Shown here in pieces: positions 1-64,000 of a stretch of 64,000 nt of DNA. How positions within the stretch are numbered: the stretch's first letter is position 1; each line of letters opens with the position of its first letter. Made by a program: the position numbers and the translations under genes. The notes beneath the pieces are model-generated. The model had not been told where the DNA came from, did not search any database, and saw only the letters and a list, made by a program, of their open reading frames with translations. Origin of the DNA: Arundinibacter roseus (GTDB taxonomy: Bacteria; Bacteroidota; Bacteroidia; Cytophagales; Spirosomataceae); the NCBI RefSeq assembly GCF_004348825.1, contig NZ_SMJU01000010.1:186001-250000 (forward strand), in the 5' to 3' direction.

Positions 1-1
1 C

Positions 2-226
2 AACTTTACACAAACGAACATCAACAATCTATATAATCGTGGCGTGCGGATCAACTTCTCTTATAAGCTAGGTAAAATGAGCTTTGATGAGCAGCCCCGC
101 CGTCGCCGCAAGAGCGTCAATAACGACGACGTGAAGAGCGGTGGAGATGGTGGTGGTGGCGATGGCGGCGGTCAGCCGCAGCAAGCCGCCCCTGCCGCAG
201 GAGGTGGACGCCCCCGAGGAAAATAA
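2..226 (+). CDS. Outer membrane beta-barrel protein, C-terminal end (partial)
   Basis: Only the last 74 residues are inside the window; the gene starts upstream. The visible part ends a beta-barrel with an aromatic strand (RINFSYKLGKMSF) followed by a hydrophilic tail, RRRRKSVNNDDVK and then Gly/Asp/Gln-rich low complexity. This kind of ending is common in Bacteroidota TonB-dependent receptor-like barrels (the outer membrane beta-barrel protein family), so that is the likely identity. The plug and most of the barrel are not visible, so the substrate cannot be inferred. A strong hairpin terminator follows at once, and the gene converges on the minus-strand operon that ends at 826. Confidence 0.7.
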   Translation, partial: NFTQTNINNLYNRGVRINFSYKLGKMSFDEQPRRRRKSVNNDDVKSGGDGGGGDGGGQPQQAAPAAGGGRPRGK

Positions 227-246
227 ACCCCTAATCTATATGTTGA

Positions 247-282
247 AAAACGGCCAACCTGATTCAGTTTGGCCGTTTTTTT
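247..282 (+). terminator. Rho-independent terminator
   Basis: An 11-bp perfect stem (AAAACGGCCAA with TTGGCCGTTTT) with an 11-nt loop is followed by a T run. It lies 20 nt after the barrel-gene stop. The A run on the 5' side would let it also stop minus-strand transcripts leaving the repeat array. Confidence 0.85.
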
Positions 283-333
283 TGATGTTATTTATTGTTT
301 GAAACCTGTTTCACATTTTTACATTCAAATTTT

Positions 334-837
334 TCAGATTCACAGGGCTGCAACCTGTGCTTGCAAATTGCGCCCTTTCAGGGCTGAGGGCAGGAAGTTT
401 TTGACTTTTGATCTATCAATAAAAAACCTAATTATTCAGATTCACAGGGCTGCACCCTGTGCTGGCAAATTGCGCCCTTTCAGGGCTGAGGGCAGGAAGT
501 TTTTGACTTTTGATCTATCAATAAAAAACCTAATTATTCAGATTCACAGGGCTGCAACCTGTGCTTGCAAATTACGCCTGAGGGCAGGAAGTTTTTGACT
601 TTTGATCTATCAATGAAAAACCTAATTATTCAGATTCACAGGGCTGCACCCTGTACTTGCAAATTGCGCCCTTTCAGGGCTGAGGGCAGGAAGTTTTTGA
701 CTTTTGATCTATCAATAAAAAACCTAATTATTCAGATTCACAGGGCTGCACCCTGTGCTGACAAATTGCGCCCTTTCAGGGCTGAGGGCAGGAAGTTTTT
801 GACTTTTGATCTATCAATGAAAAACCTAATTATTCAG
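334..837. repeat. Five-unit tandem 102-bp repeat with two palindromes per unit (REP-like)
   Basis: Units start at about 334, 436, 538, 630 and 732. The period is 102 bp; unit three is 10 bp short because the second hairpin is partly deleted. Each unit holds a hairpin CACAGGG-CTGCA-CCCTGTG, a second hairpin GCCCT-TTC-AGGGC, and a conserved spacer ending in AAAACCTAATTATTCAG. The last unit runs into the 3' end of the minus-strand gene, so that gene's final codons and stop (826-837) are repeat sequence. As 102 is a multiple of 3, open frames run through the array, but they look spurious. It sits between two convergent genes, as REP/BIME elements often do. Confidence 0.9.
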
Positions 838-3219
838 CGGCTTCACGTCAAAAGTCAATTGTTGGCTTCCCGGCACGCCTTCGGGGGTTACTCCCTGAAT
901 AACTACCTGATACGTTCCGGGTTGATCAGACGTAAAAAACTCTACCTGCTGCTTGCCTTGTGCGTCGGTCGTAAGCGTGGGTGCCCAAAAAAGAAGGTTG
1001 CGAAAATCGGGCAGACGGCTGCTTTTCCGCAGGGCACTGTCGTAGCGGGGCGAATAAAACTCTTTGGGCGATTGCTCAAACGAATACGAAAGCACCAACG
1101 CCCGCGGGTCGAGCGGAAAGCCCGCCATGTCGCCTTTGTAGGTAGAGTAGCTCACGATTCCTGAAAACGACAAATGTCCCAGGTAATAGCGGGCATCAAT
1201 TACTTCCAGCTTTTTGATTTTTAAGGGGTCCATTTCCATGATTTTATCAGTATCAAAAATGGGTACTCCATCCAGCAAAATCAACGGATCCTGTGTAAAA
1301 AGTGCCGAAGGCTGATTGATTTTATCAATCACATAAAAGTGAAATTTCTTGTCTCGTTTGCGAACAAAAACGCCCGGAACATACTCCCGCATGACCTCTT
1401 CCATCGTTGGAAAACGGGTGTAGGCATCCAGAAAATATTTCTCGTCGGGTTTGCCATAAAACCCAAGACTGTCTTTTTCAAAAAGCTCTTCCTTACGTAC
1501 TGCCGCAGGTGCAAAGGCATTGAGCGTCTGCATATTGATACTTCTGTTGAGCAACAATGCCGCCTGCTCTGTGCTAAGTGTCAGTTGAGGAACTGGGCGC
1601 ATTGAGCGCTTGTCGGTATATGGACTTTTCAATTCGATGCGGTGCGTGCTGTCTTCCCGCAGATTGGTCTGTAAAATAATCTCTTTGGAATCCCGAAGTT
1701 TTTTTACCTCAAAACGAAAAGCCCCCACACTATCGGCCTGCGCCACAAAGAGCCTTGCCTGTGTATCAGGCGCTGCAAGGTACACGTTGGTATAAGGTTC
1801 GGGTTGGCCGGAAATGGTATTCGTAACTTTGCCTTCCAGAAAATGCCCGCCATATTCGGGAAGATGTGCAAAAGCAGGTTTTGAAACATCCTCTGCCTGC
1901 GGCCTGAATCGGCTCCATCCGTGGGTAAGCATCAGGTGGTCAAGCGATTCTTTTGCTTCCGGACCCGTTTTTTCAAAATACCAATCGGGAGACTCTACGG
2001 TTCCTTTCAGATCCGATGTAAGCAGCAGGTAGCTTTCAATGCGTTGTGGTTGAGGATGATGCAGGGAATCGGTCAGGTATACCGCTACCGACATAGTTGC
2101 AGAAGACTGCCCGGTGGTGTTCACACTGAGTTGTACTTTTTCCCGGCTTTCAAACGTATTTTTATTAACCGCAGCACGCACAGGCAAGGTTTTGGCCGGA
2201 GGTTTGAAATATAGCCGTTCGGCCACGGGTCGTGCGTTTTGGTCAAAAAGTGTCAGGTGATTTATGCCCTCACGAAGGGTGGATTTATCCAATAAAAAAA
2301 TAGCCTCTCCCTGCCGTACCTCGCTCGAATACACCGATGCCCCATGATGTGCCAGCAAATGAAGCGTTGCAACCGGAGCCTTTGTAAGCACCCGAAACCG
2401 CAACCACTGACTCGTAGAATCTTTGAGCTGCACGGCATAGCCCTGCGGGAGCACCGTCGGGAGTGAGTAAGTAGACGTTTGTCCATTGGCGGTACGGATT
2501 ACGGCGCGGTAGGTTTCGTTGGCGGTGGGAGTAAATTCAAAACTGCCGATGCCAAACTGCCGGGGTTCAAACCGAAGGAGCGTATCCTGTGCATCATTGA
2601 GCAACATTCCCTGAAAGGCAATTCCTTTCCCCTGCCCGTCTGTTGCCCGAAAAGCAATTCGATTCAATACATTTCCGGCCAACTGTCCGCCTTCGGGAAA
2701 AAACTGCACGTCCTGACTCGCCTGCACACGCTCAGGGGAAGACGGAGGAAATTGCTCAAACGGATTGAGAATGGTAAGGGCGCTTTCAAAAAAGAACTCC
2801 GGGCTGAAATTCTTCATCCAGTTGGTGTAGCTTCTGAGCACATAGGTACCCGTAGGCAACGAAACCGGCAGCAGCATAGAGCCGTTTCCGTGTCCCTGAT
2901 CTAGCGTTACTTTGGCCTGCACTACGGAATTCCCCTCTGCGTCCAGCAGTTCCAGATAAGCAATTTTACTAAGTACATCGGCAGGGCGATTGCTGTGCAC
3001 ATCCAGCGCATAGAGTTTACACCACATGGTTTCGCCCACCACGTACAAAGGCCGGTCGGAATGGACAAATATTTTTTCTGCGTAGGTTTTGGTCGAATGT
3101 GCCGCTAGCTCTGCCTTTGTTCCGACGGAAGTAACCTGCGCTTTGGTGGCCAATGATGTAAAAACACACAGCCCGCCAAGCAGAAATAAGCTCTGTATTT
3201 TTTGTTTTTTATAGGTCAT
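826..3219 (-). CDS. Exported MG2-like domain protein (macroglobulin/plug-like)
   Basis: A 797-residue exported protein. The chosen start gives a clean signal peptide (MTYKKQKIQSLFLLGG, cleaved after ATKAQ); an in-frame ATG at 3291 would add 24 residues without purpose. The mature N-terminus (KIFVHSDRPLYVVGETMW) matches the MG2 fold of alpha-2-macroglobulin-like proteins that Bacteroidota place beside TonB receptors. The C-terminal part has a plug-like stretch (ALFTQDPLILLDGVPIFDTD) and ends with an Ig-like strand pattern (QVEFFTSDQPGTYQVVIQG). It is the last gene of a minus-strand operon with a TonB receptor and DUF4249. A role in envelope assembly or ligand handling is inferred. Its final codons and stop lie inside the 102-bp repeat. 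Confidence 0.75.
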   Translation of the reverse strand: MTYKKQKIQSLFLLGGLCVFTSLATKAQVTSVGTKAELAAHSTKTYAEKIFVHSDRPLYVVGETMWCKLYALDVHSNRPADVLSKIAYLELLDAEGNSVVQAKVTLDQGHGNGSMLLPVSLPTGTYVLRSYTNWMKNFSPEFFFESALTILNPFEQFPPSSPERVQASQDVQFFPEGGQLAGNVLNRIAFRATDGQGKGIAFQGMLLNDAQDTLLRFEPRQFGIGSFEFTPTANETYRAVIRTANGQTSTYSLPTVLPQGYAVQLKDSTSQWLRFRVLTKAPVATLHLLAHHGASVYSSEVRQGEAIFLLDKSTLREGINHLTLFDQNARPVAERLYFKPPAKTLPVRAAVNKNTFESREKVQLSVNTTGQSSATMSVAVYLTDSLHHPQPQRIESYLLLTSDLKGTVESPDWYFEKTGPEAKESLDHLMLTHGWSRFRPQAEDVSKPAFAHLPEYGGHFLEGKVTNTISGQPEPYTNVYLAAPDTQARLFVAQADSVGAFRFEVKKLRDSKEIILQTNLREDSTHRIELKSPYTDKRSMRPVPQLTLSTEQAALLLNRSINMQTLNAFAPAAVRKEELFEKDSLGFYGKPDEKYFLDAYTRFPTMEEVMREYVPGVFVRKRDKKFHFYVIDKINQPSALFTQDPLILLDGVPIFDTDKIMEMDPLKIKKLEVIDARYYLGHLSFSGIVSYSTYKGDMAGFPLDPRALVLSYSFEQSPKEFYSPRYDSALRKSSRLPDFRNLLFWAPTLTTDAQGKQQVEFFTSDQPGTYQVVIQGVTPEGVPGSQQLTFDVKPLNN

Positions 3220-3322
3220 AAAAAAACTTTTCCACGGTTGGGAATATTTCAAATATTCTAAATAAATATCTTGATTATAAGATATATACAATATTTTTTA
3301 ACACGATTCTTTCCAAAACGCA

Positions 3323-4441
3323 TCAACGCCAGAAAGGCGGCCGCACCGTAGTGCCTCCTCTCAGGCGGCAATCCACGCAGGATTCAAACGCCATCACGTA
3401 CAGTGTTTGGGTGGAGCCGGTCGGAATATATTCTTCTGAAATTTTATCAAAAGATTCAGCCAACTCACCCAGCGAGAGTGTATCTACGGGTGCGCAGGAG
3501 GTCGCATAGCGGCCTAAACTTTCGGCCACAAACAGCCGCTCTTCCTGCTGGGTGGAAGCGCTGAAATACCCAAAAACCAACGCCGATGGATCGCTCACAC
3601 ACATAATGTTGCCCCGCACCTGCGAAGGCTGTGGGTCAAAGAGTGTGCCCGTCCCTTCGGTAGTTTTGGCGAGGGTAGTCCAGTATTCATATTCTTCCTG
3701 CGAAAGCCCATACTGCCGCACCAGCACGCTGTACTTTACTTTTAGTTTCCCGGTAGCCGCTGCAACATACGTAATTGGCTGATCTTTAATAATATCCTGA
3801 CTCAACTTTACGGACGTTCCCAGTACAATGCGTGACGATTTAGCAAAGCTCCAGCACGTACTTATGTCCTGCAACCGCCCCACAACCGCCCCATTTATAT
3901 ATTCGACCGGCGAGTACATATCAGAATAATACTGCCAGGTTTCTTCAAAATTCCAGCGGTAAAAACGGGTAGCGTTGCGCGGGTCGTGGGTGTTGATATT
4001 TATCTGCACTCCGCTTCTATCTTCACGCACTTCGTACGTAAGGCTATCGATTGCAGGCGTTCGGATGATCGGTTCATAGCTCGAATAATATTCGTTGCCA
4101 TCCTGAGTAAGAATATGGATACGGTATTTTTCATTGTCTTTGGCCGCAATGGGCGGAAGGATATACAGCCCATTCGCGGTTTCTGATAACGTAAACCGGC
4201 TCCCGGCATCACCTTCCACAAAGAGTCGGGCACGAGATTCAGGCATCGGTTGGCCCGTTTCGGCAATCGTCTGCGTGCGTGTCAGCCGAAACTGACTTTC
4301 CTGGTTAGGGCTCGTATTTAAAAACCCATCGACAACGAGGTACTGCCGGGCGCCGGTGATTTCTGGCGGGGTAAAGGGTTCTATGCAACTTTCCGTAAAA
4401 AGTAACAGAAGCAAAAATAACAGATTGGGTTTCTGTTTCAT
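3323..4441 (-). CDS. DUF4249 family lipoprotein
   Basis: A 372-residue lipoprotein. The signal (MKQKPNLLFLLLLLFTESC) places the lipid Cys at residue 19, and the following CIEPFTPP is typical of DUF4249. The rest is beta-rich with YLVVDGFL near the start, RFYRWNFEETW in the middle and a Cys pair (CVDCRLRGG) near the end, as in the family. In-frame ATGs at 4468 and 4477 exist; 4477 would begin 4 nt after the TonB-receptor stop but would precede the signal core by 12 extra residues. DUF4249 genes habitually follow TonB-dependent receptors in Bacteroidota, as here. The molecular function is unknown; an accessory role at the outer membrane is inferred. Confidence 0.85.
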   Translation of the reverse strand: MKQKPNLLFLLLLLFTESCIEPFTPPEITGARQYLVVDGFLNTSPNQESQFRLTRTQTIAETGQPMPESRARLFVEGDAGSRFTLSETANGLYILPPIAAKDNEKYRIHILTQDGNEYYSSYEPIIRTPAIDSLTYEVREDRSGVQININTHDPRNATRFYRWNFEETWQYYSDMYSPVEYINGAVVGRLQDISTCWSFAKSSRIVLGTSVKLSQDIIKDQPITYVAAATGKLKVKYSVLVRQYGLSQEEYEYWTTLAKTTEGTGTLFDPQPSQVRGNIMCVSDPSALVFGYFSASTQQEERLFVAESLGRYATSCAPVDTLSLGELAESFDKISEEYIPTGSTQTLYVMAFESCVDCRLRGGTTVRPPFWR

Positions 4442-4481
4442 GCCATATAGTTTCAGGAACTGAATCATTGAATACATCTAC

Positions 4482-7229
4482 TTAGAATCTGAAATTGTAG
4501 GTAATGGTTGGAATGGGCTGACCAAAAATCGAAAGCTTGTAGCCGTTGATCATGCCGTCCTGAGTTTGAAAATAAACCGACGTGGCATTTCGGCGCCCCA
4601 GCAAATTATACACCGCAAGCGTCCACGAACTATGCGCCATCTTGCGTACTTTATGGTTTCCCTCAATATTCATGGAGGCATCTACCCGGTAATAGTCCGG
4701 AATCCTGAACTGATTGCGGGAGGCGTAGTAAATGCGTTGGGCACCGTCAATCACGTACTTGCCAATGGGCGGCGTGTAGGGGCGTCCGGTACTATACGTA
4801 AAATTGAGCGACACGCTAAACCGGTGGCTAAACTTGTAGTTGCTGATGGCCGTAAAATCGTGCGGTTTGTCGTAGTTGCTTGGGTAATAATTTCCGTCGT
4901 TTGGCGCATCCTGCGAGCTGCGGTCCAGCGCCCGAAGCAGCGAGCGAGAGTAAGTATAGCTGACCCATCCGTTAAATTTTCCGGTCATTTTTTTTGCCAG
5001 AATTTCTACACCATAGGCTTTGCCCTGCGTGGCAATGACGGCCGTTTCGATGCGGTGGTTCATGATGAGCGAGTCGCCGCCTTTGTAATCCAGAAAATTG
5101 TTGATGTTTTTGTAGTAGCCTTCAATCGACAGCTCAATCTGATTACCCCGGAGGTTGCGATACAGCCCTACGGCCAACTGATCACCGGTTTGGGGTTTGA
5201 TGTAGGTATCGCTCAGTTTCCAGATGTCAGTAGGCGAAGCAACCATCGTGTTCGATAGCAGGTGAATATACTGCCGCAGCGTGTTATAGCTTACTTTCAG
5301 CGACAAGTCGCCTCGCAACATGTAACGAGCCGACAGACGGTACTCGGGGCCGCCGTAGTTTTTAATGTTCTTGCCTGCGGCATATTGTTCTGAACCGAGG
5401 GCGTAAAGTTTATCAATCGGGAATCCCGGAACGTAGGTGTAGACCGTTTTTGGCCCCAAATAATTAAACATAGAAAACCGCAAACCGGCTGTTATCAGGA
5501 GCCGCTGATTGACCTCAAACCGATCTTCTATGTATACGGCCGTTTCCAGCGCTTGTTCGTCTTCAAGCTTGTCGGGCACAATGAGCGACTCCGGTCCCTT
5601 TGGCTGAAAGGAGCCTGGCGAAAGCTGGTAATATACCGAGTTTACGCCAAAATCAAGGGTATGTTTGGCGTGTAATAAATAGCTGAATTCGGCTTTAAAA
5701 CTGGACTGTGCCACTCCAAACCGCAAATCAAACGAGTTAATTTCTGATTGCTCACTTTCCAGCGCGTAGGAATAGTTGCTATATGCGGCCGAAAACGTAC
5801 TGTATAATTTGGGAGAAAATGTATGCTTCCATTTGAGCGACGCAAACTGATTTTTGTAGGAATAGAGTGTATCACCAAACAACCGGAACTGATCGTTGCT
5901 CTGATAGCCCGTGGCGTACACGCTGTTTCTTTCGTTGATTTCGTGGCTCAGATGCGCATTTACATCATAAAACGACGCTGTACTTTGGTTGTACGATGCG
6001 TTATCGAGCCGTTTCAGCAGCCAGTTGGAGTAAGTCGAGCGACCGCCAATCAGAAACGACGTTTTGTCTTTAATAATCGGCCCTTCCAGCGTCAGGCGGC
6101 CCGTGATGAGCCCGATACCACCCGAAGCTACGTACTTCTTTTTGTTGCCATCGCGCGTACTGATGTCGAGCACGGACGAAAGCCTGCCCCCAAAACGGGA
6201 CGGAATGGTACTTTTATACAATTCCACATCTTTTAAAATATCCGGATTAAAAGCGGAGAAAAAACCAAACAAATGGGAAGGATTATAAACCGTTGCATCG
6301 TTAAGCAAAATCAGGTTTTGGTCGGCTGACCCGCCCCGAACGTTTAGTCCCACGCTGTTTTCACCCACCGATTTTATTCCCGGCAGAGTCAGTACGGTAC
6401 GCAGCAAATCGGTTTCGCCCAGCGCCGTAGGCACTTGCTTCATGGTGGCGATAGTTAGCTTCACCTGCCCCATTTGGGTTCCGGCTACGTTGACGTCCCG
6501 CCCCGCTTTAACGGATACCTCTTTCAGGGCCGTGACACTTTCAATAATATCAATATCCAGCTTTCCATCCGAGTAGAGCATCACCTGCCGATAGGTTTCA
6601 CGCATGCCTACGCTTTTCACGCGCAGCCGTTGTTTTCCGCGCGGAATCGTGAGCGCATAGTAGCCAAGAGCGTCGGTCGTCACCCCAACTTGCGGCGTTT
6701 CGATGTAGACCGCCGCGCCAATCACGGGCTCACCCGTCACGGCATTGCGCACGTAGCCCGAGACCGTAGAGTTGCCGGGTGCGATTCGTATTTTGCGTGG
6801 GCCGATGTCATATAGTTTATTTTCGGCTGAGGAAAGCAGTTTCTCCTGCTCATCCTGTCCCGGTGGTTCATATACGGCAACCTCCTGTGTGGACGAATTT
6901 CCCGGCAGGCGCGTAATTATGGCCTGTCCTTTGGTGATAAACACCCGGTTCTGATCGTCTACGGCATAGGTAAATTCGGTATCTCTAAAAACCTGTCCCA
7001 ACACCTCCCGAAGCGGTTGGTTGTCTGCCCGAAGCGTAATGCGCAGGCTGTCGAGCTGCTGCGCATCGTAGTAAAAGTAATAGGGACTTTGGGCTTCAAC
7101 CACGCGCACAAAGTCGCGGAAGGTAATGTCCGAAAACTGCCCGCTGATGGTGGTTGGGGTTTGGGCCCATCCGGCCTGAATTTTCAGGAAACACAGCAAG
7201 GTCAAAAAAAGTAAACGACTGTGGCTCAT
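4482..7229 (-). CDS. TonB-dependent receptor with STN and carboxypeptidase-regulatory domains
   Basis: A 915-residue outer-membrane active transporter. After a signal peptide ending in AGWAQ comes a secretin/TonB short N-terminal domain (about residues 30-105). Then come a CarboxypepD_reg-like Ig domain (VSGYVRNAVTGEPVIGAAVY, about 155-240), a plug (about 250-355, with LNVRGGSADQNLILLNDA and the strand FGGRLSSVLDI) and a 22-strand-type barrel closing in ITYNFRF. The STN domain suggests it can signal to a FecR-type partner, but no FecR or ECF sigma gene is in view. Its start overlaps the upstream gene by 4 nt (ATGA), showing translational coupling. The substrate is unknown; no metal or glycan genes flank it. 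Confidence 0.92.
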   Translation of the reverse strand: MSHSRLLFLTLLCFLKIQAGWAQTPTTISGQFSDITFRDFVRVVEAQSPYYFYYDAQQLDSLRITLRADNQPLREVLGQVFRDTEFTYAVDDQNRVFITKGQAIITRLPGNSSTQEVAVYEPPGQDEQEKLLSSAENKLYDIGPRKIRIAPGNSTVSGYVRNAVTGEPVIGAAVYIETPQVGVTTDALGYYALTIPRGKQRLRVKSVGMRETYRQVMLYSDGKLDIDIIESVTALKEVSVKAGRDVNVAGTQMGQVKLTIATMKQVPTALGETDLLRTVLTLPGIKSVGENSVGLNVRGGSADQNLILLNDATVYNPSHLFGFFSAFNPDILKDVELYKSTIPSRFGGRLSSVLDISTRDGNKKKYVASGGIGLITGRLTLEGPIIKDKTSFLIGGRSTYSNWLLKRLDNASYNQSTASFYDVNAHLSHEINERNSVYATGYQSNDQFRLFGDTLYSYKNQFASLKWKHTFSPKLYSTFSAAYSNYSYALESEQSEINSFDLRFGVAQSSFKAEFSYLLHAKHTLDFGVNSVYYQLSPGSFQPKGPESLIVPDKLEDEQALETAVYIEDRFEVNQRLLITAGLRFSMFNYLGPKTVYTYVPGFPIDKLYALGSEQYAAGKNIKNYGGPEYRLSARYMLRGDLSLKVSYNTLRQYIHLLSNTMVASPTDIWKLSDTYIKPQTGDQLAVGLYRNLRGNQIELSIEGYYKNINNFLDYKGGDSLIMNHRIETAVIATQGKAYGVEILAKKMTGKFNGWVSYTYSRSLLRALDRSSQDAPNDGNYYPSNYDKPHDFTAISNYKFSHRFSVSLNFTYSTGRPYTPPIGKYVIDGAQRIYYASRNQFRIPDYYRVDASMNIEGNHKVRKMAHSSWTLAVYNLLGRRNATSVYFQTQDGMINGYKLSIFGQPIPTITYNFRF

Positions 7230-7963
7230 AGGCGTGTGAGTTGATCGTAGTGCGCTACCGTGGCCAACAGGGCAGCTTCCCGATTCTTTTTGAATTTTAA
7301 ATGATTTTCACGGCTAAACTTTTTAAGCGCTTTTTTCTGATCTCCCAATAAAGTGAGCAAAGCTTTTTTGGAACGAATGATATGGAAAGAATTCTGGTGA
7401 TAGACATAAAAAAACTCTTTGTAGGGAAACTCTGCCAGAACTCTGGTTTCTTCAATCCGCTCCTGTCTCTCCTTTATACGCCTGACCAACAGCCGGGTAG
7501 GCCCGCCATATACCACATCGTAAAAGCCCGTGCTGCGCAGACCGGGGAAAGAATCCTGCCCGGCCACAACCCGCACGAACCGATGACCGGGAAGGGTAAA
7601 ATAGTCGATTTTTTCATTTTGTAGCCGCACCTGCCCAAAGCCTTTGACGTAGTTGATCACTACCTGATCCAGGGCTATATCAAACAAAATCGGAATGGAA
7701 TCAAACTGCTGACCATCATACCGAACAGAACCCATTTGCCACTCGCGTGAGCCCAAAAACTGATGCTCTTTTTCGCGGGAGGCATAGATAAAATACTGCG
7801 GTCCGTTGTATAAATGCTGCGTTTCGACCACAGCGGAGTCATAAAGCGCCTGTGCATACACTCGACCCGAGGGGACCGGATCTGACGGAGAAACACGCTG
7901 CTGCCCAAAGCCGGGCAAACCGACAGTTGCTGCCAGCGCTAAACCAATGAAAACTAGACGCAT
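7226..7963 (-). CDS. Exported protein of unknown function, first gene of the TonB/DUF4249 operon
   Basis: A 245-residue protein with a signal peptide (MRLVFIGLALAATVG, cleaved near GFGQ). No catalytic motif is recognised. The first half is beta-rich (YFIYASREKEHQFLGSREWQ; ALDQVVINYVKG), and the last 80 residues are Lys/Arg-rich and helical (KKALKKFSRENHLKFKKNRE). I do not recognise the family. It overlaps the TonB-receptor start by 4 nt and heads the operon, so a periplasmic partner of that receptor is a reasonable inference. The 217 bp upstream separate it from the divergent gene at 8181. Confidence 0.75.
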   Translation of the reverse strand: MRLVFIGLALAATVGLPGFGQQRVSPSDPVPSGRVYAQALYDSAVVETQHLYNGPQYFIYASREKEHQFLGSREWQMGSVRYDGQQFDSIPILFDIALDQVVINYVKGFGQVRLQNEKIDYFTLPGHRFVRVVAGQDSFPGLRSTGFYDVVYGGPTRLLVRRIKERQERIEETRVLAEFPYKEFFYVYHQNSFHIIRSKKALLTLLGDQKKALKKFSRENHLKFKKNREAALLATVAHYDQLTRL

Positions 7964-8099
7964 CTTGACACGAAATATTGATAAGTTTACAGTCGGATAC
8001 TAAACTACAAAACTTTTATGAAAGCTGTATACGAATGGGTACTTCGGAAAGCATAAATCTGTGGCAGATTACTTCCTGATTATGTCAGATTCAGGAAAA

Positions 8100-8107
8100 T
8101 AAATTTG
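8100..8107 (+). promoter_or_regulatory. Candidate Bacteroidota -7 box upstream of the 8181 gene
   Basis: TAAATTTG matches the Bacteroidota -7 consensus TAnnTTTG exactly and lies 73 nt before the start codon. No TTG -33 box is seen at the usual spacing, so this is only a candidate. Confidence 0.3.
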
Positions 8108-8180
8108 GATAGAACTCTCTCCTTAAATCCTTATATTATTTCTGATTTTAAATCAAAAACCATTCAACCTGTATACTCTT

Positions 8181-11018
8181 ATGCGTTGTGTTTCTTTCTT
8201 ACTGGCCTTCGGATGGCTTTTCAGTATACAACTAGCGCCCGTACCGTGTGCCTCAGCCGCCGATCTGCAAACGATTCAGCCCATGGATACTACCCACATT
8301 GACCGGGAGTATACGCTGGAAGCTACTATGCTGGGATATTTTGGGCCGGACGGTGCCCGGAATCCGACACTTCGAGCCAACAAAGGCGACCGCATCCAGA
8401 TCAAAATTACCAATGGCGAGACGATGACGCACGACATTGCGCTCGAAAAACTGGGAATAAAAAGTGAAACCATTCTGAAAAAAGGAGCTTCTGCCACCAT
8501 TCAGTTTGTGGCAACGGAAAGCGATACGTACTTCTGCACCGTACCGGGTCACCGTGCCGCCGGAATGGTCGGGAAGTTTGAGGTGGTTGAAGGTGCACTT
8601 TCAGGAGTAGTAACTGCCGGAAAATTGCCCGAAAAGGACGGAAGACCGCTTAACCTCAATTTTGAAACCGGTACTTTACAGGACTGGACCGCCACGGGCG
8701 ACGCCTTCACAACCCCACTTTATTCACTTGATCCCTCGCCCATACACGAATTAGGAATGAGTATTGGGTTTGAAGGAGGCTATTTTCTGAGCAGTGGCGG
8801 CACAGCCCACGCCACCCAAACCGGCACCCTCACGTCCGCACCTTTTCGGGTCACACAGCCTTTTGCTGCCTTCAGGGTTTCTGGCGGCGCGTTAACTGAT
8901 ACTCGTGTAGAACTTGTTTTAGCGGAAAACCAGGAGGTTATTTTTAAAATTTCGGGCAATGGCCGGGCTACGTTGCTGCCTGTGGTAGTTAATCTGGAAG
9001 CGTACCTGGGAAAAGAAATTTTCATTAGGATTATCGATCATGAAACCGGGCTTTCGCAAATCCCCTACATTCCGCACGACAAATGGGCACACATCAATTT
9101 TGACGATTTCCGGTTTTACGCCAGTCGCCCCAAATTCCCAAACGAACTACGTCCCGAAGATATCATCGTGCTGCCTCCCGTTGATCCCGTGCTAAACGCC
9201 GGGCTGTCGGGCCTGGAAGCCGCCAAAAGCATGACTCCCCCACCGGGCTTCAAAGTAACGCTTGCCGCCGCCGAGCCGGACATCGTGCGCCCCATTAGCT
9301 TTACACTCGACGCCCGTGGGCGGCTGTGGGTGGTAGAAGGACATACGTACCCTACACCCGCCCCGGCGGGACAAGGGCGAGACCGGATTCTGATTTTTGA
9401 AGATACAGACGGAGATGGCACGCTAGACAAAAAGAAAATCTTTGCCGAAGGCCTCAACCTCGTCAGCGGAATTGAAGTTGGCATGGGCGGCGTGTGGCTG
9501 GGTGCTGCCCCGCAGCTGCTCTTCATCCCGATCAACGCTGCCACCGATTTGCCCGCCGGGCCACCGCAGGTTCTGCTCGACGGCTGGGGCACGCAGGATA
9601 CACACGAGGTACTCAACAGCCTGCGCTGGGGCCCCGATGGCTGGCTCTACGGCACCCACGGTGTCTTTACACATTCCAACGTAGGCAAGCCGGGCACGCC
9701 CGATGCCGAACGCACCAAACTCAACGCCGGTGTGTGGCGCTATCACCCTACACGGCATGTTTTTGAGGTTTTTGCCGAAGGAAGCAGCAATCCCTGGGGC
9801 ATTGATTTTAACGACTACGGCCACCCGTTCATTACCGTTTGCGTGATTCCGCACATGTACCACATCATTCAGGGCGCGCGCTACCAACGGCAGGCTGGCA
9901 AGCATTTTAACCCCTATACCTACGACGACATCAAAACCATTGCCGACCACGTGCATTGGGTGGGCGAGCGCGGGCCTCATGCCGGGAACTTCCGCTCAGC
10001 ATCCAAAGGCGGCGGCCACGCGCACGCCGGGGCAATGATTTATCTGGGCGGAGACAGCTGGCCCAAAACCTATCGCAACCAGATATTTATGAACAATATC
10101 AACGGCGCCCGGCTCAACGTAGATCAGCTGGAACGGGCGGGGTCCGGCTATGTAGCGCACCATCAAAACGACTTCCTGGCCATGAACGACTCGTGGTCGC
10201 AGTGGCTCAATTTTAAATATGGGCCTGACGGATCGGTATTTGCCATTGACTGGTACGACAAAAATCAGTGCCACAGCCCCAACGCCGACGTACACGACAA
10301 AACCCTGGGCCGGATTTTTAAGATCAGCCATGAAAATGATACCTGGGTAAAGGTCGATCTCTCAAAAGCTTCTACCGCGCAACTCGTGGCATATCAGCTG
10401 CATCCCAACGACTGGTACGTGCGGCAGTCCCGGCAGCTTTTGCAGGAGCGCGGTCCCGACAAAAAAGCCCATACAGCCCTGAAAACGATATTGACTACCA
10501 ACCCCGACGTGACCCGAAAGTTGCGTGCACTGTGGGCGCTGCACGTAACGGAAGGTTTATCGGAAAAAGACCTGATTGCCTTGCTGGGGCATGAAAACGA
10601 GTACCTCCGCAGCTGGGCTATTCAGCTTTTGGCCGAAGACAAACAGGTATCGCCCGAGGCCTTGAAACGCTTTGAAGCCCTGGCCCGCACCGATGCCTCG
10701 GCGCTGGTACGGCTGTACCTCAGCTCGGCCATGCTGCGCCTGCCGCCTGCCCAACGCTGGGGAGTGGTAGAAGCGCTGGCGCAAAAAGCCGAAGATAAAG
10801 AGGATCACAACTTGCCACTGATGGTGTGGTATGCCGCTGAGCCACTCGCCGCACTGGACCTGAACCGCGCACTGGCACTGGCCGAAAAAGCCACGCTTCC
10901 CCGCCTGCTGACTTTCATGAGACAGCGTGTGGCTGCCCTCGATACCGACGAAGCCCGCAAAGCGTTGCAGCGCTTTCAGGAGCGGCTGGGGCATGAGAAC
11001 GGGCATGAGGGGCATTAA
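8181..11018 (+). CDS. Cupredoxin + beta-propeller (PVC-type dehydrogenase-like) + HEAT-repeat protein
   Basis: A 945-residue exported protein with a signal peptide of about 27 residues. Residues 43-138 form a plastocyanin/azurin-like domain with type-1 copper ligands visible as His84, Cys119, His124 and Met129 (MTHDIAL; YFCTVPGHRAAGM). A beta-sandwich follows (about 150-320; NFETGTLQDWTATGDAF). Next is the six-bladed propeller of the PVC-type membrane-bound dehydrogenase family (about 350-690; FTLDARGRLWVVEGHTYP, ILIFEDTDGDGTLD). Helical HEAT-like repeats run to the C-terminus. Many relatives carry a C-terminal cytochrome c; no CxxCH occurs here, so the cupredoxin may be the electron carrier. 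This is probably a periplasmic oxidoreductase acting on a sugar or polyol; the substrate is unknown. It heads a four-gene plus-strand island. Confidence 0.85.
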   Translation: MRCVSFLLAFGWLFSIQLAPVPCASAADLQTIQPMDTTHIDREYTLEATMLGYFGPDGARNPTLRANKGDRIQIKITNGETMTHDIALEKLGIKSETILKKGASATIQFVATESDTYFCTVPGHRAAGMVGKFEVVEGALSGVVTAGKLPEKDGRPLNLNFETGTLQDWTATGDAFTTPLYSLDPSPIHELGMSIGFEGGYFLSSGGTAHATQTGTLTSAPFRVTQPFAAFRVSGGALTDTRVELVLAENQEVIFKISGNGRATLLPVVVNLEAYLGKEIFIRIIDHETGLSQIPYIPHDKWAHINFDDFRFYASRPKFPNELRPEDIIVLPPVDPVLNAGLSGLEAAKSMTPPPGFKVTLAAAEPDIVRPISFTLDARGRLWVVEGHTYPTPAPAGQGRDRILIFEDTDGDGTLDKKKIFAEGLNLVSGIEVGMGGVWLGAAPQLLFIPINAATDLPAGPPQVLLDGWGTQDTHEVLNSLRWGPDGWLYGTHGVFTHSNVGKPGTPDAERTKLNAGVWRYHPTRHVFEVFAEGSSNPWGIDFNDYGHPFITVCVIPHMYHIIQGARYQRQAGKHFNPYTYDDIKTIADHVHWVGERGPHAGNFRSASKGGGHAHAGAMIYLGGDSWPKTYRNQIFMNNINGARLNVDQLERAGSGYVAHHQNDFLAMNDSWSQWLNFKYGPDGSVFAIDWYDKNQCHSPNADVHDKTLGRIFKISHENDTWVKVDLSKASTAQLVAYQLHPNDWYVRQSRQLLQERGPDKKAHTALKTILTTNPDVTRKLRALWALHVTEGLSEKDLIALLGHENEYLRSWAIQLLAEDKQVSPEALKRFEALARTDASALVRLYLSSAMLRLPPAQRWGVVEALAQKAEDKEDHNLPLMVWYAAEPLAALDLNRALALAEKATLPRLLTFMRQRVAALDTDEARKALQRFQERLGHENGHEGH

Positions 11019-11129
11019 GATTTGGTAGTTAATAGATTTATTTTTAGAGAATTAATAATAAATTACTTTCAAATAAAATGCTGTAAGTTCATCCTTTGGA
11101 TGTAATAATCTGAAAACTACCCATTTTCT

Positions 11130-12515
11130 ATGAGCCTTTCCCGACGCGAATTTCTCCGACGAAACTCCCTGACCGGCCTGAGCGCCGTATTAAGTCCGGG
11201 CCTGCTGGCCGAAGCAGTACCGGCCCTTGCCCCAATCAGTAAAGGAACAAGTGGAATATCTACGGACCTTGCCGCTCTGGGTGGGCCACCGCTCCGCACA
11301 AAACCATGGCCGACCTGGCCTATCTGGAACCCTGAAACAGACGAAAAACGCCTGCTCGAAGTGATTCGGAGTGGGGTGTGGTCACGAGCTTCGGTTGTGA
11401 GTGAGTTTGAAGAAAAGTGGGCAGCTACGGTAGGGGCTAAACGTTGCCTTTCGGTCGTAAACGGCACCAACGCATTGATTGCTTCCCTGGCGCAGTTTGA
11501 CATTCAGGGCGGCGATGAAGTACTTGTTCCGGCCTATACGTTTATTGGAACGGTGGCGCCAGTGCTCGCTGTGGGTGCCATGCCGATATTTGTTGATGTG
11601 GAGCGGGATACCTTTCAGATGGATCCGGCTCAAATTGAAGCCCGCATTACGCCCCGCACACGGGCCATTATTCCGGTGCATATTCTGGGGCTGCCTTCCG
11701 ACATGACGCGCATCCTGCCCATTGCCCGAAAACATAATCTGATTGTAATTGAAGATGCCTGTCAGGCACACATGGCCGAAATAGACCACAAACAAGTAGG
11801 CACCTTGGGCGATGCCGGATGTTTTAGTTTTCAGAACTCCAAAAACCTGGCTATTGGCGAAGCGGGCGCTATTGTCAGCAACAACGATGCGTTCATGGAT
11901 CGCTGTTTTTCCTACCACAACTACGGCAACCCGTACGGGACTGTTTCGGGAGTAATCGGCATCGGTACGCTGATGCAGGGCACCAAGCTTCGCCTGACTG
12001 AGTATCAGGCTGCTATCGGACTGGCACAACTCGAACGCCTCGACCAGCAAACGGCCCTCCGCAACGCCAACGCCGCCTACTTGAAAGCAAAAATTGAGAA
12101 AATTCCGGGCATTCTTCCGTACCGGCTTTACGACAGCGTCACAAGGGCGGCCTTTCATTTGTTTCCGTTCCGCTATGAGCCAGAAGCCTTTAAAGGCTTG
12201 TCACGCGAGCAGTTTCTGAAAGCCCTTACTGCCGAAGGCATTCCGTGCTCGGGTGGTTATACGCCGCTCAATAAAATGCCCTTTCTCAACGATGCCTTCG
12301 AGTCCAAAAACTACCAGAAAATCTATCCAAAAGAGATGATTAACTACAACTCCTACTTGGAAAATAATCAGTGTCCAACGAATGATCTGCTGTGTCAGGA
12401 GGCGGTATGGCTTTCTCAAAGTATGCTGCTTGGGAGCCAAACGGATATGGACGATATCGCCCATGCAATTGAGAAAATTCACGGACAGGCGGATAAACTG
12501 GTGATGAAAAAATGA
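11130..12515 (+). CDS. Tat-exported DegT/DnrJ/EryC1/StrS-type aminotransferase homologue
   Basis: A 461-residue PLP-fold protein with a twin-arginine signal at the very N-terminus (SRREFLRRN, then a weakly hydrophobic stretch to about residue 35). The family fold follows: GVWSR, VNGTNALIASL, VLVPAYTFIGTV, IEDACQAH (Asp209 for the PLP nitrogen) and SFQNSKNLAIGEAGAI with Lys238 in the PLP-lysine position. Family members normally aminate nucleotide-linked keto-sugars in the cytoplasm, so a Tat-exported, folded, cofactor-loaded form is unusual. It lies 111 bp after the cupredoxin/propeller gene and overlaps the ceramidase-like gene by 4 nt. Its partner genes suggest a periplasmic amino-sugar or polyol pathway, but this is inference. 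Confidence 0.88.
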   Translation: MSLSRREFLRRNSLTGLSAVLSPGLLAEAVPALAPISKGTSGISTDLAALGGPPLRTKPWPTWPIWNPETDEKRLLEVIRSGVWSRASVVSEFEEKWAATVGAKRCLSVVNGTNALIASLAQFDIQGGDEVLVPAYTFIGTVAPVLAVGAMPIFVDVERDTFQMDPAQIEARITPRTRAIIPVHILGLPSDMTRILPIARKHNLIVIEDACQAHMAEIDHKQVGTLGDAGCFSFQNSKNLAIGEAGAIVSNNDAFMDRCFSYHNYGNPYGTVSGVIGIGTLMQGTKLRLTEYQAAIGLAQLERLDQQTALRNANAAYLKAKIEKIPGILPYRLYDSVTRAAFHLFPFRYEPEAFKGLSREQFLKALTAEGIPCSGGYTPLNKMPFLNDAFESKNYQKIYPKEMINYNSYLENNQCPTNDLLCQEAVWLSQSMLLGSQTDMDDIAHAIEKIHGQADKLVMKK

Positions 12516-13879
12516 AAAGAATAAGCATCTTCTGGTTTTTTCAAGTCATTTTTCTTTTTGTTTTGACACCCGTTCTGAGCCGGGCGTCTGGCTGGAAAGC
12601 GGGAGTTGCCAAAGTTAATATTACGCCAAAATCTCCCGTTTGGATGGCGGGTTATGCCTCCCGAACTCGACCGTCCGAAGGTGCTCTACACGACCTGTGG
12701 GCGAAGGCGGTAGCACTGGAAGACGAAAACGGCAACCGGGCCGTGCTTGTTACCACCGACCTGTTGGGTATTCCCGGCTCTGCATCCAATCGGGTGCGTG
12801 GTGAACTGCAAAGAAAATTGGGTTTATCCAAAGCACAGATTCTCCTCAATAGTTCTCATACCCACTCGGGGCCCGTACTTACCAATGCCCTGATTGATAT
12901 TTATCCACTTACTAACGAAGAGCAGAAAAAAATAGACGATTATACCCAACAACTTGAATCCCAACTGATTCAACTCGTTAGTGATGCCTTTCAACGTATG
13001 GAACCGGCCTTGCTTTCCTCTGCCAACGGCGTGACACGCTTTCAGGTTAATCGGCGCAACAACCGGGAAGCAAGCCTGCGCGAACAGTCCGAACTGAAAG
13101 GCCCGAACGATTATGCCGTGCCAGTTATCAAAATTGCCGATACCAGCGGAAGCCTCAAAGCGCTCGTTTTTGGCTATGCCTGCCATAATACCGTCCTGGA
13201 TCTCTATAAGTTTTCGGGCGATTACGCCGGTTTTGCTCAATTGGAGCTCGAACAAGCCTATCCCGGCACAACCGCTCTGTTTTTTCAGGGCGCTGGTGCC
13301 GATCAAAATCCAATGCCCCGGCGCACGGTACCACTTGCCCGGCAGTTTGGCCGTGAACTTTCCGTTGCCGTTCAGCGGGTACTGGACGAACCCATGCAGC
13401 CACTTGAACCTAAGCTCGCTACTGCTTATTCTGAAATTGAACTGGCCCTTTCACCGCCACCTACTGAGGCTGGATTAAGTGAAATCATCAGGAACAGCGA
13501 GCCCTATCAGCAGCGCTGGGCACGCCGCACGCTGGCCCTTCGGCAGGCTGGCGAGTCTTTTCCTGCGTCCTATCCGTACCCGGTGCAGGTATGGCGGCTG
13601 GGCAGTCAGGTGCTGGTTGCGTTGGGCGGTGAACTGGTGGTGGAGTATGCGTTGGAAATCAAAAAACGGTACGGTCAGGAAGTGTTTGTGCTAGGGTATT
13701 CCAACGACGTCATGGGCTACATTCCCTCCGAAACCATCCTGAAAGAAGGAGGTTACGAAGGAGCCTCCTCGCAGATGGTCTACGGCCAACCCGGCCCCTG
13801 GACTCCGGGCCTGCAAGTACAAATTTTGAATGAAGTAGAAAAACTAGCCGGTCAAGTGGGGGTTTTTATAAGAAAATGA
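12512..13879 (+). CDS. Neutral/alkaline non-lysosomal ceramidase-like hydrolase
   Basis: A 455-residue exported protein (signal near 1-26). It matches the N-terminal catalytic domain of neutral ceramidases: GVAKVNITPKSPVWMAGYAS at the start, zinc-site motif NSSHTHSGP (His116, His118) and GYACHNTVLD (His225). It lacks the C-terminal Ig-like domain of true ceramidases, so the substrate need not be a sphingolipid. Proteins with only this domain are frequent in Planctomycetes and Bacteroidota polymer- and polyol-utilisation neighbourhoods. Its ATG overlaps the aminotransferase stop (ATGA), so the two are co-translated. Amide hydrolysis of an N-acyl substrate in the periplasm is the best guess. 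Confidence 0.85.
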   Translation: MKRISIFWFFQVIFLFVLTPVLSRASGWKAGVAKVNITPKSPVWMAGYASRTRPSEGALHDLWAKAVALEDENGNRAVLVTTDLLGIPGSASNRVRGELQRKLGLSKAQILLNSSHTHSGPVLTNALIDIYPLTNEEQKKIDDYTQQLESQLIQLVSDAFQRMEPALLSSANGVTRFQVNRRNNREASLREQSELKGPNDYAVPVIKIADTSGSLKALVFGYACHNTVLDLYKFSGDYAGFAQLELEQAYPGTTALFFQGAGADQNPMPRRTVPLARQFGRELSVAVQRVLDEPMQPLEPKLATAYSEIELALSPPPTEAGLSEIIRNSEPYQQRWARRTLALRQAGESFPASYPYPVQVWRLGSQVLVALGGELVVEYALEIKKRYGQEVFVLGYSNDVMGYIPSETILKEGGYEGASSQMVYGQPGPWTPGLQVQILNEVEKLAGQVGVFIRK

Positions 13880-13954
13880 TAAAGATCTGAGCTGACATTT
13901 ATTTGAAACTAAGCTTATTCATTACTAAACAGCTACTACCAAACGACTTCTCCC

Positions 13955-15223
13955 ATGCCCCAAAAACCCCTCGTCGCTACTCCTTACTACTCCGGCTTTG
14001 AACTTGCCCACGATACCTACAACGCCATCACCGCAGCGAGTGATGGAAATATCTACTATGTGCTCTGTTCAGATTCCCCAACCGTTGGCGGCCGGATGTA
14101 TCAGTACAATCCCACTACCGACCAAACCCGTTTTCTGGCGGACCTGACCGAAGTGTGCAGCGAAACAAACGCCATCCCGCAGGGCAAAAGCCACGTACGT
14201 TTTTATGAGCGGCAGGGAAAACTGTACTTTGCTACGCACGTAGGCTACTATCAATTAATCAACGACATGGAGTGCCTGCCCGTGGAGCCTCCAAACGGCC
14301 TGAATCTCTATCCCGGTGGGCATTTCCTGTCGTACGACCTGGCTACCGAACAGCTGGAAGATCTGGCCCTGGCACCGCAGGGCGAAGGCATTTTGACCAT
14401 GACAATGGATAAGGAGCGGGGCGACCTATATGGCATTACCTGGCCGGTGGGGTACTTTCTGCACTATGATCCCCGAACGGGAACGCTGCACAATCGCGGC
14501 GCAGTTTCGGCCAAAGGCGAGGCGGGCACCCCCGGCAGCGACTACCGCGTGCTGTGTAGGTCGATGGTGGTGGATCCGCGCGACGGAGCCGTGTATTTCT
14601 CCACCGCCGAAGGCCACATCGGCCGCTACCGACCCGAAACAGCTACGCTGGAACAGCTGGAAAACGTGGACCTCCGGCTCGATTACTTTGGCCGCTACGA
14701 TCCCACGCAGCCCGGCAGCATGGGCTACAACTGGCGTAAGATTTTCTGGTATGCCCCCGAGCAGGTGGCCTACGGCATTCACGGCAATTCCGGCTATTTG
14801 TTTCGCTTTGATCCTCAGCGGCCCGGCATCGAACTCGTGGAACGACTCACCTCTGAGCCTTCCCGCCGCAGTGGCATGTTCGATCAGTTTAGTTACGGCT
14901 ATTTAGGATTTCAGTTGGGGCCCGACGGACACACGATCTACTACCTCACGGGCGGGCCTATCTACGAAAACGGGCAACGGCTCAAAGGCCTCGACCACAT
15001 AGCCCGGGGCGCGGCCAAAGGACTGGAAAATCTGCACCTCGTTACGTTCCATATTCCGACCCGCACCTACAGCGACCACGGCCCCATTTTTTATGCCGAC
15101 GGCTCTCGACCCACCTACGTTAATTCCCTGACCATAGCCGCCGACGGCACGGTGTGTTTTTTGGGGCGGTTTTGGCACAAAGGGCGCGAGATTCAGGATT
15201 TGGTACGGGTGAGGGTTGGATGA
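13955..15223 (+). CDS. Beta-propeller protein of unknown function
   Basis: A 422-residue protein with no signal peptide. It consists of repeated propeller blades (AASDGNIYYVLCSDS; DKERGDLYGITWPVGYFLHYD; DPRDGAVYFSTAEGHIGRYRPE; GPDGHTIYYLTGGP; AADGTVCFLGRFW), each ending in a YxY/FxY strand plus a DG or DP turn. I do not recognise a named family; lyase-like and NHL-like propellers are possible. It follows the ceramidase-like gene by 75 nt on the same strand and is presumably the last member of the island. The lack of an export signal is odd beside three exported neighbours and suggests it acts on the imported product. Confidence 0.75.
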   Translation: MPQKPLVATPYYSGFELAHDTYNAITAASDGNIYYVLCSDSPTVGGRMYQYNPTTDQTRFLADLTEVCSETNAIPQGKSHVRFYERQGKLYFATHVGYYQLINDMECLPVEPPNGLNLYPGGHFLSYDLATEQLEDLALAPQGEGILTMTMDKERGDLYGITWPVGYFLHYDPRTGTLHNRGAVSAKGEAGTPGSDYRVLCRSMVVDPRDGAVYFSTAEGHIGRYRPETATLEQLENVDLRLDYFGRYDPTQPGSMGYNWRKIFWYAPEQVAYGIHGNSGYLFRFDPQRPGIELVERLTSEPSRRSGMFDQFSYGYLGFQLGPDGHTIYYLTGGPIYENGQRLKGLDHIARGAAKGLENLHLVTFHIPTRTYSDHGPIFYADGSRPTYVNSLTIAADGTVCFLGRFWHKGREIQDLVRVRVG

Positions 15224-15334
15224 ATAGAGGACCAAGTGTAAAAATTGTGGACCAACTTAGATTATTCATATCCAACTTCCCTCCTTTTCGAATTGACCCT
15301 GAATTTGCTCTAAAATGTATTACACCAAATAAAA

Positions 15335-15364
15335 AAGCACTTAACAATTTCTTGTTAAGTGCTT
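15335..15364 (-). terminator. Terminator of the tRNA-Asn transcript (bidirectional hairpin)
   Basis: A 13-bp perfect stem (AAGCACTTAACAA with TTGTTAAGTGCTT) and a 4-nt loop. On the minus strand it is followed by a TTTTTTA run and lies 12 nt past the tRNA 3' end. On the plus strand it could also end the 13955 gene's transcript. The preceding stretch 15224-15330 shows nothing else. Confidence 0.85.
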
Positions 15365-15376
15365 AATTTTCAATTG

Positions 15377-15450
15377 CTCCCGAAGCTGGGCTCGAACCAG
15401 CGACCCTCTGATTAACAGTCAGATGCTCTAACCGACTGAGCTATTCGGGA
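15377..15450 (-). tRNA. tRNA-Asn (anticodon GUU)
   Basis: A 74-nt cloverleaf. The acceptor arms TCCCGAA and TTCGGGA pair fully, with discriminator G. The D arm is AGCTCAGTCGGTTAGAGC. The anticodon stem TCTGA/TCAGA encloses loop CTGTTAA with anticodon GTT, and the T arm is GCTGG-TTCGAGC-CCAGC. No CCA is encoded. A degraded second copy lies directly upstream. Confidence 0.97.
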
Positions 15451-15472
15451 GTATGTCAATTCCCGGTTTTAT

Positions 15473-15536
15473 CCCCTCTGATTATTAAGTCAGATGCTCG
15501 AACCGACCGGCAAACGGTTTGTGAGCTATTTGGGGG
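15473..15536 (-). pseudogene. Decayed tRNA-Asn copy
   Basis: The minus strand reads CCCCCAAATAGCTCA, then a roughly 15-nt insertion containing the palindrome CAAACCGTTTG, then TCGGTTCGAGCA and an anticodon stem TCTGA/TCAGA with an 8-nt loop (CTTAATAA). The T arm and the 3' acceptor half are missing. It is clearly homologous to the neighbouring tRNA-Asn and shares the flanking TATGT. It lies between the promoter at 15614-15644 and the intact tRNA, so it was probably the first gene of a two-tRNA unit. It cannot form a tRNA. Confidence 0.85.
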
Positions 15537-15613
15537 TATGTTTGCTGCACATGTACTGTGCTAAATTCAATTAAGAAATACTACAATGCAGTTGTGTTCC
15601 TCAATTGTGGGTG

Positions 15614-15644
15614 CAAATGTAAGAGGTTCTAAAAAGCCACGCAA
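15614..15644 (-). promoter_or_regulatory. Bacteroidota-type promoter for tRNA-Asn
   Basis: On the minus strand, TTG (15644-15642), a 20-nt spacer and TACATTTG (15621-15614) match the Bacteroidota -33/-7 consensus with the same spacing as the ompA promoter in this window. The -33 part sits inside the terminator hairpin of the upstream gene, so the two signals overlap. Confidence 0.65.
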
Positions 15645-15661
15645 GTATCCGTGGCTTTTTT
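15631..15661 (-). terminator. Terminator after the PH-like gene
   Basis: An 11-bp stem (AAAAAGCCACG with CGTGGCTTTTT) and an 8-nt loop, flanked by A and T runs, so it can work in both directions. It begins within 5 nt of the stop codon of the minus-strand gene at 15665. Confidence 0.85.
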
Positions 15662-15664
15662 TTC

Positions 15665-15946
15665 TTAGGATTGTACTTTCTGCAACAGTAACTCCTTGAC
15701 TTTCTTTGCGTCTCCTTTGGAAAAATTTTTCATAATTATTTCCTGACGCATGCGGGGAATGATCCGGATGGTCGAAAAAAAGATTCCGGCTTCGATTTCA
15801 ACACCTGAAATATCATTGTAAAACACAAAATTGTCGGTGCTGCTAAGAGCCTTGCGGACTTTGAAAGTCACGCCTTTTTCGTTGAAGGTAATCTCGTCCG
15901 GGAACATGGGGTTCAACAGGGCGCTTGCTTTGAATCGTTCGTTCAT
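15665..15946 (-). CDS. Small PH-like (bPH) domain protein
   Basis: A 93-residue cytoplasmic protein, all-beta with a final helix: DEITFNEKGVTFKVRKALSS, FVFYNDISGVEIEAGIFFSTI, IIMKNFSKGDAKKVKELLLQ. The strand order and the closing amphipathic helix resemble bacterial PH domains, but no residue motif proves it. It lies 65 nt after rsmG on the same strand and is probably co-transcribed or driven from a -7-like TACCTTTG at 16022-16015 that overlaps the rsmG stop. The function is unknown. Confidence 0.65.
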   Translation of the reverse strand: MNERFKASALLNPMFPDEITFNEKGVTFKVRKALSSTDNFVFYNDISGVEIEAGIFFSTIRIIPRMRQEIIMKNFSKGDAKKVKELLLQKVQS

Positions 15947-16011
15947 GGGGTCGTACTTCTAAAATAATTAGTTGAGTGAGCGGGTAAAATCAGTTGGGAG
16001 CACAAAGGCTG

Positions 16012-16635
16012 CTACAAAGGTACATAAACGACTTTCTTGGTCTCGAAAAATTCTTCATCGAAATGAGCGGATAAATCAAAAGTTTTCACCTTGCCGCCAT
16101 ATTCCGCAATTTCTTCCGCAAGATCGCCTCCTTTCAAATATAGAATTCCGTTTTTGAGACTGTGAAAAGAGTTAGGACTAATACCGTGCCGGACCCACTG
16201 AACAAAAGGCGAAAGACGCGTGACGGCACGGCTTACAACAAACTCGTAGGCATCTGCCGGAACGTACTCCGCGCGGGCTTTTTCGGCTTTTACGTTGGTT
16301 AGATTCAGTGCGTTGGCTACTTCCTGCACTACTTTAATTTTCTTGCCTATGCTATCAATCAGGTGAAACTGTACTTCCGGAAAAAGTATTGCCAACGGGA
16401 TTCCCGGAAAACCGCCTCCCGTACCGACATCAAGGACGGTGGTGCCGGGCTTAAAAGTCAATACTTTGGCAATTCCGAGCGAGTGAAGGACATGACGTTC
16501 GTATAGAGTGTCAATATCTTTACGTGAAATGACATTAATTTGGGCATTCCAGAAACTATACAGTTCTTCGAGCTGGGCAAATTGTGCTCGTTGCTGTTCG
16601 CTGATTTCCGGAAAATAACGGAGTAATAAATCCAT
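16012..16635 (-). CDS. rsmG: 16S rRNA (guanine(527)-N7)-methyltransferase RsmG
   Basis: A 207-residue SAM-dependent methyltransferase that modifies G527 of 16S rRNA. The Rossmann glycine loop VLDVGTGGGFPGIPLA spans residues 67-82, followed by FHLIDSIGKKIKVV, KARAEYV and the family motif VVSRAVTRL. Length and order match RsmG. It lies 51 nt downstream of the membrane glycosyltransferase on the same strand. Confidence 0.95.
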   Translation of the reverse strand: MDLLLRYFPEISEQQRAQFAQLEELYSFWNAQINVISRKDIDTLYERHVLHSLGIAKVLTFKPGTTVLDVGTGGGFPGIPLAILFPEVQFHLIDSIGKKIKVVQEVANALNLTNVKAEKARAEYVPADAYEFVVSRAVTRLSPFVQWVRHGISPNSFHSLKNGILYLKGGDLAEEIAEYGGKVKTFDLSAHFDEEFFETKKVVYVPL

Positions 16636-16686
16636 AGGTGAGTCTAAATAAGGTTTGGGAGGCCGTAAATCCGGCGCTTTTATAGT

Positions 16687-17823
16687 TTACCGCCACTGGA
16701 TTTTTTTCTTTTTCCGCGAAAAAACCAGACCGCTCATGATCAGATAATACAGAAAAAAGGCCATATCCATGAAGATAAACAAAAACCATTCGACGGTGCG
16801 ATCCAGCCGTTTGTTAATGCTTTGCAACACAAAAAGCTGAATCAGCCATCGCCCGACAAATACGCCTGCGAGCGTTTGAAGTAAAAGTAAATCCTGCGTG
16901 TAGATACCCCATATCAAGGCAACGATACCCGTTAGCCAAAGTCCCGTATGCGACGCCGAAAGTATTCCCAGTCGAATTTTGTTGCTTGTCTTGTAGTACT
17001 TCCCAACCGAAAGATGACGCTTTTTTTGGCGATACCAGGCTTTCCAGCTCGACTTGGCGTAGGAATAAACGAATGATTCGGGATCCAGATTGATGGATGT
17101 GTTGTACGTCCGGGCGGCCTGATTCATAAACAGGTCATCATCTCCACCCACAATATCCTTATGTTTATAAAAGCCTCGGTGCGCAAAAAACAGGGACGTA
17201 TGATACATGAGGTTTCGGCCTACACCCATATATGGACGACCTGCCAGAGCCAGAGAAAAATACTGTACGGCTGTAAAAAATGTTTCACACCTGATAAACC
17301 AGTTCAGTACACCTTTTTCTTTAAAATATGGAGAAAAACCAAGCACAATTTCTTTCCTGTCGACTAATTGAGCGGCCATTGATGCAATCCAATCGGATCC
17401 TGCGGGGCGACAATCTGCGTCGGTCATGAGTGCAACCGGATAGCGGGCATGCTTCATTCCCATCGTAATCGCATATTTTTTGGGTGTAATGTGCGCATGT
17501 TCATTATCAATCCTGATATACCGAACGTGGCTCCACTGAGCGATCGATTCCTTCAAAAAATCATCCGTTCCATCAGACGAACGATCATCCAGCACCAGGA
17601 CTTCAAACGTTGGATAGTCCTGTGCATCAAGCAGGGGAAGCAGTTCTTTCAGGTTTTCCAGCTCGTTCCAGGCGCATACCAGCACTGATACGCCAACGGC
17701 ATTGCTTGTGGCGGGTTCAAGGTCGGGTTGCTCATAGCGAATCAGCCTTGTGAAGATGAATAAATAGTATACGAGCTGAATGCTTGCGAAAGTCAGGAGG
17801 AGGATCAGTAAAGGTTCTGTCAC
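16687..17823 (-). CDS. Membrane-anchored family 2 glycosyltransferase
   Basis: A 378-residue GT2 enzyme with one N-terminal membrane helix (LLILLLTFASIQLVYYLFIF) and two or three C-terminal helices. The GT-A core shows VSVLVCAWNELENLKELLP, EVLVLDDRSSDGTDDFL, MTDADCRP (the DxD-type metal site) and GGDDDLFMNQAA. The start is GTG (17823). The substrate is unknown; the topology is like processive or lipid-linked transferases. It stands outside the large polysaccharide locus, upstream of rsmG, with a candidate minus-strand -7 box TATATTTG at 17863-17856. Confidence 0.88.
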   Translation of the reverse strand: MTEPLLILLLTFASIQLVYYLFIFTRLIRYEQPDLEPATSNAVGVSVLVCAWNELENLKELLPLLDAQDYPTFEVLVLDDRSSDGTDDFLKESIAQWSHVRYIRIDNEHAHITPKKYAITMGMKHARYPVALMTDADCRPAGSDWIASMAAQLVDRKEIVLGFSPYFKEKGVLNWFIRCETFFTAVQYFSLALAGRPYMGVGRNLMYHTSLFFAHRGFYKHKDIVGGDDDLFMNQAARTYNTSINLDPESFVYSYAKSSWKAWYRQKKRHLSVGKYYKTSNKIRLGILSASHTGLWLTGIVALIWGIYTQDLLLLQTLAGVFVGRWLIQLFVLQSINKRLDRTVEWFLFIFMDMAFFLYYLIMSGLVFSRKKKKIQWR

Positions 17824-17855
17824 GCGAGAGTAGGATTAAGGGCCTTGTTTTTTGG

Positions 17856-17905
17856 CAAATATACGTTCATTGTCAGGAATGTTTATGGACATAGCCTTAT
17901 TTTTG
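17856..17905. promoter_or_regulatory. Divergent candidate -7 boxes for the GT2 gene and tgt
   Basis: TATATTTG on the minus strand (17863-17856) faces the GT2 gene, and TATTTTTG on the plus strand (17898-17905) faces tgt 24 nt before its ATG. Both match TAnnTTTG. Neither has a TTG at the ideal distance, so confidence is modest. Confidence 0.4.
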
Positions 17906-17928
17906 CGCCGCATTAATCCCTACACGGA

Positions 17929-19062
17929 ATGAAATTTTTTCTTGAAAACCAGGATAAAAACACCAAAGCCCGGGCTGGCCGGATTCAGACAGACCACGGC
18001 ACTATCGAAACACCCATCTTTATGCCTGTGGGCACGGCAGGTACTGTAAAAGCGGTTCATCAGCGCGAATTAAAGGATGACGTACAAGCGCAAATCATTC
18101 TTGGCAATACGTACCATTTATATTTACGTCCCGGGCTTCCGATTATTGAAGCCGCCGGCGGTCTGCATAAATTCAATGGCTGGGATTTCCCGATTCTGAC
18201 CGACAGTGGCGGGTATCAGGTCTATTCGCTTGCCGGAACAGGACGTAAAATTAACGAAGCAGGTGTGGAATTTAAATCCCACATTGATGGCTCCCTCCAC
18301 ACATTTACACCCGAAGGAGTCATGGACATTCAGCGAAAAATTGGAGCGGATATCATCATGGCTTTTGATGAATGTACCCCCTACCCCTGTGAATATGACT
18401 ACGCAAGAACTTCTATGGAGTTAACTCACCGTTGGCTGCAACGATGCTGCGACCGGTTTGATACCACCGAAAGTTTGTATGGGTACCAACAAACGCTCTT
18501 TCCTATTGTACAAGGAAGTGTATATAAAGACCTTAGACAACGATCGGCAGAAAAAATCGCTTCATTTGGCCGGGAAGGAAACGCCATCGGCGGTCTTTCA
18601 GTGGGCGAGCCTGCTGAGATCATGTACGAACTAACCGAAGTTGTCTGCGATATATTGCCGGCAGATAAACCCCGCTATTTGATGGGTGTAGGTACGCCTG
18701 CCAACATTCTGGAAGGTATTGCACTTGGTGTAGATATGTTTGATTGCGTTATGCCAACCCGCAATGCGCGCAATGGCATGCTTTTTACAACAGAAGGCAT
18801 AATCAATATACGGAATGAAAAGTGGAAAGATGACTTTTCCCCGATTGATAAAAATTTAGGTGGATATGTTAGTACTTTTTACTCGAAAGCGTACCTTCGT
18901 CATCTGGTTAAGTCAGATGAAATGCTGGGAGCACAGATTGCCAGCGTACACAATCTGAGTTTTTACCTGTGGTTGGTGAAAGAAGCTCGCCGACGAATCA
19001 TGGCTGGCGATTTTCGTATGTGGAAAGAAGAAATGATAAAAAAAGTAATGCAACGCCTCTAA
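17929..19062 (+). CDS. tgt: Queuine tRNA-ribosyltransferase Tgt
   Basis: A 377-residue TIM-barrel enzyme that exchanges guanine-34 of GUN-anticodon tRNAs for a queuosine precursor. Family motifs are ILTDSGGYQVYSL (active-site Asp), MAFDECTPYP, GGLSVGEP, YLMGVGTPANILEGI and DMFDCVMPTRNARNG (nucleophile region). The C-terminal zinc site usually has CxCxxC plus His. Here the three cysteines are absent (SPIDKNLGGYVSTFYSKAYLRHL region) although the His is kept. From memory other Bacteroidota Tgt proteins look the same, so this is probably a lineage trait. It is a single gene with a candidate promoter of its own. Confidence 0.95.
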   Translation: MKFFLENQDKNTKARAGRIQTDHGTIETPIFMPVGTAGTVKAVHQRELKDDVQAQIILGNTYHLYLRPGLPIIEAAGGLHKFNGWDFPILTDSGGYQVYSLAGTGRKINEAGVEFKSHIDGSLHTFTPEGVMDIQRKIGADIIMAFDECTPYPCEYDYARTSMELTHRWLQRCCDRFDTTESLYGYQQTLFPIVQGSVYKDLRQRSAEKIASFGREGNAIGGLSVGEPAEIMYELTEVVCDILPADKPRYLMGVGTPANILEGIALGVDMFDCVMPTRNARNGMLFTTEGIINIRNEKWKDDFSPIDKNLGGYVSTFYSKAYLRHLVKSDEMLGAQIASVHNLSFYLWLVKEARRRIMAGDFRMWKEEMIKKVMQRL

Positions 19063-19139
19063 ATGTTTATAGCTGGTATTTTTTCAAAAAAATTTTAGTT
19101 TTTAATCGCATTTAAGGTAAATTTAGAAACTTATAAAAG

Positions 19140-19170
19140 TTGGTTAACTCATTTTGTTCTCCTACTTTTG
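19140..19170 (+). promoter_or_regulatory. Strong Bacteroidota-type promoter of the OmpA-family gene
   Basis: TTG (19140-19142), a 20-nt spacer and TACTTTTG (19163-19170) give a full match to the Bacteroidota housekeeping consensus. The leader to the ATG is about 85 nt. The rest of the 19063-19260 gap is AT-rich without other signals. Confidence 0.7.
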
Positions 19171-19260
19171 TGCCTAGGTGGTATGTGACAATAGTACCTG
19201 TTTTTTAGTCTTAATTAAGAAGAGAATCCTTATTCATCAAATAACGCTAACCTGTAGAGT

Positions 19261-20718
19261 ATGAAAAAAGTATCCCTGTGGATTGGTTCGCTTGTTGTGG
19301 GGTCAATGCTTTCATTGCCATTGAGCGCTCAGCAACAACAGCCTGACTCGCCCGATTATAATCCAAAGGCCTCCTACGAAGGCCCTTACAAGATGAATAC
19401 CTGGTCAATCGCTGTTCACCTTGGCCCATCCCAGTTTTTTGGTGATTTGCGGGAATATGACTTTTTTCCCGTAACCGGAAACTCATCCGATACACAAAGT
19501 GAATGGGGAACTTTCCAGGGGGGAGTTACTATCAATAAGCAACTATCGTATTTGTTTGGTGTGAGAGGAGATGTATCTCTCGGAACACTGAAAGGCATGA
19601 AGCGCCGGAATTATTATCGCTACTTCCGCGGAAACTATACAGATGCCTCTCTTTCCGGAACTGTAAACTTGAAAGGTCTTCTGTTTGGTCCTACCAAAAT
19701 GAAGCACTGGAAAATTGACGGCTATGCAGGTTTTGGACAGGTATGGTACAATTCTACGGCTTATGAGCTTGGCTCAGGACGTGAAATTCGCAGCACCGAC
19801 GGAACTACAAACGACTGGATTATTCCAATGGGTGTTACCATCAACTACGAATTGACAAAACGTCTGGATTTAGGTCTTGACTTCCGTGTAAATCATACAA
19901 ACTCCGATTTGATTGATGCTACCTATGGTGGTGACTTCTCTCGTGACCCGGCTGACGGAATTGTCATCTCTAATTTCCCAACTTCGCGTAAAGGAAATTC
20001 CGCTCTTGACAAATACGGATATGGCTCAGTGATGCTTACTTACAAATTGGGAAAAAATCCTTTGCGTGTTAGCAAGCAAGACGGAAAATATACTTACAAC
20101 CCCGATCAGGGAGGATTTTATAACCTGCGCTACACCGATCCTAAACTGTTGGTGAAGCCACCGAAAATCCTGACACTGGAAGAAATGGACTCTGTGGCTA
20201 AGGCTAATCGTCCTAAGGATATTGACCCAAAACTTTTGCTTGATACCGATGGTGACGGAGTTTCTGACTTCTTCGACAAGGAGCCTAACTCTCCTGCCGG
20301 AAGCGTCGTAGACGGTAGCGGTCGTGTCATTGACTTTGATCAATATGTGAAAAATGCACTTGCATCAGGAGCTGCCTGTACCGAGATTTTCGCAAACGTG
20401 ATGTTTGAAACAGACCGAAACGAGATTAAAGCTGAGTATCGCGAAATGCTGGCAAATGTAGCCGCCTTGATGAATAAGTCAGGATGCCGCCTGCAACTCG
20501 CTGGTCATGCCGACCGCCGCGCGTCTGATCGTTACAACATGGCGCTGTCGCGTCGCCGGGTTGAAGCTGTAAGAGCCTACATGGTGAACGAAGCAGGTCT
20601 GAAAGATGCAAGCAAGATCATCGTTGACTATTTCGGAGCATTCAAGCCAATTGCTGATAGCGCTACCCGTGAAGGTCTGATGAAAAACCGTCGTGTAGAA
20701 CTACGATTGCTACCTTAA
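19261..20718 (+). CDS. OmpA family outer-membrane protein
   Basis: A 485-residue protein. Signal peptide MKKVSLWIGSLVVGSMLSLP is cleaved near LSAQ. An N-terminal beta-barrel (about 30-275; WSIAVHLGPSQFFGDLREY, WKIDGYAGFGQVWYN) is followed by a short linker with a calcium-type DTDGDGVSDFFD repeat. A C-terminal OmpA peptidoglycan-binding domain follows (about 370-485; FETDRNEIKAEYREMLANVA, LAGHADRRASDRYNMALSRR, NRRVELRLLP). It probably tethers the outer membrane to the wall and may be abundant, given the strong promoter and clean terminator. Confidence 0.92.
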   Translation: MKKVSLWIGSLVVGSMLSLPLSAQQQQPDSPDYNPKASYEGPYKMNTWSIAVHLGPSQFFGDLREYDFFPVTGNSSDTQSEWGTFQGGVTINKQLSYLFGVRGDVSLGTLKGMKRRNYYRYFRGNYTDASLSGTVNLKGLLFGPTKMKHWKIDGYAGFGQVWYNSTAYELGSGREIRSTDGTTNDWIIPMGVTINYELTKRLDLGLDFRVNHTNSDLIDATYGGDFSRDPADGIVISNFPTSRKGNSALDKYGYGSVMLTYKLGKNPLRVSKQDGKYTYNPDQGGFYNLRYTDPKLLVKPPKILTLEEMDSVAKANRPKDIDPKLLLDTDGDGVSDFFDKEPNSPAGSVVDGSGRVIDFDQYVKNALASGAACTEIFANVMFETDRNEIKAEYREMLANVAALMNKSGCRLQLAGHADRRASDRYNMALSRRRVEAVRAYMVNEAGLKDASKIIVDYFGAFKPIADSATREGLMKNRRVELRLLP

Positions 20719-20751
20719 TTCTCAGATAGACTTAAAAATACTCCCAGATAG

Positions 20752-20778
20752 AAAGGCTCCCGAATGGGAGCCTTTTTT
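20752..20778 (+). terminator. Terminator of the OmpA-family gene
   Basis: A 10-bp stem AAAGGCTCCC/GGGAGCCTTT with a 4-nt loop (GAAT) and a T run. Confidence 0.9.
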
Positions 20779-20791
20779 CATCCTGATTCAT

Positions 20792-20799
20792 TAGCTTTG
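20792..20799 (+). promoter_or_regulatory. Candidate promoter -7 box of the polysaccharide locus
   Basis: TAGCTTTG matches TAnnTTTG and lies just after the ompA terminator, 45 nt before the first gene of the 26-kb locus. No -33 TTG is seen. As nearly all later genes overlap or abut, it may drive most of the locus. Confidence 0.45.
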
Positions 20800-20843
20800 C
20801 GCTATAACACAATCTGTTTTACAAACTACTAATTGCCCCCTCC

Positions 20844-22136
20844 GTGTCTGACGAGTTCATACCTAACCATCCAACAATTGCCGTTATTGGGCTGGGCTAT
20901 GTGGGCCTTCCGCTTGCTCTTGAATTTGCCAGTCAGTTTCAAGTGATTGGTTTTGATACAAACTCTGCACGCGTTGATGCCATGAAACAGGGATTGGACC
21001 CGTCCCATCAAATGGATTCAGCGGCATTTTTGAATAAAACCATTGAGTTTACAAGCCAAACAGAAGATTTACGGCAAGCCACTTTTTTTGTCATAGCCGT
21101 ACCAACTCCGGTTGACGAATATAAAGTTCCTGACCTTACCTCGCTTCTGAAAGCCTCCGAAACCGTAGGACGCGTATTGAAAAAAGGTGACGTTGTGGTA
21201 TTTGAATCGACCGTATATCCCGGATGCACCGAGGATGACTGCCTGCCAATTCTCGAACGGGTGTCAGGTTTGAGTTTAGGTATCGATTTTAAAATTGGCT
21301 ACTCGCCGGAACGAATAAATCCGGGTGATAAAGTACATACGCTCGCTACAATCCTGAAAATTGTGTCGGGAAGCGACAACGCAGCTCTTGAACAAATTGC
21401 TGAAATATATGGGAAAATAATTACGGCAGGTATCTACAAAGCCTCCTCCATAAAAGTAGCAGAAGCAGCCAAAGTCATTGAAAATACACAGCGCGACCTG
21501 AACATTTCGTTGATGAACGAGCTGGCCATTATTTTTGATCGATTGGGCATTGACACGCAAGAAGTTATTGAAGCGGCTGGCACCAAATGGAATTTTCTGA
21601 AATTTTATCCCGGTCTAGTTGGCGGGCACTGCATTGGAGTAGATCCATACTATTTGCTGCACAAATCGCGGCAATTGGGCTACGACCCGCAGGTCATTCA
21701 TAGCGGGCGCCGAATCAATGACGGCATGCCCGCTTTTATTGCCAGCAAACTTGTACAAATGCTGATTCAAAAAGGCAAGAGCCCGCAGCATGCCCGGGTA
21801 CTTATGATGGGGATTACCTTCAAAGAAAATATTTCGGATATTCGTAATTCAAAGGTGGCCGATTTGGTGCGGGAACTCATGCAGTTTGCGGTGCACGTCC
21901 ACCTCGTAGATGCCTGCGCTTCGCCAAATGAAGTAGCCCGGGAATATAACCTGACACTCCTCGACGAGCCCTCCGGAAACTACGATGCAGTGGTGGTGGC
22001 CGTAGCACATGATGAATATAAAAGCCTAACTATCAGTTACTTCAAATCCATCACTCAGCCTGACGCTATACTGATGGATTTGAAAGGATTATATAAAAAC
22101 CAGTCGGATCAACAACTTACCTACTGGCGACTTTGA
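20844..22136 (+). CDS. UDP-N-acetyl-hexosamine 6-dehydrogenase (WecC/TviB/WbpA type)
   Basis: A 430-residue enzyme that oxidises the C6 hydroxyl of a UDP-HexNAc to a carboxylate. The Rossmann motif IAVIGLGYVGLPLALEFA is at residues 11-28. PTPVDEYKVPDL follows, and the catalytic Cys is in GGHCIGVDPYYL (Cys263), with the C-terminal domain opening at MGITFKENISDIRNSKV. Residues around PTPVDEYKVPDL fit the TviB/WbpA (UDP-GlcNAc) subgroup better than UDP-Glc dehydrogenases; the exact substrate is inferred. The start is GTG, as no ATG fits. With wecB (41219) present, UDP-ManNAc could also be the substrate. First gene of the locus. Confidence 0.9.
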   Translation: MSDEFIPNHPTIAVIGLGYVGLPLALEFASQFQVIGFDTNSARVDAMKQGLDPSHQMDSAAFLNKTIEFTSQTEDLRQATFFVIAVPTPVDEYKVPDLTSLLKASETVGRVLKKGDVVVFESTVYPGCTEDDCLPILERVSGLSLGIDFKIGYSPERINPGDKVHTLATILKIVSGSDNAALEQIAEIYGKIITAGIYKASSIKVAEAAKVIENTQRDLNISLMNELAIIFDRLGIDTQEVIEAAGTKWNFLKFYPGLVGGHCIGVDPYYLLHKSRQLGYDPQVIHSGRRINDGMPAFIASKLVQMLIQKGKSPQHARVLMMGITFKENISDIRNSKVADLVRELMQFAVHVHLVDACASPNEVAREYNLTLLDEPSGNYDAVVVAVAHDEYKSLTISYFKSITQPDAILMDLKGLYKNQSDQQLTYWRL

Positions 22137-22147
22137 GAAAAAAAACT

Positions 22148-23254
22148 ATGAAGCAATACGACTATTTAATTGTAGGAGCCGGACTCTGGGGAAGCGTTTT
22201 TGCGCATGAAGCTACGCAGCGTGGAAAGAAATGTCTCGTAATTGACCGTCGCAATCACCGCGGAGGGAATGTTTTTTGTGAAAATGTAGAGGGAATAAAT
22301 GTACATACCTACGGTGCTCACATTTTTCATACCAATGATAAAGAGATATGGGATTACGTCAATTCATTTGTGGAGTTTAACCGCTATACAAATTCGCCGG
22401 TAGCAAACTATAAAGGAGAATTGTATAATCTCCCGTTCAACATGAACACGTTTTATCAGCTTTGGGGCGTGAAAACACCCGACGAAGCCAAAGCAAAAAT
22501 TGCGGAACAGGTCAAAGAAGCCGGAATTACGGAGCCTGCCAACCTGGAAGAGCAGGCTATATCGCTCGTGGGAACGGACATGTATCAGAAATTGATCAAG
22601 AGCTATACTGAGAAACAGTGGGGACGAAAAGCAACCGAGCTGCCTGCCTTTATCATCAAACGGCTACCGGTGCGGTTTACATTCGACAACAACTACTTTA
22701 ATGATCGCTATCAGGGTATTCCAATTGGTGGATATAATAAGCTCACCGACGGCCTTTTGGCTGGGATAGATGTTAGACTAAATGTCGATTTTACTACGGA
22801 GAAAGACACGCTCGCTCAACTTGCGGAAACAATCGTATATACCGGAAAAATTGACGAGTATTTTGACTTCCGCTTTGGTGCACTGGAATACAGGAGTCTG
22901 CAATTTGATCATGAAGTATTGGATACTGAGAATTTTCAGGGAAATGCAGTCGTAAACTATACCGACGCCGAAACGCCATTTACCCGGATTATTGAGCACA
23001 AGCATTTTGAGTTTGGCACACAGCCCAAGACCGTAATTACCCGCGAATATCCCAAAGAATGGACTACCGGAGCCGAGCCCTACTACCCGATTAATGATGC
23101 TAAAAATGATAAATTATTCCGTCAGTACAAAGAATTGGCTGAGCAGGAAAATCATGTCATTTTTGGTGGCAGACTGGCCGAATATCGCTACTATGATATG
23201 CATCAGGTTATTGGTTCGGCGTTAAAGAAGGTACGCGTGCACTTTGGTGATTAA
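22148..23254 (+). CDS. glf: UDP-galactopyranose mutase
   Basis: A 368-residue flavoenzyme that converts UDP-Galp to UDP-Galf, so the surface glycan probably contains galactofuranose. The FAD-binding GAGLWGSVFAHEATQRG is at the N-terminus. Then come the family signatures RRNHRGGN, GINVHTYGAHIFHTN, YTEKQWGR and GGRLAEYRYYDMHQVI. The ATG at 22148 is preferred over a TTG at 22133 because it places the FAD motif at the normal distance. It starts 11 nt after the dehydrogenase stop. Confidence 0.95.
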   Translation: MKQYDYLIVGAGLWGSVFAHEATQRGKKCLVIDRRNHRGGNVFCENVEGINVHTYGAHIFHTNDKEIWDYVNSFVEFNRYTNSPVANYKGELYNLPFNMNTFYQLWGVKTPDEAKAKIAEQVKEAGITEPANLEEQAISLVGTDMYQKLIKSYTEKQWGRKATELPAFIIKRLPVRFTFDNNYFNDRYQGIPIGGYNKLTDGLLAGIDVRLNVDFTTEKDTLAQLAETIVYTGKIDEYFDFRFGALEYRSLQFDHEVLDTENFQGNAVVNYTDAETPFTRIIEHKHFEFGTQPKTVITREYPKEWTTGAEPYYPINDAKNDKLFRQYKELAEQENHVIFGGRLAEYRYYDMHQVIGSALKKVRVHFGD

Positions 23255-23268
23255 TTGTGAAAAACGGA

Positions 23269-24021
23269 ATGAAATTATACCCTACGCTTTTTTTTCTGTC
23301 GCTGGTTTGTCTGTGGCTCGTTGGTTGCAGCAGTCAACCTATCCCTACGACGATTCGTACGGAAAGCCTTGACCCGGGAACAATGCAGGTGGAAAAAGGA
23401 GCGTACCAAATTAAAGCCGGCGATAAACTGCTGATCCGCAATTTAAACTGGGCTTCTTCATTGTTTCCGGAACCTGGGCTGGATAACAGTGCAACAGGTA
23501 GTAGTGGATTTTCTACTACCGTCGCCCAAAATGGCACCATTCGATTACCTGAATCTGGACGTTTACAGGTAGCAGGGTTAACGCGTGAGGAGCTGGCCGA
23601 TTCACTTTCCAACCGTTTCCAAAACATTGTTCTGAATCCTCTATTTGAAGTAGAGGTAACAAATCTTAGGGTAAAGGTACTGGGGTCTATGAATATTCAG
23701 GGCGTCGTTGCACTGGATAAAGATCATACCTCTCTGGGTGAAATTATTGCCAAATCGGGCGGAATCAAATACACCGAAGCCGACAATATTATTCAGATAA
23801 TCCGGGGCGAAGGAACTGAGCAGCAGGTGATTGAATATGAATTTCGACAACTGGGCGATCCGAAAATCATGAATCAACAGGTATTTGATAATGATATTGT
23901 TTACGTTCCCCCCAGCAAAGGCTCTTTACGCAATGTACGCATGCAACGGGTACTTGTCGTTGCCCAACCGCTGATTATAACGCTCAACCTTACACTCATT
24001 ATTCTCAACTATTTCAGGTAA
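23269..24021 (+). CDS. Polysaccharide export lipoprotein (Wza-like)
   Basis: A 250-residue outer-membrane export protein. The signal (MKLYPTLFFLSLVCLWLVGC) gives a lipobox LVGC at residue 20. Then come a poly-export domain (YQIKAGDKLLIRNLNW, VAQNGTIRLPESGRLQVAGL), an SLBB-like segment (LGSMNIQGVVALDK, LGEIIAKSGGI) and a C-terminal hydrophobic helix. It is shorter than E. coli Wza, as is common in Bacteroidota. A GTG at 23257, 2 nt after the glf stop, is an alternative start. It forms the export/control trio with the next two genes. Confidence 0.9.
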   Translation: MKLYPTLFFLSLVCLWLVGCSSQPIPTTIRTESLDPGTMQVEKGAYQIKAGDKLLIRNLNWASSLFPEPGLDNSATGSSGFSTTVAQNGTIRLPESGRLQVAGLTREELADSLSNRFQNIVLNPLFEVEVTNLRVKVLGSMNIQGVVALDKDHTSLGEIIAKSGGIKYTEADNIIQIIRGEGTEQQVIEYEFRQLGDPKIMNQQVFDNDIVYVPPSKGSLRNVRMQRVLVVAQPLIITLNLTLIILNYFR

Positions 24022-24779
24022 TGTCTGCACACACTTCTGGTATGCATCTTTCTGGACAAAAGCCGTTTTTACACGAAATAGGTTGTGATTTACACGTGCA
24101 TGTGTTGCCCGGAATAGACGATGGTTCCCCTGATCTGATGGAGAGCATGCAGATTCTGGAAGCTCATTATGAGGCAGGAATCCGGAGGGTGATCGCCACG
24201 CCTCATATCCGTTCCGATTTTTTTCAGAATACCCGTCAAACAATTTATGACGCCTGGGCGCTGCTGCATGAACAGGCGCTGCAACGCTGGCCCGACCTCC
24301 GCCTGACCTACGCTGCCGAGCACTTCGCGGATGATTATCTGCTACAACTTATTGAAAGCGACAAGCTACTGCCGCTCTTCGATCGCTATGTGCTTATCGA
24401 AACTTCTATGCGGGTGGAGCAACCCTATTTTATGGAAATTGTAGAACGGTTGATTGAAAAAAACTGGAAACCCGTACTAGCTCACCCCGAACGCTACCGC
24501 CCCTGGCACCAAAAGCCCGACCGCTACGCACAACTTCGGGAAATGCAGGTGATTTTTCAGGTAAATCTCCTTTCACTAGGTGGAATGTATGGCGCTCCCG
24601 AGCAGAGAATGGCTGAGCAATTGATTCAAAAAGGGTGGATTGGAGCTGTCGGGACCGATCTTCATCGGGTTAGTCAGTTTAAATATTTAAGAAAAGCAGC
24701 TCAAAATCCTGCGTATGGCAGGCTATGTTCCGTTTCTCTGTTAAACCATCAGTTACTGAAACATGAAGCAAGAAACTGA
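24021..24779 (+). CDS. CpsB/CapC-type tyrosine-protein phosphatase (PHP family)
   Basis: A 252-residue metal-dependent phosphatase that should dephosphorylate the tyrosine kinase encoded next. PHP metal motifs are visible: CDLHVHVLPGIDDGS, ATPH, AAEH, LAHPERY and GTDLHR. Its ATG shares one base with the upstream TAA, and its end overlaps the kinase gene by 17 nt. This phosphatase type is normal in Firmicutes and in Bacteroidota capsule loci, where it takes the place of Wzb. Confidence 0.92.
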   Translation: MSAHTSGMHLSGQKPFLHEIGCDLHVHVLPGIDDGSPDLMESMQILEAHYEAGIRRVIATPHIRSDFFQNTRQTIYDAWALLHEQALQRWPDLRLTYAAEHFADDYLLQLIESDKLLPLFDRYVLIETSMRVEQPYFMEIVERLIEKNWKPVLAHPERYRPWHQKPDRYAQLREMQVIFQVNLLSLGGMYGAPEQRMAEQLIQKGWIGAVGTDLHRVSQFKYLRKAAQNPAYGRLCSVSLLNHQLLKHEARN

Positions 24780-27204
24780 TAACGCACTATTTGAAAAGTT
24801 GCTGGGCAACGCTGAATCGATCGACTTTTTGAAACTAATCAAAGTTTTTCTAAGCCGTTGGTGGTGGATTGTCACATCAGTGGTTCTGGCGGGGATTGTG
24901 TGTTTCTTATATTTAAAAATAGTAACCCCTTTATACATAGGCTCAGTTACGCTTAAATATACGAGTAAACAATCTGAACTTGACGGACTAACCGGGGGAA
25001 ACTCTCCTCTGATGCTGGGAACGGGAAATATTGATTACCTGACCGAAAAATTTAATGTACGCTCACCTGAGGTAGTCAAAAATGCGCTTGTGAAGCTCAA
25101 CAACCCGTTTTCGTTTTATCGTCTAAAAGCTTTCCGGCGGGTGGATGTGTATCCGTTTCAGCCGATTGAACTGGAAGTACTGGATTTTGATGCGGATACC
25201 TATCAATACGGAATTTTTACGCTGGACGAAGAACTCCAACTGCGCTATCAGGTAGGCGCAAATGAGCGGCTCATACCATTAAAAAAGCGCTCAGTAGTAA
25301 CCTTGCCCGGACTTATTTTCAGAGTGAAAGAAATTCATACTGCGCCCGGCTACCTGTACGAATTCAGCTACAACGACCCGCAACGCCTGACCAATCAGTT
25401 TGTGGGGCGAATCGACATGGAAGAAACCGAAGACGCTATGCCTGTCATGAATCTTCTGTTTCGACACCATAATGTTGATTTTACCAAAGATTTTCTTGAA
25501 AAACTGGTTGAATCGTACGAAGAAAATGACCTTCGGCAAAAACAGCAATCATCCGATCTGACGATTCATTTTATTAAGGATCAGGTAAATATTTACTCTG
25601 CTTCCCTCAAAGAGGCCGCCCGGGAACTGGAACTTTTCAAGCAAAAAAATCAACTACTCGATGTAAGCAGCTCTGCTCTGGAAATCACGGGGAAAGTTCG
25701 TGAACTGGAACAGCGAAAAAATGAACTGGAAATTCAGAAAGCTTATATTTCTATGCTTGAAAGCAACATGGGCAAGACTTTTGAAACCGTCGATTACCTA
25801 TCGGTAGGCCTCGACGGCTCCACGGACGCCGTATTGCTTTCGCTTCTGGAAGGGTTTAATTCACTCATTACACAGCGAAAAGGACTCCTGCAAAAATATA
25901 GCCCCAAGTCTGCCACAGTACAGAATATCGACGAACAACTAAACAAATTTCGTAGTCAGATTCTGGATAATGTAGCTCTTCAAAAACAAAAAAACAACCG
26001 CACGCTGAGTATTTTAAGTGAAAATATTGCCATTCTGAAACGACAGTTTGGACAAATTCCGGCCCTGGAAAAAAACTTCATTTATCTGCAAAGCAACTTT
26101 GAAGTAAATAAAGGAATTTACTCCATGCTGGTGAATAAAGAAATTGAGTCGTCTATTGTGCGGGCCGGTATGCTTCCGTCTTTTCGGGTCATTACTCAGT
26201 TTGATACGGATAAAGTTTCTCCAAAACCAACCCGCATTATTCTGATATTCCTCATGGGGGGCCTGATGCTGGGACTTGGACTGGTTTGGATGGCGCGAAT
26301 GCTAAATTCAACGTTTACCGATCCTTCCCGAATAGAACAGCATCCGCGCGTTCAGCTGCTCGGAATTGTACATCACTTTCCGGAAAAAACCAGTATTTCT
26401 CCGCAGGATGTTACACGATTTTTGCATGATCGCACCGTGTTTACGGAGTCGCTGACTGCTTTGAGAACCCGCATCAGTTTTTCGAAAACATCGCTAATTA
26501 AAGACAACAAGCCCGGGCAGGGAAAATTACTATTAATCACCTCTGAGCAGGCGGGCGAAGGCAAATCGTTTATAACGGTTAATTTAGCTTTATCTTTTTC
26601 TAAAATTGGCAAAAAAGTACTGATCATCGGAGCCGACCTCCGAAAATCACGCATTCATTTATACTTCCGCCCGGAGCATCCGTACGGGCTGAGCCAATAC
26701 CTGGAAGAACCGGGCGATATCAAACGGCTGATCTATTCCTCTACCCAAAAAAATCTGGATTACATTCCAGCCGGGCCGGCGCCTTTTAACCCCGCTGAAC
26801 TGATGCAGAATGCGGTTTTTGAAGATATTTTAAGTTATTGCCGCGAAACATATGACTATATACTGCTTGACACCGCGCCGGTCGGCCTGGTTTCAGACAA
26901 TATTCCGTTACTTCGCCATGCGGACTACGTATTGTTCATTGTTCGATGGCTCTATTCAAATCCTGACTCGTTCCGCCTGGCCGGACAGTTGGCTGATGAA
27001 TACGCACTCAGTGAAGTTTCGGTAATTGTTAATGATTTTGCTCCTGATAATCTGTACAGTAGCCTAATCACGGGAAGCTATTATGGCTCAACGTATAGCC
27101 ACTACCAATACAACTACGGATATAATGCGAGTGGATATCTGGGCAACGCTCAATCACGATGGAAAAAAATGCTCGGAAAAATAGTTAATTTCAAGAAAAA
27201 ATAG
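24763..27204 (+). CDS. Polysaccharide co-polymerase/tyrosine autokinase (Wzc-like)
   Basis: An 813-residue inner-membrane protein that controls chain length and export. It has a first membrane helix (WWWIVTSVVLAGIVCFLYL), a Wzz-type periplasmic domain with long coiled coil (about 250-440), a second helix (about 490-515) and a cytoplasmic BY-kinase. Walker A is SEQAGEGKS (about 594-602), Walker A' VLIIGADLRKS and Walker B YDYILLDTAPVG (about 696). A C-terminal tyrosine cluster (SYYGSTYSHYQYNYGYNASG) is the autophosphorylation tail and the likely target of the preceding phosphatase. Confidence 0.95.
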   Translation: MKQETDNALFEKLLGNAESIDFLKLIKVFLSRWWWIVTSVVLAGIVCFLYLKIVTPLYIGSVTLKYTSKQSELDGLTGGNSPLMLGTGNIDYLTEKFNVRSPEVVKNALVKLNNPFSFYRLKAFRRVDVYPFQPIELEVLDFDADTYQYGIFTLDEELQLRYQVGANERLIPLKKRSVVTLPGLIFRVKEIHTAPGYLYEFSYNDPQRLTNQFVGRIDMEETEDAMPVMNLLFRHHNVDFTKDFLEKLVESYEENDLRQKQQSSDLTIHFIKDQVNIYSASLKEAARELELFKQKNQLLDVSSSALEITGKVRELEQRKNELEIQKAYISMLESNMGKTFETVDYLSVGLDGSTDAVLLSLLEGFNSLITQRKGLLQKYSPKSATVQNIDEQLNKFRSQILDNVALQKQKNNRTLSILSENIAILKRQFGQIPALEKNFIYLQSNFEVNKGIYSMLVNKEIESSIVRAGMLPSFRVITQFDTDKVSPKPTRIILIFLMGGLMLGLGLVWMARMLNSTFTDPSRIEQHPRVQLLGIVHHFPEKTSISPQDVTRFLHDRTVFTESLTALRTRISFSKTSLIKDNKPGQGKLLLITSEQAGEGKSFITVNLALSFSKIGKKVLIIGADLRKSRIHLYFRPEHPYGLSQYLEEPGDIKRLIYSSTQKNLDYIPAGPAPFNPAELMQNAVFEDILSYCRETYDYILLDTAPVGLVSDNIPLLRHADYVLFIVRWLYSNPDSFRLAGQLADEYALSEVSVIVNDFAPDNLYSSLITGSYYGSTYSHYQYNYGYNASGYLGNAQSRWKKMLGKIVNFKKK

Positions 27205-27226
27205 ACCTGACAAGCCAACACACACG

Positions 27227-28099
27227 ATGACTTACACATTGCCCAAAGTAATTTCTGAAATCGGCTGTAACCATATGGGACAGTTTGAAATTGCGAAGGA
27301 ATTAATCCTCCTCTCCAAAGAGTGCAAGGCCGATTATGCCAAATTTCAGAAGCGCAATTCCAGGGAATTGTTGACCTCGGAACAGTACGAAGCGCCGCAT
27401 CCGGTGCCCTACAATGCTTACGGTGCGACCTATGGGGCGCATCGGGAGTTTCTCGAATTTTCCCAGGAACAGCATGCCGACCTGAAACGCTATGCCGAAT
27501 CCATTGGTATAGGGTATACTACATCGGTTTGGGATGTTACTTCTGCTCAGGAAATCATTGAGCTGGCGCCCGAGTTTGTAAAGGTCCCCTCGGCCTGCAA
27601 CAACCATTTTGAGATGCTCAAACTGCTACGTGACGGGTATGCGGGCGACGTGCATGTGTCTACCGGCATGACCACCCTGGACGAGATTGAGCAATTGGTT
27701 GCATTCTTTGAAGAAACCAATCAGGCCAAAAACAGGCTTGTGGTCTATAATTGTACATCGGGCTATCCGGTACCGTTCAAAGATATATGTTTGCTGGAAA
27801 TCCGACGGATTCAGGAAAACTACGGGGATCGGGTTAAGGAAATCGGTTTTTCGGGACATCATCTGGGAATAGCAATTGACCTGGCGGCCTATACGCTGGG
27901 GGCCGTTTGGATTGAGCGCCATTTTACCAAAGACCGCACCTGGCGCGGCACTGATCACGCGGCTTCTCTGGAAGTGCCTGGCCTGCAAAAACTTGTGCGT
28001 GATTTGCATCATACATACGAGGCACTTACCTACAAGCCAACGGAGATTCTGGAAATTGAACAGGCACAGCGCGACAAACTTAAATACCGGGTTCATTGA
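27227..28099 (+). CDS. NeuB-family nonulosonate synthase without SAF domain
   Basis: A 290-residue TIM-barrel enzyme that condenses phosphoenolpyruvate with a hexose-type acceptor to give a nine-carbon acid. Family motifs are ISEIGCNHMGQFEIAKELI, ADYAKFQKR, FVKVPSACNNHFEMLKLL, STGMTTLDEIE, YNCTSGYPVP, GFSGHHLGIAIDLAAYTLGA and ERHFTKDRTWRGTDHAASL. Canonical NeuB proteins are about 340 residues and end in an antifreeze-like SAF domain; here the sequence stops right after the barrel. The NeuA-like gene starts by TTGA overlap. As no NeuC or amino-sugar precursor genes are nearby, a deaminated product (KDN-like) is possible but unproven. Confidence 0.88.
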   Translation: MTYTLPKVISEIGCNHMGQFEIAKELILLSKECKADYAKFQKRNSRELLTSEQYEAPHPVPYNAYGATYGAHREFLEFSQEQHADLKRYAESIGIGYTTSVWDVTSAQEIIELAPEFVKVPSACNNHFEMLKLLRDGYAGDVHVSTGMTTLDEIEQLVAFFEETNQAKNRLVVYNCTSGYPVPFKDICLLEIRRIQENYGDRVKEIGFSGHHLGIAIDLAAYTLGAVWIERHFTKDRTWRGTDHAASLEVPGLQKLVRDLHHTYEALTYKPTEILEIEQAQRDKLKYRVH

Positions 28100-28821
28100 A
28101 AAATATTCTCGCTATCATTCCGGCCCGAGGCGGTAGCAAAGGTCTGCCCGATAAAAACATCCTGCCACTTGCGGGCCATCCGCTCATTGCGTACAGCATT
28201 AAAGCCGCGCTGGATTCTCCCAGTATTTCACGGGTCATTGTTTCTACGGACTCCGAGGCAATTGCGGACATTGCCCGCAGCTACGGTGCCGAAATTCCAT
28301 TTATGCGACCTGCCGAACTTGCGCAGGATCAAAGCCTCGACTACGATGTATTTCTGCACGCCCTTTCCTGGCTTAAAGAAAACGAAAACTACTCGCCGGA
28401 ATTGGTCGCCCAACTCCGGCCAACTTCACCCATTCGCTATGTGGCAGATATTGAAACCTGCATTGAACGCATGGCTGCCTACCCCGAAGCCGATAGCATC
28501 CGCATCATTACGCGCGCGGCCAATACGCCTTACAAAATGTGGCGGGCATCCACGGAAGAACAAGCGATGACTCCTTTATTGACGCTCGACGGGCATCCTG
28601 AATCATATAACGAACCTCGTCAGAATTTGCCTACGATTTACTGGCAGGTAGGCACCCTCGACGTGATTCGTCCGGAGGTAATTCTTGAAAAAAACAGCAT
28701 GTCGGGAACAAACGTATTTCCCTATCGCATTGAACCCGAGCAGGCGATTGATATTGACGATATATTTAGCTTCCAACGTGCCGAAGCGTACATTTCGACG
28801 CACGACTGCATTAAATTCTAA
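28096..28821 (+). CDS. CMP-nonulosonate cytidylyltransferase (NeuA family)
   Basis: A 241-residue enzyme that activates a nonulosonic acid with CTP. The N-terminal signature IIPARGGSKGLPDKNI begins at residue 5, followed by VIVSTDSEAIADIA, LAQDQSLDYDVF, LVAQLRPTSPIR and the product-side IDIDDIFSFQRAE. The start is a TTG overlapping the NeuB stop (TTGA), the only codon that gives the full family N-terminus. The substrate is set by the preceding NeuB-like gene. Confidence 0.9.
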   Translation: MKNILAIIPARGGSKGLPDKNILPLAGHPLIAYSIKAALDSPSISRVIVSTDSEAIADIARSYGAEIPFMRPAELAQDQSLDYDVFLHALSWLKENENYSPELVAQLRPTSPIRYVADIETCIERMAAYPEADSIRIITRAANTPYKMWRASTEEQAMTPLLTLDGHPESYNEPRQNLPTIYWQVGTLDVIRPEVILEKNSMSGTNVFPYRIEPEQAIDIDDIFSFQRAEAYISTHDCIKF

Positions 28822-28824
28822 TCC

Positions 28825-29790
28825 ATGATTGATCCCGAAAACCCGGTTGTTGTGTTTGGTGCAGGTTCCATTGGTGAGCGGCATTTGGGCATTCTGCAAA
28901 AACTGGGGTATTCCAACTTGTGGGTATACAGGCAGCGGGCCTTGCCATTACGCATCATAGATTCTCAGCATATTCAGGTTTTTACCGATTTGGATTTATT
29001 GGATAAAATAAATCCTCAGGCGGCAATAATTTGTACGCCAACGGCTCAGCACCTGGTTCAAACAAAACTTTGCCTCGAAAAGCAAATTCCGGTTTTAGTA
29101 GAAAAACCACTTTCACATACCACCGAAGGAATCAATGAGTTAAAGGACATCGTAAGGAGTAACCAAGCCTATATTCAGGTTGCGTACATGCTGCGGTATC
29201 ATCCTTTTTTTCAAAAAATAAAATCACTGACCCAAAGTAACGAATGGGGCCGACTGCTCAGCGCTCAATCGTATTGGGGCGAATACCTACCCGACTGGCA
29301 TCCCTGGGAAGACTATCGTCAGTCGTATGCTGCACGCAAAGAATTGGGCGGAGGTGCAGCGCTTACACTTAGCCACGACATTGATCTGATCAATTGGATT
29401 GCCGGAAGTGCGGTAAAAAGCTGGAATACGTTGAAAAATTTTAGTGCCCCGCTCGAACTCGACGTAGAATCCGGTTCGGACATTTCGCTGGCTTACGACA
29501 GTGGCCTCACGGCGCACTGCCACCTCAATTTCCATGAACGGTTTCCCCGTCGTACCTATCGTTTTGTGTGGGAGAAAGGCTCTATTGAAATAGACTATTT
29601 CAAATCCTGCGGTTGGTTCTTTGGCCCCGGCACTGAATCCACGGAGTGGAAACTGCCGGATTTTGATCGAAACCAACTTTTTGAAGCACAAACAAAAGAT
29701 TTTTTTCAACGGATAAATACAGGTAATTTCGCTGAAAATTCTGTCAAAGCGCTCGACGAATCAGAGGTTATCATAAAGATTTGCTCTTGA
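28825..29790 (+). CDS. Gfo/Idh/MocA family oxidoreductase
   Basis: A 321-residue NAD(P)-dependent sugar oxidoreductase. The Rossmann start VVFGAGSIGERHLGIL, the ICTPTAQH motif and the family EKP motif (LVEKPLSH) are clear. The C-terminal domain carries GGGAALTLSHDIDLINWIAG (substrate and catalytic His/Asp region). It lies 3 nt after the NeuA-like gene. In other nonulosonate loci such oxidoreductases modify or epimerise the acid or its CMP form; that role here is inferred. Confidence 0.88.
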   Translation: MIDPENPVVVFGAGSIGERHLGILQKLGYSNLWVYRQRALPLRIIDSQHIQVFTDLDLLDKINPQAAIICTPTAQHLVQTKLCLEKQIPVLVEKPLSHTTEGINELKDIVRSNQAYIQVAYMLRYHPFFQKIKSLTQSNEWGRLLSAQSYWGEYLPDWHPWEDYRQSYAARKELGGGAALTLSHDIDLINWIAGSAVKSWNTLKNFSAPLELDVESGSDISLAYDSGLTAHCHLNFHERFPRRTYRFVWEKGSIEIDYFKSCGWFFGPGTESTEWKLPDFDRNQLFEAQTKDFFQRINTGNFAENSVKALDESEVIIKICS

Positions 29791-29812
29791 CACCCTGGTA
29801 TTATTTTAAATC

Positions 29813-30652
29813 ATGCACGCACAACCATCCATTCATCCCTCCCTTTCAGTTGCCAATAAAGTCATCCTTGTTACCGGAGCCTTTGGCCTGATCGGAAAAA
29901 CCATTTCGGAGGCTTTTTTACAGCAAGGCGCCCGTGTGGTACTCGCCGATTTGAAACAGGATAGAATGACTTCTTTACAGGAAGAACTTTCCGCTCAGTT
30001 TTCTCAAAGTCAATTCCTGATACATGCGCTTGATATTACAGACGAAACCAGCTGCGAGCAGGTCGTAGCGGCCACGGTAGCTGCCTTCGGCTCGTTGGAT
30101 GTATTGATCAATAATGCCGCAATTGATGCTAAATTTGACAAAGAACACGCAGGAAGTATCAATCCCAGCCGATTTGAAAATTATCCTCCCGAACTGCTGC
30201 AACAATCCGTTGATGTAAACCTGACCGGAACGGTGCGCATGACGCAACACGCCTGCCGGCAGATGTTAACCCAAAAGAGCGGACATATCATTAATGTAGC
30301 TTCTACATATTCCGTTGTTGCGCCCAACCAAAGTCTATATGATTTTGGCGAGGGAATCAAGCAGTTTAAGCCCATTGACTACATTGCCTCCAAGTCGTTT
30401 GTTCCGAATTTTACGCGTTATGTTGCTACTTTTTATGCCAAAGACGGCATTCGGTGTAATGCCATTGTGCCGCATGCCATCTATAACAATCATGATGAGG
30501 CATTTTTGGCAAACTTCGCTAAACTTTCACCCATGGGGCGCATGTGTACACGCGAAGAACTCATCGGCCCGTTTACGTTTCTGGCCTCGGACGCATCGAG
30601 CTATATGACGGGTTCAATACTTACCGTAGATGGAGGATGGACAGCATGGTAG
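29813..30652 (+). CDS. Short-chain dehydrogenase/reductase in the nonulosonate block
   Basis: A 279-residue SDR. The cofactor motif TGAFGLIGKTISEAFLQQG, DVLINNAA, the catalytic Ser in INVASTYSV and the YIASK catalytic pair are all present, with the closing motif MTGSILTVDGGW. An unusual insert (NPSRFENYPPELLQQS; YDFGEGIKQFKPID) is like PtmA-type SDRs of legionaminic-acid loci, from memory. It follows the Gfo/Idh gene by 22 nt and overlaps the phosphatase gene by 7 nt. Confidence 0.88.
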   Translation: MHAQPSIHPSLSVANKVILVTGAFGLIGKTISEAFLQQGARVVLADLKQDRMTSLQEELSAQFSQSQFLIHALDITDETSCEQVVAATVAAFGSLDVLINNAAIDAKFDKEHAGSINPSRFENYPPELLQQSVDVNLTGTVRMTQHACRQMLTQKSGHIINVASTYSVVAPNQSLYDFGEGIKQFKPIDYIASKSFVPNFTRYVATFYAKDGIRCNAIVPHAIYNNHDEAFLANFAKLSPMGRMCTREELIGPFTFLASDASSYMTGSILTVDGGWTAW

Positions 30653-31122
30653 AAATCAAACTTTTCCTGACCGACGTGGACGGCGTACTTACCGACGGCG
30701 GCATGTACTACACCGAAAGCGGCGATGAATTCAAGAAATTCAACACCCGCGACGGCATGGCGTTTGAAATATTACGCAAAGCAGGTATCAAAACGGGAAT
30801 TATTACGTCTGAAAATACGCAGATGGTAGCCCGAAGAGCAGCCAAGATCAAGGCAGACTACCTCTATCAGGGCCAACGCGATGGCGGTAAACTAGCCGCA
30901 GCGCTGGAAATTTGTGAGAAAGAAGGCCTTACCATTCAACAGGTAGCCTACATCGGCGACGACCTGAACTGCATTAGCCTACTGGAAAAAGCAGGTTTGG
31001 CAGCTTGTCCGGCTGATGCCGTAGAGGCTGTAAAAAATGTGCCGGGAATCATGCTTCTGTATAAAAAAGGTGGGGAAGGCTGCGTACGGGAATTTGCGGA
31101 AAGGATAATCGAAAAGTTATGA
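30646..31122 (+). CDS. KdsC-like HAD phosphatase
   Basis: A 158-residue C0-type HAD phosphatase of the KDO-8-P phosphatase fold. Motif I is LTDVDGVLTDGGMYY, motif II IITSENTQM, then motif III Lys in QGQRDGGKL and motif IV YIGDDLNCISLL. The ATG at 30646 is chosen because a GGAGGA (30632-30637) sits 8 nt upstream, one of the few good Shine-Dalgarno sites in the window. In this setting it may dephosphorylate a nonulosonate-9-phosphate, which would fit a KDN-type route, rather than act in lipid A KDO synthesis. Confidence 0.88.
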   Translation: MVEIKLFLTDVDGVLTDGGMYYTESGDEFKKFNTRDGMAFEILRKAGIKTGIITSENTQMVARRAAKIKADYLYQGQRDGGKLAAALEICEKEGLTIQQVAYIGDDLNCISLLEKAGLAACPADAVEAVKNVPGIMLLYKKGGEGCVREFAERIIEKL

Positions 31123-31979
31123 GTCTATCGAAACAAACCGACCAATGGGATCTTGAAATACAACCCGAATCGAGTTTCTTTGAACTCAACTGGCGTGAAC
31201 TTTGGCACTATCGCGATCTAATCCTCCTGTTTGTAAGGCGCGATATAGTGTCAACCTATAAACAAACGATTCTTGGGCCCATTTGGTTTTTTATACAGCC
31301 CATTCTGACGACGCTTACCTACGTCATTATTTTTGGAAATATTGCCGGTATTTCAACGGGTGGTGTTCCCAAAATCTTGTTTTATCTGGCAGGTATTACC
31401 CTTTGGAATTATTTTCAGGAATGCCTCATGAAAACATCGGATACGTTTATACTCAATCAAAACCTCTTTGGTAAAGTCTACTTTCCACGCCTTGCCATTC
31501 CAATTTCAATTGTCATTTCCAATCTTTTTAAGTTTTTCATCCAACTTGCTCTGTTTTTGGTTGCGTGGGTTTATTTCCTGCTACAAGCCGAGAGTCCGAT
31601 TCAACCTAACGGAACATTAGCACTTTTTCCTGTCTATTTACTTCTGATGTCGGGTTTGGGTTTTAGTTTTGGGGTGCTCATTTCTTCACTTACTACCAAA
31701 TACCGTGACCTTCGTTTTCTGATTCAATTTGGCGTACAACTGCTTATGTATGGCACGCCAATTGTATATCCGCTCGAAATAGTGCCCGACAAATACCGAC
31801 TGCTTTTGCTGGCCAACCCGATCACGAGTGTCATAGAAGCTTTCAAATATTCGTTTCTGGGGCAAGGGTATTTTTCCTGGTTCGGATTGGGATATAGTTT
31901 GATCTTTATGGTAATTTGCCTGTTTCTCAGCATTCTGGTGTTCAATCGAGTCGAAAAAACCTTCATGGATACCGTCTAA
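31119..31979 (+). CDS. ABC-2 type polysaccharide exporter permease (Wzm-like)
   Basis: A 286-residue inner-membrane permease with six predicted helices. The N-terminal cytoplasmic stretch (LWHYRDLILLFVRRDIVSTYKQT) and TILGPIWFFIQPILTTLTYV are hallmarks of the Wzm/TagG family. It moves a lipid-linked glycan across the inner membrane with the ATPase encoded next. The start overlaps the phosphatase stop (ATGA). Confidence 0.93.
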   Translation: MSLSKQTDQWDLEIQPESSFFELNWRELWHYRDLILLFVRRDIVSTYKQTILGPIWFFIQPILTTLTYVIIFGNIAGISTGGVPKILFYLAGITLWNYFQECLMKTSDTFILNQNLFGKVYFPRLAIPISIVISNLFKFFIQLALFLVAWVYFLLQAESPIQPNGTLALFPVYLLLMSGLGFSFGVLISSLTTKYRDLRFLIQFGVQLLMYGTPIVYPLEIVPDKYRLLLLANPITSVIEAFKYSFLGQGYFSWFGLGYSLIFMVICLFLSILVFNRVEKTFMDTV

Positions 31980-31983
31980 AATT

Positions 31984-33258
31984 ATGTCAGATACAGTCAT
32001 TCGCGTCGAAAATATCTCTAAACTTTATCAACTCGGTGAAATATCTACCGGAACTTTAAGCCGTGATCTTCATCGTTGGTGGGCCGGTGTACGTGGCAAG
32101 GAAGATCCTTTTCGGAAAATCGGGCAAACTAACGACCGAAGTACAAAAGGCAGTAGTGACTATGTGTGGGCTTTACAGGATATTTCATTCGATGTAAAAC
32201 AGGGAGAAATACTTGGTATTATTGGCAGAAATGGCGCTGGTAAATCTACTCTACTTAAACTTCTATCGCGGGTAACGAAGCCTACCTCCGGGCGGATTCG
32301 GGTCAAAGGCCGCATGGCGTCCCTGCTCGAAGTGGGTACGGGCTTTCATCCCGAACTGACAGGTCGTGAGAACATCTTCCTCAACGGCGCGATCATGGGC
32401 ATGAAGAAAAACGAAATTCGCGCTAAACTGGACGAAATCGTAGACTTTGCCGGTGTAGAACGGTACCTTGATACACCCGTAAAACGCTATTCCTCCGGCA
32501 TGTACGTACGGCTCGCCTTCGCCGTAGCCGCGCACCTTGAACCGGAAATCCTTGTAATTGATGAAGTATTAGCCGTAGGCGATGCCGAATTTCAGAAAAA
32601 GTGCCTGGGCAAGATGAAGGATGTTAGCGAGAAGGATGGGCGAACCGTGCTGTTTGTAAGTCATAATATGGACGCCATTCAGAAACTTTGCAGTCGGGGA
32701 ATGTTGCTTAATAATGGGCAACTCCACCAACAAGGCGAGCTTAGCAAAGTACTTGATACCTATCTTTCAATAAATAAAAGTGCCGGCGCATCCTTTTTAT
32801 TTCAGCCGCCTGCAAATCTGGAAGAGTGCCCAGGATATGTAATAAGAGTCACTATTGAGGACTTAGCAGGCACTTTACTCCCTGAAATACCCCTTTGGGA
32901 TCCCTGGCAGGTTCGGATTCGGTTCAAAGTGCAAAAAACTATTCCTCATTTTGTAGCTGGCATGGGAATTAACACATCCCTTGGCATGCCACTGCAAACT
33001 ACATGGAGTAAGCCTCAGGATATTAGAGCCGGCGAATATGAGATCATTTTCCAAAATACAGATCTTGCCTACGCTCCCGGCATTTACTACCTCGACATTG
33101 GTCTGTCCTCGTACCTGCGGACTTTTCAATATATAAGTCAAACCGTAGCTCTTCATATATCAGATGTTCCTTCCCCACAGCAAACGGCATCAATCATAAA
33201 TACGAAGAGCGGGTTGCTTTTGAATCAGCTGGAAACACTGTGTACTCAGGTAAAGTAA
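31984..33258 (+). CDS. ABC polysaccharide exporter ATPase with glycan-recognition domain (Wzt-like)
   Basis: A 424-residue ATPase. Walker A GRNGAGKST is at 81-89, signature YSSGMYVRLAFAVA at about 169-182 and Walker B ILVIDEVLAVGDAEF at 189-203. After residue 265 a separate beta-sandwich (VIRVTIEDLAG, VRIRFKVQK, GIYYLDIGLSSYLRT) corresponds to the Wzt C-terminal domain. In E. coli O8/O9a that domain reads the chain-terminating cap. The FkbM methyltransferase gene next door may make such a cap; this is inferred. Confidence 0.93.
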   Translation: MSDTVIRVENISKLYQLGEISTGTLSRDLHRWWAGVRGKEDPFRKIGQTNDRSTKGSSDYVWALQDISFDVKQGEILGIIGRNGAGKSTLLKLLSRVTKPTSGRIRVKGRMASLLEVGTGFHPELTGRENIFLNGAIMGMKKNEIRAKLDEIVDFAGVERYLDTPVKRYSSGMYVRLAFAVAAHLEPEILVIDEVLAVGDAEFQKKCLGKMKDVSEKDGRTVLFVSHNMDAIQKLCSRGMLLNNGQLHQQGELSKVLDTYLSINKSAGASFLFQPPANLEECPGYVIRVTIEDLAGTLLPEIPLWDPWQVRIRFKVQKTIPHFVAGMGINTSLGMPLQTTWSKPQDIRAGEYEIIFQNTDLAYAPGIYYLDIGLSSYLRTFQYISQTVALHISDVPSPQQTASIINTKSGLLLNQLETLCTQVK

Positions 33259-33293
33259 CTTGTTTTAATCTCTACAAAAAACTGATTAAGTAA

Positions 33294-34073
33294 ATGAAAT
33301 CACTGATTCATACACTCGTTGGCAAAACGCTTTACCTTCGTTTACACATCTGGAAAAAAAGAATATTTGGTAAAAGTAAAGACATTGAAAAACAGGATTT
33401 TCTCAAAAGAAAGAGATTCTATGCTTCATTTGTACAAAAGGGAGATTTATGTTTTGATGTAGGAGCCAATCTTGGCAACCGAATCGAGCCCCTGCTTGCC
33501 CTTGGAGCACGTGTTGTAGCCGTAGAACCGCAGGAATTTTGCTACACAGAACTCTTGAAAAAATTTGGAAATAGAATCGAACTCGTAAAAAAAGGCTTAG
33601 GCGAAAAGGAAGAGACAAAGGAGTTTTTTGTGGCAGATGCACACACAATTTCTTCATTTTCAGTCGAATTTATAGAAAAAGTAAAAAATGGCCGGTTCAA
33701 ACAGCATCAGTGGAGCCCTCCCATTGAAGTTGAGATGACAACACTTGATGCCCTCATTGAAACGTTTGGCACTCCTCGATTTATAAAAATTGACGTAGAA
33801 GGCTATGAACTGGAAGTACTCAAAGGACTTTCATCGCCTGTCAATATGATTAGTTTTGAGTACATGGTTCCGGAGCAAACAGCAAAAGTTTTGGCATGTA
33901 TGCAGCAATTGGAAATCATAAGCGCAGATTGCGAGTATAATTTCAGCGTGGGAGAATCCATGAGTTTCGCCAATGAACGCTGGTTATCGCCTTCTGAAAT
34001 GAAAACTTTTGTCCAAAGTAAAGCATTTAATGACACCGAATTCGGTGATGTGTACTGCCGCCATCGGCCGTAA
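33294..34073 (+). CDS. FkbM family methyltransferase
   Basis: A 259-residue SAM-dependent O-methyltransferase. It shows LCFDVGANLGNRIEPLLALG and VVAVEPQ (SAM site), then MTTLDALIETFGTPRFIKIDVEGYE, the diagnostic FkbM motif. It probably methylates the glycan and could supply a cap read by the preceding Wzt C-terminal domain. The last 17 nt overlap, in another frame, the remnant of a DUF268 gene, so its 3' end may be a recombination joint. Confidence 0.9.
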   Translation: MKSLIHTLVGKTLYLRLHIWKKRIFGKSKDIEKQDFLKRKRFYASFVQKGDLCFDVGANLGNRIEPLLALGARVVAVEPQEFCYTELLKKFGNRIELVKKGLGEKEETKEFFVADAHTISSFSVEFIEKVKNGRFKQHQWSPPIEVEMTTLDALIETFGTPRFIKIDVEGYELEVLKGLSSPVNMISFEYMVPEQTAKVLACMQQLEIISADCEYNFSVGESMSFANERWLSPSEMKTFVQSKAFNDTEFGDVYCRHRP

Positions 34074-34275
34074 TAGTAAGCTATGTTTTAATGCTCATCG
34101 AATTTACACAGCTTTGCAGGTAGTTACACAATTCAGTGAATTAGGGCTCACGCTTCGCGAGTTTACATACATTCCTGAGAAACAAGGCGGACTGCTACGA
34201 GATGCAGACGTTCAAACATTCACAACTGACGATAGCTACGGCTGTGGCTGCTTCTGGTTTAGTAAAGAAAAATGA
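34057..34275 (+). pseudogene. DUF268 gene remnant (C-terminal part only)
   Basis: In the +1 frame relative to FkbM, about 72 codons encode IGRNSKLCFNAHRIY, LREFTYIPEKQGGLL and DDSYGCGCFWFSKEK. From memory these match the C-terminal third of DUF268 proteins (FNAHRIY ... GGL ... YGCGCFWF). The N-terminal part, roughly two thirds of the family, is missing; its place is taken by the FkbM 3' end. The remnant's stop overlaps the next ATG (ATGA), so the old translational coupling survives. It is unlikely to be translated into a working protein. Confidence 0.75.
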
Positions 34276-35153
34276 TAGTCGTAAAATTACAGGGAGGTCT
34301 TGGAAATCAACTGTTTCAGTACGCTACAGCTAAGGCAGTAGCCATGGTGCACCAAACAGAAGTGGCTTTTGACGGACAATTTTTCGCTACTTCATCTCTT
34401 CAAAACATCCATACACCCCGGCAGTATGAACTCAATAACGTTGGAATTGCATTTAGAAAACCTTCTTTGTTGGATCAGATTTCATACGAAATGCTTGCAA
34501 ATACAAAAATAGCCGGGAAATTTCTTCGCAGGCTTCGATCTGCGAGAATATACGCTGAAAATAAATCTAATTATACCAGTGAAATTTTTGAAAAAACCAC
34601 ATCAAATACCTATTTAAAAGGCTTTTTTCAATCAGAAAGATACTTTCTATCTATTCGCCCGATCTTGCTAAGGGAGATACTCCTTGATTACTCCGAAGCA
34701 CCTACTTACGCAGAACAAATCATGAGTACGCAAGCCGTTAGCCTTCACATTCGGCGAGGAGATTACATCAGCCTTCCAGCTGCGGCTCAGTTTCATGGCA
34801 TCTGTTCTCTTGATTATTACTCAAACGCTATTGACTATATTCAGTCGAAAATCACGAATCCACACATTTATGTTTTTTCTGATGAAATAGACTGGGCAAA
34901 AAATAAGCTCAAGGCGTCGGTTCCCCTTACATTCGTCGATCATGCTAATCCGGTTTCTGCTCATACTGACCTATCGCTAATGCACCTGTGCAAGCATCAC
35001 ATTCTGGCCAATAGTACGTATAGCTGGTGGGGTGCCTGGCTAAATCCATCACCTAAAAAAATAGTAATTGCACCGAAAATATGGTTTGCAGACCACTCTG
35101 CTCAAGAATTTACTGACGATCTTCTGCCTGCTTCATGGATTCGATTAGCGTAA
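34272..35153 (+). CDS. Alpha-1,2-fucosyltransferase-like enzyme (GT11)
   Basis: A 293-residue GT11 glycosyltransferase. The N-terminal VVKLQGGLGNQLFQYATAKA, the GDP-sugar-binding VSLHIRRGDY and the C-terminal ILANSTYSWWGAWLNP are the three family signatures. It should transfer fucose (or a related deoxysugar) from a GDP donor. No GDP-fucose synthesis genes are in the window, so these must be elsewhere. It overlaps the DUF268 remnant by 4 nt and the next gene by 19 nt. Confidence 0.92.
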   Translation: MIVVKLQGGLGNQLFQYATAKAVAMVHQTEVAFDGQFFATSSLQNIHTPRQYELNNVGIAFRKPSLLDQISYEMLANTKIAGKFLRRLRSARIYAENKSNYTSEIFEKTTSNTYLKGFFQSERYFLSIRPILLREILLDYSEAPTYAEQIMSTQAVSLHIRRGDYISLPAAAQFHGICSLDYYSNAIDYIQSKITNPHIYVFSDEIDWAKNKLKASVPLTFVDHANPVSAHTDLSLMHLCKHHILANSTYSWWGAWLNPSPKKIVIAPKIWFADHSAQEFTDDLLPASWIRLA

Positions 35154-36007
35154 TAATACCGACCTGGAACCGAGCCGATACATTAGAAAAATGCATCAGA
35201 AGCGTGTTGGCGCAAACCATCGAGGTTTCGGAGATTTTGATTTGTGACGATGGTTCAACGGACGATTCAGAAAAAGTAGTGGCAGCAATTTCCGATCCAC
35301 GCATTGTGTGGATACCGGGTAATCGTTCTGGCGGTCCGGCTACGCCCCGCAACCGTGGAGTGGCGATAAGTACCAGTGAATGGCTTGCATTTTTGGATAG
35401 TGACGATGCCTGGGCACCCGAAAAACTAGCCACCCAACTTACCTTTGCAAAGGAAAATAAGTTTTTAGCTGTTTGCAGCAACGGATTCAGAGTACTTGCA
35501 GACGGCGCATACTCAATATTTCATGGACCGGAACAATGCATAAAGGGGCTTTCAGAAACTTTGACTTTTGAAACCCTTCTACAAATCAATTTTGTGATTT
35601 GTAGCAGTGTGATTTTGCATAAAACCCTTCTGAAACCGGCTTTTGGCTTCCCTGAACAGTCATCACTAAAAGCAGTGGAAGACTACGCCTTATGGTTAAG
35701 AATTGCCTCTACCCACGACTTTGGATACCTTTTGCAGCCAATGGTGCTTTATCGTGATACGCCACAGACAAGTATTCGAAAAGGTGATTCTGTGGAGATT
35801 CAGAAAAAAAAAATTAAAGAGGTCTATAAAGATCTCCTGGCATGGAATCAGGAAGTTAATTTGCTGAATACGCATCAAAAAAGGTTGGTAAACCAACGGA
35901 TCAAGCAGGTTAAATGCGGCCCATTTGAGACCTTTATGAGTAGAATAAAACGGTTATTCATTCGTTCGCTCTTTTCTTCAGGAACCGATAAACCGAAGGC
36001 ATCATGA
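35135..36007 (+). CDS. Family 2 glycosyltransferase
   Basis: A 290-residue GT-A enzyme: ISVIIPTWNRADTLEKCIRS, EILICDDGSTDDSE, PRNRGVAIS and AFLDSDDAWAPEKL (DxD site). No membrane helices. The C-terminal 70 residues are basic and helical. The ATG overlaps the GT11 gene by 19 nt, and the stop overlaps the next ATG by 4 nt. Donor and acceptor are unknown. Confidence 0.9.
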   Translation: MDSISVIIPTWNRADTLEKCIRSVLAQTIEVSEILICDDGSTDDSEKVVAAISDPRIVWIPGNRSGGPATPRNRGVAISTSEWLAFLDSDDAWAPEKLATQLTFAKENKFLAVCSNGFRVLADGAYSIFHGPEQCIKGLSETLTFETLLQINFVICSSVILHKTLLKPAFGFPEQSSLKAVEDYALWLRIASTHDFGYLLQPMVLYRDTPQTSIRKGDSVEIQKKKIKEVYKDLLAWNQEVNLLNTHQKRLVNQRIKQVKCGPFETFMSRIKRLFIRSLFSSGTDKPKAS

Positions 36008-37194
36008 AAAAAATCAAGGCAATAATCCATCACATTTTCTTGATCCCGGCTCTTGTTCTTCTATATATTCAAGTAAAAAGACTAGGGAATAAAATCCGTC
36101 TCTTTTGCTTTTTCCCATTCTACCAAACCGGCGGTTCTGAACGAGTGCATGCAGACATAATTCAAAGTATCAGCTCTGATTTAACTAAGAATCAATTAGT
36201 TATTTTTTTAACAAAAAACTCAAAATCAAATACTTATAAAGACTTCTTTTACAAGCATAGTTCCTGCTTTGAAGTTCATTCTCTGGAAAGATCAAGATTC
36301 AAACCTTTACTATTAAGACTTTTGGCAAATGCTATTAGCCGTTCGTCTAACCCTGTCGTATTCGGTGCCAATGCCACCCTCTTATTCGACCTTATCCCTT
36401 TTTTGCCTGACCATGTAAAAATCATTGATCTTACCCATTCGTTTGTCCCCGAGGCTATGAACCCCGTGGAGGTCCGAAGTCTGCCGTATTTGAATCGCCT
36501 CACCAAGCGAATTGTTATTCACGAAAATGTAAAACTGGATTACCAAAAACTGTATCAACAAGCCGGAATAACAGATCAAAAATGGCTGGATCACATAGAA
36601 GTTGTGCACAACAAAGTTGGTTTTCCTCGATGGAATATTCAGCACAAAGTGTACGCTGTTCCGCCCCTTAAAGTCTTGTTTGTAGGGCGAAACAGCCCGG
36701 AAAAACGTATTGGTTTGATTGGTAAAATTGCCCACATTCTCCGTAACGATGCGATTCAGTTCACACTTGTAGGGGGCAGAGTGGCAGACTCGGTAGCAGA
36801 AAAACATCGCCCATATATCGATTTTGCAGGAGAAATTACTGCTCCTGCGCAGCTTACCGAACTTTATAAATCCCATCACGTAATTCTTCTTACTTCCCGT
36901 CGTGAGGGCCTCCCGCTGGTACTTATGGAAGGTATGGCGCACGGGGCGGTCCCTGTGACCACACGAGTGGGTGGAATCGGCTACCATGTACTTCACCTAC
37001 GAAATGGCTGCCTGATCGAAAACCATGAGGATGAAGAACAGATTGTGCAGGAAATGGTCGTCTGTCTTCGTCAGCTTTCGGAGCAACCTGAATTCCTGAA
37101 AACGTTGGGAAAGGCTGCACAAGATTCTATTTTCCAGGAATTTAGTGATGAACAATTTACCCAAAAATGGCAGAATTTACTGCTACACCCATGA
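36004..37194 (+). CDS. Family 4 glycosyltransferase with N-terminal membrane segment
   Basis: A 396-residue GT-B enzyme. A hydrophobic N-terminus (HHIFLIPALVLLYIQV) precedes FYQTGGSERVHADII. The C-terminal GT4 domain shows VLFVGRNSPEKRIGLIGKIA and the ESE-like motif TSRREGLPLVLMEGMAHGAVPVT. The 5' half is visibly richer in A/T than the flanking locus, which may reflect separate acquisition. It overlaps both neighbours by 4 nt. Confidence 0.9.
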   Translation: MKKIKAIIHHIFLIPALVLLYIQVKRLGNKIRLFCFFPFYQTGGSERVHADIIQSISSDLTKNQLVIFLTKNSKSNTYKDFFYKHSSCFEVHSLERSRFKPLLLRLLANAISRSSNPVVFGANATLLFDLIPFLPDHVKIIDLTHSFVPEAMNPVEVRSLPYLNRLTKRIVIHENVKLDYQKLYQQAGITDQKWLDHIEVVHNKVGFPRWNIQHKVYAVPPLKVLFVGRNSPEKRIGLIGKIAHILRNDAIQFTLVGGRVADSVAEKHRPYIDFAGEITAPAQLTELYKSHHVILLTSRREGLPLVLMEGMAHGAVPVTTRVGGIGYHVLHLRNGCLIENHEDEEQIVQEMVVCLRQLSEQPEFLKTLGKAAQDSIFQEFSDEQFTQKWQNLLLHP

Positions 37195-38357
37195 AAGCAA
37201 AACCTCGTAAAGTCCTGGTAATTTTGGCTCATACCGGAAGTGGTGGCGACACACAGTCGATATTCAATCTGCTTTCAGTTTTGTCTTTGGAAGGTTTTGA
37301 TTTCCATTTTTTAAGCTATCAGCGAGGTGTTACACATACAAATTTTCAGCGTTTTGGTAAGATTTACACATTCCCTCTTGACGAAAAACCGTTGGTCAGG
37401 CGCATCATGAGGCGCTTTTTTCTATCAACTTTTGAGTGGTTAAAGAATAGATACGGTCGATATTTAATTAAAAAACTCAACCCTGATTTTGTCTATCTGA
37501 ACACCGTCAACGAAAATGAATTTAGTAGTGCCGCCGTACAATCAGGCCGCCGATTTGTCGTCCATATCCATGAAATGGGCTTCGTAGTCACGCAACGTAT
37601 GCGCCCTGCCTGGATAGAAACATTAGTGAATAAAGCAGAACTTGTCATTAGTCCGGCGCAGGCAGTTTCTGAATTTTATCAGGATGTATATGGTTTGCAA
37701 AAAGACAAAATCCGACTCATTTATGAAACCGTAGACGCTGTCCGGCTTGAAGACCACAACCCTGGCACTTCTTTTCGAGCGGCACATAATATACCTGAAA
37801 ATGCGATTCTTGTCGGGGCTGCAGGATCGGTTATTTATCGCAAAGGGGTTGATCTATTGGTAAATGCCTGTGCTGAAATCCAACAGCTACGGCCCGAGCA
37901 ACCTTGTTTATTTTTGTGGCTCGGAGGCTACCCCGACGAACTGCAAAGGCAACCATTTTTTCGGTCTATACAAAAATCCATTGCTCGTAAAAATCTATCT
38001 GAACACTTTCGGTTTTTGCCCTACACTCCGCAGGTAAGCGATTTTTATGGGCATTTGGATATATTTGTTTTGCCATCACGCATGGAAGCGTTTCCGTTGG
38101 TGGTGCTGGAAGCGCTCTTAAAAGAAATACCCGTAGTGGCTATGGATGTTGCGGGTGTGCGCGAAGTAATAGACCAACAAACGGGCTATCTGGTCAAAGA
38201 TCAAAGTTCGGAAGGCCTGGCCGAGGGCATTCGTTACTTTCTGGAAAGCCAAGACCGTCGAAAAACCGCAGGCAAGCAAGGACGGGCACGGGTCCTTGAA
38301 CAATTTGAGGCAAGGGTTCAGGCACCCAAATGGCTTCACTTACTACAAAATCTATGA
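37191..38357 (+). CDS. Family 4 glycosyltransferase
   Basis: A 388-residue GT-B enzyme: VLVILAHTGSGGDTQSIFNL at the N-terminus, AAGSVIYRKGVDLLVNA, FVLPSRMEAFPLVVLEALL and VAMDVAGVREVI at the C-terminus. The ATG at 37191 gives the usual ATGA overlap; an ATG at 37167 would extend 24 nt further into the upstream gene. Sugar specificity is unknown. Confidence 0.9.
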   Translation: MKAKPRKVLVILAHTGSGGDTQSIFNLLSVLSLEGFDFHFLSYQRGVTHTNFQRFGKIYTFPLDEKPLVRRIMRRFFLSTFEWLKNRYGRYLIKKLNPDFVYLNTVNENEFSSAAVQSGRRFVVHIHEMGFVVTQRMRPAWIETLVNKAELVISPAQAVSEFYQDVYGLQKDKIRLIYETVDAVRLEDHNPGTSFRAAHNIPENAILVGAAGSVIYRKGVDLLVNACAEIQQLRPEQPCLFLWLGGYPDELQRQPFFRSIQKSIARKNLSEHFRFLPYTPQVSDFYGHLDIFVLPSRMEAFPLVVLEALLKEIPVVAMDVAGVREVIDQQTGYLVKDQSSEGLAEGIRYFLESQDRRKTAGKQGRARVLEQFEARVQAPKWLHLLQNL

Positions 38358-39631
38358 AAATCGCCTTTGTTGTCTCGTTTTTTGACTTCCGCAACGATGT
38401 CCGTCGGGTTATTACGGAGGCTGCCCGGCAGCATGAGGTAGTCCTTTTGGGCCGGCCCGAGCATGAGGATGCTATTCGTCGGCATTTACCATCAGGCGTG
38501 GAGTTTCGATGTATTCAGGAAAAAAACACTGGCGTTTGGAATGCACTTTGGGAGCGCTTGTACCTGCTTTTTAGACGTCTTCCCCGCAGCCGATCCAACT
38601 TCTTTTTGATGGAACTTTTTAAGGCAAGCAATCAACCAAACGCTACGGCCAAAGCAAAAGCAATGACGCTGCTACGCTGGTCACAAAAACTACCTAAGTT
38701 TATTTCCTACGATTTCTATCTTCGTAGGCTACGGTATCAGGCAGGAACACAACTAAATGACATTGAGCGATTTATTTGTTTTACCGCCCTTGCAGATGAT
38801 TACCTGCTGGCTCGGCTCTTGAACGAGAAAAAATCTGTACGAGTATATGTATACAGCTGGGATCATCCCTGCAAGCATACCTGTTTTTCTCAACGCGCTA
38901 CCTATGCGTGCTGGTCTGAGGGGATTAGGGAAGATGTAATTTCGTTGCAAAAAATTTCCCAAAAACAGGTTAAGGTTACGGGCGCCAGTCAGTTTGGCTA
39001 CATACACGAGTACTTGCACCTTCCCAAATTGACCCAAAGAGCTTTGCCCTTTCGGTATATCTATTTTGGTTGCGCTATCGGAATATCTGAGCTCGTACCT
39101 CACGAACTTCGTCTGATTGAACTACTTTCGAAAGTTTTGCTCAGAGTACAGCCCAACTGGATGTTGCTGATTAGGCCGTATCCGGTATTAGCTAATTGGG
39201 AGCTTTACGAAGCCCTTCGGAAGCTTCCCAATGTCGTATTTGACGATGCTTTTCGCATGCAGGATGCGTCGGTACAGGAGGATAATATTCAAAAAAAATA
39301 TACTACCATTCAGCAAGCCGAGGCATTTTTTCACCTTGGCACAACGATGGGCCTGGAAGCATGTTTTACAGAAACCCCTTCATTTATTATTGATTTTGGC
39401 TATACAAGCAAAGAGGGATTAAGTTTGTATAACTTTATTCATCAATATCAAAACGATCGGCACTTGATCCAGGAAGCACCCCAAAATGCTATTCGTTCGG
39501 AAGCACATTTGGCAGAAGTTTTACAAGCGCCGGATGATCCCAGCTATCGCGAATTAAATAAGACGATCCAACAGAAGTATGCCTTGCAATCTTTTGCTGG
39601 TTTTACGGAGAATCTAATTGAAGGATTATGA
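38354..39631 (+). CDS. Glycosyltransferase-like protein of unrecognised family
   Basis: A 425-residue soluble protein. The N-terminus (MKIAFVVSFFDFRNDVRRVI) and the late segment FFHLGTTMGLEACFTETPSFIIDF look like the two halves of a GT-B fold, with a possible nucleotide-sugar site around GTTMGLE. Between them lie a basic helical region and YVYSWDHPCKHTCFSQRATYA. I do not recognise a named CAZy family. The ATGA overlap at 38354 fixes the start, and the downstream gene overlaps by 4 nt. A transferase role is inferred from the fold pattern and position. Confidence 0.7.
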   Translation: MKIAFVVSFFDFRNDVRRVITEAARQHEVVLLGRPEHEDAIRRHLPSGVEFRCIQEKNTGVWNALWERLYLLFRRLPRSRSNFFLMELFKASNQPNATAKAKAMTLLRWSQKLPKFISYDFYLRRLRYQAGTQLNDIERFICFTALADDYLLARLLNEKKSVRVYVYSWDHPCKHTCFSQRATYACWSEGIREDVISLQKISQKQVKVTGASQFGYIHEYLHLPKLTQRALPFRYIYFGCAIGISELVPHELRLIELLSKVLLRVQPNWMLLIRPYPVLANWELYEALRKLPNVVFDDAFRMQDASVQEDNIQKKYTTIQQAEAFFHLGTTMGLEACFTETPSFIIDFGYTSKEGLSLYNFIHQYQNDRHLIQEAPQNAIRSEAHLAEVLQAPDDPSYRELNKTIQQKYALQSFAGFTENLIEGL

Positions 39632-40182
39632 AAAAACGGCTTACCCATTTTTACATCGCCTGGCAGGCATTCAATGATTACCTCTACCGGGAATGGATCA
39701 TGCGTGTACCATTTTATCTGTTCAGGCTATTTTTTATAAAAAAAACGCTGGCAAAACTTGGGCAAAACTGCTTTATTGCCATGGAGATTGAAACTCGGTA
39801 CGGCAAAAATATTTCCATCGGAGACAATTGCATTATTAATAAAAAGGTGCTGCTCGACGGACGCGGAGGGAGGCTAACACTGGAAAATAACGTGGATGTT
39901 GCTCAGGAAGTTAACATATGGACCTTATCCCACGATCCGCAGCACGATTACCATGCCACCAAAGGTGCTGATGTGTACATTGAAGAATACGTGTGGATTG
40001 CCTCCCGCGTTACTATTTTGCCCGGAGTACGGATTGGCCGGGGTGCAGTAGTGGCGACGGGCAGTGTGGTTACCAAAAATGTGCCGCCTATGACCATTGT
40101 CGCGGGTGTTCCTGCCAAAGTTGTTGGTCAACGGACGAGTCGATTGCAATATACCCTCAATCATCAGCCATGGTTTCGATAG
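39628..40182 (+). CDS. Hexapeptide-repeat acyltransferase
   Basis: A 184-residue left-handed beta-helix acyltransferase, probably an O-acetyltransferase for the glycan. It shows repeated [LIV]GxxxxI turns (ISIGDNCIINKKVLLDG; VTILPGVRIGRGAVVATGSV) and the catalytic-His region TLSHDPQHDY, ending in the usual VAGVPAKVVGQ. The N-terminal 45 residues are hydrophobic and basic. ATGA overlap with the preceding gene. Confidence 0.92.
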   Translation: MKKRLTHFYIAWQAFNDYLYREWIMRVPFYLFRLFFIKKTLAKLGQNCFIAMEIETRYGKNISIGDNCIINKKVLLDGRGGRLTLENNVDVAQEVNIWTLSHDPQHDYHATKGADVYIEEYVWIASRVTILPGVRIGRGAVVATGSVVTKNVPPMTIVAGVPAKVVGQRTSRLQYTLNHQPWFR

Positions 40183-41222
40183 CAACCAAAACAACAATCG
40201 CCTGCCTGCCCGTGGCTGGGCCTCAAAATCCGTATCAACGGTTGATGATTGAGGGGCTCAATCATGAAGAACGGCTCCACGCATTTAGTGGCATACACGA
40301 CAAGTTTTGGGGCATTGGCCGTACAGTCCTGAAACATCGGCCTGACTACCTGCATTTTGACTGGATCATCTCGTACTATTTCAGGAGATTTTCGATTCTT
40401 ACCTATTTGAGTGTTTTCACGTTTTGCGCCCAAATCTTTCTGACTCGTCTTCTAGGTGTAAAGATCGTATGGACGCTTCACAATATAGTCCCACACGATA
40501 TGACGCACCAATTGGCTGTTCATCGGTTTTGCCAGCGATTTCTGGCCCGACGCTGCGAGTGGATCCGCGTGTTTGCCACTAGTACCATTGCCGAAGCCGC
40601 CGAGGAATTACGAATTTCAGACACTCGATTTCGTGTAGTTCCCGAAGGCGACTACACGGCTGTCTATCCCGATACGATTACGCAAGAGCAAGCACGAACC
40701 TACCTGAACCTACCGGCTCAGGCCCGAATTATGCTCTATCTTGGGCTTATAAAACCTTATAAAGGTGTGCTTGAACTCGTCAGGCATATGAAAAAACTGG
40801 ATACCCCCAATACATTCCTGCTCATTGCGGGCAAAGGTATGGATTCAACGTATGTCGAAGAAATTCGAAATGAGCTGATTCCTTCCATCATGTTGGTAGA
40901 TCGATTTATTGAAACAGACGAATTGCAGTACTTTTTCCAGGCAGCTGATGTAGTCGTGCTGCCCTTTAAAAAAATAGAAAATTCGGGCTCGGTTATTATG
41001 GCAATGGGATTTGCCAAACCCATCATCGCACCCGCCGCAGGCGCTGTAACCGAACGCCTCGCCGGGCAAAGCCAATGGCTGTTTTCTTCCGCGGACGAGC
41101 TGCCGGAAAAAATTACGGGGTTAATAAACGCCACAGATCAGGAGCTGAAAACCATCGGAAAGCGTAACTTTGGCGTTTTGTCGAACCACCGCTGGGAACA
41201 TTTTGCCCTTCTCTTTTCATGA
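40170..41222 (+). CDS. Family 4 glycosyltransferase
   Basis: A 350-residue GT-B enzyme. IVWTLHNIVPHDMT lies in the N-terminal domain, then MLYLGLIKPYKGVLELVRHM and the C-terminal VVVLPFKKIENSGSVIMAM, where GSV replaces the usual second Glu region. The ATG at 40170 (13-nt overlap with the acyltransferase gene) is used because further upstream the frame runs antiphase through that gene's conserved repeats. It overlaps wecB by 4 nt. Confidence 0.88.
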   Translation: MVSIATKTTIACLPVAGPQNPYQRLMIEGLNHEERLHAFSGIHDKFWGIGRTVLKHRPDYLHFDWIISYYFRRFSILTYLSVFTFCAQIFLTRLLGVKIVWTLHNIVPHDMTHQLAVHRFCQRFLARRCEWIRVFATSTIAEAAEELRISDTRFRVVPEGDYTAVYPDTITQEQARTYLNLPAQARIMLYLGLIKPYKGVLELVRHMKKLDTPNTFLLIAGKGMDSTYVEEIRNELIPSIMLVDRFIETDELQYFFQAADVVVLPFKKIENSGSVIMAMGFAKPIIAPAAGAVTERLAGQSQWLFSSADELPEKITGLINATDQELKTIGKRNFGVLSNHRWEHFALLFS

Positions 41223-42331
41223 AAATACTAACCGTCATCGGCACGCGCCCCGAAGCCATCAAAATGGCTCCCCTCATCCGACTCCTTAACCAAACACCGG
41301 AATTTGAACATAAACTATGCTCAACCGGGCAGCATCGGCAAATGCTGGCGCAGGTCATGGATTTTTTTGAAATAGAAGCGGACTTTGATCTTGACATTAT
41401 GCAGCCCGGTCAGGATTTGACCGATATCACCTGCCGGATTTTACAAGGCATGCGGCAAGTTTTAGCAGATTTTCAGCCCGATTGGGTACTGGTCCACGGT
41501 GATACAACAACTTGTTTGGCAGCGACTTTGGCAGCTTTTTATGCAGGTATCAAGGTAGGCCACGTAGAAGCAGGCCTGCGAACAGGAAACTTGCAGGCGC
41601 CGTTTCCCGAAGAAGCCAACCGCCTGCTCGTCGACCGCCTGGCAACGGCGTACTTTGCCCCTACCCAACGTAACGTAGACAATCTGCTCAAAGAAGGGGT
41701 AAGCGCCGACCGCATTGTCCAGACCGGCAACACGGTGATTGATGCGTTGCTATGGGCTACCAATAAAGTACGGGGCTTCTCTTTGAAAGTCCCCAAAGCC
41801 GTTCAGGAAGCATTTACTCTGGACCGTCGTGTGCTGCTTGTAACTGGTCACCGCCGGGAAAATTTCGGGGAGGGCTTTGAACAGATTACCGAAGCTATTC
41901 GGGTGCTGGCTACTACCTATCCAGAACTTGCCATTGTGTATCCCGTACACCTCAATCCAAACGTGCAGCAGCCTGTACAGGCCCGGCTGACCGAAATTCC
42001 CAACGTATATTTGACCGCACCGTTCGAGTATCCGGATTTTATTTTTGCCATGAAACATAGCTGGCTTATCCTCACAGATTCAGGAGGTGTACAGGAAGAG
42101 GCCCCTTCGCTGGGCAAACCGGTGCTGGTCATGCGTGATACCACAGAGCGCCCCGAAGCGGTGGAAGCGGGAACGGTGCAGCTGGTAGGGGCTCATCGAG
42201 AGCGCATTGTGGCCGCCGTACAGCAGATGTGGCAAAACCACTTAGCTACCGTGCCGGTCAACCCCTATGGCGATGGCTTTGCCAGTCAGCGCATTGTATC
42301 ATTTTTAAGCCAGGCACCCTCTTTTCTATGA
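41219..42331 (+). CDS. wecB: UDP-N-acetylglucosamine 2-epimerase (non-hydrolysing)
   Basis: A 370-residue enzyme interconverting UDP-GlcNAc and UDP-ManNAc. Signatures: VIGTRPEAIKMAPLIRLL, VHGDTTTCLAATLAAFY, HVEAGLRTGN, PFPEEANR, VTGHRRENFGEGF and TDSGGVQEEAPSLGKPVLVMR. With the dehydrogenase at 20844 it could give UDP-ManNAcA. It is not the hydrolysing NeuC type that would feed sialic acid synthesis. Both ends overlap neighbours by 4 nt. Confidence 0.95.
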   Translation: MKILTVIGTRPEAIKMAPLIRLLNQTPEFEHKLCSTGQHRQMLAQVMDFFEIEADFDLDIMQPGQDLTDITCRILQGMRQVLADFQPDWVLVHGDTTTCLAATLAAFYAGIKVGHVEAGLRTGNLQAPFPEEANRLLVDRLATAYFAPTQRNVDNLLKEGVSADRIVQTGNTVIDALLWATNKVRGFSLKVPKAVQEAFTLDRRVLLVTGHRRENFGEGFEQITEAIRVLATTYPELAIVYPVHLNPNVQQPVQARLTEIPNVYLTAPFEYPDFIFAMKHSWLILTDSGGVQEEAPSLGKPVLVMRDTTERPEAVEAGTVQLVGAHRERIVAAVQQMWQNHLATVPVNPYGDGFASQRIVSFLSQAPSFL

Positions 42332-43605
42332 ACAAAATGTCTTCTTTTATAGCTTCCCAACGAAACGTTCTGATGTATGTCGTGGCCATTTTCCTATTGG
42401 CCGGCGCCATATACGCATCGTTTTTTTTCTGGCGAAGTCAGCGCATGAGTACCAATTGGATGGGCCCGTTTCTGTCAGCAGCCCAACATCTCCAACCCGG
42501 TGAACGGACGTTTTTGATTGATCTGGAAGATGTTTTAAGATTCAAATCCTTGGACAATGTGGTGCAGGAAGATGCCTATCATTTTGCGCAAAGCACAAAT
42601 ACTCAGCCCTATATCTACGACCCAATTGGCTACCCATACCTGATCAAAGCGGCCACACTACTTTTCCCCTGGGCGGGAAATCAGCTGGCGATAATACTGC
42701 TGCAATGTCTCGTGCACAGCCTTCTTTGTATCTGTGTATTTACAGCACCAGGACTACCGATGGGATTCAGAATGTTATTCTTTGGGTTCTATGCACTCAA
42801 TCCACTGATTCTGAGATTCGTCATATTCAATCACTATTACTTCTGGCAGGCAATTCCGTCCTTTTGGCTACTATTCGGGGCCTTGGGCATTCGGGCAAAA
42901 TTCGGCTGGGCAGTTCTTTTCCTGACCCTCCCTTTGGTTTTACTAGCCCGGCCTACGACCCTTTTTATTTGCCTGTTCTGCCTGCTTGTTCTGTATCGGT
43001 TTGGGCCAAAAGCAAGAGCTTTGGGATATACGATATTTTTTATTACAACGGTAACATTCCTTTATGTTCCCAATCAAAAAAACCCCTGGCACACCATGTA
43101 TGTTGGTATAGGCGGATACTCAAATCCGACTGGCATAAAACTAAGTGATGAGTCGGGTTATGCACTTTTTGAGGAAAACACGGGCAAGCTACTCAACGCA
43201 TCAACGGGAGGAAATTACTTTGAACCCAAGGTCCAAAACACCTACCATATGCTTACTCGTCAGGCCTATCTTTCAGCGTGGAAACAGCATCCTTTTCTAC
43301 TTATAAAAAATAGTGTCGTGTATTTTTTTGGTGCATTTAGTTTAGGATATATAAACAAAGCTCCTGATTGGCTTAACTATTTTTTGGCTGCCACAGGGTT
43401 CTTATATTTTGTATTTCTACTATATAAAAGAAAATATTGGCTACTTGCAGCAAGCACTATTACCGTCATTGGCTTTGCGCCCTACTATCCACCCATTCAG
43501 GCCTATATGTACGGCAACTACCTGCTACTGATTTGGGCATTGATTGAAGTCATCCTGCCTTTTTTCCCCAAGTCATGGTCTGACACAAATCCCGCTGATT
43601 CATGA
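42328..43605 (+). CDS. Polytopic membrane protein, possible GT-C-like
   Basis: A 425-residue protein with about ten hydrophobic helices and a soluble loop after the first (MSTNWMGPFLSAAQHL, LIDLEDVL). The topology, with an extracytoplasmic loop after helix 1 carrying acidic residues, recalls GT-C transferases that use lipid-linked sugars, but no family motif is certain. The ATG at 42328 overlaps the wecB stop; an earlier in-frame ATG at 42229 lies deep inside wecB. Its place next to the last transferases and the polymerase/ligase supports a glycan role. Confidence 0.7.
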   Translation: MNKMSSFIASQRNVLMYVVAIFLLAGAIYASFFFWRSQRMSTNWMGPFLSAAQHLQPGERTFLIDLEDVLRFKSLDNVVQEDAYHFAQSTNTQPYIYDPIGYPYLIKAATLLFPWAGNQLAIILLQCLVHSLLCICVFTAPGLPMGFRMLFFGFYALNPLILRFVIFNHYYFWQAIPSFWLLFGALGIRAKFGWAVLFLTLPLVLLARPTTLFICLFCLLVLYRFGPKARALGYTIFFITTVTFLYVPNQKNPWHTMYVGIGGYSNPTGIKLSDESGYALFEENTGKLLNASTGGNYFEPKVQNTYHMLTRQAYLSAWKQHPFLLIKNSVVYFFGAFSLGYINKAPDWLNYFLAATGFLYFVFLLYKRKYWLLAASTITVIGFAPYYPPIQAYMYGNYLLLIWALIEVILPFFPKSWSDTNPADS

Positions 43606-44642
43606 AGCCGTCCATCCTATATCTTTCTTTTAATGATGGCAGCGATATGCGGGTAAACAAGGAGCTGCGCACGCTGAGTCAAAAAGCATCCGTAACCCTG
43701 CTGGCGTTGGGAGAGCGGTCGCAGTGCTATGCCGAAATCCATGTAGAAAAGCTGGTCTTCGTGGAAGGCTCTCGGAAGGCTGTTTCGACTTTGCTACGCT
43801 ATATTGTTACTGGCATTTATTTACTTGTCAGTCGCCGCTACCACTCAGTACATGTAATAAATGAACCGCAACTGATCATTTTTTGGCCATTTTTATGGTT
43901 TCAAAAGCGGGTTGTACTTGATATCTTCGACTCTATTTTCCTGCGAAAGAATCGGCCCGGAAATCAATTGGCCTGGCTGAAAAAAATCGTGTATGCACCC
44001 CTGCATCAGGCACTCGTGACTGACGAAAACAGGCTTGAACTTCTTCCTGATTTTCTAAAAAAAAACGCCCGCATTGTCCCGAATTACCCATACCGACTGG
44101 CTCAACTTCCTCTAAAAGAACGCTCTGCCGGACTTAGGGTCATGTATTTTGGCTGGTTGGGTGAATTGCGAGGCACGCAAACCATCGCAGGACTCCTTGC
44201 TGCTGATCCGGCACTGACCGTATGGATGGCTGGCTGGCTCACCGACGACGCCTCGCGTGAACTTACGCAGCACCCGCGCGTGCGGTGGTTAGGAGTGATA
44301 CCTCAGGCAGAAGCGCTCAACAAAGCTGCTCAGGTTGCCGATTACATTTTATGTGTATATGCGCCCATAAACGATAATAATATTAACGCCAGCCCAAATA
44401 AAATCTACGATGCCATTCAGACCTGTACGCCCGTAATTATAAATGCGGAAGTAAAGGTATCGGCATTTGTAACGGAGTTGCAACTTGGACACGTGATTCC
44501 TTCATATGAAGTAACGAACTACCAAATTCTAGCCCAACAGCTGTTACAAAAGCGAAATACATTTACATTTAAGGAAGAAATCAGGCAAGCTTATACCTGG
44601 GAGAAGGTAGAAGAACGCCTTCATCTGGCGCATGATATGTAG
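43602..44642 (+). CDS. Glycosyltransferase (GT-B fold)
   Basis: A 346-residue protein. ILYLSFNDGSDMRVNKELRT opens the N-terminal domain; VMYFGWLGELRGTQTIAGLL and INASPNKIYDAIQTCTPVI lie in the donor domain, where NKIYDA takes the place of the GT4 E-x7-E motif. It is similar to capsule-type transferases of the GT4 group. ATGA overlap with the membrane protein; 9 nt to the next gene. Confidence 0.85.
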   Translation: MKPSILYLSFNDGSDMRVNKELRTLSQKASVTLLALGERSQCYAEIHVEKLVFVEGSRKAVSTLLRYIVTGIYLLVSRRYHSVHVINEPQLIIFWPFLWFQKRVVLDIFDSIFLRKNRPGNQLAWLKKIVYAPLHQALVTDENRLELLPDFLKKNARIVPNYPYRLAQLPLKERSAGLRVMYFGWLGELRGTQTIAGLLAADPALTVWMAGWLTDDASRELTQHPRVRWLGVIPQAEALNKAAQVADYILCVYAPINDNNINASPNKIYDAIQTCTPVIINAEVKVSAFVTELQLGHVIPSYEVTNYQILAQQLLQKRNTFTFKEEIRQAYTWEKVEERLHLAHDM

Positions 44643-44651
44643 TTTAATCTC

Positions 44652-45761
44652 ATGAAAATACTTTTTTGTACCAATGTTTTTGAAATTATAGAAAACGGTC
44701 CGGTCAAATTTGCCCATTTGATTTTACAAATCAATGCGCTCTATCCTGCGCACGAATTACACATTCTGACCGAAGACATTCAAACACCTCGACCCAACGT
44801 TCACAAGGTAAAACTTCCAACTTTTTGGAAAAAATCTCCTGTCAGTCAATTTATTCGCATGTGGGCGTACCACCGGGAGGCGATGCGCATTCGTGCCCGG
44901 TTTCCGTTTGATGTGCTGGTCTATAATCATGCCCTCGTGGGACTTTGGAGTGCCTATCGGTTTGAACGTACCATCGGAATGATTAACGACGACAATAACG
45001 CAATAGCTGCTGTGAGGCAGGAAAAATCCTTATTTATTCGGATCAAACGTTGGTTGTTTCATCAGAGCGAAAAGCTCATGGCAAAGCGGGCACCCGCAAT
45101 TATTGTAAATTCTGATTATTTAAAAACTACCCTGGAAAAGGCCTATCGCCTGCCTGCCCACAAAGTGCATCGACTATACAAAGCCGTTGAGCTTCCTTTG
45201 GTTGAAGGCCCTTCTCCAAAAAAGATTTCTCCTTCTGAACCAATTCAGATACTTTTCGTGAAAAACGATTATGTTCGAGGTGGACTTTTTACGCTCCTGG
45301 AAGCACTCTCACTGCTTCCTTTCCGTTTTACACTTACCCTGATAGGCCCTAATCAATCAGACAAAGAACGGATTATGAACCGAGTAGCGACAATTTCAAA
45401 TGTAGAAGGCCATTTTTTAGGAAAAATACCACAAGCCGATGTTCAACGTCTTTTGGCAAACACACATCTATTTTGTGTTCCTTCGCAAAAAGAAGCATTA
45501 GGCGTGGCCAATCTGGAAGCTATGGCACAGGGAGTTCCGGTGGTTTCAACCTGGGTCGGGGGCATTCCGGAAGTACTCGATTACGGACGATGCGGATGGC
45601 TGGTGGAGCCAAACAATGCCGTTGCATTAGCGGCTGCAATTGAAGAATGCCTCACGCAGGAAACTATCCGAACTCAGAAAATCGTTCATGCCTATCAGCA
45701 AGTTCAGAATTTTAGCCCATACAGGATGTTCGACACCTTTTTAGAAATACTATCCCTTTGA
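44652..45761 (+). CDS. Family 4 glycosyltransferase
   Basis: A 369-residue GT4 enzyme: ILFCTNVFEIIENGPVKFAH at the start, IQILFVKNDYVRGGLFTLLE, the E-x7-E motif in CVPSQKEALGVANLEAMAQG and VVSTWVGGIPEVL. The stop overlaps the TTG start of the polymerase/ligase gene. Sugar specificity is unknown. Confidence 0.9.
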   Translation: MKILFCTNVFEIIENGPVKFAHLILQINALYPAHELHILTEDIQTPRPNVHKVKLPTFWKKSPVSQFIRMWAYHREAMRIRARFPFDVLVYNHALVGLWSAYRFERTIGMINDDNNAIAAVRQEKSLFIRIKRWLFHQSEKLMAKRAPAIIVNSDYLKTTLEKAYRLPAHKVHRLYKAVELPLVEGPSPKKISPSEPIQILFVKNDYVRGGLFTLLEALSLLPFRFTLTLIGPNQSDKERIMNRVATISNVEGHFLGKIPQADVQRLLANTHLFCVPSQKEALGVANLEAMAQGVPVVSTWVGGIPEVLDYGRCGWLVEPNNAVALAAAIEECLTQETIRTQKIVHAYQQVQNFSPYRMFDTFLEILSL

Positions 45762-46999
45762 GTTCTGCAACGCCGCCCGATTCCGTTATTCGGCATCCGC
45801 TGTTTTGGCTGCTGTCTTTCAATATGGCGCTGGTCATATTTGGCTATGCGCTTGGGGTGCTCACGGGCATGGCTAGTGTAACACCTATGCGGTATTTGAA
45901 ATATTCTTTTCTCCTGATTTCAATCTTCTATTTGTTAAAAGAGAACAACACTCTGTTAAAACTACTATCCCATTATCTGCAACCGCTTGCGGCTTTGAGC
46001 CTGATTTTTATTGCCTTTGCTCTTCTATCGGCTAACCCCCTAAACTCCATCCTGGGGGTGTTAACATTTATCATTCCATTTTTGTACGTTGCTTTTTCTA
46101 TGGGTGCGTTGCTATTGCGTTATTCGATTCGTGAAGTACTTCATGCTTTCCTGGACATTATCAATTGGATTTACTTTATTCCCATCATAAGTTTTTTTAT
46201 AACTGGTGGTAGCCTGACAGATACAAACATATATTTTGTTTCTGCTGAAAACGAAGAATCTGCCTTTGTGTCTAATCACTATGGTTGGTCTGGAACTATA
46301 TTTTTACTCACGAGCATGGATTTGCTTCGGAACGTTTCCTTACCCGTTTGGCGACGAATCCTGTTGATTGTTTTTAGTGCTATTGCTGCCTATCTCGCAC
46401 TCATTTCAGGCAACCGTACTTCCTGGCTAAGTCTTGCTTTGGTTAGTCTTGTATTTCTTATCATGTACAAACAAGTTCCTCTCTATCAGAAATTAATACT
46501 TTCAGTATTGCCCATTACATTGGTATTTTATTTATTAAACGATCCTAAGTCAGCGCTGAATGCACGTTTTGAAAAAACCAAGTCACAGCAGGAAAAAGGA
46601 GAACCACGCGCCAACCTATCCACTTCGATGATAGATCATTTTAATGAAACACCCGATCTATGGCTGACAGGAATTGGAATGTTCAATAAGGAACGTATAA
46701 AAACTATTTCAGGTTGGTCAGGCTATCACAACTCTTACCTGGAAGTTCTCTTTGGATCAGGCATAATCGTCTTTTCATTCTTCCTGTATCTAATCGTCTT
46801 TCGACCGCTCTTTATTTATCTGCGATACTTTTCCAGTAAGTACCTCTTTTTTATTCCTCTCCTCATCATCCCTTACTTTGAAAGCAACCTTACTGGCGGG
46901 CAGTTCTTGTTCTTTCCATGGTTCGTTATGGCTCTTTTGATGAGCTATGCACAAACGTTTGCAAAAATCAAACTCCTTATGAATTCCCAATACCCCTGA
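45758..46999 (+). CDS. O-antigen polymerase/ligase family membrane protein (Wzy/WaaL-like)
   Basis: A 413-residue protein with about ten to twelve membrane helices. The Wzy_C-type motifs are GNRTSWLSLALVSL and, in the large periplasmic loop, GWSGYHNSYLEVLFGSGI, where the His and Asn are the usual catalytic-loop residues. It could polymerise repeat units or ligate the glycan to a lipid. The start is a TTG overlapping the preceding stop (TTGA); no ATG fits before helix 1. It is the last gene of the locus, followed by a hairpin and a gene-free stretch. Confidence 0.82.
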   Translation: MSSATPPDSVIRHPLFWLLSFNMALVIFGYALGVLTGMASVTPMRYLKYSFLLISIFYLLKENNTLLKLLSHYLQPLAALSLIFIAFALLSANPLNSILGVLTFIIPFLYVAFSMGALLLRYSIREVLHAFLDIINWIYFIPIISFFITGGSLTDTNIYFVSAENEESAFVSNHYGWSGTIFLLTSMDLLRNVSLPVWRRILLIVFSAIAAYLALISGNRTSWLSLALVSLVFLIMYKQVPLYQKLILSVLPITLVFYLLNDPKSALNARFEKTKSQQEKGEPRANLSTSMIDHFNETPDLWLTGIGMFNKERIKTISGWSGYHNSYLEVLFGSGIIVFSFFLYLIVFRPLFIYLRYFSSKYLFFIPLLIIPYFESNLTGGQFLFFPWFVMALLMSYAQTFAKIKLLMNSQYP

Positions 47000-47449
47000 A
47001 AACAAGATAGGGCACGGAGAAACTCCATGCCCTGTTCCGCACTATACACACACTATTATCTTATATTCTGATCTACCAAAAAATTGGCACGATTTTTAGT
47101 ATTTTTTTGGGATTTCCAGCACAATTACCCAAGTTTCCAAAAAAACGACTTCTAGTTATAAAAAACTATTTGCAGGACTAGTACTTCTATCTAAATAAGC
47201 CATATATAGCTATATTCCACTATAACTTTTTAAAAATATTATGCTTTTGGGGTAACCTTACAGAAACAATCTACAACCAACAAACACCATGCCAAAATTT
47301 TCAATACATCATCAATTTCTCAAAAAATACCAATCCGGGAGACGTCAAGAACATGGAACTATCAACACTTTTTAGTCGTATGCAAAGCTCAGTTCTTTGT
47401 CTCTCAGAAAATTACAAGCAAGCACTAATCAGCAGTAGCTGTTGTTTGT
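47000..47449. other. 450-bp gene-free AT-rich stretch after the polysaccharide locus
   Basis: A stem-loop at 47009-47033 (AGGGCACGGAG with CTCCATGCCCT, one mismatch, 3-nt loop) may end the long transcript though it lacks a T run. The rest is AT-rich with a small palindrome near 47200. Short frames of 28 and 35 codons starting at 47289 and 47352 have no supporting features. No RNA gene was recognised. Confidence 0.5.
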
Positions 47450-49195
47450 TTACAGCATGAATTTCAGCTTCACCACTTCTTTTTCACTCAAAAATCTCCA
47501 TTTTCCACGGGGTAAATCCTTCTTGTTCAGGCCGGCGAAGACCGTCCGATCCAGCTTCTTGACTTCATAGCCAAAGTTTTCGAACATCCGGCGTACAATC
47601 CGGTTTCGGCCACTGTGGATTTCCAGGCCAACGACCATAGCGTCAGGTGTTACAATCCCAATTTCATCGGGTTTGATAAAGCCGTCTTCCAGTTCAAAAC
47701 CAGCTTTCATGGCTTCAAAATCTTCGGTTGTGATGGGTCGGTCGAGTTCTGCCTGATAAATCTTCTTGACATTTCCGGATGGATGCGTTAGTTTCTCGGC
47801 CAATTCACCGTCGTTTGTCAATAGCAGGAGTCCGGTCGTATTTCGGTCGAGGCGGCCCACAGGATAGATCCGCTCCTGACAGGCGCCGTCGATCAAATCA
47901 AGTACGGTTTTGCGCTCCTCCGGATCTTCCGTAGTAGTGATATAGTCTTTCGGTTTATTGATCAATAAATAAACCATCCGTTCCGGATTCAAGACTTTTT
48001 TTCCGTATTTTATTGTATCCGAACGCTTTACCTTGTAGCCCATTTCATTCACAACCTTACCATTTACGGTAATCTGCCCGGACTCAATGAGTTCGTCGGC
48101 TTCGCGGCGCGAGCAAATCCCGGCGTTGGCAATGTAGCGGTTAAGCCGCATGACATCATCGTCGGTGTTTTTTTTATGCTTCTTTTTCTTATCCTGATAC
48201 TCACTAAAATCGTAGCGGGGAGGCTGTGTAAACTTTCCTACCCGACGGCTTTCTCCTTCGCCCGTTCCTTCCTCACGCTTTCTATCGCTAGGTTTTACCG
48301 AAGTACCTTTGTCAAAGCTACGGGCCGGGCGCTCGCTGCCGGATTCTTCCCGACGTGGACGAAATTCTCCACGGGGCTTGTCGAACTCACGACGCGGACC
48401 GCGCTCGTCTTTGTCAAAGCTACGGGCCGGGCGGTCGCTGCCGGAATCTTCCCGACGCGAACGAAATTCTCCACGGGGCTTGTCGAACTCACGACGCGGA
48501 CCGCGATCGTCTTTGTCAAAGCTACGGGCCGGGCGGTCGCTGCCGGAATCTTCCCGACGCGGACGAAATTCTCCACGAGGCTTGTCGAACTCACGACGCG
48601 GACCGCGCTCGTCTTTGTCAAAGCTACGGGCCGGGCGGTCGCTACTGGAATCTTCCCGATGCGGACGAAATTCTCCACGGGGCTTGTCGAACTCACGACG
48701 CGGACCGCGCTCGTCTTTGCCAAAGCTACGGGCCGGGCGGTCGCTGCCGGAATCTTCCCGACGCGGACGAAATTCTCCACGAGGCTTGTCGAACTCACGA
48801 CGGGGTCCACGCTCGTCTTTTTCAAAACGACGAAACGGGCGTTCCTTACCGGGTTCTTCCAGACGCGGACGAAACTCGCCACGGGCTTTGTCAAAATCAG
48901 GACGGGGTCCACGGTCTTCTTTTTCAAAACGACGCGTGGGTCGTTCGACGTCCGTTCTTAGTTTATCTAGCGCCGACTTTTTGATGCTGGGTTTATTAAA
49001 AAGCTTTTCAGCCGGCGTACGCCTGGGCCTCATGGTACGTTCCCGATCCGGAGCGCCGGAGTATTTACGGGGCGAATCGCCAAAAGAATTAGTTGAGTCT
49101 GAGCGGTCTTTGCCAGACGTTGGTTTTTCTTTTCGGTCATGAAAAGAAGGGCGCGCACCACGGGCGCCTTTGGGAGAATCATTTTGTTTTTTCAT
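47450..49195 (-). CDS. rluB: Ribosomal large-subunit pseudouridine synthase (RluB/RsuA family) with long repetitive N-terminal extension
   Basis: A 581-residue protein. The C-terminal 235 residues are a complete RluB-type enzyme: S4 RNA-binding domain from MRLNRYIANAGICSRREADE (349), then the synthase domain with catalytic Asp450 in YPVGRLDRNTTGLLLL and HSGRNRIVRRMFENFGY. The first 348 residues are a charged, probably disordered extension: a basic leader, then six exact-length 34-residue repeats (85-288) of the type RPARSFDKDERGPRREFDKP plus EFRPRREDSGSD, and a Lys-rich linker. Arg/Asp-rich extensions are known on Bacteroidota pseudouridine synthases and probably bind RNA. A candidate -7 box TACCTTTG lies at 49356-49349. 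Confidence 0.92.
   Translation of the reverse strand: MKKQNDSPKGARGARPSFHDRKEKPTSGKDRSDSTNSFGDSPRKYSGAPDRERTMRPRRTPAEKLFNKPSIKKSALDKLRTDVERPTRRFEKEDRGPRPDFDKARGEFRPRLEEPGKERPFRRFEKDERGPRREFDKPRGEFRPRREDSGSDRPARSFGKDERGPRREFDKPRGEFRPHREDSSSDRPARSFDKDERGPRREFDKPRGEFRPRREDSGSDRPARSFDKDDRGPRREFDKPRGEFRSRREDSGSDRPARSFDKDERGPRREFDKPRGEFRPRREESGSERPARSFDKGTSVKPSDRKREEGTGEGESRRVGKFTQPPRYDFSEYQDKKKKHKKNTDDDVMRLNRYIANAGICSRREADELIESGQITVNGKVVNEMGYKVKRSDTIKYGKKVLNPERMVYLLINKPKDYITTTEDPEERKTVLDLIDGACQERIYPVGRLDRNTTGLLLLTNDGELAEKLTHPSGNVKKIYQAELDRPITTEDFEAMKAGFELEDGFIKPDEIGIVTPDAMVVGLEIHSGRNRIVRRMFENFGYEVKKLDRTVFAGLNKKDLPRGKWRFLSEKEVVKLKFML
48332..48943 (-). repeat. Six in-frame 102-bp repeats inside rluB
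   Basis: The units encode residues 85-118, 119-152, 153-186, 187-220, 221-254 and 255-288, and a seventh begins at 289. The middle units differ at only a few bases, so the array is recent or homogenised. The two 5'-most units (for example RPTRRFEKEDRGPRP) are more diverged. Long antisense frames through this area are by-products of the repeat. Confidence 0.92.
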
Positions 49196-49506
49196 AGGAA
49201 TGCAGTATCGCTACTGGATTGTAAGTTCCTCTTGCCAAATTTTTGGTATGTACTTCCTGATTTTTAAAAAATGAGTAGAATAAAGGCCAATGAAGGAAAG
49301 AATGGGTCTGACTATCAGAAAATTATGAACTCTTTTTTAAATGGAGCACAAAGGTACGGTATTTTTTTAAATGAATAATTTTCTACATTTTTTTATCCTA
49401 AATTCTCATAAACCACGTTAGTACTTACTGAAATTATAGCCGGAATTCTTTGGCAAAAGAACTGTTTGTAAATAGAATTCAGGATCATCTTTATCCCCTA
49501 AACCGT
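49196..49506. promoter_or_regulatory. Divergent intergenic region between rluB and acetoacetate-CoA ligase
   Basis: A minus-strand -7 match TACCTTTG at 49356-49349 would give rluB a leader of about 145 nt. No clear promoter was found for the plus-strand gene. The region is AT-rich and holds no other feature. An in-frame TTG at 49450 could extend the ligase by 19 residues. Confidence 0.4.
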
Positions 49507-51483
49507 ATGCCCGTATCGATGCCGTCTACTCCTCTCTGGAAACCGGGAAGAGCGCTCATGGAGCAGTCTGTTTTAAAAAAATATATGGATTGGCTTTTTG
49601 TAAAAAAAGGACTCTTTTTCCGAAGTTATCACGATCTGTGGGAATGGTCGGTGACTGATGTCGAAGATTTCTGGGAAAGTCTCTGGCATTTTTTTCAAAT
49701 CAAATCGCACGACACCTACTTCACGGTCATGGAGCGTACCGAAGCCGACATGTTGCATACCCGTTGGTTTTCGCGGGCAACGCTCAACTACGCCGAGCAT
49801 ATTTTTCGACACAAAACCCGCGATCGACCCGCCCTCGTGTTTCAATCTGAACGTCATTCGTTACAGGAAATTTCCTGGGACACACTCGAAAAACAAGTGG
49901 CAGCCGTGTCTACATGGCTCCGGCGGCGGGGTGTTAAGCGGGGCGACCGGGTAGCGGCTGTGCTGCCCAACATTCCGCAGGCAGTAGTGGCGTTTCTGGC
50001 CACGCAGTCCGTTGGCGCAGTGTGGTCGTCGTGCTCACCGGACTTCGGCGAAGCCAGTATTCTGGATCGTTTTTTTCAAATTGAACCCAAAGTGCTGCTC
50101 ATGGCCGACAGCTATCAGTACAATGGCCGAACTTTTGATAAGATTTCTGATTTTCAAAAACTTATCAAAAAACTCCCCTCCGTAGAATTATCAGTACTGG
50201 TCCCTTACCTCGACAAAGACGCGAGCCTCGATGGAACCGTCTCGTGGGAGGACATCCTGCATAGTCCAACCACAGCGCTTGACTTTGAACCCTTGCCCTT
50301 TGACCATCCGCTTTGGATTCTTTATTCCTCCGGCACGACGGGAGCGCCCAAGGCCATTACCCACAGCGTGGGTGGCTGCCTGCTCGAACATTTGAAGGCA
50401 CTGACTTTCCATCAGAACGTCAAGCCCGGCGACCGCTATTTTTGGTATTCGACCACTGGATGGATGATGTGGAATTATTCTCTGGCATCTTTACTGACCG
50501 GCGCCACGCTCGTCCTGTACGACGGTGCACCGGCTTTCCCCACGTTACAGGTACTTTGGACTTTTGCCGAAAAAGCTCGTATCAATCACTTTGGTGGAGG
50601 TGCGGCCTATTTTATTGCCTGTCGAAAAGCCAACCTTTCTGTACCTACCGAGCGCCTGAAACACCTGCAAACCATTGGCTCCACAGGCTCCCCACTCACG
50701 GCCGAAGCCTACGAGTGGATTTATGAACACATCAGCCGCGATGTATGGCTGATTTCGCTCAGTGGGGGCACAGATGTATGCAGCGCTTTTGTGGGAGGCT
50801 GCCCGCTACTGCCAGTTTATGCGGGTGAGATTCAATGTCGGATGCTGGGCTGTAAGCTGGAAGCCTATTCCGAAGAAGGCACGCCGGTTAGTAATCAAGT
50901 GGGCGAAATGGTGATTTTACAGCCAATGCCTTCCATGCCAATATATTTCTGGAATGATCCCGACGATCAGCGCTACCGTAACAGTTACTTTGAAACCTAT
51001 CCCGGTGTTTGGCGGCACGGCGACTGGATTAAGATTACGCCCCGTGGCTCGGTCATCATTTTTGGTCGTTCCGACGCCACCCTCAACCGCGGAGGCGTTC
51101 GGATTGGAACCGCCGAAATTTATAGCGCTTTGGAAAAAATTCCTGAAATAAAAGATAGCCTTGTGGTCTATTTGGAACAGGAAGACGGCAGTGGCGATAT
51201 GCCCCTGTTTGTAGTCCTGGCGCAGCCCGGAAACCTGACCACAGAACTGAAAACCCAAATAAACGATACGCTTCGTTCCCAATTTAGTCCCCGGCACGTA
51301 CCCGATCGTATTGAGGAAGTGCTGGATGTACCATACACAATCAGTGGAAAGAAGCTGGAAACTCCGATTAAAAAAATCCTGATGGGGCAGCTCCCCGAGC
51401 GGGTGGTGAGTCGCGATACCCTGCGAAATCCGGAGGCAATTGATATATTTGCAACTATGGCTGCAAAAAAATCTGTTTTATAA
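49507..51483 (+). CDS. Acetoacetate-CoA ligase
   Basis: A 658-residue ANL-superfamily enzyme that makes acetoacetyl-CoA from acetoacetate, CoA and ATP. The start MPSTPLWKPG is typical of the family, as are WFSRATLNYAEHIF, the P-loop ILYSSGTTGAPKAITHS, TTGWMMWNYSLASLLTGA, SGGTDVCSAFVGG, FGRSDATLNRGGVRIGTAEI and the adenylation Lys in SGKKLETPIKKIL. ATG 49507 is used; a TTG at 49450 would give a longer, less typical N-terminus. It probably serves ketone-body or storage-polymer use. It stands alone. Confidence 0.93.
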   Translation: MPVSMPSTPLWKPGRALMEQSVLKKYMDWLFVKKGLFFRSYHDLWEWSVTDVEDFWESLWHFFQIKSHDTYFTVMERTEADMLHTRWFSRATLNYAEHIFRHKTRDRPALVFQSERHSLQEISWDTLEKQVAAVSTWLRRRGVKRGDRVAAVLPNIPQAVVAFLATQSVGAVWSSCSPDFGEASILDRFFQIEPKVLLMADSYQYNGRTFDKISDFQKLIKKLPSVELSVLVPYLDKDASLDGTVSWEDILHSPTTALDFEPLPFDHPLWILYSSGTTGAPKAITHSVGGCLLEHLKALTFHQNVKPGDRYFWYSTTGWMMWNYSLASLLTGATLVLYDGAPAFPTLQVLWTFAEKARINHFGGGAAYFIACRKANLSVPTERLKHLQTIGSTGSPLTAEAYEWIYEHISRDVWLISLSGGTDVCSAFVGGCPLLPVYAGEIQCRMLGCKLEAYSEEGTPVSNQVGEMVILQPMPSMPIYFWNDPDDQRYRNSYFETYPGVWRHGDWIKITPRGSVIIFGRSDATLNRGGVRIGTAEIYSALEKIPEIKDSLVVYLEQEDGSGDMPLFVVLAQPGNLTTELKTQINDTLRSQFSPRHVPDRIEEVLDVPYTISGKKLETPIKKILMGQLPERVVSRDTLRNPEAIDIFATMAAKKSVL

Positions 51484-51604
51484 AAACAACATTTCAGACA
51501 CAAAAAAGTGTCCGATTTTTGCGCAACGAATTGTTACTCCCTTACGTTAAACTAAGGAACTATTTTCAATAAAATACTAGCTGAACCTGACTGAGAAACG
51601 CTCG

Positions 51605-53290
51605 ATGAAACAATCTGTTCCTGAAAATCCAATTCAAAACCCACGTGCAATTGTGCGTCTTCCGATTATTTTGAGCCTGACACTCGCCGCCGGCATGTTG
51701 CTGGGCGCAACATTTTTTAGTGGCGGGAAAAAACTTACGGATGCAGCCAAAGGCTACGCTAAGTTCAGAGAAGTGCTCATGCTGGTACAAAATAACTACG
51801 TCGATTCAGTGAATACGGACGAGCTCGTTGATTTTTCAATTCATAAAATGCTGGAAAAACTGGATCCGCACACAGCCTATTTTAATAGCGAAGAAGCTAC
51901 GTCGGCCCGCTCACAACTGGAATCAGGTTTTGACGGAATTGGTATTGAGTTTAATATATATAACGACACTGTTTATGTAGTAACACCCCTCAGCGGTGGT
52001 CCTTCCGAAGCCGCAGGTATTCAGAGTGGAGATAAACTCCTGAAAGTGAATGATGAAATACTTTCGGGACCGGGCGTTACTAATGCTAAGGTTTACAAGC
52101 TGTTGCGTGGCAAGCGTGGCTCAGAAGTGAAACTTCACGTAGGCCGTCGGGGTATGAAAGGAGGCATTGATTTTGCGCTCATACGCGACCGCATTCCGAC
52201 TTACTCTGTGGATGCGGCTTACATGGTCGACCAGGAAATTGGGTATATTAAAGTAAGCCGTTTTTCTGAAACTACCTACGACGAGTTCAAAACAGCACTG
52301 GGCTCTTTGAAAAACAGCGGACTGAAAAAATTGATTCTGGACTTGCGCGGAAATCCGGGTGGTTATATGGAAAAAGCCACAAGCATGGCCGATGAGCTGA
52401 TCTCAGGCAATAAATTGCTGGTATATACCGACGGAAAAGATACCCGATTTGACCGCAAAACAAATGCAAAAATAGACGGAATGTTTGAAGAAGGTCCGGT
52501 CATTGTGCTGGTTGATGAAGGCAGTGCTTCTGCTTCCGAAATTGTGGCCGGTGCGCTGCAGGACCACGACCGGGCACTACTTGTGGGGCGGCGTACGTTT
52601 GGAAAAGGTCTGGTTCAAATGCCAATCAAATTGTCTGACGGCTCTGAGCTCCGCCTGACGATCTCCCGCTACTATACGCCGAGCGGGCGCAGCATTCAGA
52701 AACCCTACGAGCGGGGCAAAGGCGACACCTACAATAAAGATTTGTCGGACCGTTTCAATAGCGGGGAATATTTCAGCGCGGATAGCATTAAATTTGACTC
52801 CACCCTGCGCTACCAAACCGATGGAAAACGACTCGTGTACGGCGGTGGCGGCATTATGCCCGATGTATTCGTACCCCGCGATACGAGCATGAACAGCAAG
52901 TTTTTGTTTGAGCTATATGCCAAAAATATTATTCGGGAATATGCGCTTCGCTACGTAGATGAAAATAAAAAATCTCTGGACAAACTGACGTTCCAGGCAT
53001 TTCTTGATAATTTCAAGGTAACTGACGCTATGGTAAAAGCGCTTGTACAGGATGCGTCAAAAGCAGGGATCAAACTGAATGAAAAAGAATTGAACCGATC
53101 AAAACCACTCATTCTGGCGCAAACCAAAGCACTCGTTGGCCGATATCAATGGGGAAGGATGCGCAAAGACGGCCTTAACAACGAGGTTTTTCAGGTACTA
53201 AATTCTATGGATAATGTGTTCCAGGAAGCACTGAAACAATTTGGAAAAGCTTCTGACCTTGAAAAAGGGATTTTTAGCAGCCTGAATTAA
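51605..53290 (+). CDS. Carboxy-terminal processing protease (S41 family, CtpA-like)
   Basis: A 561-residue periplasmic serine protease. An N-terminal membrane/signal helix (LPIILSLTLAAGMLLGATFF) precedes a PDZ domain (about 110-190; GIGIEFNIYNDTVYV, AAGIQSGDKLLKVNDE). The protease core has DEGSASASEIVAGALQD (Ser309) and GRRTFGKGLVQ (Lys334), the Ser/Lys dyad at the usual spacing of 25. A C-terminal helical extension of about 170 residues follows. It trims or degrades envelope proteins. A small hairpin (GACAC/GTGTC) near 51500 precedes it; the terminator is at 53331. Confidence 0.94.
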   Translation: MKQSVPENPIQNPRAIVRLPIILSLTLAAGMLLGATFFSGGKKLTDAAKGYAKFREVLMLVQNNYVDSVNTDELVDFSIHKMLEKLDPHTAYFNSEEATSARSQLESGFDGIGIEFNIYNDTVYVVTPLSGGPSEAAGIQSGDKLLKVNDEILSGPGVTNAKVYKLLRGKRGSEVKLHVGRRGMKGGIDFALIRDRIPTYSVDAAYMVDQEIGYIKVSRFSETTYDEFKTALGSLKNSGLKKLILDLRGNPGGYMEKATSMADELISGNKLLVYTDGKDTRFDRKTNAKIDGMFEEGPVIVLVDEGSASASEIVAGALQDHDRALLVGRRTFGKGLVQMPIKLSDGSELRLTISRYYTPSGRSIQKPYERGKGDTYNKDLSDRFNSGEYFSADSIKFDSTLRYQTDGKRLVYGGGGIMPDVFVPRDTSMNSKFLFELYAKNIIREYALRYVDENKKSLDKLTFQAFLDNFKVTDAMVKALVQDASKAGIKLNEKELNRSKPLILAQTKALVGRYQWGRMRKDGLNNEVFQVLNSMDNVFQEALKQFGKASDLEKGIFSSLN

Positions 53291-53330
53291 CCCGAATAAA
53301 CGTTCTGATTTTTAAGACTTTTAAACTAAT

Positions 53331-53363
53331 AAACCCCGGTTGTTTCATGAACAGCCGGGGTTT
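53331..53363 (+). terminator. Terminator of the ctpA-like gene
   Basis: Stem AAACCCCGG/CCGGGGTTT, extended by inner pairs TGT/ACA, with a short T-rich tail. Confidence 0.85.
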
Positions 53364-53465
53364 GTTGGGTAAGTTTTTATGGATCGGTCTCGCCGCCTTT
53401 CAAAGATATTTCCTCAACTTCCCCAAAGATTTGAAAATGCGTATCTTTGGTTAAAGAGTAATCAG

Positions 53466-53699
53466 ATGAAAGAAATTCAGGAACGAATCAGCATTAATCC
53501 CGAAGTTCGGTTTGGGAAACCATGCATCAAAGGTACCCGCATCACGGTACAGGATGTGCTCGGTTGGCTAGCTAGTGGAATGAGTACCGAAGAGATTGTG
53601 GAAGATTTCCCTTCACTCTCCCGAGAGGACATTTTGGCTGCACTCACATTTGCGGCATATCGGGAAGAAAGCACCAAAATACTGATATCGAGGATATGA
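53466..53699 (+). CDS. DUF433 antitoxin-like protein
   Basis: A 77-residue helix-turn-helix protein: RISINPEVRFGKPCIKGTRI, VQDVLGWLASGMSTEEIVED and LSREDILAALTFAA, the full DUF433 pattern. These proteins pair with PIN-like DUF5615 proteins in a VapBC-like module. The ATG at 53466 is preferred over 53379 because it begins the family domain directly and the upstream part overlaps the terminator's downstream flank. The stop overlaps the toxin ATG (ATGA). It presumably neutralised the toxin and represses its own promoter. Confidence 0.88.
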   Translation: MKEIQERISINPEVRFGKPCIKGTRITVQDVLGWLASGMSTEEIVEDFPSLSREDILAALTFAAYREESTKILISRI

Positions 53700-54030
53700 A
53701 GTTGCTATTCGATGATAACATTTCGTATCGGATTGTAAAAAAACTTGCAGAGATATTCCCCGGCTGCCTGCATGTAAGCCGCACTAATTTACCTGTTCCT
53801 GCCTCAGATCGAGGTATTTGGGAATATGCCCGGCAAAACAGCTACCTGATTATTACATTTGATGAAGATTTTAAAGATTTCCTAACCTATATGGTCCTCC
53901 TCCCAAAGTCATAATTCTTCGTATCGGCAATGCTTCTACTCAATCGATTGCTCATACTATGCATAGTAGGAAACCTGAAATTGAAGCATTCTATACATCT
54001 GATATATACGGTCTTTTGGAGATTTTTTAA
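53696..54030 (+). pseudogene. Frameshifted DUF5615 (PIN-like) toxin gene
   Basis: The first frame encodes MKLLFDDNISYRIVKKLAEI, HVSRTNLPVPASDRGIWEYA and LIITFDEDFKDFLTY (PIN acidic residues), then stops at 53914. The missing C-terminus continues in the next frame: YGPPPKVIILRIGNASTQSI and on to a TAA at 54030, the usual DUF5615 ending. The shift lies in CCTATATGG at 53886-53894 and is best explained by an extra TA in TATAT. The 72-residue product keeps the acidic residues but loses the last strands and helix. A sequencing error cannot be excluded. Confidence 0.85.
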
Positions 54031-54414
54031 TTCCCCAGATCTAATCACTTCTCAAAACTCCTAACCTTTCAGGTTCAAAATCATTGGAAAGAAACGTTTA
54101 GTACTCCAATTCCAACCTCAAAAGATGCCTGGTAAGCAGCCTTTTACGCTTGCTATTTTTTCGGAAGTTTTTTTTAAAGAATGTTTTTGCTTAACCAGGC
54201 TACCTGCACAGGATATTCTGAATAGGAATACCTCCTTCGAAAGTGTGACGGGCTGACAGCTAAAAAATTGTGAGATAATGATTCTCTCAAAAGGCTCCCA
54301 TCAGAACTTAGAGGCTATATTTTTCAATAATCAGCTACAAACAGTGTGCATTGGTGTACCGCTGTGAATTCAATTACTTACATTCTCATAATTTACCAAA
54401 GTGGAAATAATTAC
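54031..54414. other. 384-bp stretch without a recognised gene
   Basis: AT-rich sequence after the toxin remnant. One imperfect inverted repeat (GCCTGGTAAGCA at 54127 with TGCTTAACCAGGC at 54188) flanks a T-rich centre and could be a relic hairpin. No terminator for the minus-strand gene that ends at 54415 is obvious. Confidence 0.45.
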
Positions 54415-54882
54415 TTACTCCTTCTTCCTCCCACGAAAAGCATAAACCAATCCCAGATGACTTTTCAGAACACCACTGGCAAAATCATCTTTTACGTAAG
54501 GATTCAGTTCAAAAGCCAGTTGAATACCCCGGTTTTGGGCAAAGGGCGAAATCCGAACGCCTGCGTTCAGCGAGTAGCCATCTACCGTTATCAGGGCTGC
54601 ATCCGGATCGGCAATTCGATACAGCGGGTTGACACGCAGACCGCCGCCCGCATACACCTGCACTATCTCGCCCCGTTTGAGGTTAATCATCGGGAGCAGG
54701 TCTACACTGAGGCTGCTAAACAGCGAGTTGGTCTGAAAGCGGGTATCAAGCCAAACGGCATAACGCGGATTGGTGCTGACGCTCAGCAGGCCGCTCCACG
54801 GAAAATAACCTACCGATGCCTGCCCAAAAACACCTTGCGAAAACACCCAAAAGAGAAAGAAAAGTACGCTTGTTTTTTTCAT
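54415..54882 (-). CDS. Small exported outer-membrane-like protein of unknown function
   Basis: A 155-residue protein with a signal peptide (MKKTSVLFFLFWVFSQGVFG, cleaved at GQA). The mature part alternates short amphipathic strands (RYAVWLDTRFQTNSLFSSLS; VQVYAGGGLRVNPLY; GYSLNAGVRISPF; IQLAFELNPYV) and ends with SHLGLVYAFRGRKKE, so it looks like a small eight-stranded barrel. No family recognised. It lies 88 nt beyond ffh on the same strand, separated from it by ffh's terminator. Confidence 0.75.
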   Translation of the reverse strand: MKKTSVLFFLFWVFSQGVFGQASVGYFPWSGLLSVSTNPRYAVWLDTRFQTNSLFSSLSVDLLPMINLKRGEIVQVYAGGGLRVNPLYRIADPDAALITVDGYSLNAGVRISPFAQNRGIQLAFELNPYVKDDFASGVLKSHLGLVYAFRGRKKE

Positions 54883-54892
54883 AACCGGGAAT

Positions 54893-54925
54893 AAAAACCT
54901 CCGAAGACCAGAAGGTCCCCGGAGG
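54893..54925 (-). terminator. Terminator of ffh
   Basis: On the minus strand CCTCCGGGGACC and GGTCTTCGGAGG pair around a TTCT loop with a small internal mismatch, followed by TTTTTATT. It lies 46 nt past the ffh stop and just overlaps the upstream flank of the next minus-strand gene. Confidence 0.75.
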
Positions 54926-54970
54926 CAGATAGAAGGATAAGTTTAACAAAGAGAGTTTGAAAACGGTAGC

Positions 54971-56293
54971 TCAACGGCGCAGCGCTTTTTTCATCGCTGC
55001 CGGGGCCTGCATCGTATTCATTTTCTTCATCATGCGGCGCATTTCATCAAATTGTTTGATCAAATTGTTGACCTGCTGAATGGAAGTTCCGCTACCATTG
55101 GCAATTCGTTTTTTGCGGCTGCCGTCAATCAGCTCGGGGGTTTCACGTTCTGCTTTGGTCATCGACTGAATAATAGCTTCAATCGGTTTAAATGAGTCGT
55201 TATCAATGTCAAGATCTTTCATGGCACTGCCCATGCCCGGAATCATCCCGATGAGATCTTTCACATTTCCCATCTTTTTGATTTGCTGCAACTGCCCCAA
55301 AAAGTCGTCAAAATCGAATTTATTCTGACGCATTTTTGCGTTGATTCGCTTGGCTTCGTCTTCATCAAACGCCTGTTGCGCGCGTTCTACCAGCGAAACC
55401 ACGTCGCCCATGCCCAAGATCCGGCTTGCCATCCGGTCGGGATAGAAGGCATCGAGCGCTTCCATTTTTTCGCCAGTACTAATAAACTTTATGGGTTTCT
55501 CAACTACCTGTCGAATCGACAGCGCTGCCCCACCGCGTGCGTCACCGTCGAGCTTGGTCAGTACAACTCCGTCAAAGTTGAGACGTTCGTTAAAGGTTTT
55601 AGCGGTATTTACGGCATCCTGCCCGGTCATCGAATCGACCACAAACAGAATCTCGGTTGGCTTTACGGCTGCTTTAATGTCGGCCACTTCCTGCATCATG
55701 ACTTCATCCACGGCAAGGCGTCCGGCCGTATCCACAATCACGATTTTCTTGCCCATTTTTCGGGCATAAGCCATTGCATTCGTAGCAATATCTACCGCAT
55801 TTTTATTATCGGGTTCAGCATATACTTCTACTCCGATCTGCTCACCGAGTACTTTCAGCTGCTCAATCGCCGCGGGACGATACACGTCACAAGCGGTAAG
55901 CAGTACACTCCGTCCTTGTTTTTTGAGCATACTGGCCAATTTCCCTGAGAAGGTAGTTTTACCGGAACCCTGCAAACCAGCGATCAAAACCACCGCCGGG
56001 TCGCCCTTGATGTTGATGCTTTCGGCTTTACCGCCCATGAGTTCGGTCAGCTCTTCCTGCACAATCTTGACAAACATTTGCCCCGGCTCCACCGAAATCA
56101 GAATCTTCCGATCAATGGCTTTATCCTTGATGCGGTCGGTGATGTCCTTGGCTACCTTGAAGTTCACGTCAGCATCCACAAGCGCCCGCCGCACTTCTTT
56201 GGTAGTAGCCGCCACGTTAATATCCGAGATACGGTCTTTCCCTTTTAGGGTACGAAAAGCAGTATTAAGTTTGTCCTGTAAGTTTTCAAACAT
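54971..56293 (-). CDS. ffh: Signal recognition particle GTPase Ffh
   Basis: A 440-residue GTPase that targets nascent membrane proteins with 4.5S RNA. The N domain (1-85) precedes the G domain with P-loop AGLQGSGKTT (105-114), DTAGRLAVDEVMMQE, LTKLDGDARGGAALS and the Met-rich M domain (about 300-440; MGNVKDLIGMIPGMGSAMKD, MRRMMKKMNTM). Length and order are normal. A minus-strand -7 match TAACTTTG lies at 56399-56392. Confidence 0.97.
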   Translation of the reverse strand: MFENLQDKLNTAFRTLKGKDRISDINVAATTKEVRRALVDADVNFKVAKDITDRIKDKAIDRKILISVEPGQMFVKIVQEELTELMGGKAESINIKGDPAVVLIAGLQGSGKTTFSGKLASMLKKQGRSVLLTACDVYRPAAIEQLKVLGEQIGVEVYAEPDNKNAVDIATNAMAYARKMGKKIVIVDTAGRLAVDEVMMQEVADIKAAVKPTEILFVVDSMTGQDAVNTAKTFNERLNFDGVVLTKLDGDARGGAALSIRQVVEKPIKFISTGEKMEALDAFYPDRMASRILGMGDVVSLVERAQQAFDEDEAKRINAKMRQNKFDFDDFLGQLQQIKKMGNVKDLIGMIPGMGSAMKDLDIDNDSFKPIEAIIQSMTKAERETPELIDGSRKKRIANGSGTSIQQVNNLIKQFDEMRRMMKKMNTMQAPAAMKKALRR

Positions 56294-56391
56294 GTGTATT
56301 CAGGGCCAATTGCCCGGTTTTCTGTTAATATTCAAGGTAAATAGGATGCTTGTACCTGTATACAAAGGCATCCTGACTGTAAGTCAACTCA

Positions 56392-56399
56392 CAAAGTTA
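56392..56399 (-). promoter_or_regulatory. Candidate -7 box of ffh
   Basis: TAACTTTG on the minus strand matches TAnnTTTG and lies about 100 nt before the ffh start. No good -33 element was found. Confidence 0.35.
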
Positions 56400-56553
56400 C
56401 GAAGAAAAAGCGGAGTAGCGGAATGTGAACCCACGAACTAACGCATCTGTCGTTTTACCCGGACCTTTTTACCAAAAAATAAAACGCCCACGCAACTTAC
56501 CGTCCAATTTTTACATCTTCCGGTTGTGTTATCAATCCTAAACAATTTTCCTC

Positions 56554-57270
56554 ATGCTGAACTCTCGTCTTTTACTGGTTTTCTTACTGTGGGTTAATTT
56601 TTTATCTGCGGCCCATGCTCAGCTTAGCGGTTTGAAAGGCAATGGCCGAATTCAAAAAGAACGCCGCCCCATCAGCGGGGTGCGCGAGGTACGAATAGAT
56701 AAAGGCATTGACTTGTATATCAAACAGGGAAGTCAGGAAGTACTCGTTCTGGAAGCTGACGAAAACATTCTCGAATTTATTACTACTGACCTGGACAACG
56801 GCGAACTTAGGATTTCTTTAAGCAGAAACTTTATCAGAACCCAAAACCTGAAAGTTCACCTGACTGTGCGTACTCTCCAACGTTTGCATGCGTCAGGAGG
56901 TGCGGACGTGTACTCTGAGGGTGTTTTGCGCGCCGAAAAAATGAGCTGCATTGCCGAAGGAGGCAGCGACATCAGGCTTGAACTTGATGTAAAAAATCTG
57001 ACGGTTTCCAGTTCGGGCGGATCTGATGCTTACCTTAAAGGCCTGGCGCAGTCTGTCAAAGCTACGGCCTCGGGCGGCAGCGATATCAAAGCCGGACAGC
57101 TCCGCGCCGACCTCGTCGTGGTGGAGGCTTCGGGTGGCTCGGATGCATACGTATATGCTGACATGGAACTGACGGCTCGTGCCTCCGGCGGGGCAAGTGT
57201 GTACTACTCGGGGAATCCAAAAAAGGTGCTCAGAAGTACGTCGGGTGGTGGAGATGTGACCAAACGGTAG
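56554..57270 (+). CDS. Head-GIN domain (DUF2807) exported protein
   Basis: A 238-residue exported protein (signal to AAHAQ). The head-GIN start (KGNGRIQKERRPISGVREVR; GIDLYIKQGSQEVLVLEAD) is followed by seven repeats of a parallel beta-helix turn spaced about 20 residues: ASGGADVYSEG, AEGGSDIRLEL, SSGGSDAYLKG, ASGGSDIKAGQ, ASGGSDAYVYA, ASGGASVYYSG and TSGGGDVTKR. The family is common in Bacteroidota and its role is not settled. It converges on the minus-strand lipoprotein gene, with a repeat element between them. Confidence 0.9.
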   Translation: MLNSRLLLVFLLWVNFLSAAHAQLSGLKGNGRIQKERRPISGVREVRIDKGIDLYIKQGSQEVLVLEADENILEFITTDLDNGELRISLSRNFIRTQNLKVHLTVRTLQRLHASGGADVYSEGVLRAEKMSCIAEGGSDIRLELDVKNLTVSSSGGSDAYLKGLAQSVKATASGGSDIKAGQLRADLVVVEASGGSDAYVYADMELTARASGGASVYYSGNPKKVLRSTSGGGDVTKR

Positions 57271-57293
57271 ATGCCTATTAGTATAGCATGAGA

Positions 57294-57433
57294 TTTGTAG
57301 ATACGTTTCCTATTAAAGGATTGTGAGCTCCGATAGGAGCGGCCCTTTTGTATGGCAATTGGTCCGCTCCTAACGGAGCTTAAAGGTAATTCACAAGCGA
57401 ACTTTTCTACAAACGGTAAGCCTCTATGAGGCT
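57294..57433. repeat. Compound palindromic intergenic element
   Basis: An outer 8-bp inverted repeat TTTGTAGA (57294) / TCTACAAA (57406) encloses two 18-bp arms, GAGCTCCGATAGGAGCGG (57325) and CCGCTCCTAACGGAGCTT (57364). The arms are near-perfect complements, and each is itself a small hairpin (GCTCC/GGAGC). A third hairpin AGCCTC-TAT-GAGGCT follows at 57419. The design resembles REP/MITE-like elements. The gap 57271-57495 holds nothing else. Confidence 0.75.
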
Positions 57434-57495
57434 GAATTCACGTTTCTTCTATGTGATTTTTACTCCCTGAATACTAGTTTACGAAGGCGATATTA

Positions 57496-57936
57496 TTACT
57501 TTTCAACAAAAGCTTTTGCTTCGGCAATGCTTTTCAACATCTGCTCACTTACATTTTCTATTTTTTCTTTTTCCTTCGTGTAGGCCTCAATCGCCTGCGG
57601 GGTCGGGAGAGCTTTCAGAGAGTCGGCCCGATACTGATGCATCCACCCCATCATGCCTTCGTCGGCTTTTTTGAGTTGCAGGCTAAGTTCGAGCGCCTGC
57701 GTCCGGGTAGCCGTGAGTGCGGAATCAGCCGGAGTGAGCAGCAACAAACTATCCATTTCGGCTACTTTTTGACTGGTTTTTTTGTGCAGCCGCATGAGTT
57801 CACCCATCTTGGGCATTACCGCATCATGAATCATCATGACCTGCTTTTCCAGCGTTTCGACCTGCTGTTTTTCGGTATTGGTACATGCGCCCAAAAGTAG
57901 TATTGGCAGGAGTAAAATTGTATTTCGGTAAATCAT
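57496..57936 (-). CDS. Small coiled-coil lipoprotein
   Basis: A 146-residue lipoprotein: MIYRNTILLLPILLLGAC with lipid Cys at residue 18. The mature part is almost all helix with heptad-like spacing (KQQVETLEKQVMMIHDAVMP, MDSLLLLTPADSALTATRTQ, EKEKIENVSEQMLKSIAEAK). No enzymatic motif. The start is set at the signal-peptide Met (57936), not 57987. It is the last minus-strand gene of the copper-type island, 94 nt after the transporter-like gene; whether it belongs to that operon is open. Confidence 0.75.
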   Translation of the reverse strand: MIYRNTILLLPILLLGACTNTEKQQVETLEKQVMMIHDAVMPKMGELMRLHKKTSQKVAEMDSLLLLTPADSALTATRTQALELSLQLKKADEGMMGWMHQYRADSLKALPTPQAIEAYTKEKEKIENVSEQMLKSIAEAKAFVEK

Positions 57937-58029
57937 AATTTTAGTTTTCAAAAAATGGCTCTGGAACAAAAGAGTACTATTTAACACATTGATTATTAGT
58001 ATTTTATAAATAAATTAAAAAATCTTCAC

Positions 58030-58941
58030 TCAGAACAGCCAGGCGATCTGTACCTGACCACGTCCTTTGCTTACAACATGCCCATTAGAAAGCTCCTGTA
58101 CCATTGGTTTTTGCAGGCTGAGTCCGGCAGTCCAGCGGTTGGTAAACATAGAAACTCCGGCGGTTGCATTAACTAAATGTCCACCCGTTTCCTGAATCCT
58201 GATTTCGGCCTCGGTGCTCTGCCGGGCATGCTCTGCATACACACCTATGTGGGGCATAAGGGTGGCTGTTCCGAGCGTGAATGTTCGGAAAATATCCAGA
58301 TTTCCTGCCAGTTGATTGCCAAATTTGTAGCCCAGGTCATTCGTAGAATTAACTTTCTGTGAGACCACCGCCGACAGCCCCCATTGCGCAAAAGTGAGGG
58401 TATAAAATGCATTCAGAATAAGATCCGTGCTGCCGGTGCCGGGTTGAAAATTGGCATTGGCTACCACAAGCGGATTAGACTCATCGTACCGAAACTTTCC
58501 GGTAGGGATTTTCACCCCACCGCCCAGCAAAAGGCTGTGGTTGAACCGACGGTTTTTCTCACTATCCATAAAAGTATTCAGTACATTGTAGTGCATCAGT
58601 ACAGTAGCATCGCCCCATCCCTGCTGTTTTTTCAGGCCCGAAGTAGTTGACTGTTGATCGAAGCGATAGGGCAAAGACGCCAATACCTGAACCCGTTTGA
58701 GGGGAAAAAAACGCCCATAAAGTTCTGTACTTTGGAAGGTTTCCGACGTACGCAAATACTGACTTTCGGCATGCGTTACAAACGACTGATGCGTATAACG
58801 TACCCCAACCATCGCCCGATTGGACTGCGGCATGAGCCCATAGTAAGCCCCACCGTTGGCACAACCACAGACATCACAAGCGCGCAGCGGAGCCGCCATA
58901 CAAACGCCCAGTAGAAGTAGTAAAATTCCTGTATTTTTCAT
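58030..58941 (-). CDS. Outer-membrane transporter-like barrel protein with N-terminal CxxCxC
   Basis: A 303-residue exported protein. Signal MKNTGILLLLLGVCMAAPLR is followed at once by ACDVCGCANGG, a soft-metal-type Cys cluster. The rest is a beta-barrel of the MetA-pathway/transporter type (VGVRYTHQSF, LYGRFFPLKRVQVLASLPY, LLLGGGVKIPTGKF, TAGLSLQKPM, VQIAWLF). It starts 3 nt after the diheme peroxidase gene, so it is tightly linked to the MbnP/peroxidase genes. A role in moving or sensing copper at the outer membrane is inferred from the Cys motif and neighbours. Confidence 0.8.
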   Translation of the reverse strand: MKNTGILLLLLGVCMAAPLRACDVCGCANGGAYYGLMPQSNRAMVGVRYTHQSFVTHAESQYLRTSETFQSTELYGRFFPLKRVQVLASLPYRFDQQSTTSGLKKQQGWGDATVLMHYNVLNTFMDSEKNRRFNHSLLLGGGVKIPTGKFRYDESNPLVVANANFQPGTGSTDLILNAFYTLTFAQWGLSAVVSQKVNSTNDLGYKFGNQLAGNLDIFRTFTLGTATLMPHIGVYAEHARQSTEAEIRIQETGGHLVNATAGVSMFTNRWTAGLSLQKPMVQELSNGHVVSKGRGQVQIAWLF

Positions 58942-58944
58942 TGT

Positions 58945-60027
58945 TCAGGGTGCCGCAAAGCGTGTATCTTGTAAAAATGATTGATCCGTAAGCGTATGTA
59001 AAAATGCAATGAGCTGGCGCTTTTCTTCGGATGAAAGTGGAATACCTGGTCGGTCATTTTTTTGTAGAAGCCTATCCAGATTTTCGGTTTTTTGTACGCC
59101 CCTTTCGTAATGATCCAGGACGGCTTCAAGGGTATAAAAGCGGCCATCGTGCATGTAGGGTGCGGTAACGGCCACGTTGCGCAAGCCAGGCACCCGAAAC
59201 CGATACCGATCCGTTTGCTGTTCCGTGATGCGGTAGCGTCCCAAATCCTTAACACCTTGAATCGGCAGACCGTTGTTTCGATAAGAACCATCCGTAAAAA
59301 GGGCTCCTGCATGGCATGAAGCACATTTTTGCTCAAAAATCGTCAGTCCGGCACGTTCGTCTGTGGTAAAAACTTCTCCTTCCTGCCGCACAAATTTATC
59401 ATAGCGCGAGTCAGCCGAAACGAGCGTCAGCATAAACTGCGACAATGCTTTCAGAAAACGCTCGGTGGTGATTTCTTCCGAACCAAATGCCTTCTTGAAC
59501 TTGCCCGGATAGCTTTTACTTTTCCGAAGTTTTTCGAGAACATTCCCCGTTTTTTCATCCATCTCCACGGGATTTTCAATGGGTGCAATTGATACAAAAT
59601 CCAGGTCGCCCACGCCGCCATCCCAAAAGAACTCCGATTCCCAGGCCATGTTCTGAACCGGCATGGAATTGCGGGTTCCTTTGCGGTCGTCGATGCCGTG
59701 GCTGACATCGTGGCCGTGGTGCGTAAATCCCGACGACTGACTGTGACACTCGCCGCACGAAATGGTCCTATCGCGGGAAAGAATGGGATCATAAAACAAC
59801 GCTCTACCTAACTCAAAGCCCTCCTGAGTAATCGGGTTTTTACTTAGGTCGTAGGTCGGTGCCGGAAAATTGGCTGGCACCTCAAACAACGGCTCCGCAG
59901 GAGGTGGTCCGTCAGAAGGGCTACATCCGCTCAATAGCCCGACGACCAACCCGAACATCATTAGCGAATTGGCCGGGAACGGGCCGAAGCCCATTCCCGA
60001 TGCCAAACGATTAATCGTTATGTACAT
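58945..60027 (-). CDS. Diheme cytochrome-c peroxidase family lipoprotein (MbnH/CcpA-like), copy 1
   Basis: A 360-residue lipoprotein (LLSGC, Cys35) with two c-type heme sites, CGECH (91-95) and CASCH (235-239). It has the family motifs LGRALFYDPILSRDRTISC, FTHHGHDVSHGI, KGTRNSMPVQN, GLTIFEQKCASCHAG, FRVPGLRNVAVTAPYMHDGR and IAFLHTLTD. Such proteins next to MbnP oxidise a tryptophan of MbnP, as shown for MbnH; plain H2O2 removal is the alternative. It overlaps the MbnP-like gene by 17 nt. Confidence 0.9.
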   Translation of the reverse strand: MYITINRLASGMGFGPFPANSLMMFGLVVGLLSGCSPSDGPPPAEPLFEVPANFPAPTYDLSKNPITQEGFELGRALFYDPILSRDRTISCGECHSQSSGFTHHGHDVSHGIDDRKGTRNSMPVQNMAWESEFFWDGGVGDLDFVSIAPIENPVEMDEKTGNVLEKLRKSKSYPGKFKKAFGSEEITTERFLKALSQFMLTLVSADSRYDKFVRQEGEVFTTDERAGLTIFEQKCASCHAGALFTDGSYRNNGLPIQGVKDLGRYRITEQQTDRYRFRVPGLRNVAVTAPYMHDGRFYTLEAVLDHYERGVQKTENLDRLLQKNDRPGIPLSSEEKRQLIAFLHTLTDQSFLQDTRFAAP

Positions 60028-60817
60028 GATCTACCAAAAACATGTTTTTGTAATTGTCCGCAATCGGACCCGCTGCCGCAGGGTTATGTACGCTGTACGT
60101 TTCGGCAAGTTTGATGGTATTTGGACCATTGAATACTTTCAGAAAATCGGCCACCACATGCACCGTAGGAGTCAGCGATTTGCGAACAGTCGCTTTTTGC
60201 ATTGGTAATGTCACGGTCCGGATATTGTTTGGAGCCACGGCAGCACGTCCACCGTAGCCGCCTACGTGCAGTTCAAAGGCCCTTTTGCCCGCAGAATTCA
60301 GCGGAATGACGGGTGAAGTTCCTTCCATTTTTACAAAAATATATCCCGAATTCCATGACCAGTACATGCCATCTTCCCCATAAGAAGCCGGGTCGAGCAC
60401 ACCCGTGCGGGCGCTGATATCGGAAGCACTTCGGGCACTATCCACGCCAATGGTAAAAGTAAGTTCAGTATAATCGGCCACGGGAACATCCTTTAATTCA
60501 GCCTCCCAGGTTGCGGGATCGGCCTGACGAATCAGAAAATATTGCTCAGGAAAGCGCACCAGGGTGCCTTCCGCATTTTTCAGCGCTACATTGCTGATGA
60601 AGTAATTGAAGCGAGTGACCGTAAAATCTTCTCCGGAAGCATTTCGGTAGGTAGTTTCGCCAAGCGCCATTTTTTGACCACCTACCCGATTGTCGAATTC
60701 CAGAATCACCGAGTTTTTATCATTCGGGTTAAGCGGCTCTACATTTGATTCCTGACAGGCAATCAATAAAGCAGTTAAAAAAAACAGGGAAAGCAGACTA
60801 TTTATAGTAGTATTCAT
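60011..60817 (-). CDS. MbnP-like copper-associated lipoprotein
   Basis: A 268-residue lipoprotein (MNTTINSLLSLFFLTALLIAC). It has the MbnP pattern: VILEFDNRVGGQKMALGETT near the start, FTVTRFNYFISNVAL, LTFTIGVDSARS, the Trp-rich core MYWSWNSGYIFVKMEG, a FELHVGGYGG segment and HVVADFLKVFNGP near the end. In methanotrophs MbnP binds copper after its partner MbnH turns a Trp into kynurenine; the YWSW segment is the place to look for that residue here. It is flanked on both sides by diheme peroxidase genes. Confidence 0.88.
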   Translation of the reverse strand: MNTTINSLLSLFFLTALLIACQESNVEPLNPNDKNSVILEFDNRVGGQKMALGETTYRNASGEDFTVTRFNYFISNVALKNAEGTLVRFPEQYFLIRQADPATWEAELKDVPVADYTELTFTIGVDSARSASDISARTGVLDPASYGEDGMYWSWNSGYIFVKMEGTSPVIPLNSAGKRAFELHVGGYGGRAAVAPNNIRTVTLPMQKATVRKSLTPTVHVVADFLKVFNGPNTIKLAETYSVHNPAAAGPIADNYKNMFLVDHVHND

Positions 60818-60867
60818 TATTTAAGATCTTGAAAATTAATGTTTTAATAAAAAAAATAACTGGTGCA

Positions 60868-61980
60868 TTACCGTACCGGAAATCCATCCGGCTCAGCAAA
60901 GCGTTTATCGGTCAGAAATGTGTGATCGGTCAGAGTTTTCAGAAATGCGATGAGCTTTGTTTTTTCATCCTCACTCATTGGGATTCCGGGCCGCCCACCG
61001 GCCATTTTGGGCCGCAGCAGCGGATCAAGTGTTAGACTTTCCTGCACGCCATCGCTGTAAAAGTCGAGCACTTCTCTGAGCGATTTAAAGCGTCCGTCGT
61101 GCGTGTAGGGCAACGTTACCTCCACGTTTCGAAGGCTCGGCACCCGAAACCTGAACCGATCCTGAGGCAGCCCGGTAACCCGAAAACGCCCCTCATCTAC
61201 CACAACCTCCACCCGGGGCACGCCGTTCTCATAAACAACTTTGGTTCGTTCAAAGGGCGCAAGGCCATTATTTCTAAAACTCTGATCGGTAAAGAGAACA
61301 CCGGAATGACAGTTTGCACACCCTTTGGCTTCAAAGAGAAGCATTCCCTGCTGTTCCATTTCCGTGAAAGCAACGCCCTTTTCTCTTCGTAGCACCTGAT
61401 CATATTTAGAATCAGCCGACACCATCGACATCATGAATTGCGTGAGCGCGTTGAGCATTTTTTTCGAACTGATTTCCTCTGTTCCGTATGCATCTTTGAA
61501 CAAAGCCGGATAGGTTGTGCCGGAGCGAAGTTTTTGCACCACATTCTCCATGCTGTCATCCATTTCGTCCGGGTGTTCAATCGGAAAAATCGGTTGTTGT
61601 TCCAGATTTTCGATAGAACCGTCCCATTGAAAAGACCTCAACCAGGCCAGGTTTTGCAACGGAAGGGCATTCCGAAGCCCCGTCCGGCCGTTGATGCCGT
61701 GGCTCAAATCGTGCAGATGATGCGTAAAACCATAGTATTGCCGATGACATTCGCCACAGGCAATGCTGCTATCCCGAGACAAAATGCCGTCGTAAAACAG
61801 CGTCTTGCCCAGGGTAAATCCGGCTTGTGTGAGCGAATTGGATTCCAGCAAAAAGACAGGTTCTGGAAAATTAGCCGGACGCTCGAAGAGCGGTTTTGGT
61901 TCAATTTCCACCTCCGGTGCCTGCGGTGATTGGCAGGCAGCCATTCCTAGTGCCAAAAACCCTGCAAACAGTTTTTTCAT
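60868..61980 (-). CDS. Diheme cytochrome-c peroxidase family lipoprotein (MbnH/CcpA-like), copy 2
   Basis: A 370-residue lipoprotein (MKKLFAGFLALGMAAC, Cys16) with heme sites CGECH (75-79) and CANCH (221-225). It shares with copy 1 the order LFYDGILSRDSSIACGECH, GFTHHLHDLSHGI, NALPLQNLAW, LNALTQFMMSMVSADSKYD, FRVPSLRNVEVTLPYTHDGR and LIAFLKTLTDHTFL. A loop of about 15 residues after the second heme (ERTKVVYENGVPRVEVVVDE) is absent from copy 1. The pair arose by duplication and then diverged. It is 50 nt upstream of the MbnP-like gene. Confidence 0.9.
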   Translation of the reverse strand: MKKLFAGFLALGMAACQSPQAPEVEIEPKPLFERPANFPEPVFLLESNSLTQAGFTLGKTLFYDGILSRDSSIACGECHRQYYGFTHHLHDLSHGINGRTGLRNALPLQNLAWLRSFQWDGSIENLEQQPIFPIEHPDEMDDSMENVVQKLRSGTTYPALFKDAYGTEEISSKKMLNALTQFMMSMVSADSKYDQVLRREKGVAFTEMEQQGMLLFEAKGCANCHSGVLFTDQSFRNNGLAPFERTKVVYENGVPRVEVVVDEGRFRVTGLPQDRFRFRVPSLRNVEVTLPYTHDGRFKSLREVLDFYSDGVQESLTLDPLLRPKMAGGRPGIPMSEDEKTKLIAFLKTLTDHTFLTDKRFAEPDGFPVR

Positions 61981-62044
61981 AGCCCAAAGGATACAAATCC
62001 TGTTCAGAATTTAGACAGAGAAAATCAGAAAAAAGAAAGCAGGC

Positions 62045-62446
62045 TCAGGCTGTTTGGGGAGGATGAAAAATTGGGGCAAGGGCAGGATTGCCAATGAAAG
62101 GATTTTTGTACCCAGAAAAAATCATCGGCAGAAGATTTCCAACGCTGGGTTTGGGAAGAAGGGCCGAAAACGTCGGGCGACAATCGGTGATATTTTCCAG
62201 CAACTTAAACATAAAATCACGCTGGGCTTTTTCTTCTTCCTGCTCCTGCACAGCCGCCAAACGGGCCGCAAGGTAACATTTGCCGTCACAGTTTAGCTCA
62301 GGACGGTTTTTATTCACACAAAAATTGGCAACGATAAAATCCTTGCGAAGCTCGTAGTCGAGGTACAATAGCGGCATAACCCATGCTTTAACGAGCATGA
62401 GCAACAAAAAGCCAATGGCCACGCCTTGTCTTGTCAGCTGCTTCAC
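62045..62446 (-). CDS. Small membrane protein with conserved Cys motif, first gene of the copper island
   Basis: A 133-residue protein with one N-terminal membrane/signal helix (VAIGFLLLMLVKAWVMPLLY), then FIVANFCVNKNRPELNCDGKCYLAARL. This CVNK...C.GKC pattern recurs, from memory, in Bacteroidota proteins found beside copper transport genes. The tail is Pro/Phe-rich. A -7 match TACCTTTG lies 45 nt upstream, so it probably leads the minus-strand operon down to 58030. Metal binding is inferred from the three cysteines. Confidence 0.75.
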   Translation of the reverse strand: MKQLTRQGVAIGFLLLMLVKAWVMPLLYLDYELRKDFIVANFCVNKNRPELNCDGKCYLAARLAAVQEQEEEKAQRDFMFKLLENITDCRPTFSALLPKPSVGNLLPMIFSGYKNPFIGNPALAPIFHPPQTA

Positions 62447-62490
62447 AATTTTATTAACGAATACTGAAATTGGTTTGGTATTTATGGATG

Positions 62491-62498
62491 CAAAGGTA
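62491..62498 (-). promoter_or_regulatory. Candidate -7 box of the copper island
   Basis: TACCTTTG (minus strand, 62498-62491) matches TAnnTTTG and is 45 nt before the start of the first gene. No TTG -33 and no recognisable copper operator were seen. Confidence 0.4.
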
Positions 62499-62525
62499 GA
62501 TACAAAATGAATTAAGACTTAGGAT

Positions 62526-62954
62526 TTAGCTCAGTTTTTGAGCTTTAATGGTTCGGATGATCCAGTAGAGCAAAATCCCGACGGGGCCTAGCATAAAGCA
62601 AAACAGCATGGGCACTACCACCCATCCATGCGGAATATTCCGCTCGTGAGCATCACGCAGCACAACGCTCCCTGCAATCAAATCGAAGGCCAGGTAGTGA
62701 ATCCAACCGGCCAACATGACGGCATCGCCCCCGGCCTGAAACATGCCATTGATGCCTTGAAGCGTGCTAAATGCCATAAAATCAACGGGCCCGCCCGAAA
62801 ACAAATACCAGGCATACACACACGCCAGAAGAACGGGAATCAGGAAAGATTTGATCAGAAACTGCGTAACAAACCAACGGGGCGCAACGGCCATAAGCAG
62901 CCACTGCGGCATGACAAGCGCACTTACTACTTGAAAAACCTGATCGGGAGTCAT
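62526..62954 (-). CDS. ABA4-like family membrane protein
   Basis: A 142-residue protein with four membrane helices. MTPDQVFQVVSALVMPQWLL, AWYLFSGGPVDFMAFSTLQG, GWIHYLAFDLIAGSVVLRDA and the late LFCFMLGPVGILLYWIIR are typical of the ABA4/DUF4281 family, linked to carotenoid (neoxanthin) metabolism in plants; the bacterial role is unknown. The start is set at 62954, which places the first helix at the usual distance; an upstream in-frame ATG (63017) adds 21 basic residues. It is divergent from the photolyase gene. Confidence 0.85.
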   Translation of the reverse strand: MTPDQVFQVVSALVMPQWLLMAVAPRWFVTQFLIKSFLIPVLLACVYAWYLFSGGPVDFMAFSTLQGINGMFQAGGDAVMLAGWIHYLAFDLIAGSVVLRDAHERNIPHGWVVVPMLFCFMLGPVGILLYWIIRTIKAQKLS

Positions 62955-63029
62955 AGGATTGGAAGATTGGGTATGCCGACTTAAACAAAAAAACGGAAGG
63001 CAGCGTTTTAATTTCACCTAAATACTTTT

Positions 63030-64000
63030 ATGCATCCGCTCCATGTTGTCTGGTTTAAGCACGATCTCCGCCTGCGCGATCACGCGCCGCTCAAAGAAGC
63101 TCTTCAACACGGGCAGGCGGTGCTGCTGCTCTATATTTGGGAACCAACTCTACTGGCGGACCCGCACTACTCTACCCGGCATTGGGCGTTTGTGCGTCAG
63201 TCGCTCGACTGCCTGAATGAACAGCTACAATCCTTCGGAACTTCTGTATGTGAAGTCGTTGGTGAAGTTCAGGAGGTTTTTGAAAAACTCCACGCAGCTG
63301 CACCCGTTCAGATTCTGTACTCGTATGAAGAATCCGGTTTACGAATCACCTGGCAGCGGGATAAAGCAGTAAAGCAATTTTGTCAGGAAAATCAGATTCC
63401 TTGGCGGGATTTTCAGCACAATGGCGTGCAGCGTGGACTTTCCAGCCGTAAAACGTGGGTCAAAGATTGGCATTCCTACATGGAATCTCCGCAAGACCAA
63501 CCCTATCTTTCACGGCTTTCAACGGTTTCCGTTTCCATAGAACTGCCTTTTGAATCCGTTCCTGAACTCCTGAAAAACTTGCCTGCTGACAGAAAAACCA
63601 CGGCTTTTCAACCGGGAGGCGAGCGGGCTGCGCACCGCTACATGGAAAGCTTTTTTGACCAACGGTCCGCACAATACAGCAAATCCATTTCAAAACCCGA
63701 GGCAAGCCGACGGGGGTGCAGTCGGCTTTCGCCTTACCTGGCCTGGGGCAACGTGTCGGTTCGAATGGTGTATCAGCGCTTTCGGGTGGCGATGCAGGCA
63801 GGAATTATCTCCAAACGAAACCTCAACTCCTTTGCTTCCAGGCTGGTTTGGCATTGTCATTTTATTCAAAAATTCGAAAGTGAATCCCGCATAGAATTTG
63901 AAAATCTGAATCGCGGATATGATGTCCAAAAAAAAGAATTTCGGGCAGATTTATTTCAGGCATGGGCCCAGGGTTATACGGGTTTTCCGCTTGTAGATGC
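63030..64000 (+). CDS. Deoxyribodipyrimidine photolyase/cryptochrome family protein (partial, 5' part)
   Basis: The first 323 residues are in the window; the gene runs past its end. The antenna domain starts VVWFKHDLRLRDHAPLKEAL and includes LLLYIWEPTLLADPHYSTRHW. The FAD domain begins near residue 190 with FQPGGERAAHRYMESFF, then SRRGCSRLSPYLAWGNVSVR, FASRLVWHCHFIQKFE and WAQGYTGFPLVDA, all typical of light-driven DNA repair photolyases of the class I/cryptochrome type. Blue-light repair of cyclobutane dimers is the probable role; the ABA4-like neighbour hints at a light/pigment context. Confidence 0.92.
   Translation, partial: MHPLHVVWFKHDLRLRDHAPLKEALQHGQAVLLLYIWEPTLLADPHYSTRHWAFVRQSLDCLNEQLQSFGTSVCEVVGEVQEVFEKLHAAAPVQILYSYEESGLRITWQRDKAVKQFCQENQIPWRDFQHNGVQRGLSSRKTWVKDWHSYMESPQDQPYLSRLSTVSVSIELPFESVPELLKNLPADRKTTAFQPGGERAAHRYMESFFDQRSAQYSKSISKPEASRRGCSRLSPYLAWGNVSVRMVYQRFRVAMQAGIISKRNLNSFASRLVWHCHFIQKFESESRIEFENLNRGYDVQKKEFRADLFQAWAQGYTGFPLVD

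Follow-up and report, generated by a model that had tools for sequence, protein, structure and literature searches.

Two MbnH-like diheme enzymes beside a single MbnP in Arundinibacter roseus: a candidate barrel-coupled module

Why does a single MbnP-like lipoprotein gene stand between two genes for MbnH-like diheme enzymes? The question is raised by a gene run in the window, that is, the whole 64,000-nucleotide stretch of Arundinibacter roseus DNA that was analysed (contig NZ_SMJU01000010.1, positions 186,001 to 250,000; coordinates below are those of the window). According to passages of a 2013 account, MbnP-MbnH pairs are conserved far beyond methanobactin producers and their role is unclear (PMC3621798). 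The answer that we propose, and to which we give about an even chance, is that the run is a stand-alone MbnP module coupled to an outer-membrane barrel, where one MbnP is served by two MbnH-like enzymes that are not equivalent.

Layout and genomic scope of the gene run

Five open reading frames lie head to tail on the minus strand at 62446-58030, and a further lipoprotein gene follows directly:

C133, 62045..62446, minus strand: small membrane protein of 133 aa, first gene in the run
H1, 60868..61980, minus strand: MbnH-like diheme lipoprotein enzyme of 370 aa, lineage-specific extra copy
MbnP, 60011..60817, minus strand: lipoprotein of 268 aa, PF20243
H2, 58945..60027, minus strand: MbnH-like diheme lipoprotein enzyme of 360 aa, in the usual operon position
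BAR, 58030..58941, minus strand: outer-membrane beta-barrel of 303 aa with CDVCGC
163-aa lipoprotein, 57496..57987, minus strand: directly downstream of BAR

The H2 and MbnP reading frames overlap by 17 nt, and BAR begins three bases past H2. Genome searches at E 0.001 found CCP_MauG at two places, H1 and H2, and a single MbnP gene, so that two enzymes per MbnP is true for the whole genome; at the same threshold, MbnB/DUF692 (PF05114) had no match in this genome. The preliminary description was right about all five reading frames, about two diverged diheme enzymes flanking MbnP, and about a CDVCGC barrel and a three-Cys membrane protein in the same run; its idea of a stand-alone system around a single MbnP is supported, the genome having no MbnB match.

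MbnP matched PF20243 at 1.1e-55 (188.9 bits against a cut-off of 27) and scored 48.3 bits against TIGR04052 of NCBIfam, below the cut-off of 140. Its modelled fold matched the MbnP structure 7l6g (Foldseek 6.4e-11; Z 18.2, 3.1 A, 220 residues); fold matches ranked under 7l6g (Z 5.2 and less) were dismissed as background. The protein carries Trp153-Ser-Trp155 (WSW), His184, His220, and a C-terminal His264-x-His266, and both Trp residues of the WxW are present in 121 of 122 rows. MbnP is presumed to be a copper-binding surface protein, which the heme enzymes probably remodel, and the earlier label of a "copper island" rests on family membership. C133 has one N-terminal hydrophobic stretch by hydropathy, followed by C-x9-C-x-G-x-C; the three Cys of the motif and a C-terminal Pro-Pro are kept in 62/62 aligned relatives. 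Neither Pfam nor NCBIfam matched it at E 1 or below, and it has a single match in its own genome.

Residues and descent of the two enzymes

Both enzymes belong to CCP_MauG of Pfam (H1 3.3e-48; H2 2.3e-54), and they share 52% identity (187/358 columns). TIGR04039 (MbnH) is the best NCBIfam match for both, yet its cut-off of 362.85 was reached neither by H1 (238.5; E 1e-70) nor by H2 (233.5), and the missed NCBIfam cut-offs for MbnH and MbnP were counted against our proposal. The lipobox of H1 was identified by eye. By alignment, Tyr308/307 at the six-coordinate heme and Trp119/135 between the hemes were located in H1/H2; across the sampled enzymes, this Tyr is found in 121/122 and the bridging Trp in 117/122. 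The Met of bacterial cytochrome c peroxidases at the six-coordinate heme is absent, and Tyr of both H1 and H2 falls in the column of the Met of 1iqc, the heme ligand in that peroxidase. This MbnH-type Tyr together with the bridging Trp argues against CcpA-type peroxidases; the designation "CcpA-like" used in the preliminary description was dropped, and peroxide defence in its plain form became unlikely.

According to passages of PMC6405878, bCCPs, MauG, and BthA have a Gln-Pro-Glu set in common as a conserved feature. The distal pocket of H1 holds Gln129, Pro133, and Glu139, which, like Trp119 and Tyr308, are found in 16/16 H1, and that of H2 has Val145 in place of the Gln with Pro and Glu kept (14/14 intact H2 of operons that have both H1 and a barrel). 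Judging from these residues, H1 is no copy of H2. At the position of MauG Gln103, Gln occurs in all 16 H1 and in none of the 14 H2 of the same operons; elsewhere in the family, it occurs in 0/21 enzymes followed by a barrel and in 3/23 others, and in other families the figures are 9/14 and 28/34, respectively. In these counts a barrel gene had to start ≤900 nt downstream, and the runs in which the barrel precedes MbnP (L036, L042, L067) and L133, which were separated in a regrouping, count as lacking a barrel. Gln129, His136, and Asp138 by the catalytic Glu are specific to H1 (each 16/16), and alignment revealed a loop and a C-terminal tail found only in H1. In many other operons of the family, the only enzymes next to MbnP lack the Gln, an observation against the proposal, and hence loss of the Gln by itself need not disable the operon.

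The H1 orthologue forms one clade found in 16/150 sampled family genomes from seven genera. The order C133-H1-MbnP-H2-BAR recurs in 15 of these 16, the present genome included, and is therefore not due to chance; in one of the 15 (G383), H2 is split into two reading frames, which we counted against the proposal. Among 99 stretches, the usual barrel-containing form is C133-MbnP-MbnH-BAR, and by this comparison of gene orders H1 is an inserted extra copy. The first 60 entries of the locus sample were taken from the MbnP matches listed, most of which score highly, and the remaining 40 came from the list of the H1 search, which makes the frequencies biased; L111, a second copy of the stretch in G383, was excluded from the counts. 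In a sample of 390 genomes of the order, H1-level scores (479 bits or more) were reached in 5, all of the same family (f1), and none was found outside it.

In the enzyme tree, the H1 clade has SH-aLRT 99, and 14/15 operon H2s of the same genomes cluster with SH-aLRT 95; with H1 on one side of the branch and nearly all H2 together, the simplest reading is one insertion after which both enzymes were kept. Their length kept the H1 of L106, one enzyme of L129, two of L135, and the two pieces of the L110 H2 out of the tree; the residue counts restored the L106, L129, and L135 enzymes, and the L110 pieces stayed out. Ratios of dN/dS were 0.021-0.078 for H1 (values from 6/7 pairs) and 0.047-0.073 for H2 (4/6 pairs); several dS exceed 1 and are therefore rough. 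The ratios are low, and the extra enzyme appears to be under selection.

An extra Trp target in the MbnPs of H1-bearing operons was looked for and rejected (none in 16 rows as against 26 family and 59 other rows). In a repeat with G337 set aside (15/26/58 rows), no Trp, His, Cys, or Met had been gained and there were only minor substitutions, so the substrate offers no explanation for the second enzyme, a point against the proposal. The earlier idea that MbnP is modified twice draws no support from a gained target, these MbnPs having no extra conserved Trp. Two modifications of MbnP are possible, given a WxW pair that is near-universal even with one MbnH.

The Cys tail of the barrel and the His tail of MbnP

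BAR has no Pfam family at E 1 or less. Its AlphaFold model (mean pLDDT 81.5; residues 14-32 below 50) contains about a dozen long strands, and its top Foldseek matches are FapF (6e-11) and a COG4313 channel (3e-9). The twenty best rows have a query TM of 0.60-0.68 and an rmsd of 4.1-6.3 A, and other barrels rank below. BAR may be of like fold to the FapF/COG4313 channels (5o67, 4rl8), but differs from them in sequence (about 14% identity), in its N-terminal CDxCGC, and in operon context. The CDVCGC lies just past the signal peptide, the cleavage site of which was judged by eye, and its Cys are well kept (Cys22 in 60/61, Cys25 in 61/61, and Cys27 in 54/61).

The C-terminal HxH of MbnP is present in 52/54 cases with a full CDxCGC barrel, in 2/8 with a partial-motif barrel, and in 2/60 with no paired barrel. 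The partial barrels comprise L046, in which no motif was found, L047, L049, L050, L056, and L066, which lack the last Cys, and L055 and L086, which are also altered ahead of that Cys; L135 was scored against the association, though another MbnP in its run carries HxH. On the MbnP tree, the labels of this association change about 11 times, and in G337 and G299, whose near relatives have both features, MbnP is without HxH and no barrel occurs in the stretch read. This suggests a metal hand-off; in part, the link is due to common descent, which weighs against the proposal. An enzyme gene is missing next to C133-MbnP-BAR in six loci, which was also counted against the proposal; their genomes, all among 11 that were checked, have CCP_MauG elsewhere, so that action in trans is possible.

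Proposed working, alternatives, and known systems

In the mechanism that we propose, both lipoprotein enzymes would use periplasmic peroxide to withdraw electrons from a Trp of the MbnP WxW, converting it to kynurenine and completing a copper site. Copper would pass between channel and lipoprotein via the CDVCGC tail of BAR, taken as periplasmic, and His220, His264, and His266 of MbnP, with C133 as a putative Cys-bearing membrane partner. H1 has the complete peroxide-binding pocket (Gln-Pro-Glu), and the Gln is missing from the resident H2 line, as it is from the majority of the family's MbnH-like enzymes in the sample; the two most likely split the work on MbnP, either in different steps or on different Trp.

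A simpler reading, which we consider unlikely, is that H1 and H2 are functionally equivalent and that the extra copy raises dosage only. Their identity of 52%, the heme, Trp, Pro, Glu, and Tyr sites kept in both, their place in one operon on one strand, the lack of a telling MbnP change accompanying H1, and the several family loci with more than one MbnP-MbnH pair would all agree with equivalence, but the H1-specific residues, loop, and tail have been kept in seven genera. It is less probable still that the target of H1 is not MbnP but something else in the run, C133 or the Cys tail of the barrel for example. H1 adjoins C133 in 15/16 genomes, as this reading would have it, and H1 branches within the family's MbnH-like enzymes, most of which lie beside an MbnP, a point that was listed on the same side; against it, H1 persists next to MbnP in G337, where the stretch read lacks both C133 and BAR.

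We regard it as very improbable that H1 and H2 are peroxidases for peroxide defence, with MbnP incidental. Many cytochrome c peroxidases are indeed among the PDB sequence matches, and the best matches of H2 are peroxidases, ahead of MbnH, those of H1 being MbnH. However, in addition to the Tyr opposite the peroxidase Met, H2 has Ile in place of a loop His that has a role in the aligned peroxidase 4aal, and H1 is coupled to MbnP in 16/16 H1-bearing genomes.

Among the closest counterparts of the run is the Methylosinus trichosporium MbnP-MbnH pair (7l6g, 6e1c), with which it shares the MbnP fold, an aligned WxW, and a diheme partner whose Tyr, Trp, and Gln occupy aligned places. The MbnP of Methylosinus carries kynurenine. 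Unlike that pair, the present system has two partner enzymes, no MbnB, a Cys-tailed barrel with C133, a C-terminal HxH, and scores under the NCBIfam cut-offs. In CorA-CorB and MopE-SACCP of methanotrophs, as described in parts of PMC3912023, a surface protein that is repressible by copper and carries kynurenine near Cu(I) is co-transcribed with one diheme peroxidase-like protein; these systems differ in having one enzyme, and no barrel is named in those parts. In the mtoX-SCO1-mauG operons, the gene of a copper protein likewise has a MauG-like gene and that of a copper chaperone as neighbours, but there the substrate is methanethiol oxidase, not MbnP, and the MauG-like gene is single (parts of PMC5739008). 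No two-enzyme form of the MbnP-MbnH system was found in the literature searched.

A wider generalisation, which we offer as doubtful, is that the barrel-coupled MbnP form is widespread in the bacterial class, that the CDxCGC thiol tail of a FapF-like channel gives copper to or takes it from the HxH of MbnP, and that in one lineage two successive diheme enzymes, of which one has and the other lacks the Gln considered important in binding peroxide, carry out different oxidation steps on the same protein. This natural two-enzyme case, with a clear difference in a peroxide-pocket residue, makes H1 and H2 comparable on one substrate, and a genome in which other copies were not found favours the comparison. 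The association of His tail and Cys tail names an outer-membrane channel as a testable partner for a stand-alone MbnP and as a possible copper route across the outer membrane.

SCO1 occurs near such operons in 7/99 loci. In the present genome, one SCO1 match above the family cut-off and one weaker match below it lie on other contigs; linkage to the operon was looked for here and not found, which was counted against the proposal. The 163-aa lipoprotein at 57987-57496 may be a further member of the module; its relatives occur near such operons in 8/99 loci, in 5 of these beside SCO1.

Composition and distribution of the two-enzyme run

On the minus strand, five genes follow one another head to tail over exactly the span claimed in the preliminary description, and a further lipoprotein gene lies directly beyond them:

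62446-58030, minus strand: in order, C133 (a 133-aa three-Cys membrane protein), H1 (MbnH-like diheme lipoprotein enzyme), MbnP (lipoprotein), H2 (second MbnH-like enzyme), and BAR (outer-membrane barrel with CDVCGC)
57496-57987, minus strand: 163-aa lipoprotein directly downstream of BAR, with relatives in 8 of 99 MbnP loci

H1 and MbnP are separated by 50 nt, MbnP and H2 overlap by 17 nt, and three bases lie between the end of H2 and BAR. Upstream of C133, the minus strand at about 62485-62510 reads TTTTGTATCTACCTTTGCATC, which resembles the Bacteroidota -7 element TAnnTTTG. In Pfam, H1 and H2 matched CCP_MauG and the middle gene matched the MbnP family, and C133 and BAR matched no family. 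NCBIfam ranked MbnH first for each enzyme and MbnP first for the middle gene, with every score below the curated cut-off. MbnP is a secure member of PF20243; H1 and H2, although MbnH-like, failed the equivalog cut-off and are therefore not filed as TIGR04039 members. A whole-genome search (5.83 Mb) found no second MbnP, no second C133, no DUF692/MbnB, and no CCP_MauG beyond H1 and H2, which, with the gene order, bears out the earlier claim of two diheme enzymes around a single MbnP.

MbnP was present in 218 of 295 genomes of a class-wide sample. We took 100 stretches around MbnP matches or H1-search matches (99 after a second copy in genome G383 was set aside) and mapped them using the window proteins as queries. 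The commonest tight run was MbnP-MbnH alone (35 runs); C133-MbnP-MbnH-BAR formed 20 tight runs, C133-H1-MbnP-H2-BAR 13, not counting one whose H2 is split and the window itself, and C133-MbnP-BAR without enzyme six, while several MbnP and MbnH genes occur in other runs. By these counts, C133 and BAR thus regularly accompany one class of MbnP, and the added gene is H1. The loci with C133-MbnP-BAR and no adjoining MbnH (L037, L038, L044, L047, L049, and L055) retain the MbnP Trp motif WxW, and their genomes carry CCP_MauG elsewhere.

H1-level scores (479 bits or more, the next being 430) were obtained in 16 of 150 Spirosomataceae genomes, the 16 representing seven genera and including this genome, and in five genomes of a 390-genome order sample, all of the same family. 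Fifteen of the 16 carry C133-H1-MbnP-H2-BAR on one strand; the other, G337 (L106), has H1-MbnP-H, without C133 or BAR within the stretch read. In an enzyme tree of 118 rows built by a quick method, a single branch (SH-aLRT 99) separates the 15 H1 rows from all others. Of the 15 H2 rows from the same genomes, 14 cluster together (support 95) and that of G337 stands apart. Between close pairs, dN/dS was 0.021-0.078 for H1 (six of seven pairs yielding a value) and 0.047-0.073 for H2 (four of six), values that are rough because several dS exceeded 1. In G383, H2 is split across two reading frames, either genuinely or through an error of assembly; a single contig carries this operon, with H2 so split, in two copies of opposite orientation (L110 and L111), a possible assembly duplication.

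The accessible part of earlier work goes no further than describing the MbnP-MbnH pair as widely conserved and of unclear relevance (PMC3621798), and our literature search, with most subscription papers outside its reach, found no paper on the two-enzyme form. The retention of two unlike enzymes for one MbnP across seven genera is new, as is the tail association described below.

Enzyme type, pocket residues, and Trp targets

The label CcpA-like, previously given to both enzymes, is not supported: where 1iqc has its Met in the alignment, 121 of 122 enzymes have Tyr, and the bridging Trp is found in 117 of 122 (the exceptions being L050, L056, and L066 with His, L072 with Phe, and G337 with Leu), which argues against a peroxidase of the CcpA kind. 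By sequence score, however, the solved structures ranking highest against H2 are peroxidases, with MbnH behind, which speaks against setting these enzymes apart from peroxidases. H1 and H2 most likely work like MbnH, by oxidizing a Trp of MbnP. The enzymes of L050, L056, and L066, which belong to one family, and of L072 are barrel-linked MbnH; in the three His cases the barrel lacks its last Cys and MbnP lacks HxH, its C-terminal His pair.

The AlphaFold model of MbnP (mean pLDDT 84.1) had Methylosinus MbnP as its sole clear match (Foldseek 6.4e-11; Z 18.2, 3.1 A over 220 residues), which sequence alone matched weakly (E 0.054; 0.018 with a profile). Of 122 MbnPs, 121 keep WxW (Trp153 and Trp155) and 116 have His at position 184. 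At the threshold used, no gain of Trp, Cys, Met, or His was found in the MbnPs of H1-bearing operons. For the proposal that MbnP is modified twice, this argues against a new second target, although each of the two WxW Trp may serve as one.

The suggested distal-site comparison did separate the enzymes. In H1, Gln, Pro, and Glu are spaced from the bridging Trp as are Gln103, Pro107, and Glu113 from Trp93 in MauG (numbering as in the part of PMC6405878 available). The pocket Gln is present in 16 of 16 H1 and, by alignment, in Methylosinus MbnH; H2 of H1-bearing operons has Val instead (14 of 14). Among other barrel-followed enzymes of the family this position holds Phe (12), Val (6), Ala (2), or Leu (1), and of the 23 family enzymes left, 3 carry Gln; in other families Gln occurs in 9 of 14 when a barrel follows and 28 of 34 when not. 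Next to the catalytic Glu, His136 and Asp138 are invariant in H1, which is further set apart by an additional loop around residues 244-255 and by its C-terminus. Judging from the alignment, H1 and H2 differ where peroxide binds. PMC6405878 describes the Gln-Pro-Glu set as conserved across bCCPs, MauG, and BthA, so that the H2 line is an exception at the Gln position, one worth testing. The H1 of G337 retains every listed site; its second enzyme is the one with Leu for the bridging Trp.

The barrel Cys-tail and the MbnP His-tail

BAR is modeled as a barrel with about a dozen long strands, its N-tail being of low confidence, and resembles FapF and the COG4313 channel in fold; CDxCGC directly follows the signal peptide, the end of which was read by eye. 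HxH lies in the last 25 residues of 52 of 54 MbnPs paired with a full-motif barrel, 2 of 8 whose barrel is missing the full motif, and 2 of 60 without a paired barrel; for His220 the counts are 52 of 54, 2 of 8, and 8 of 60. A simpler nearness count gave 53 of 69 vs 3 of 53 for HxH, the extra misses being mostly second MbnPs beside the same barrel. On the MbnP tree HxH changes about 11 times, at least six of them forced by well-supported branches, and G337 and G299, both of the family, have neither HxH nor a barrel in the stretch read, while close relatives retain both. Against the link, the MbnP paired with a full-motif barrel in L135 and in L138 lacks HxH under the rule used, and L049 and L055 retain HxH next to a partial motif. 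By these counts, the His-tail of MbnP is associated with the Cys-tail of the barrel.

Neighbors with possible copper roles

SCO1 occurs in 7 of 99 stretches, adjoining relatives of the downstream lipoprotein in five; this genome has one SCO1 above the cut-off, located elsewhere. A different group of MbnPs is preceded by an ECF sigma factor and by a gene that matches Metal_resist below the threshold. As a copper context, these neighbors are circumstantial. In L075, L087, L088, and similar loci of the second context (representatives L088, L084, and L074 searched with Pfam), the order is ECF sigma factor, small gene, sub-threshold Metal_resist protein, MbnP, MbnH, and a YHYH protein carrying a secretion tail, which looks like metal-responsive regulation.
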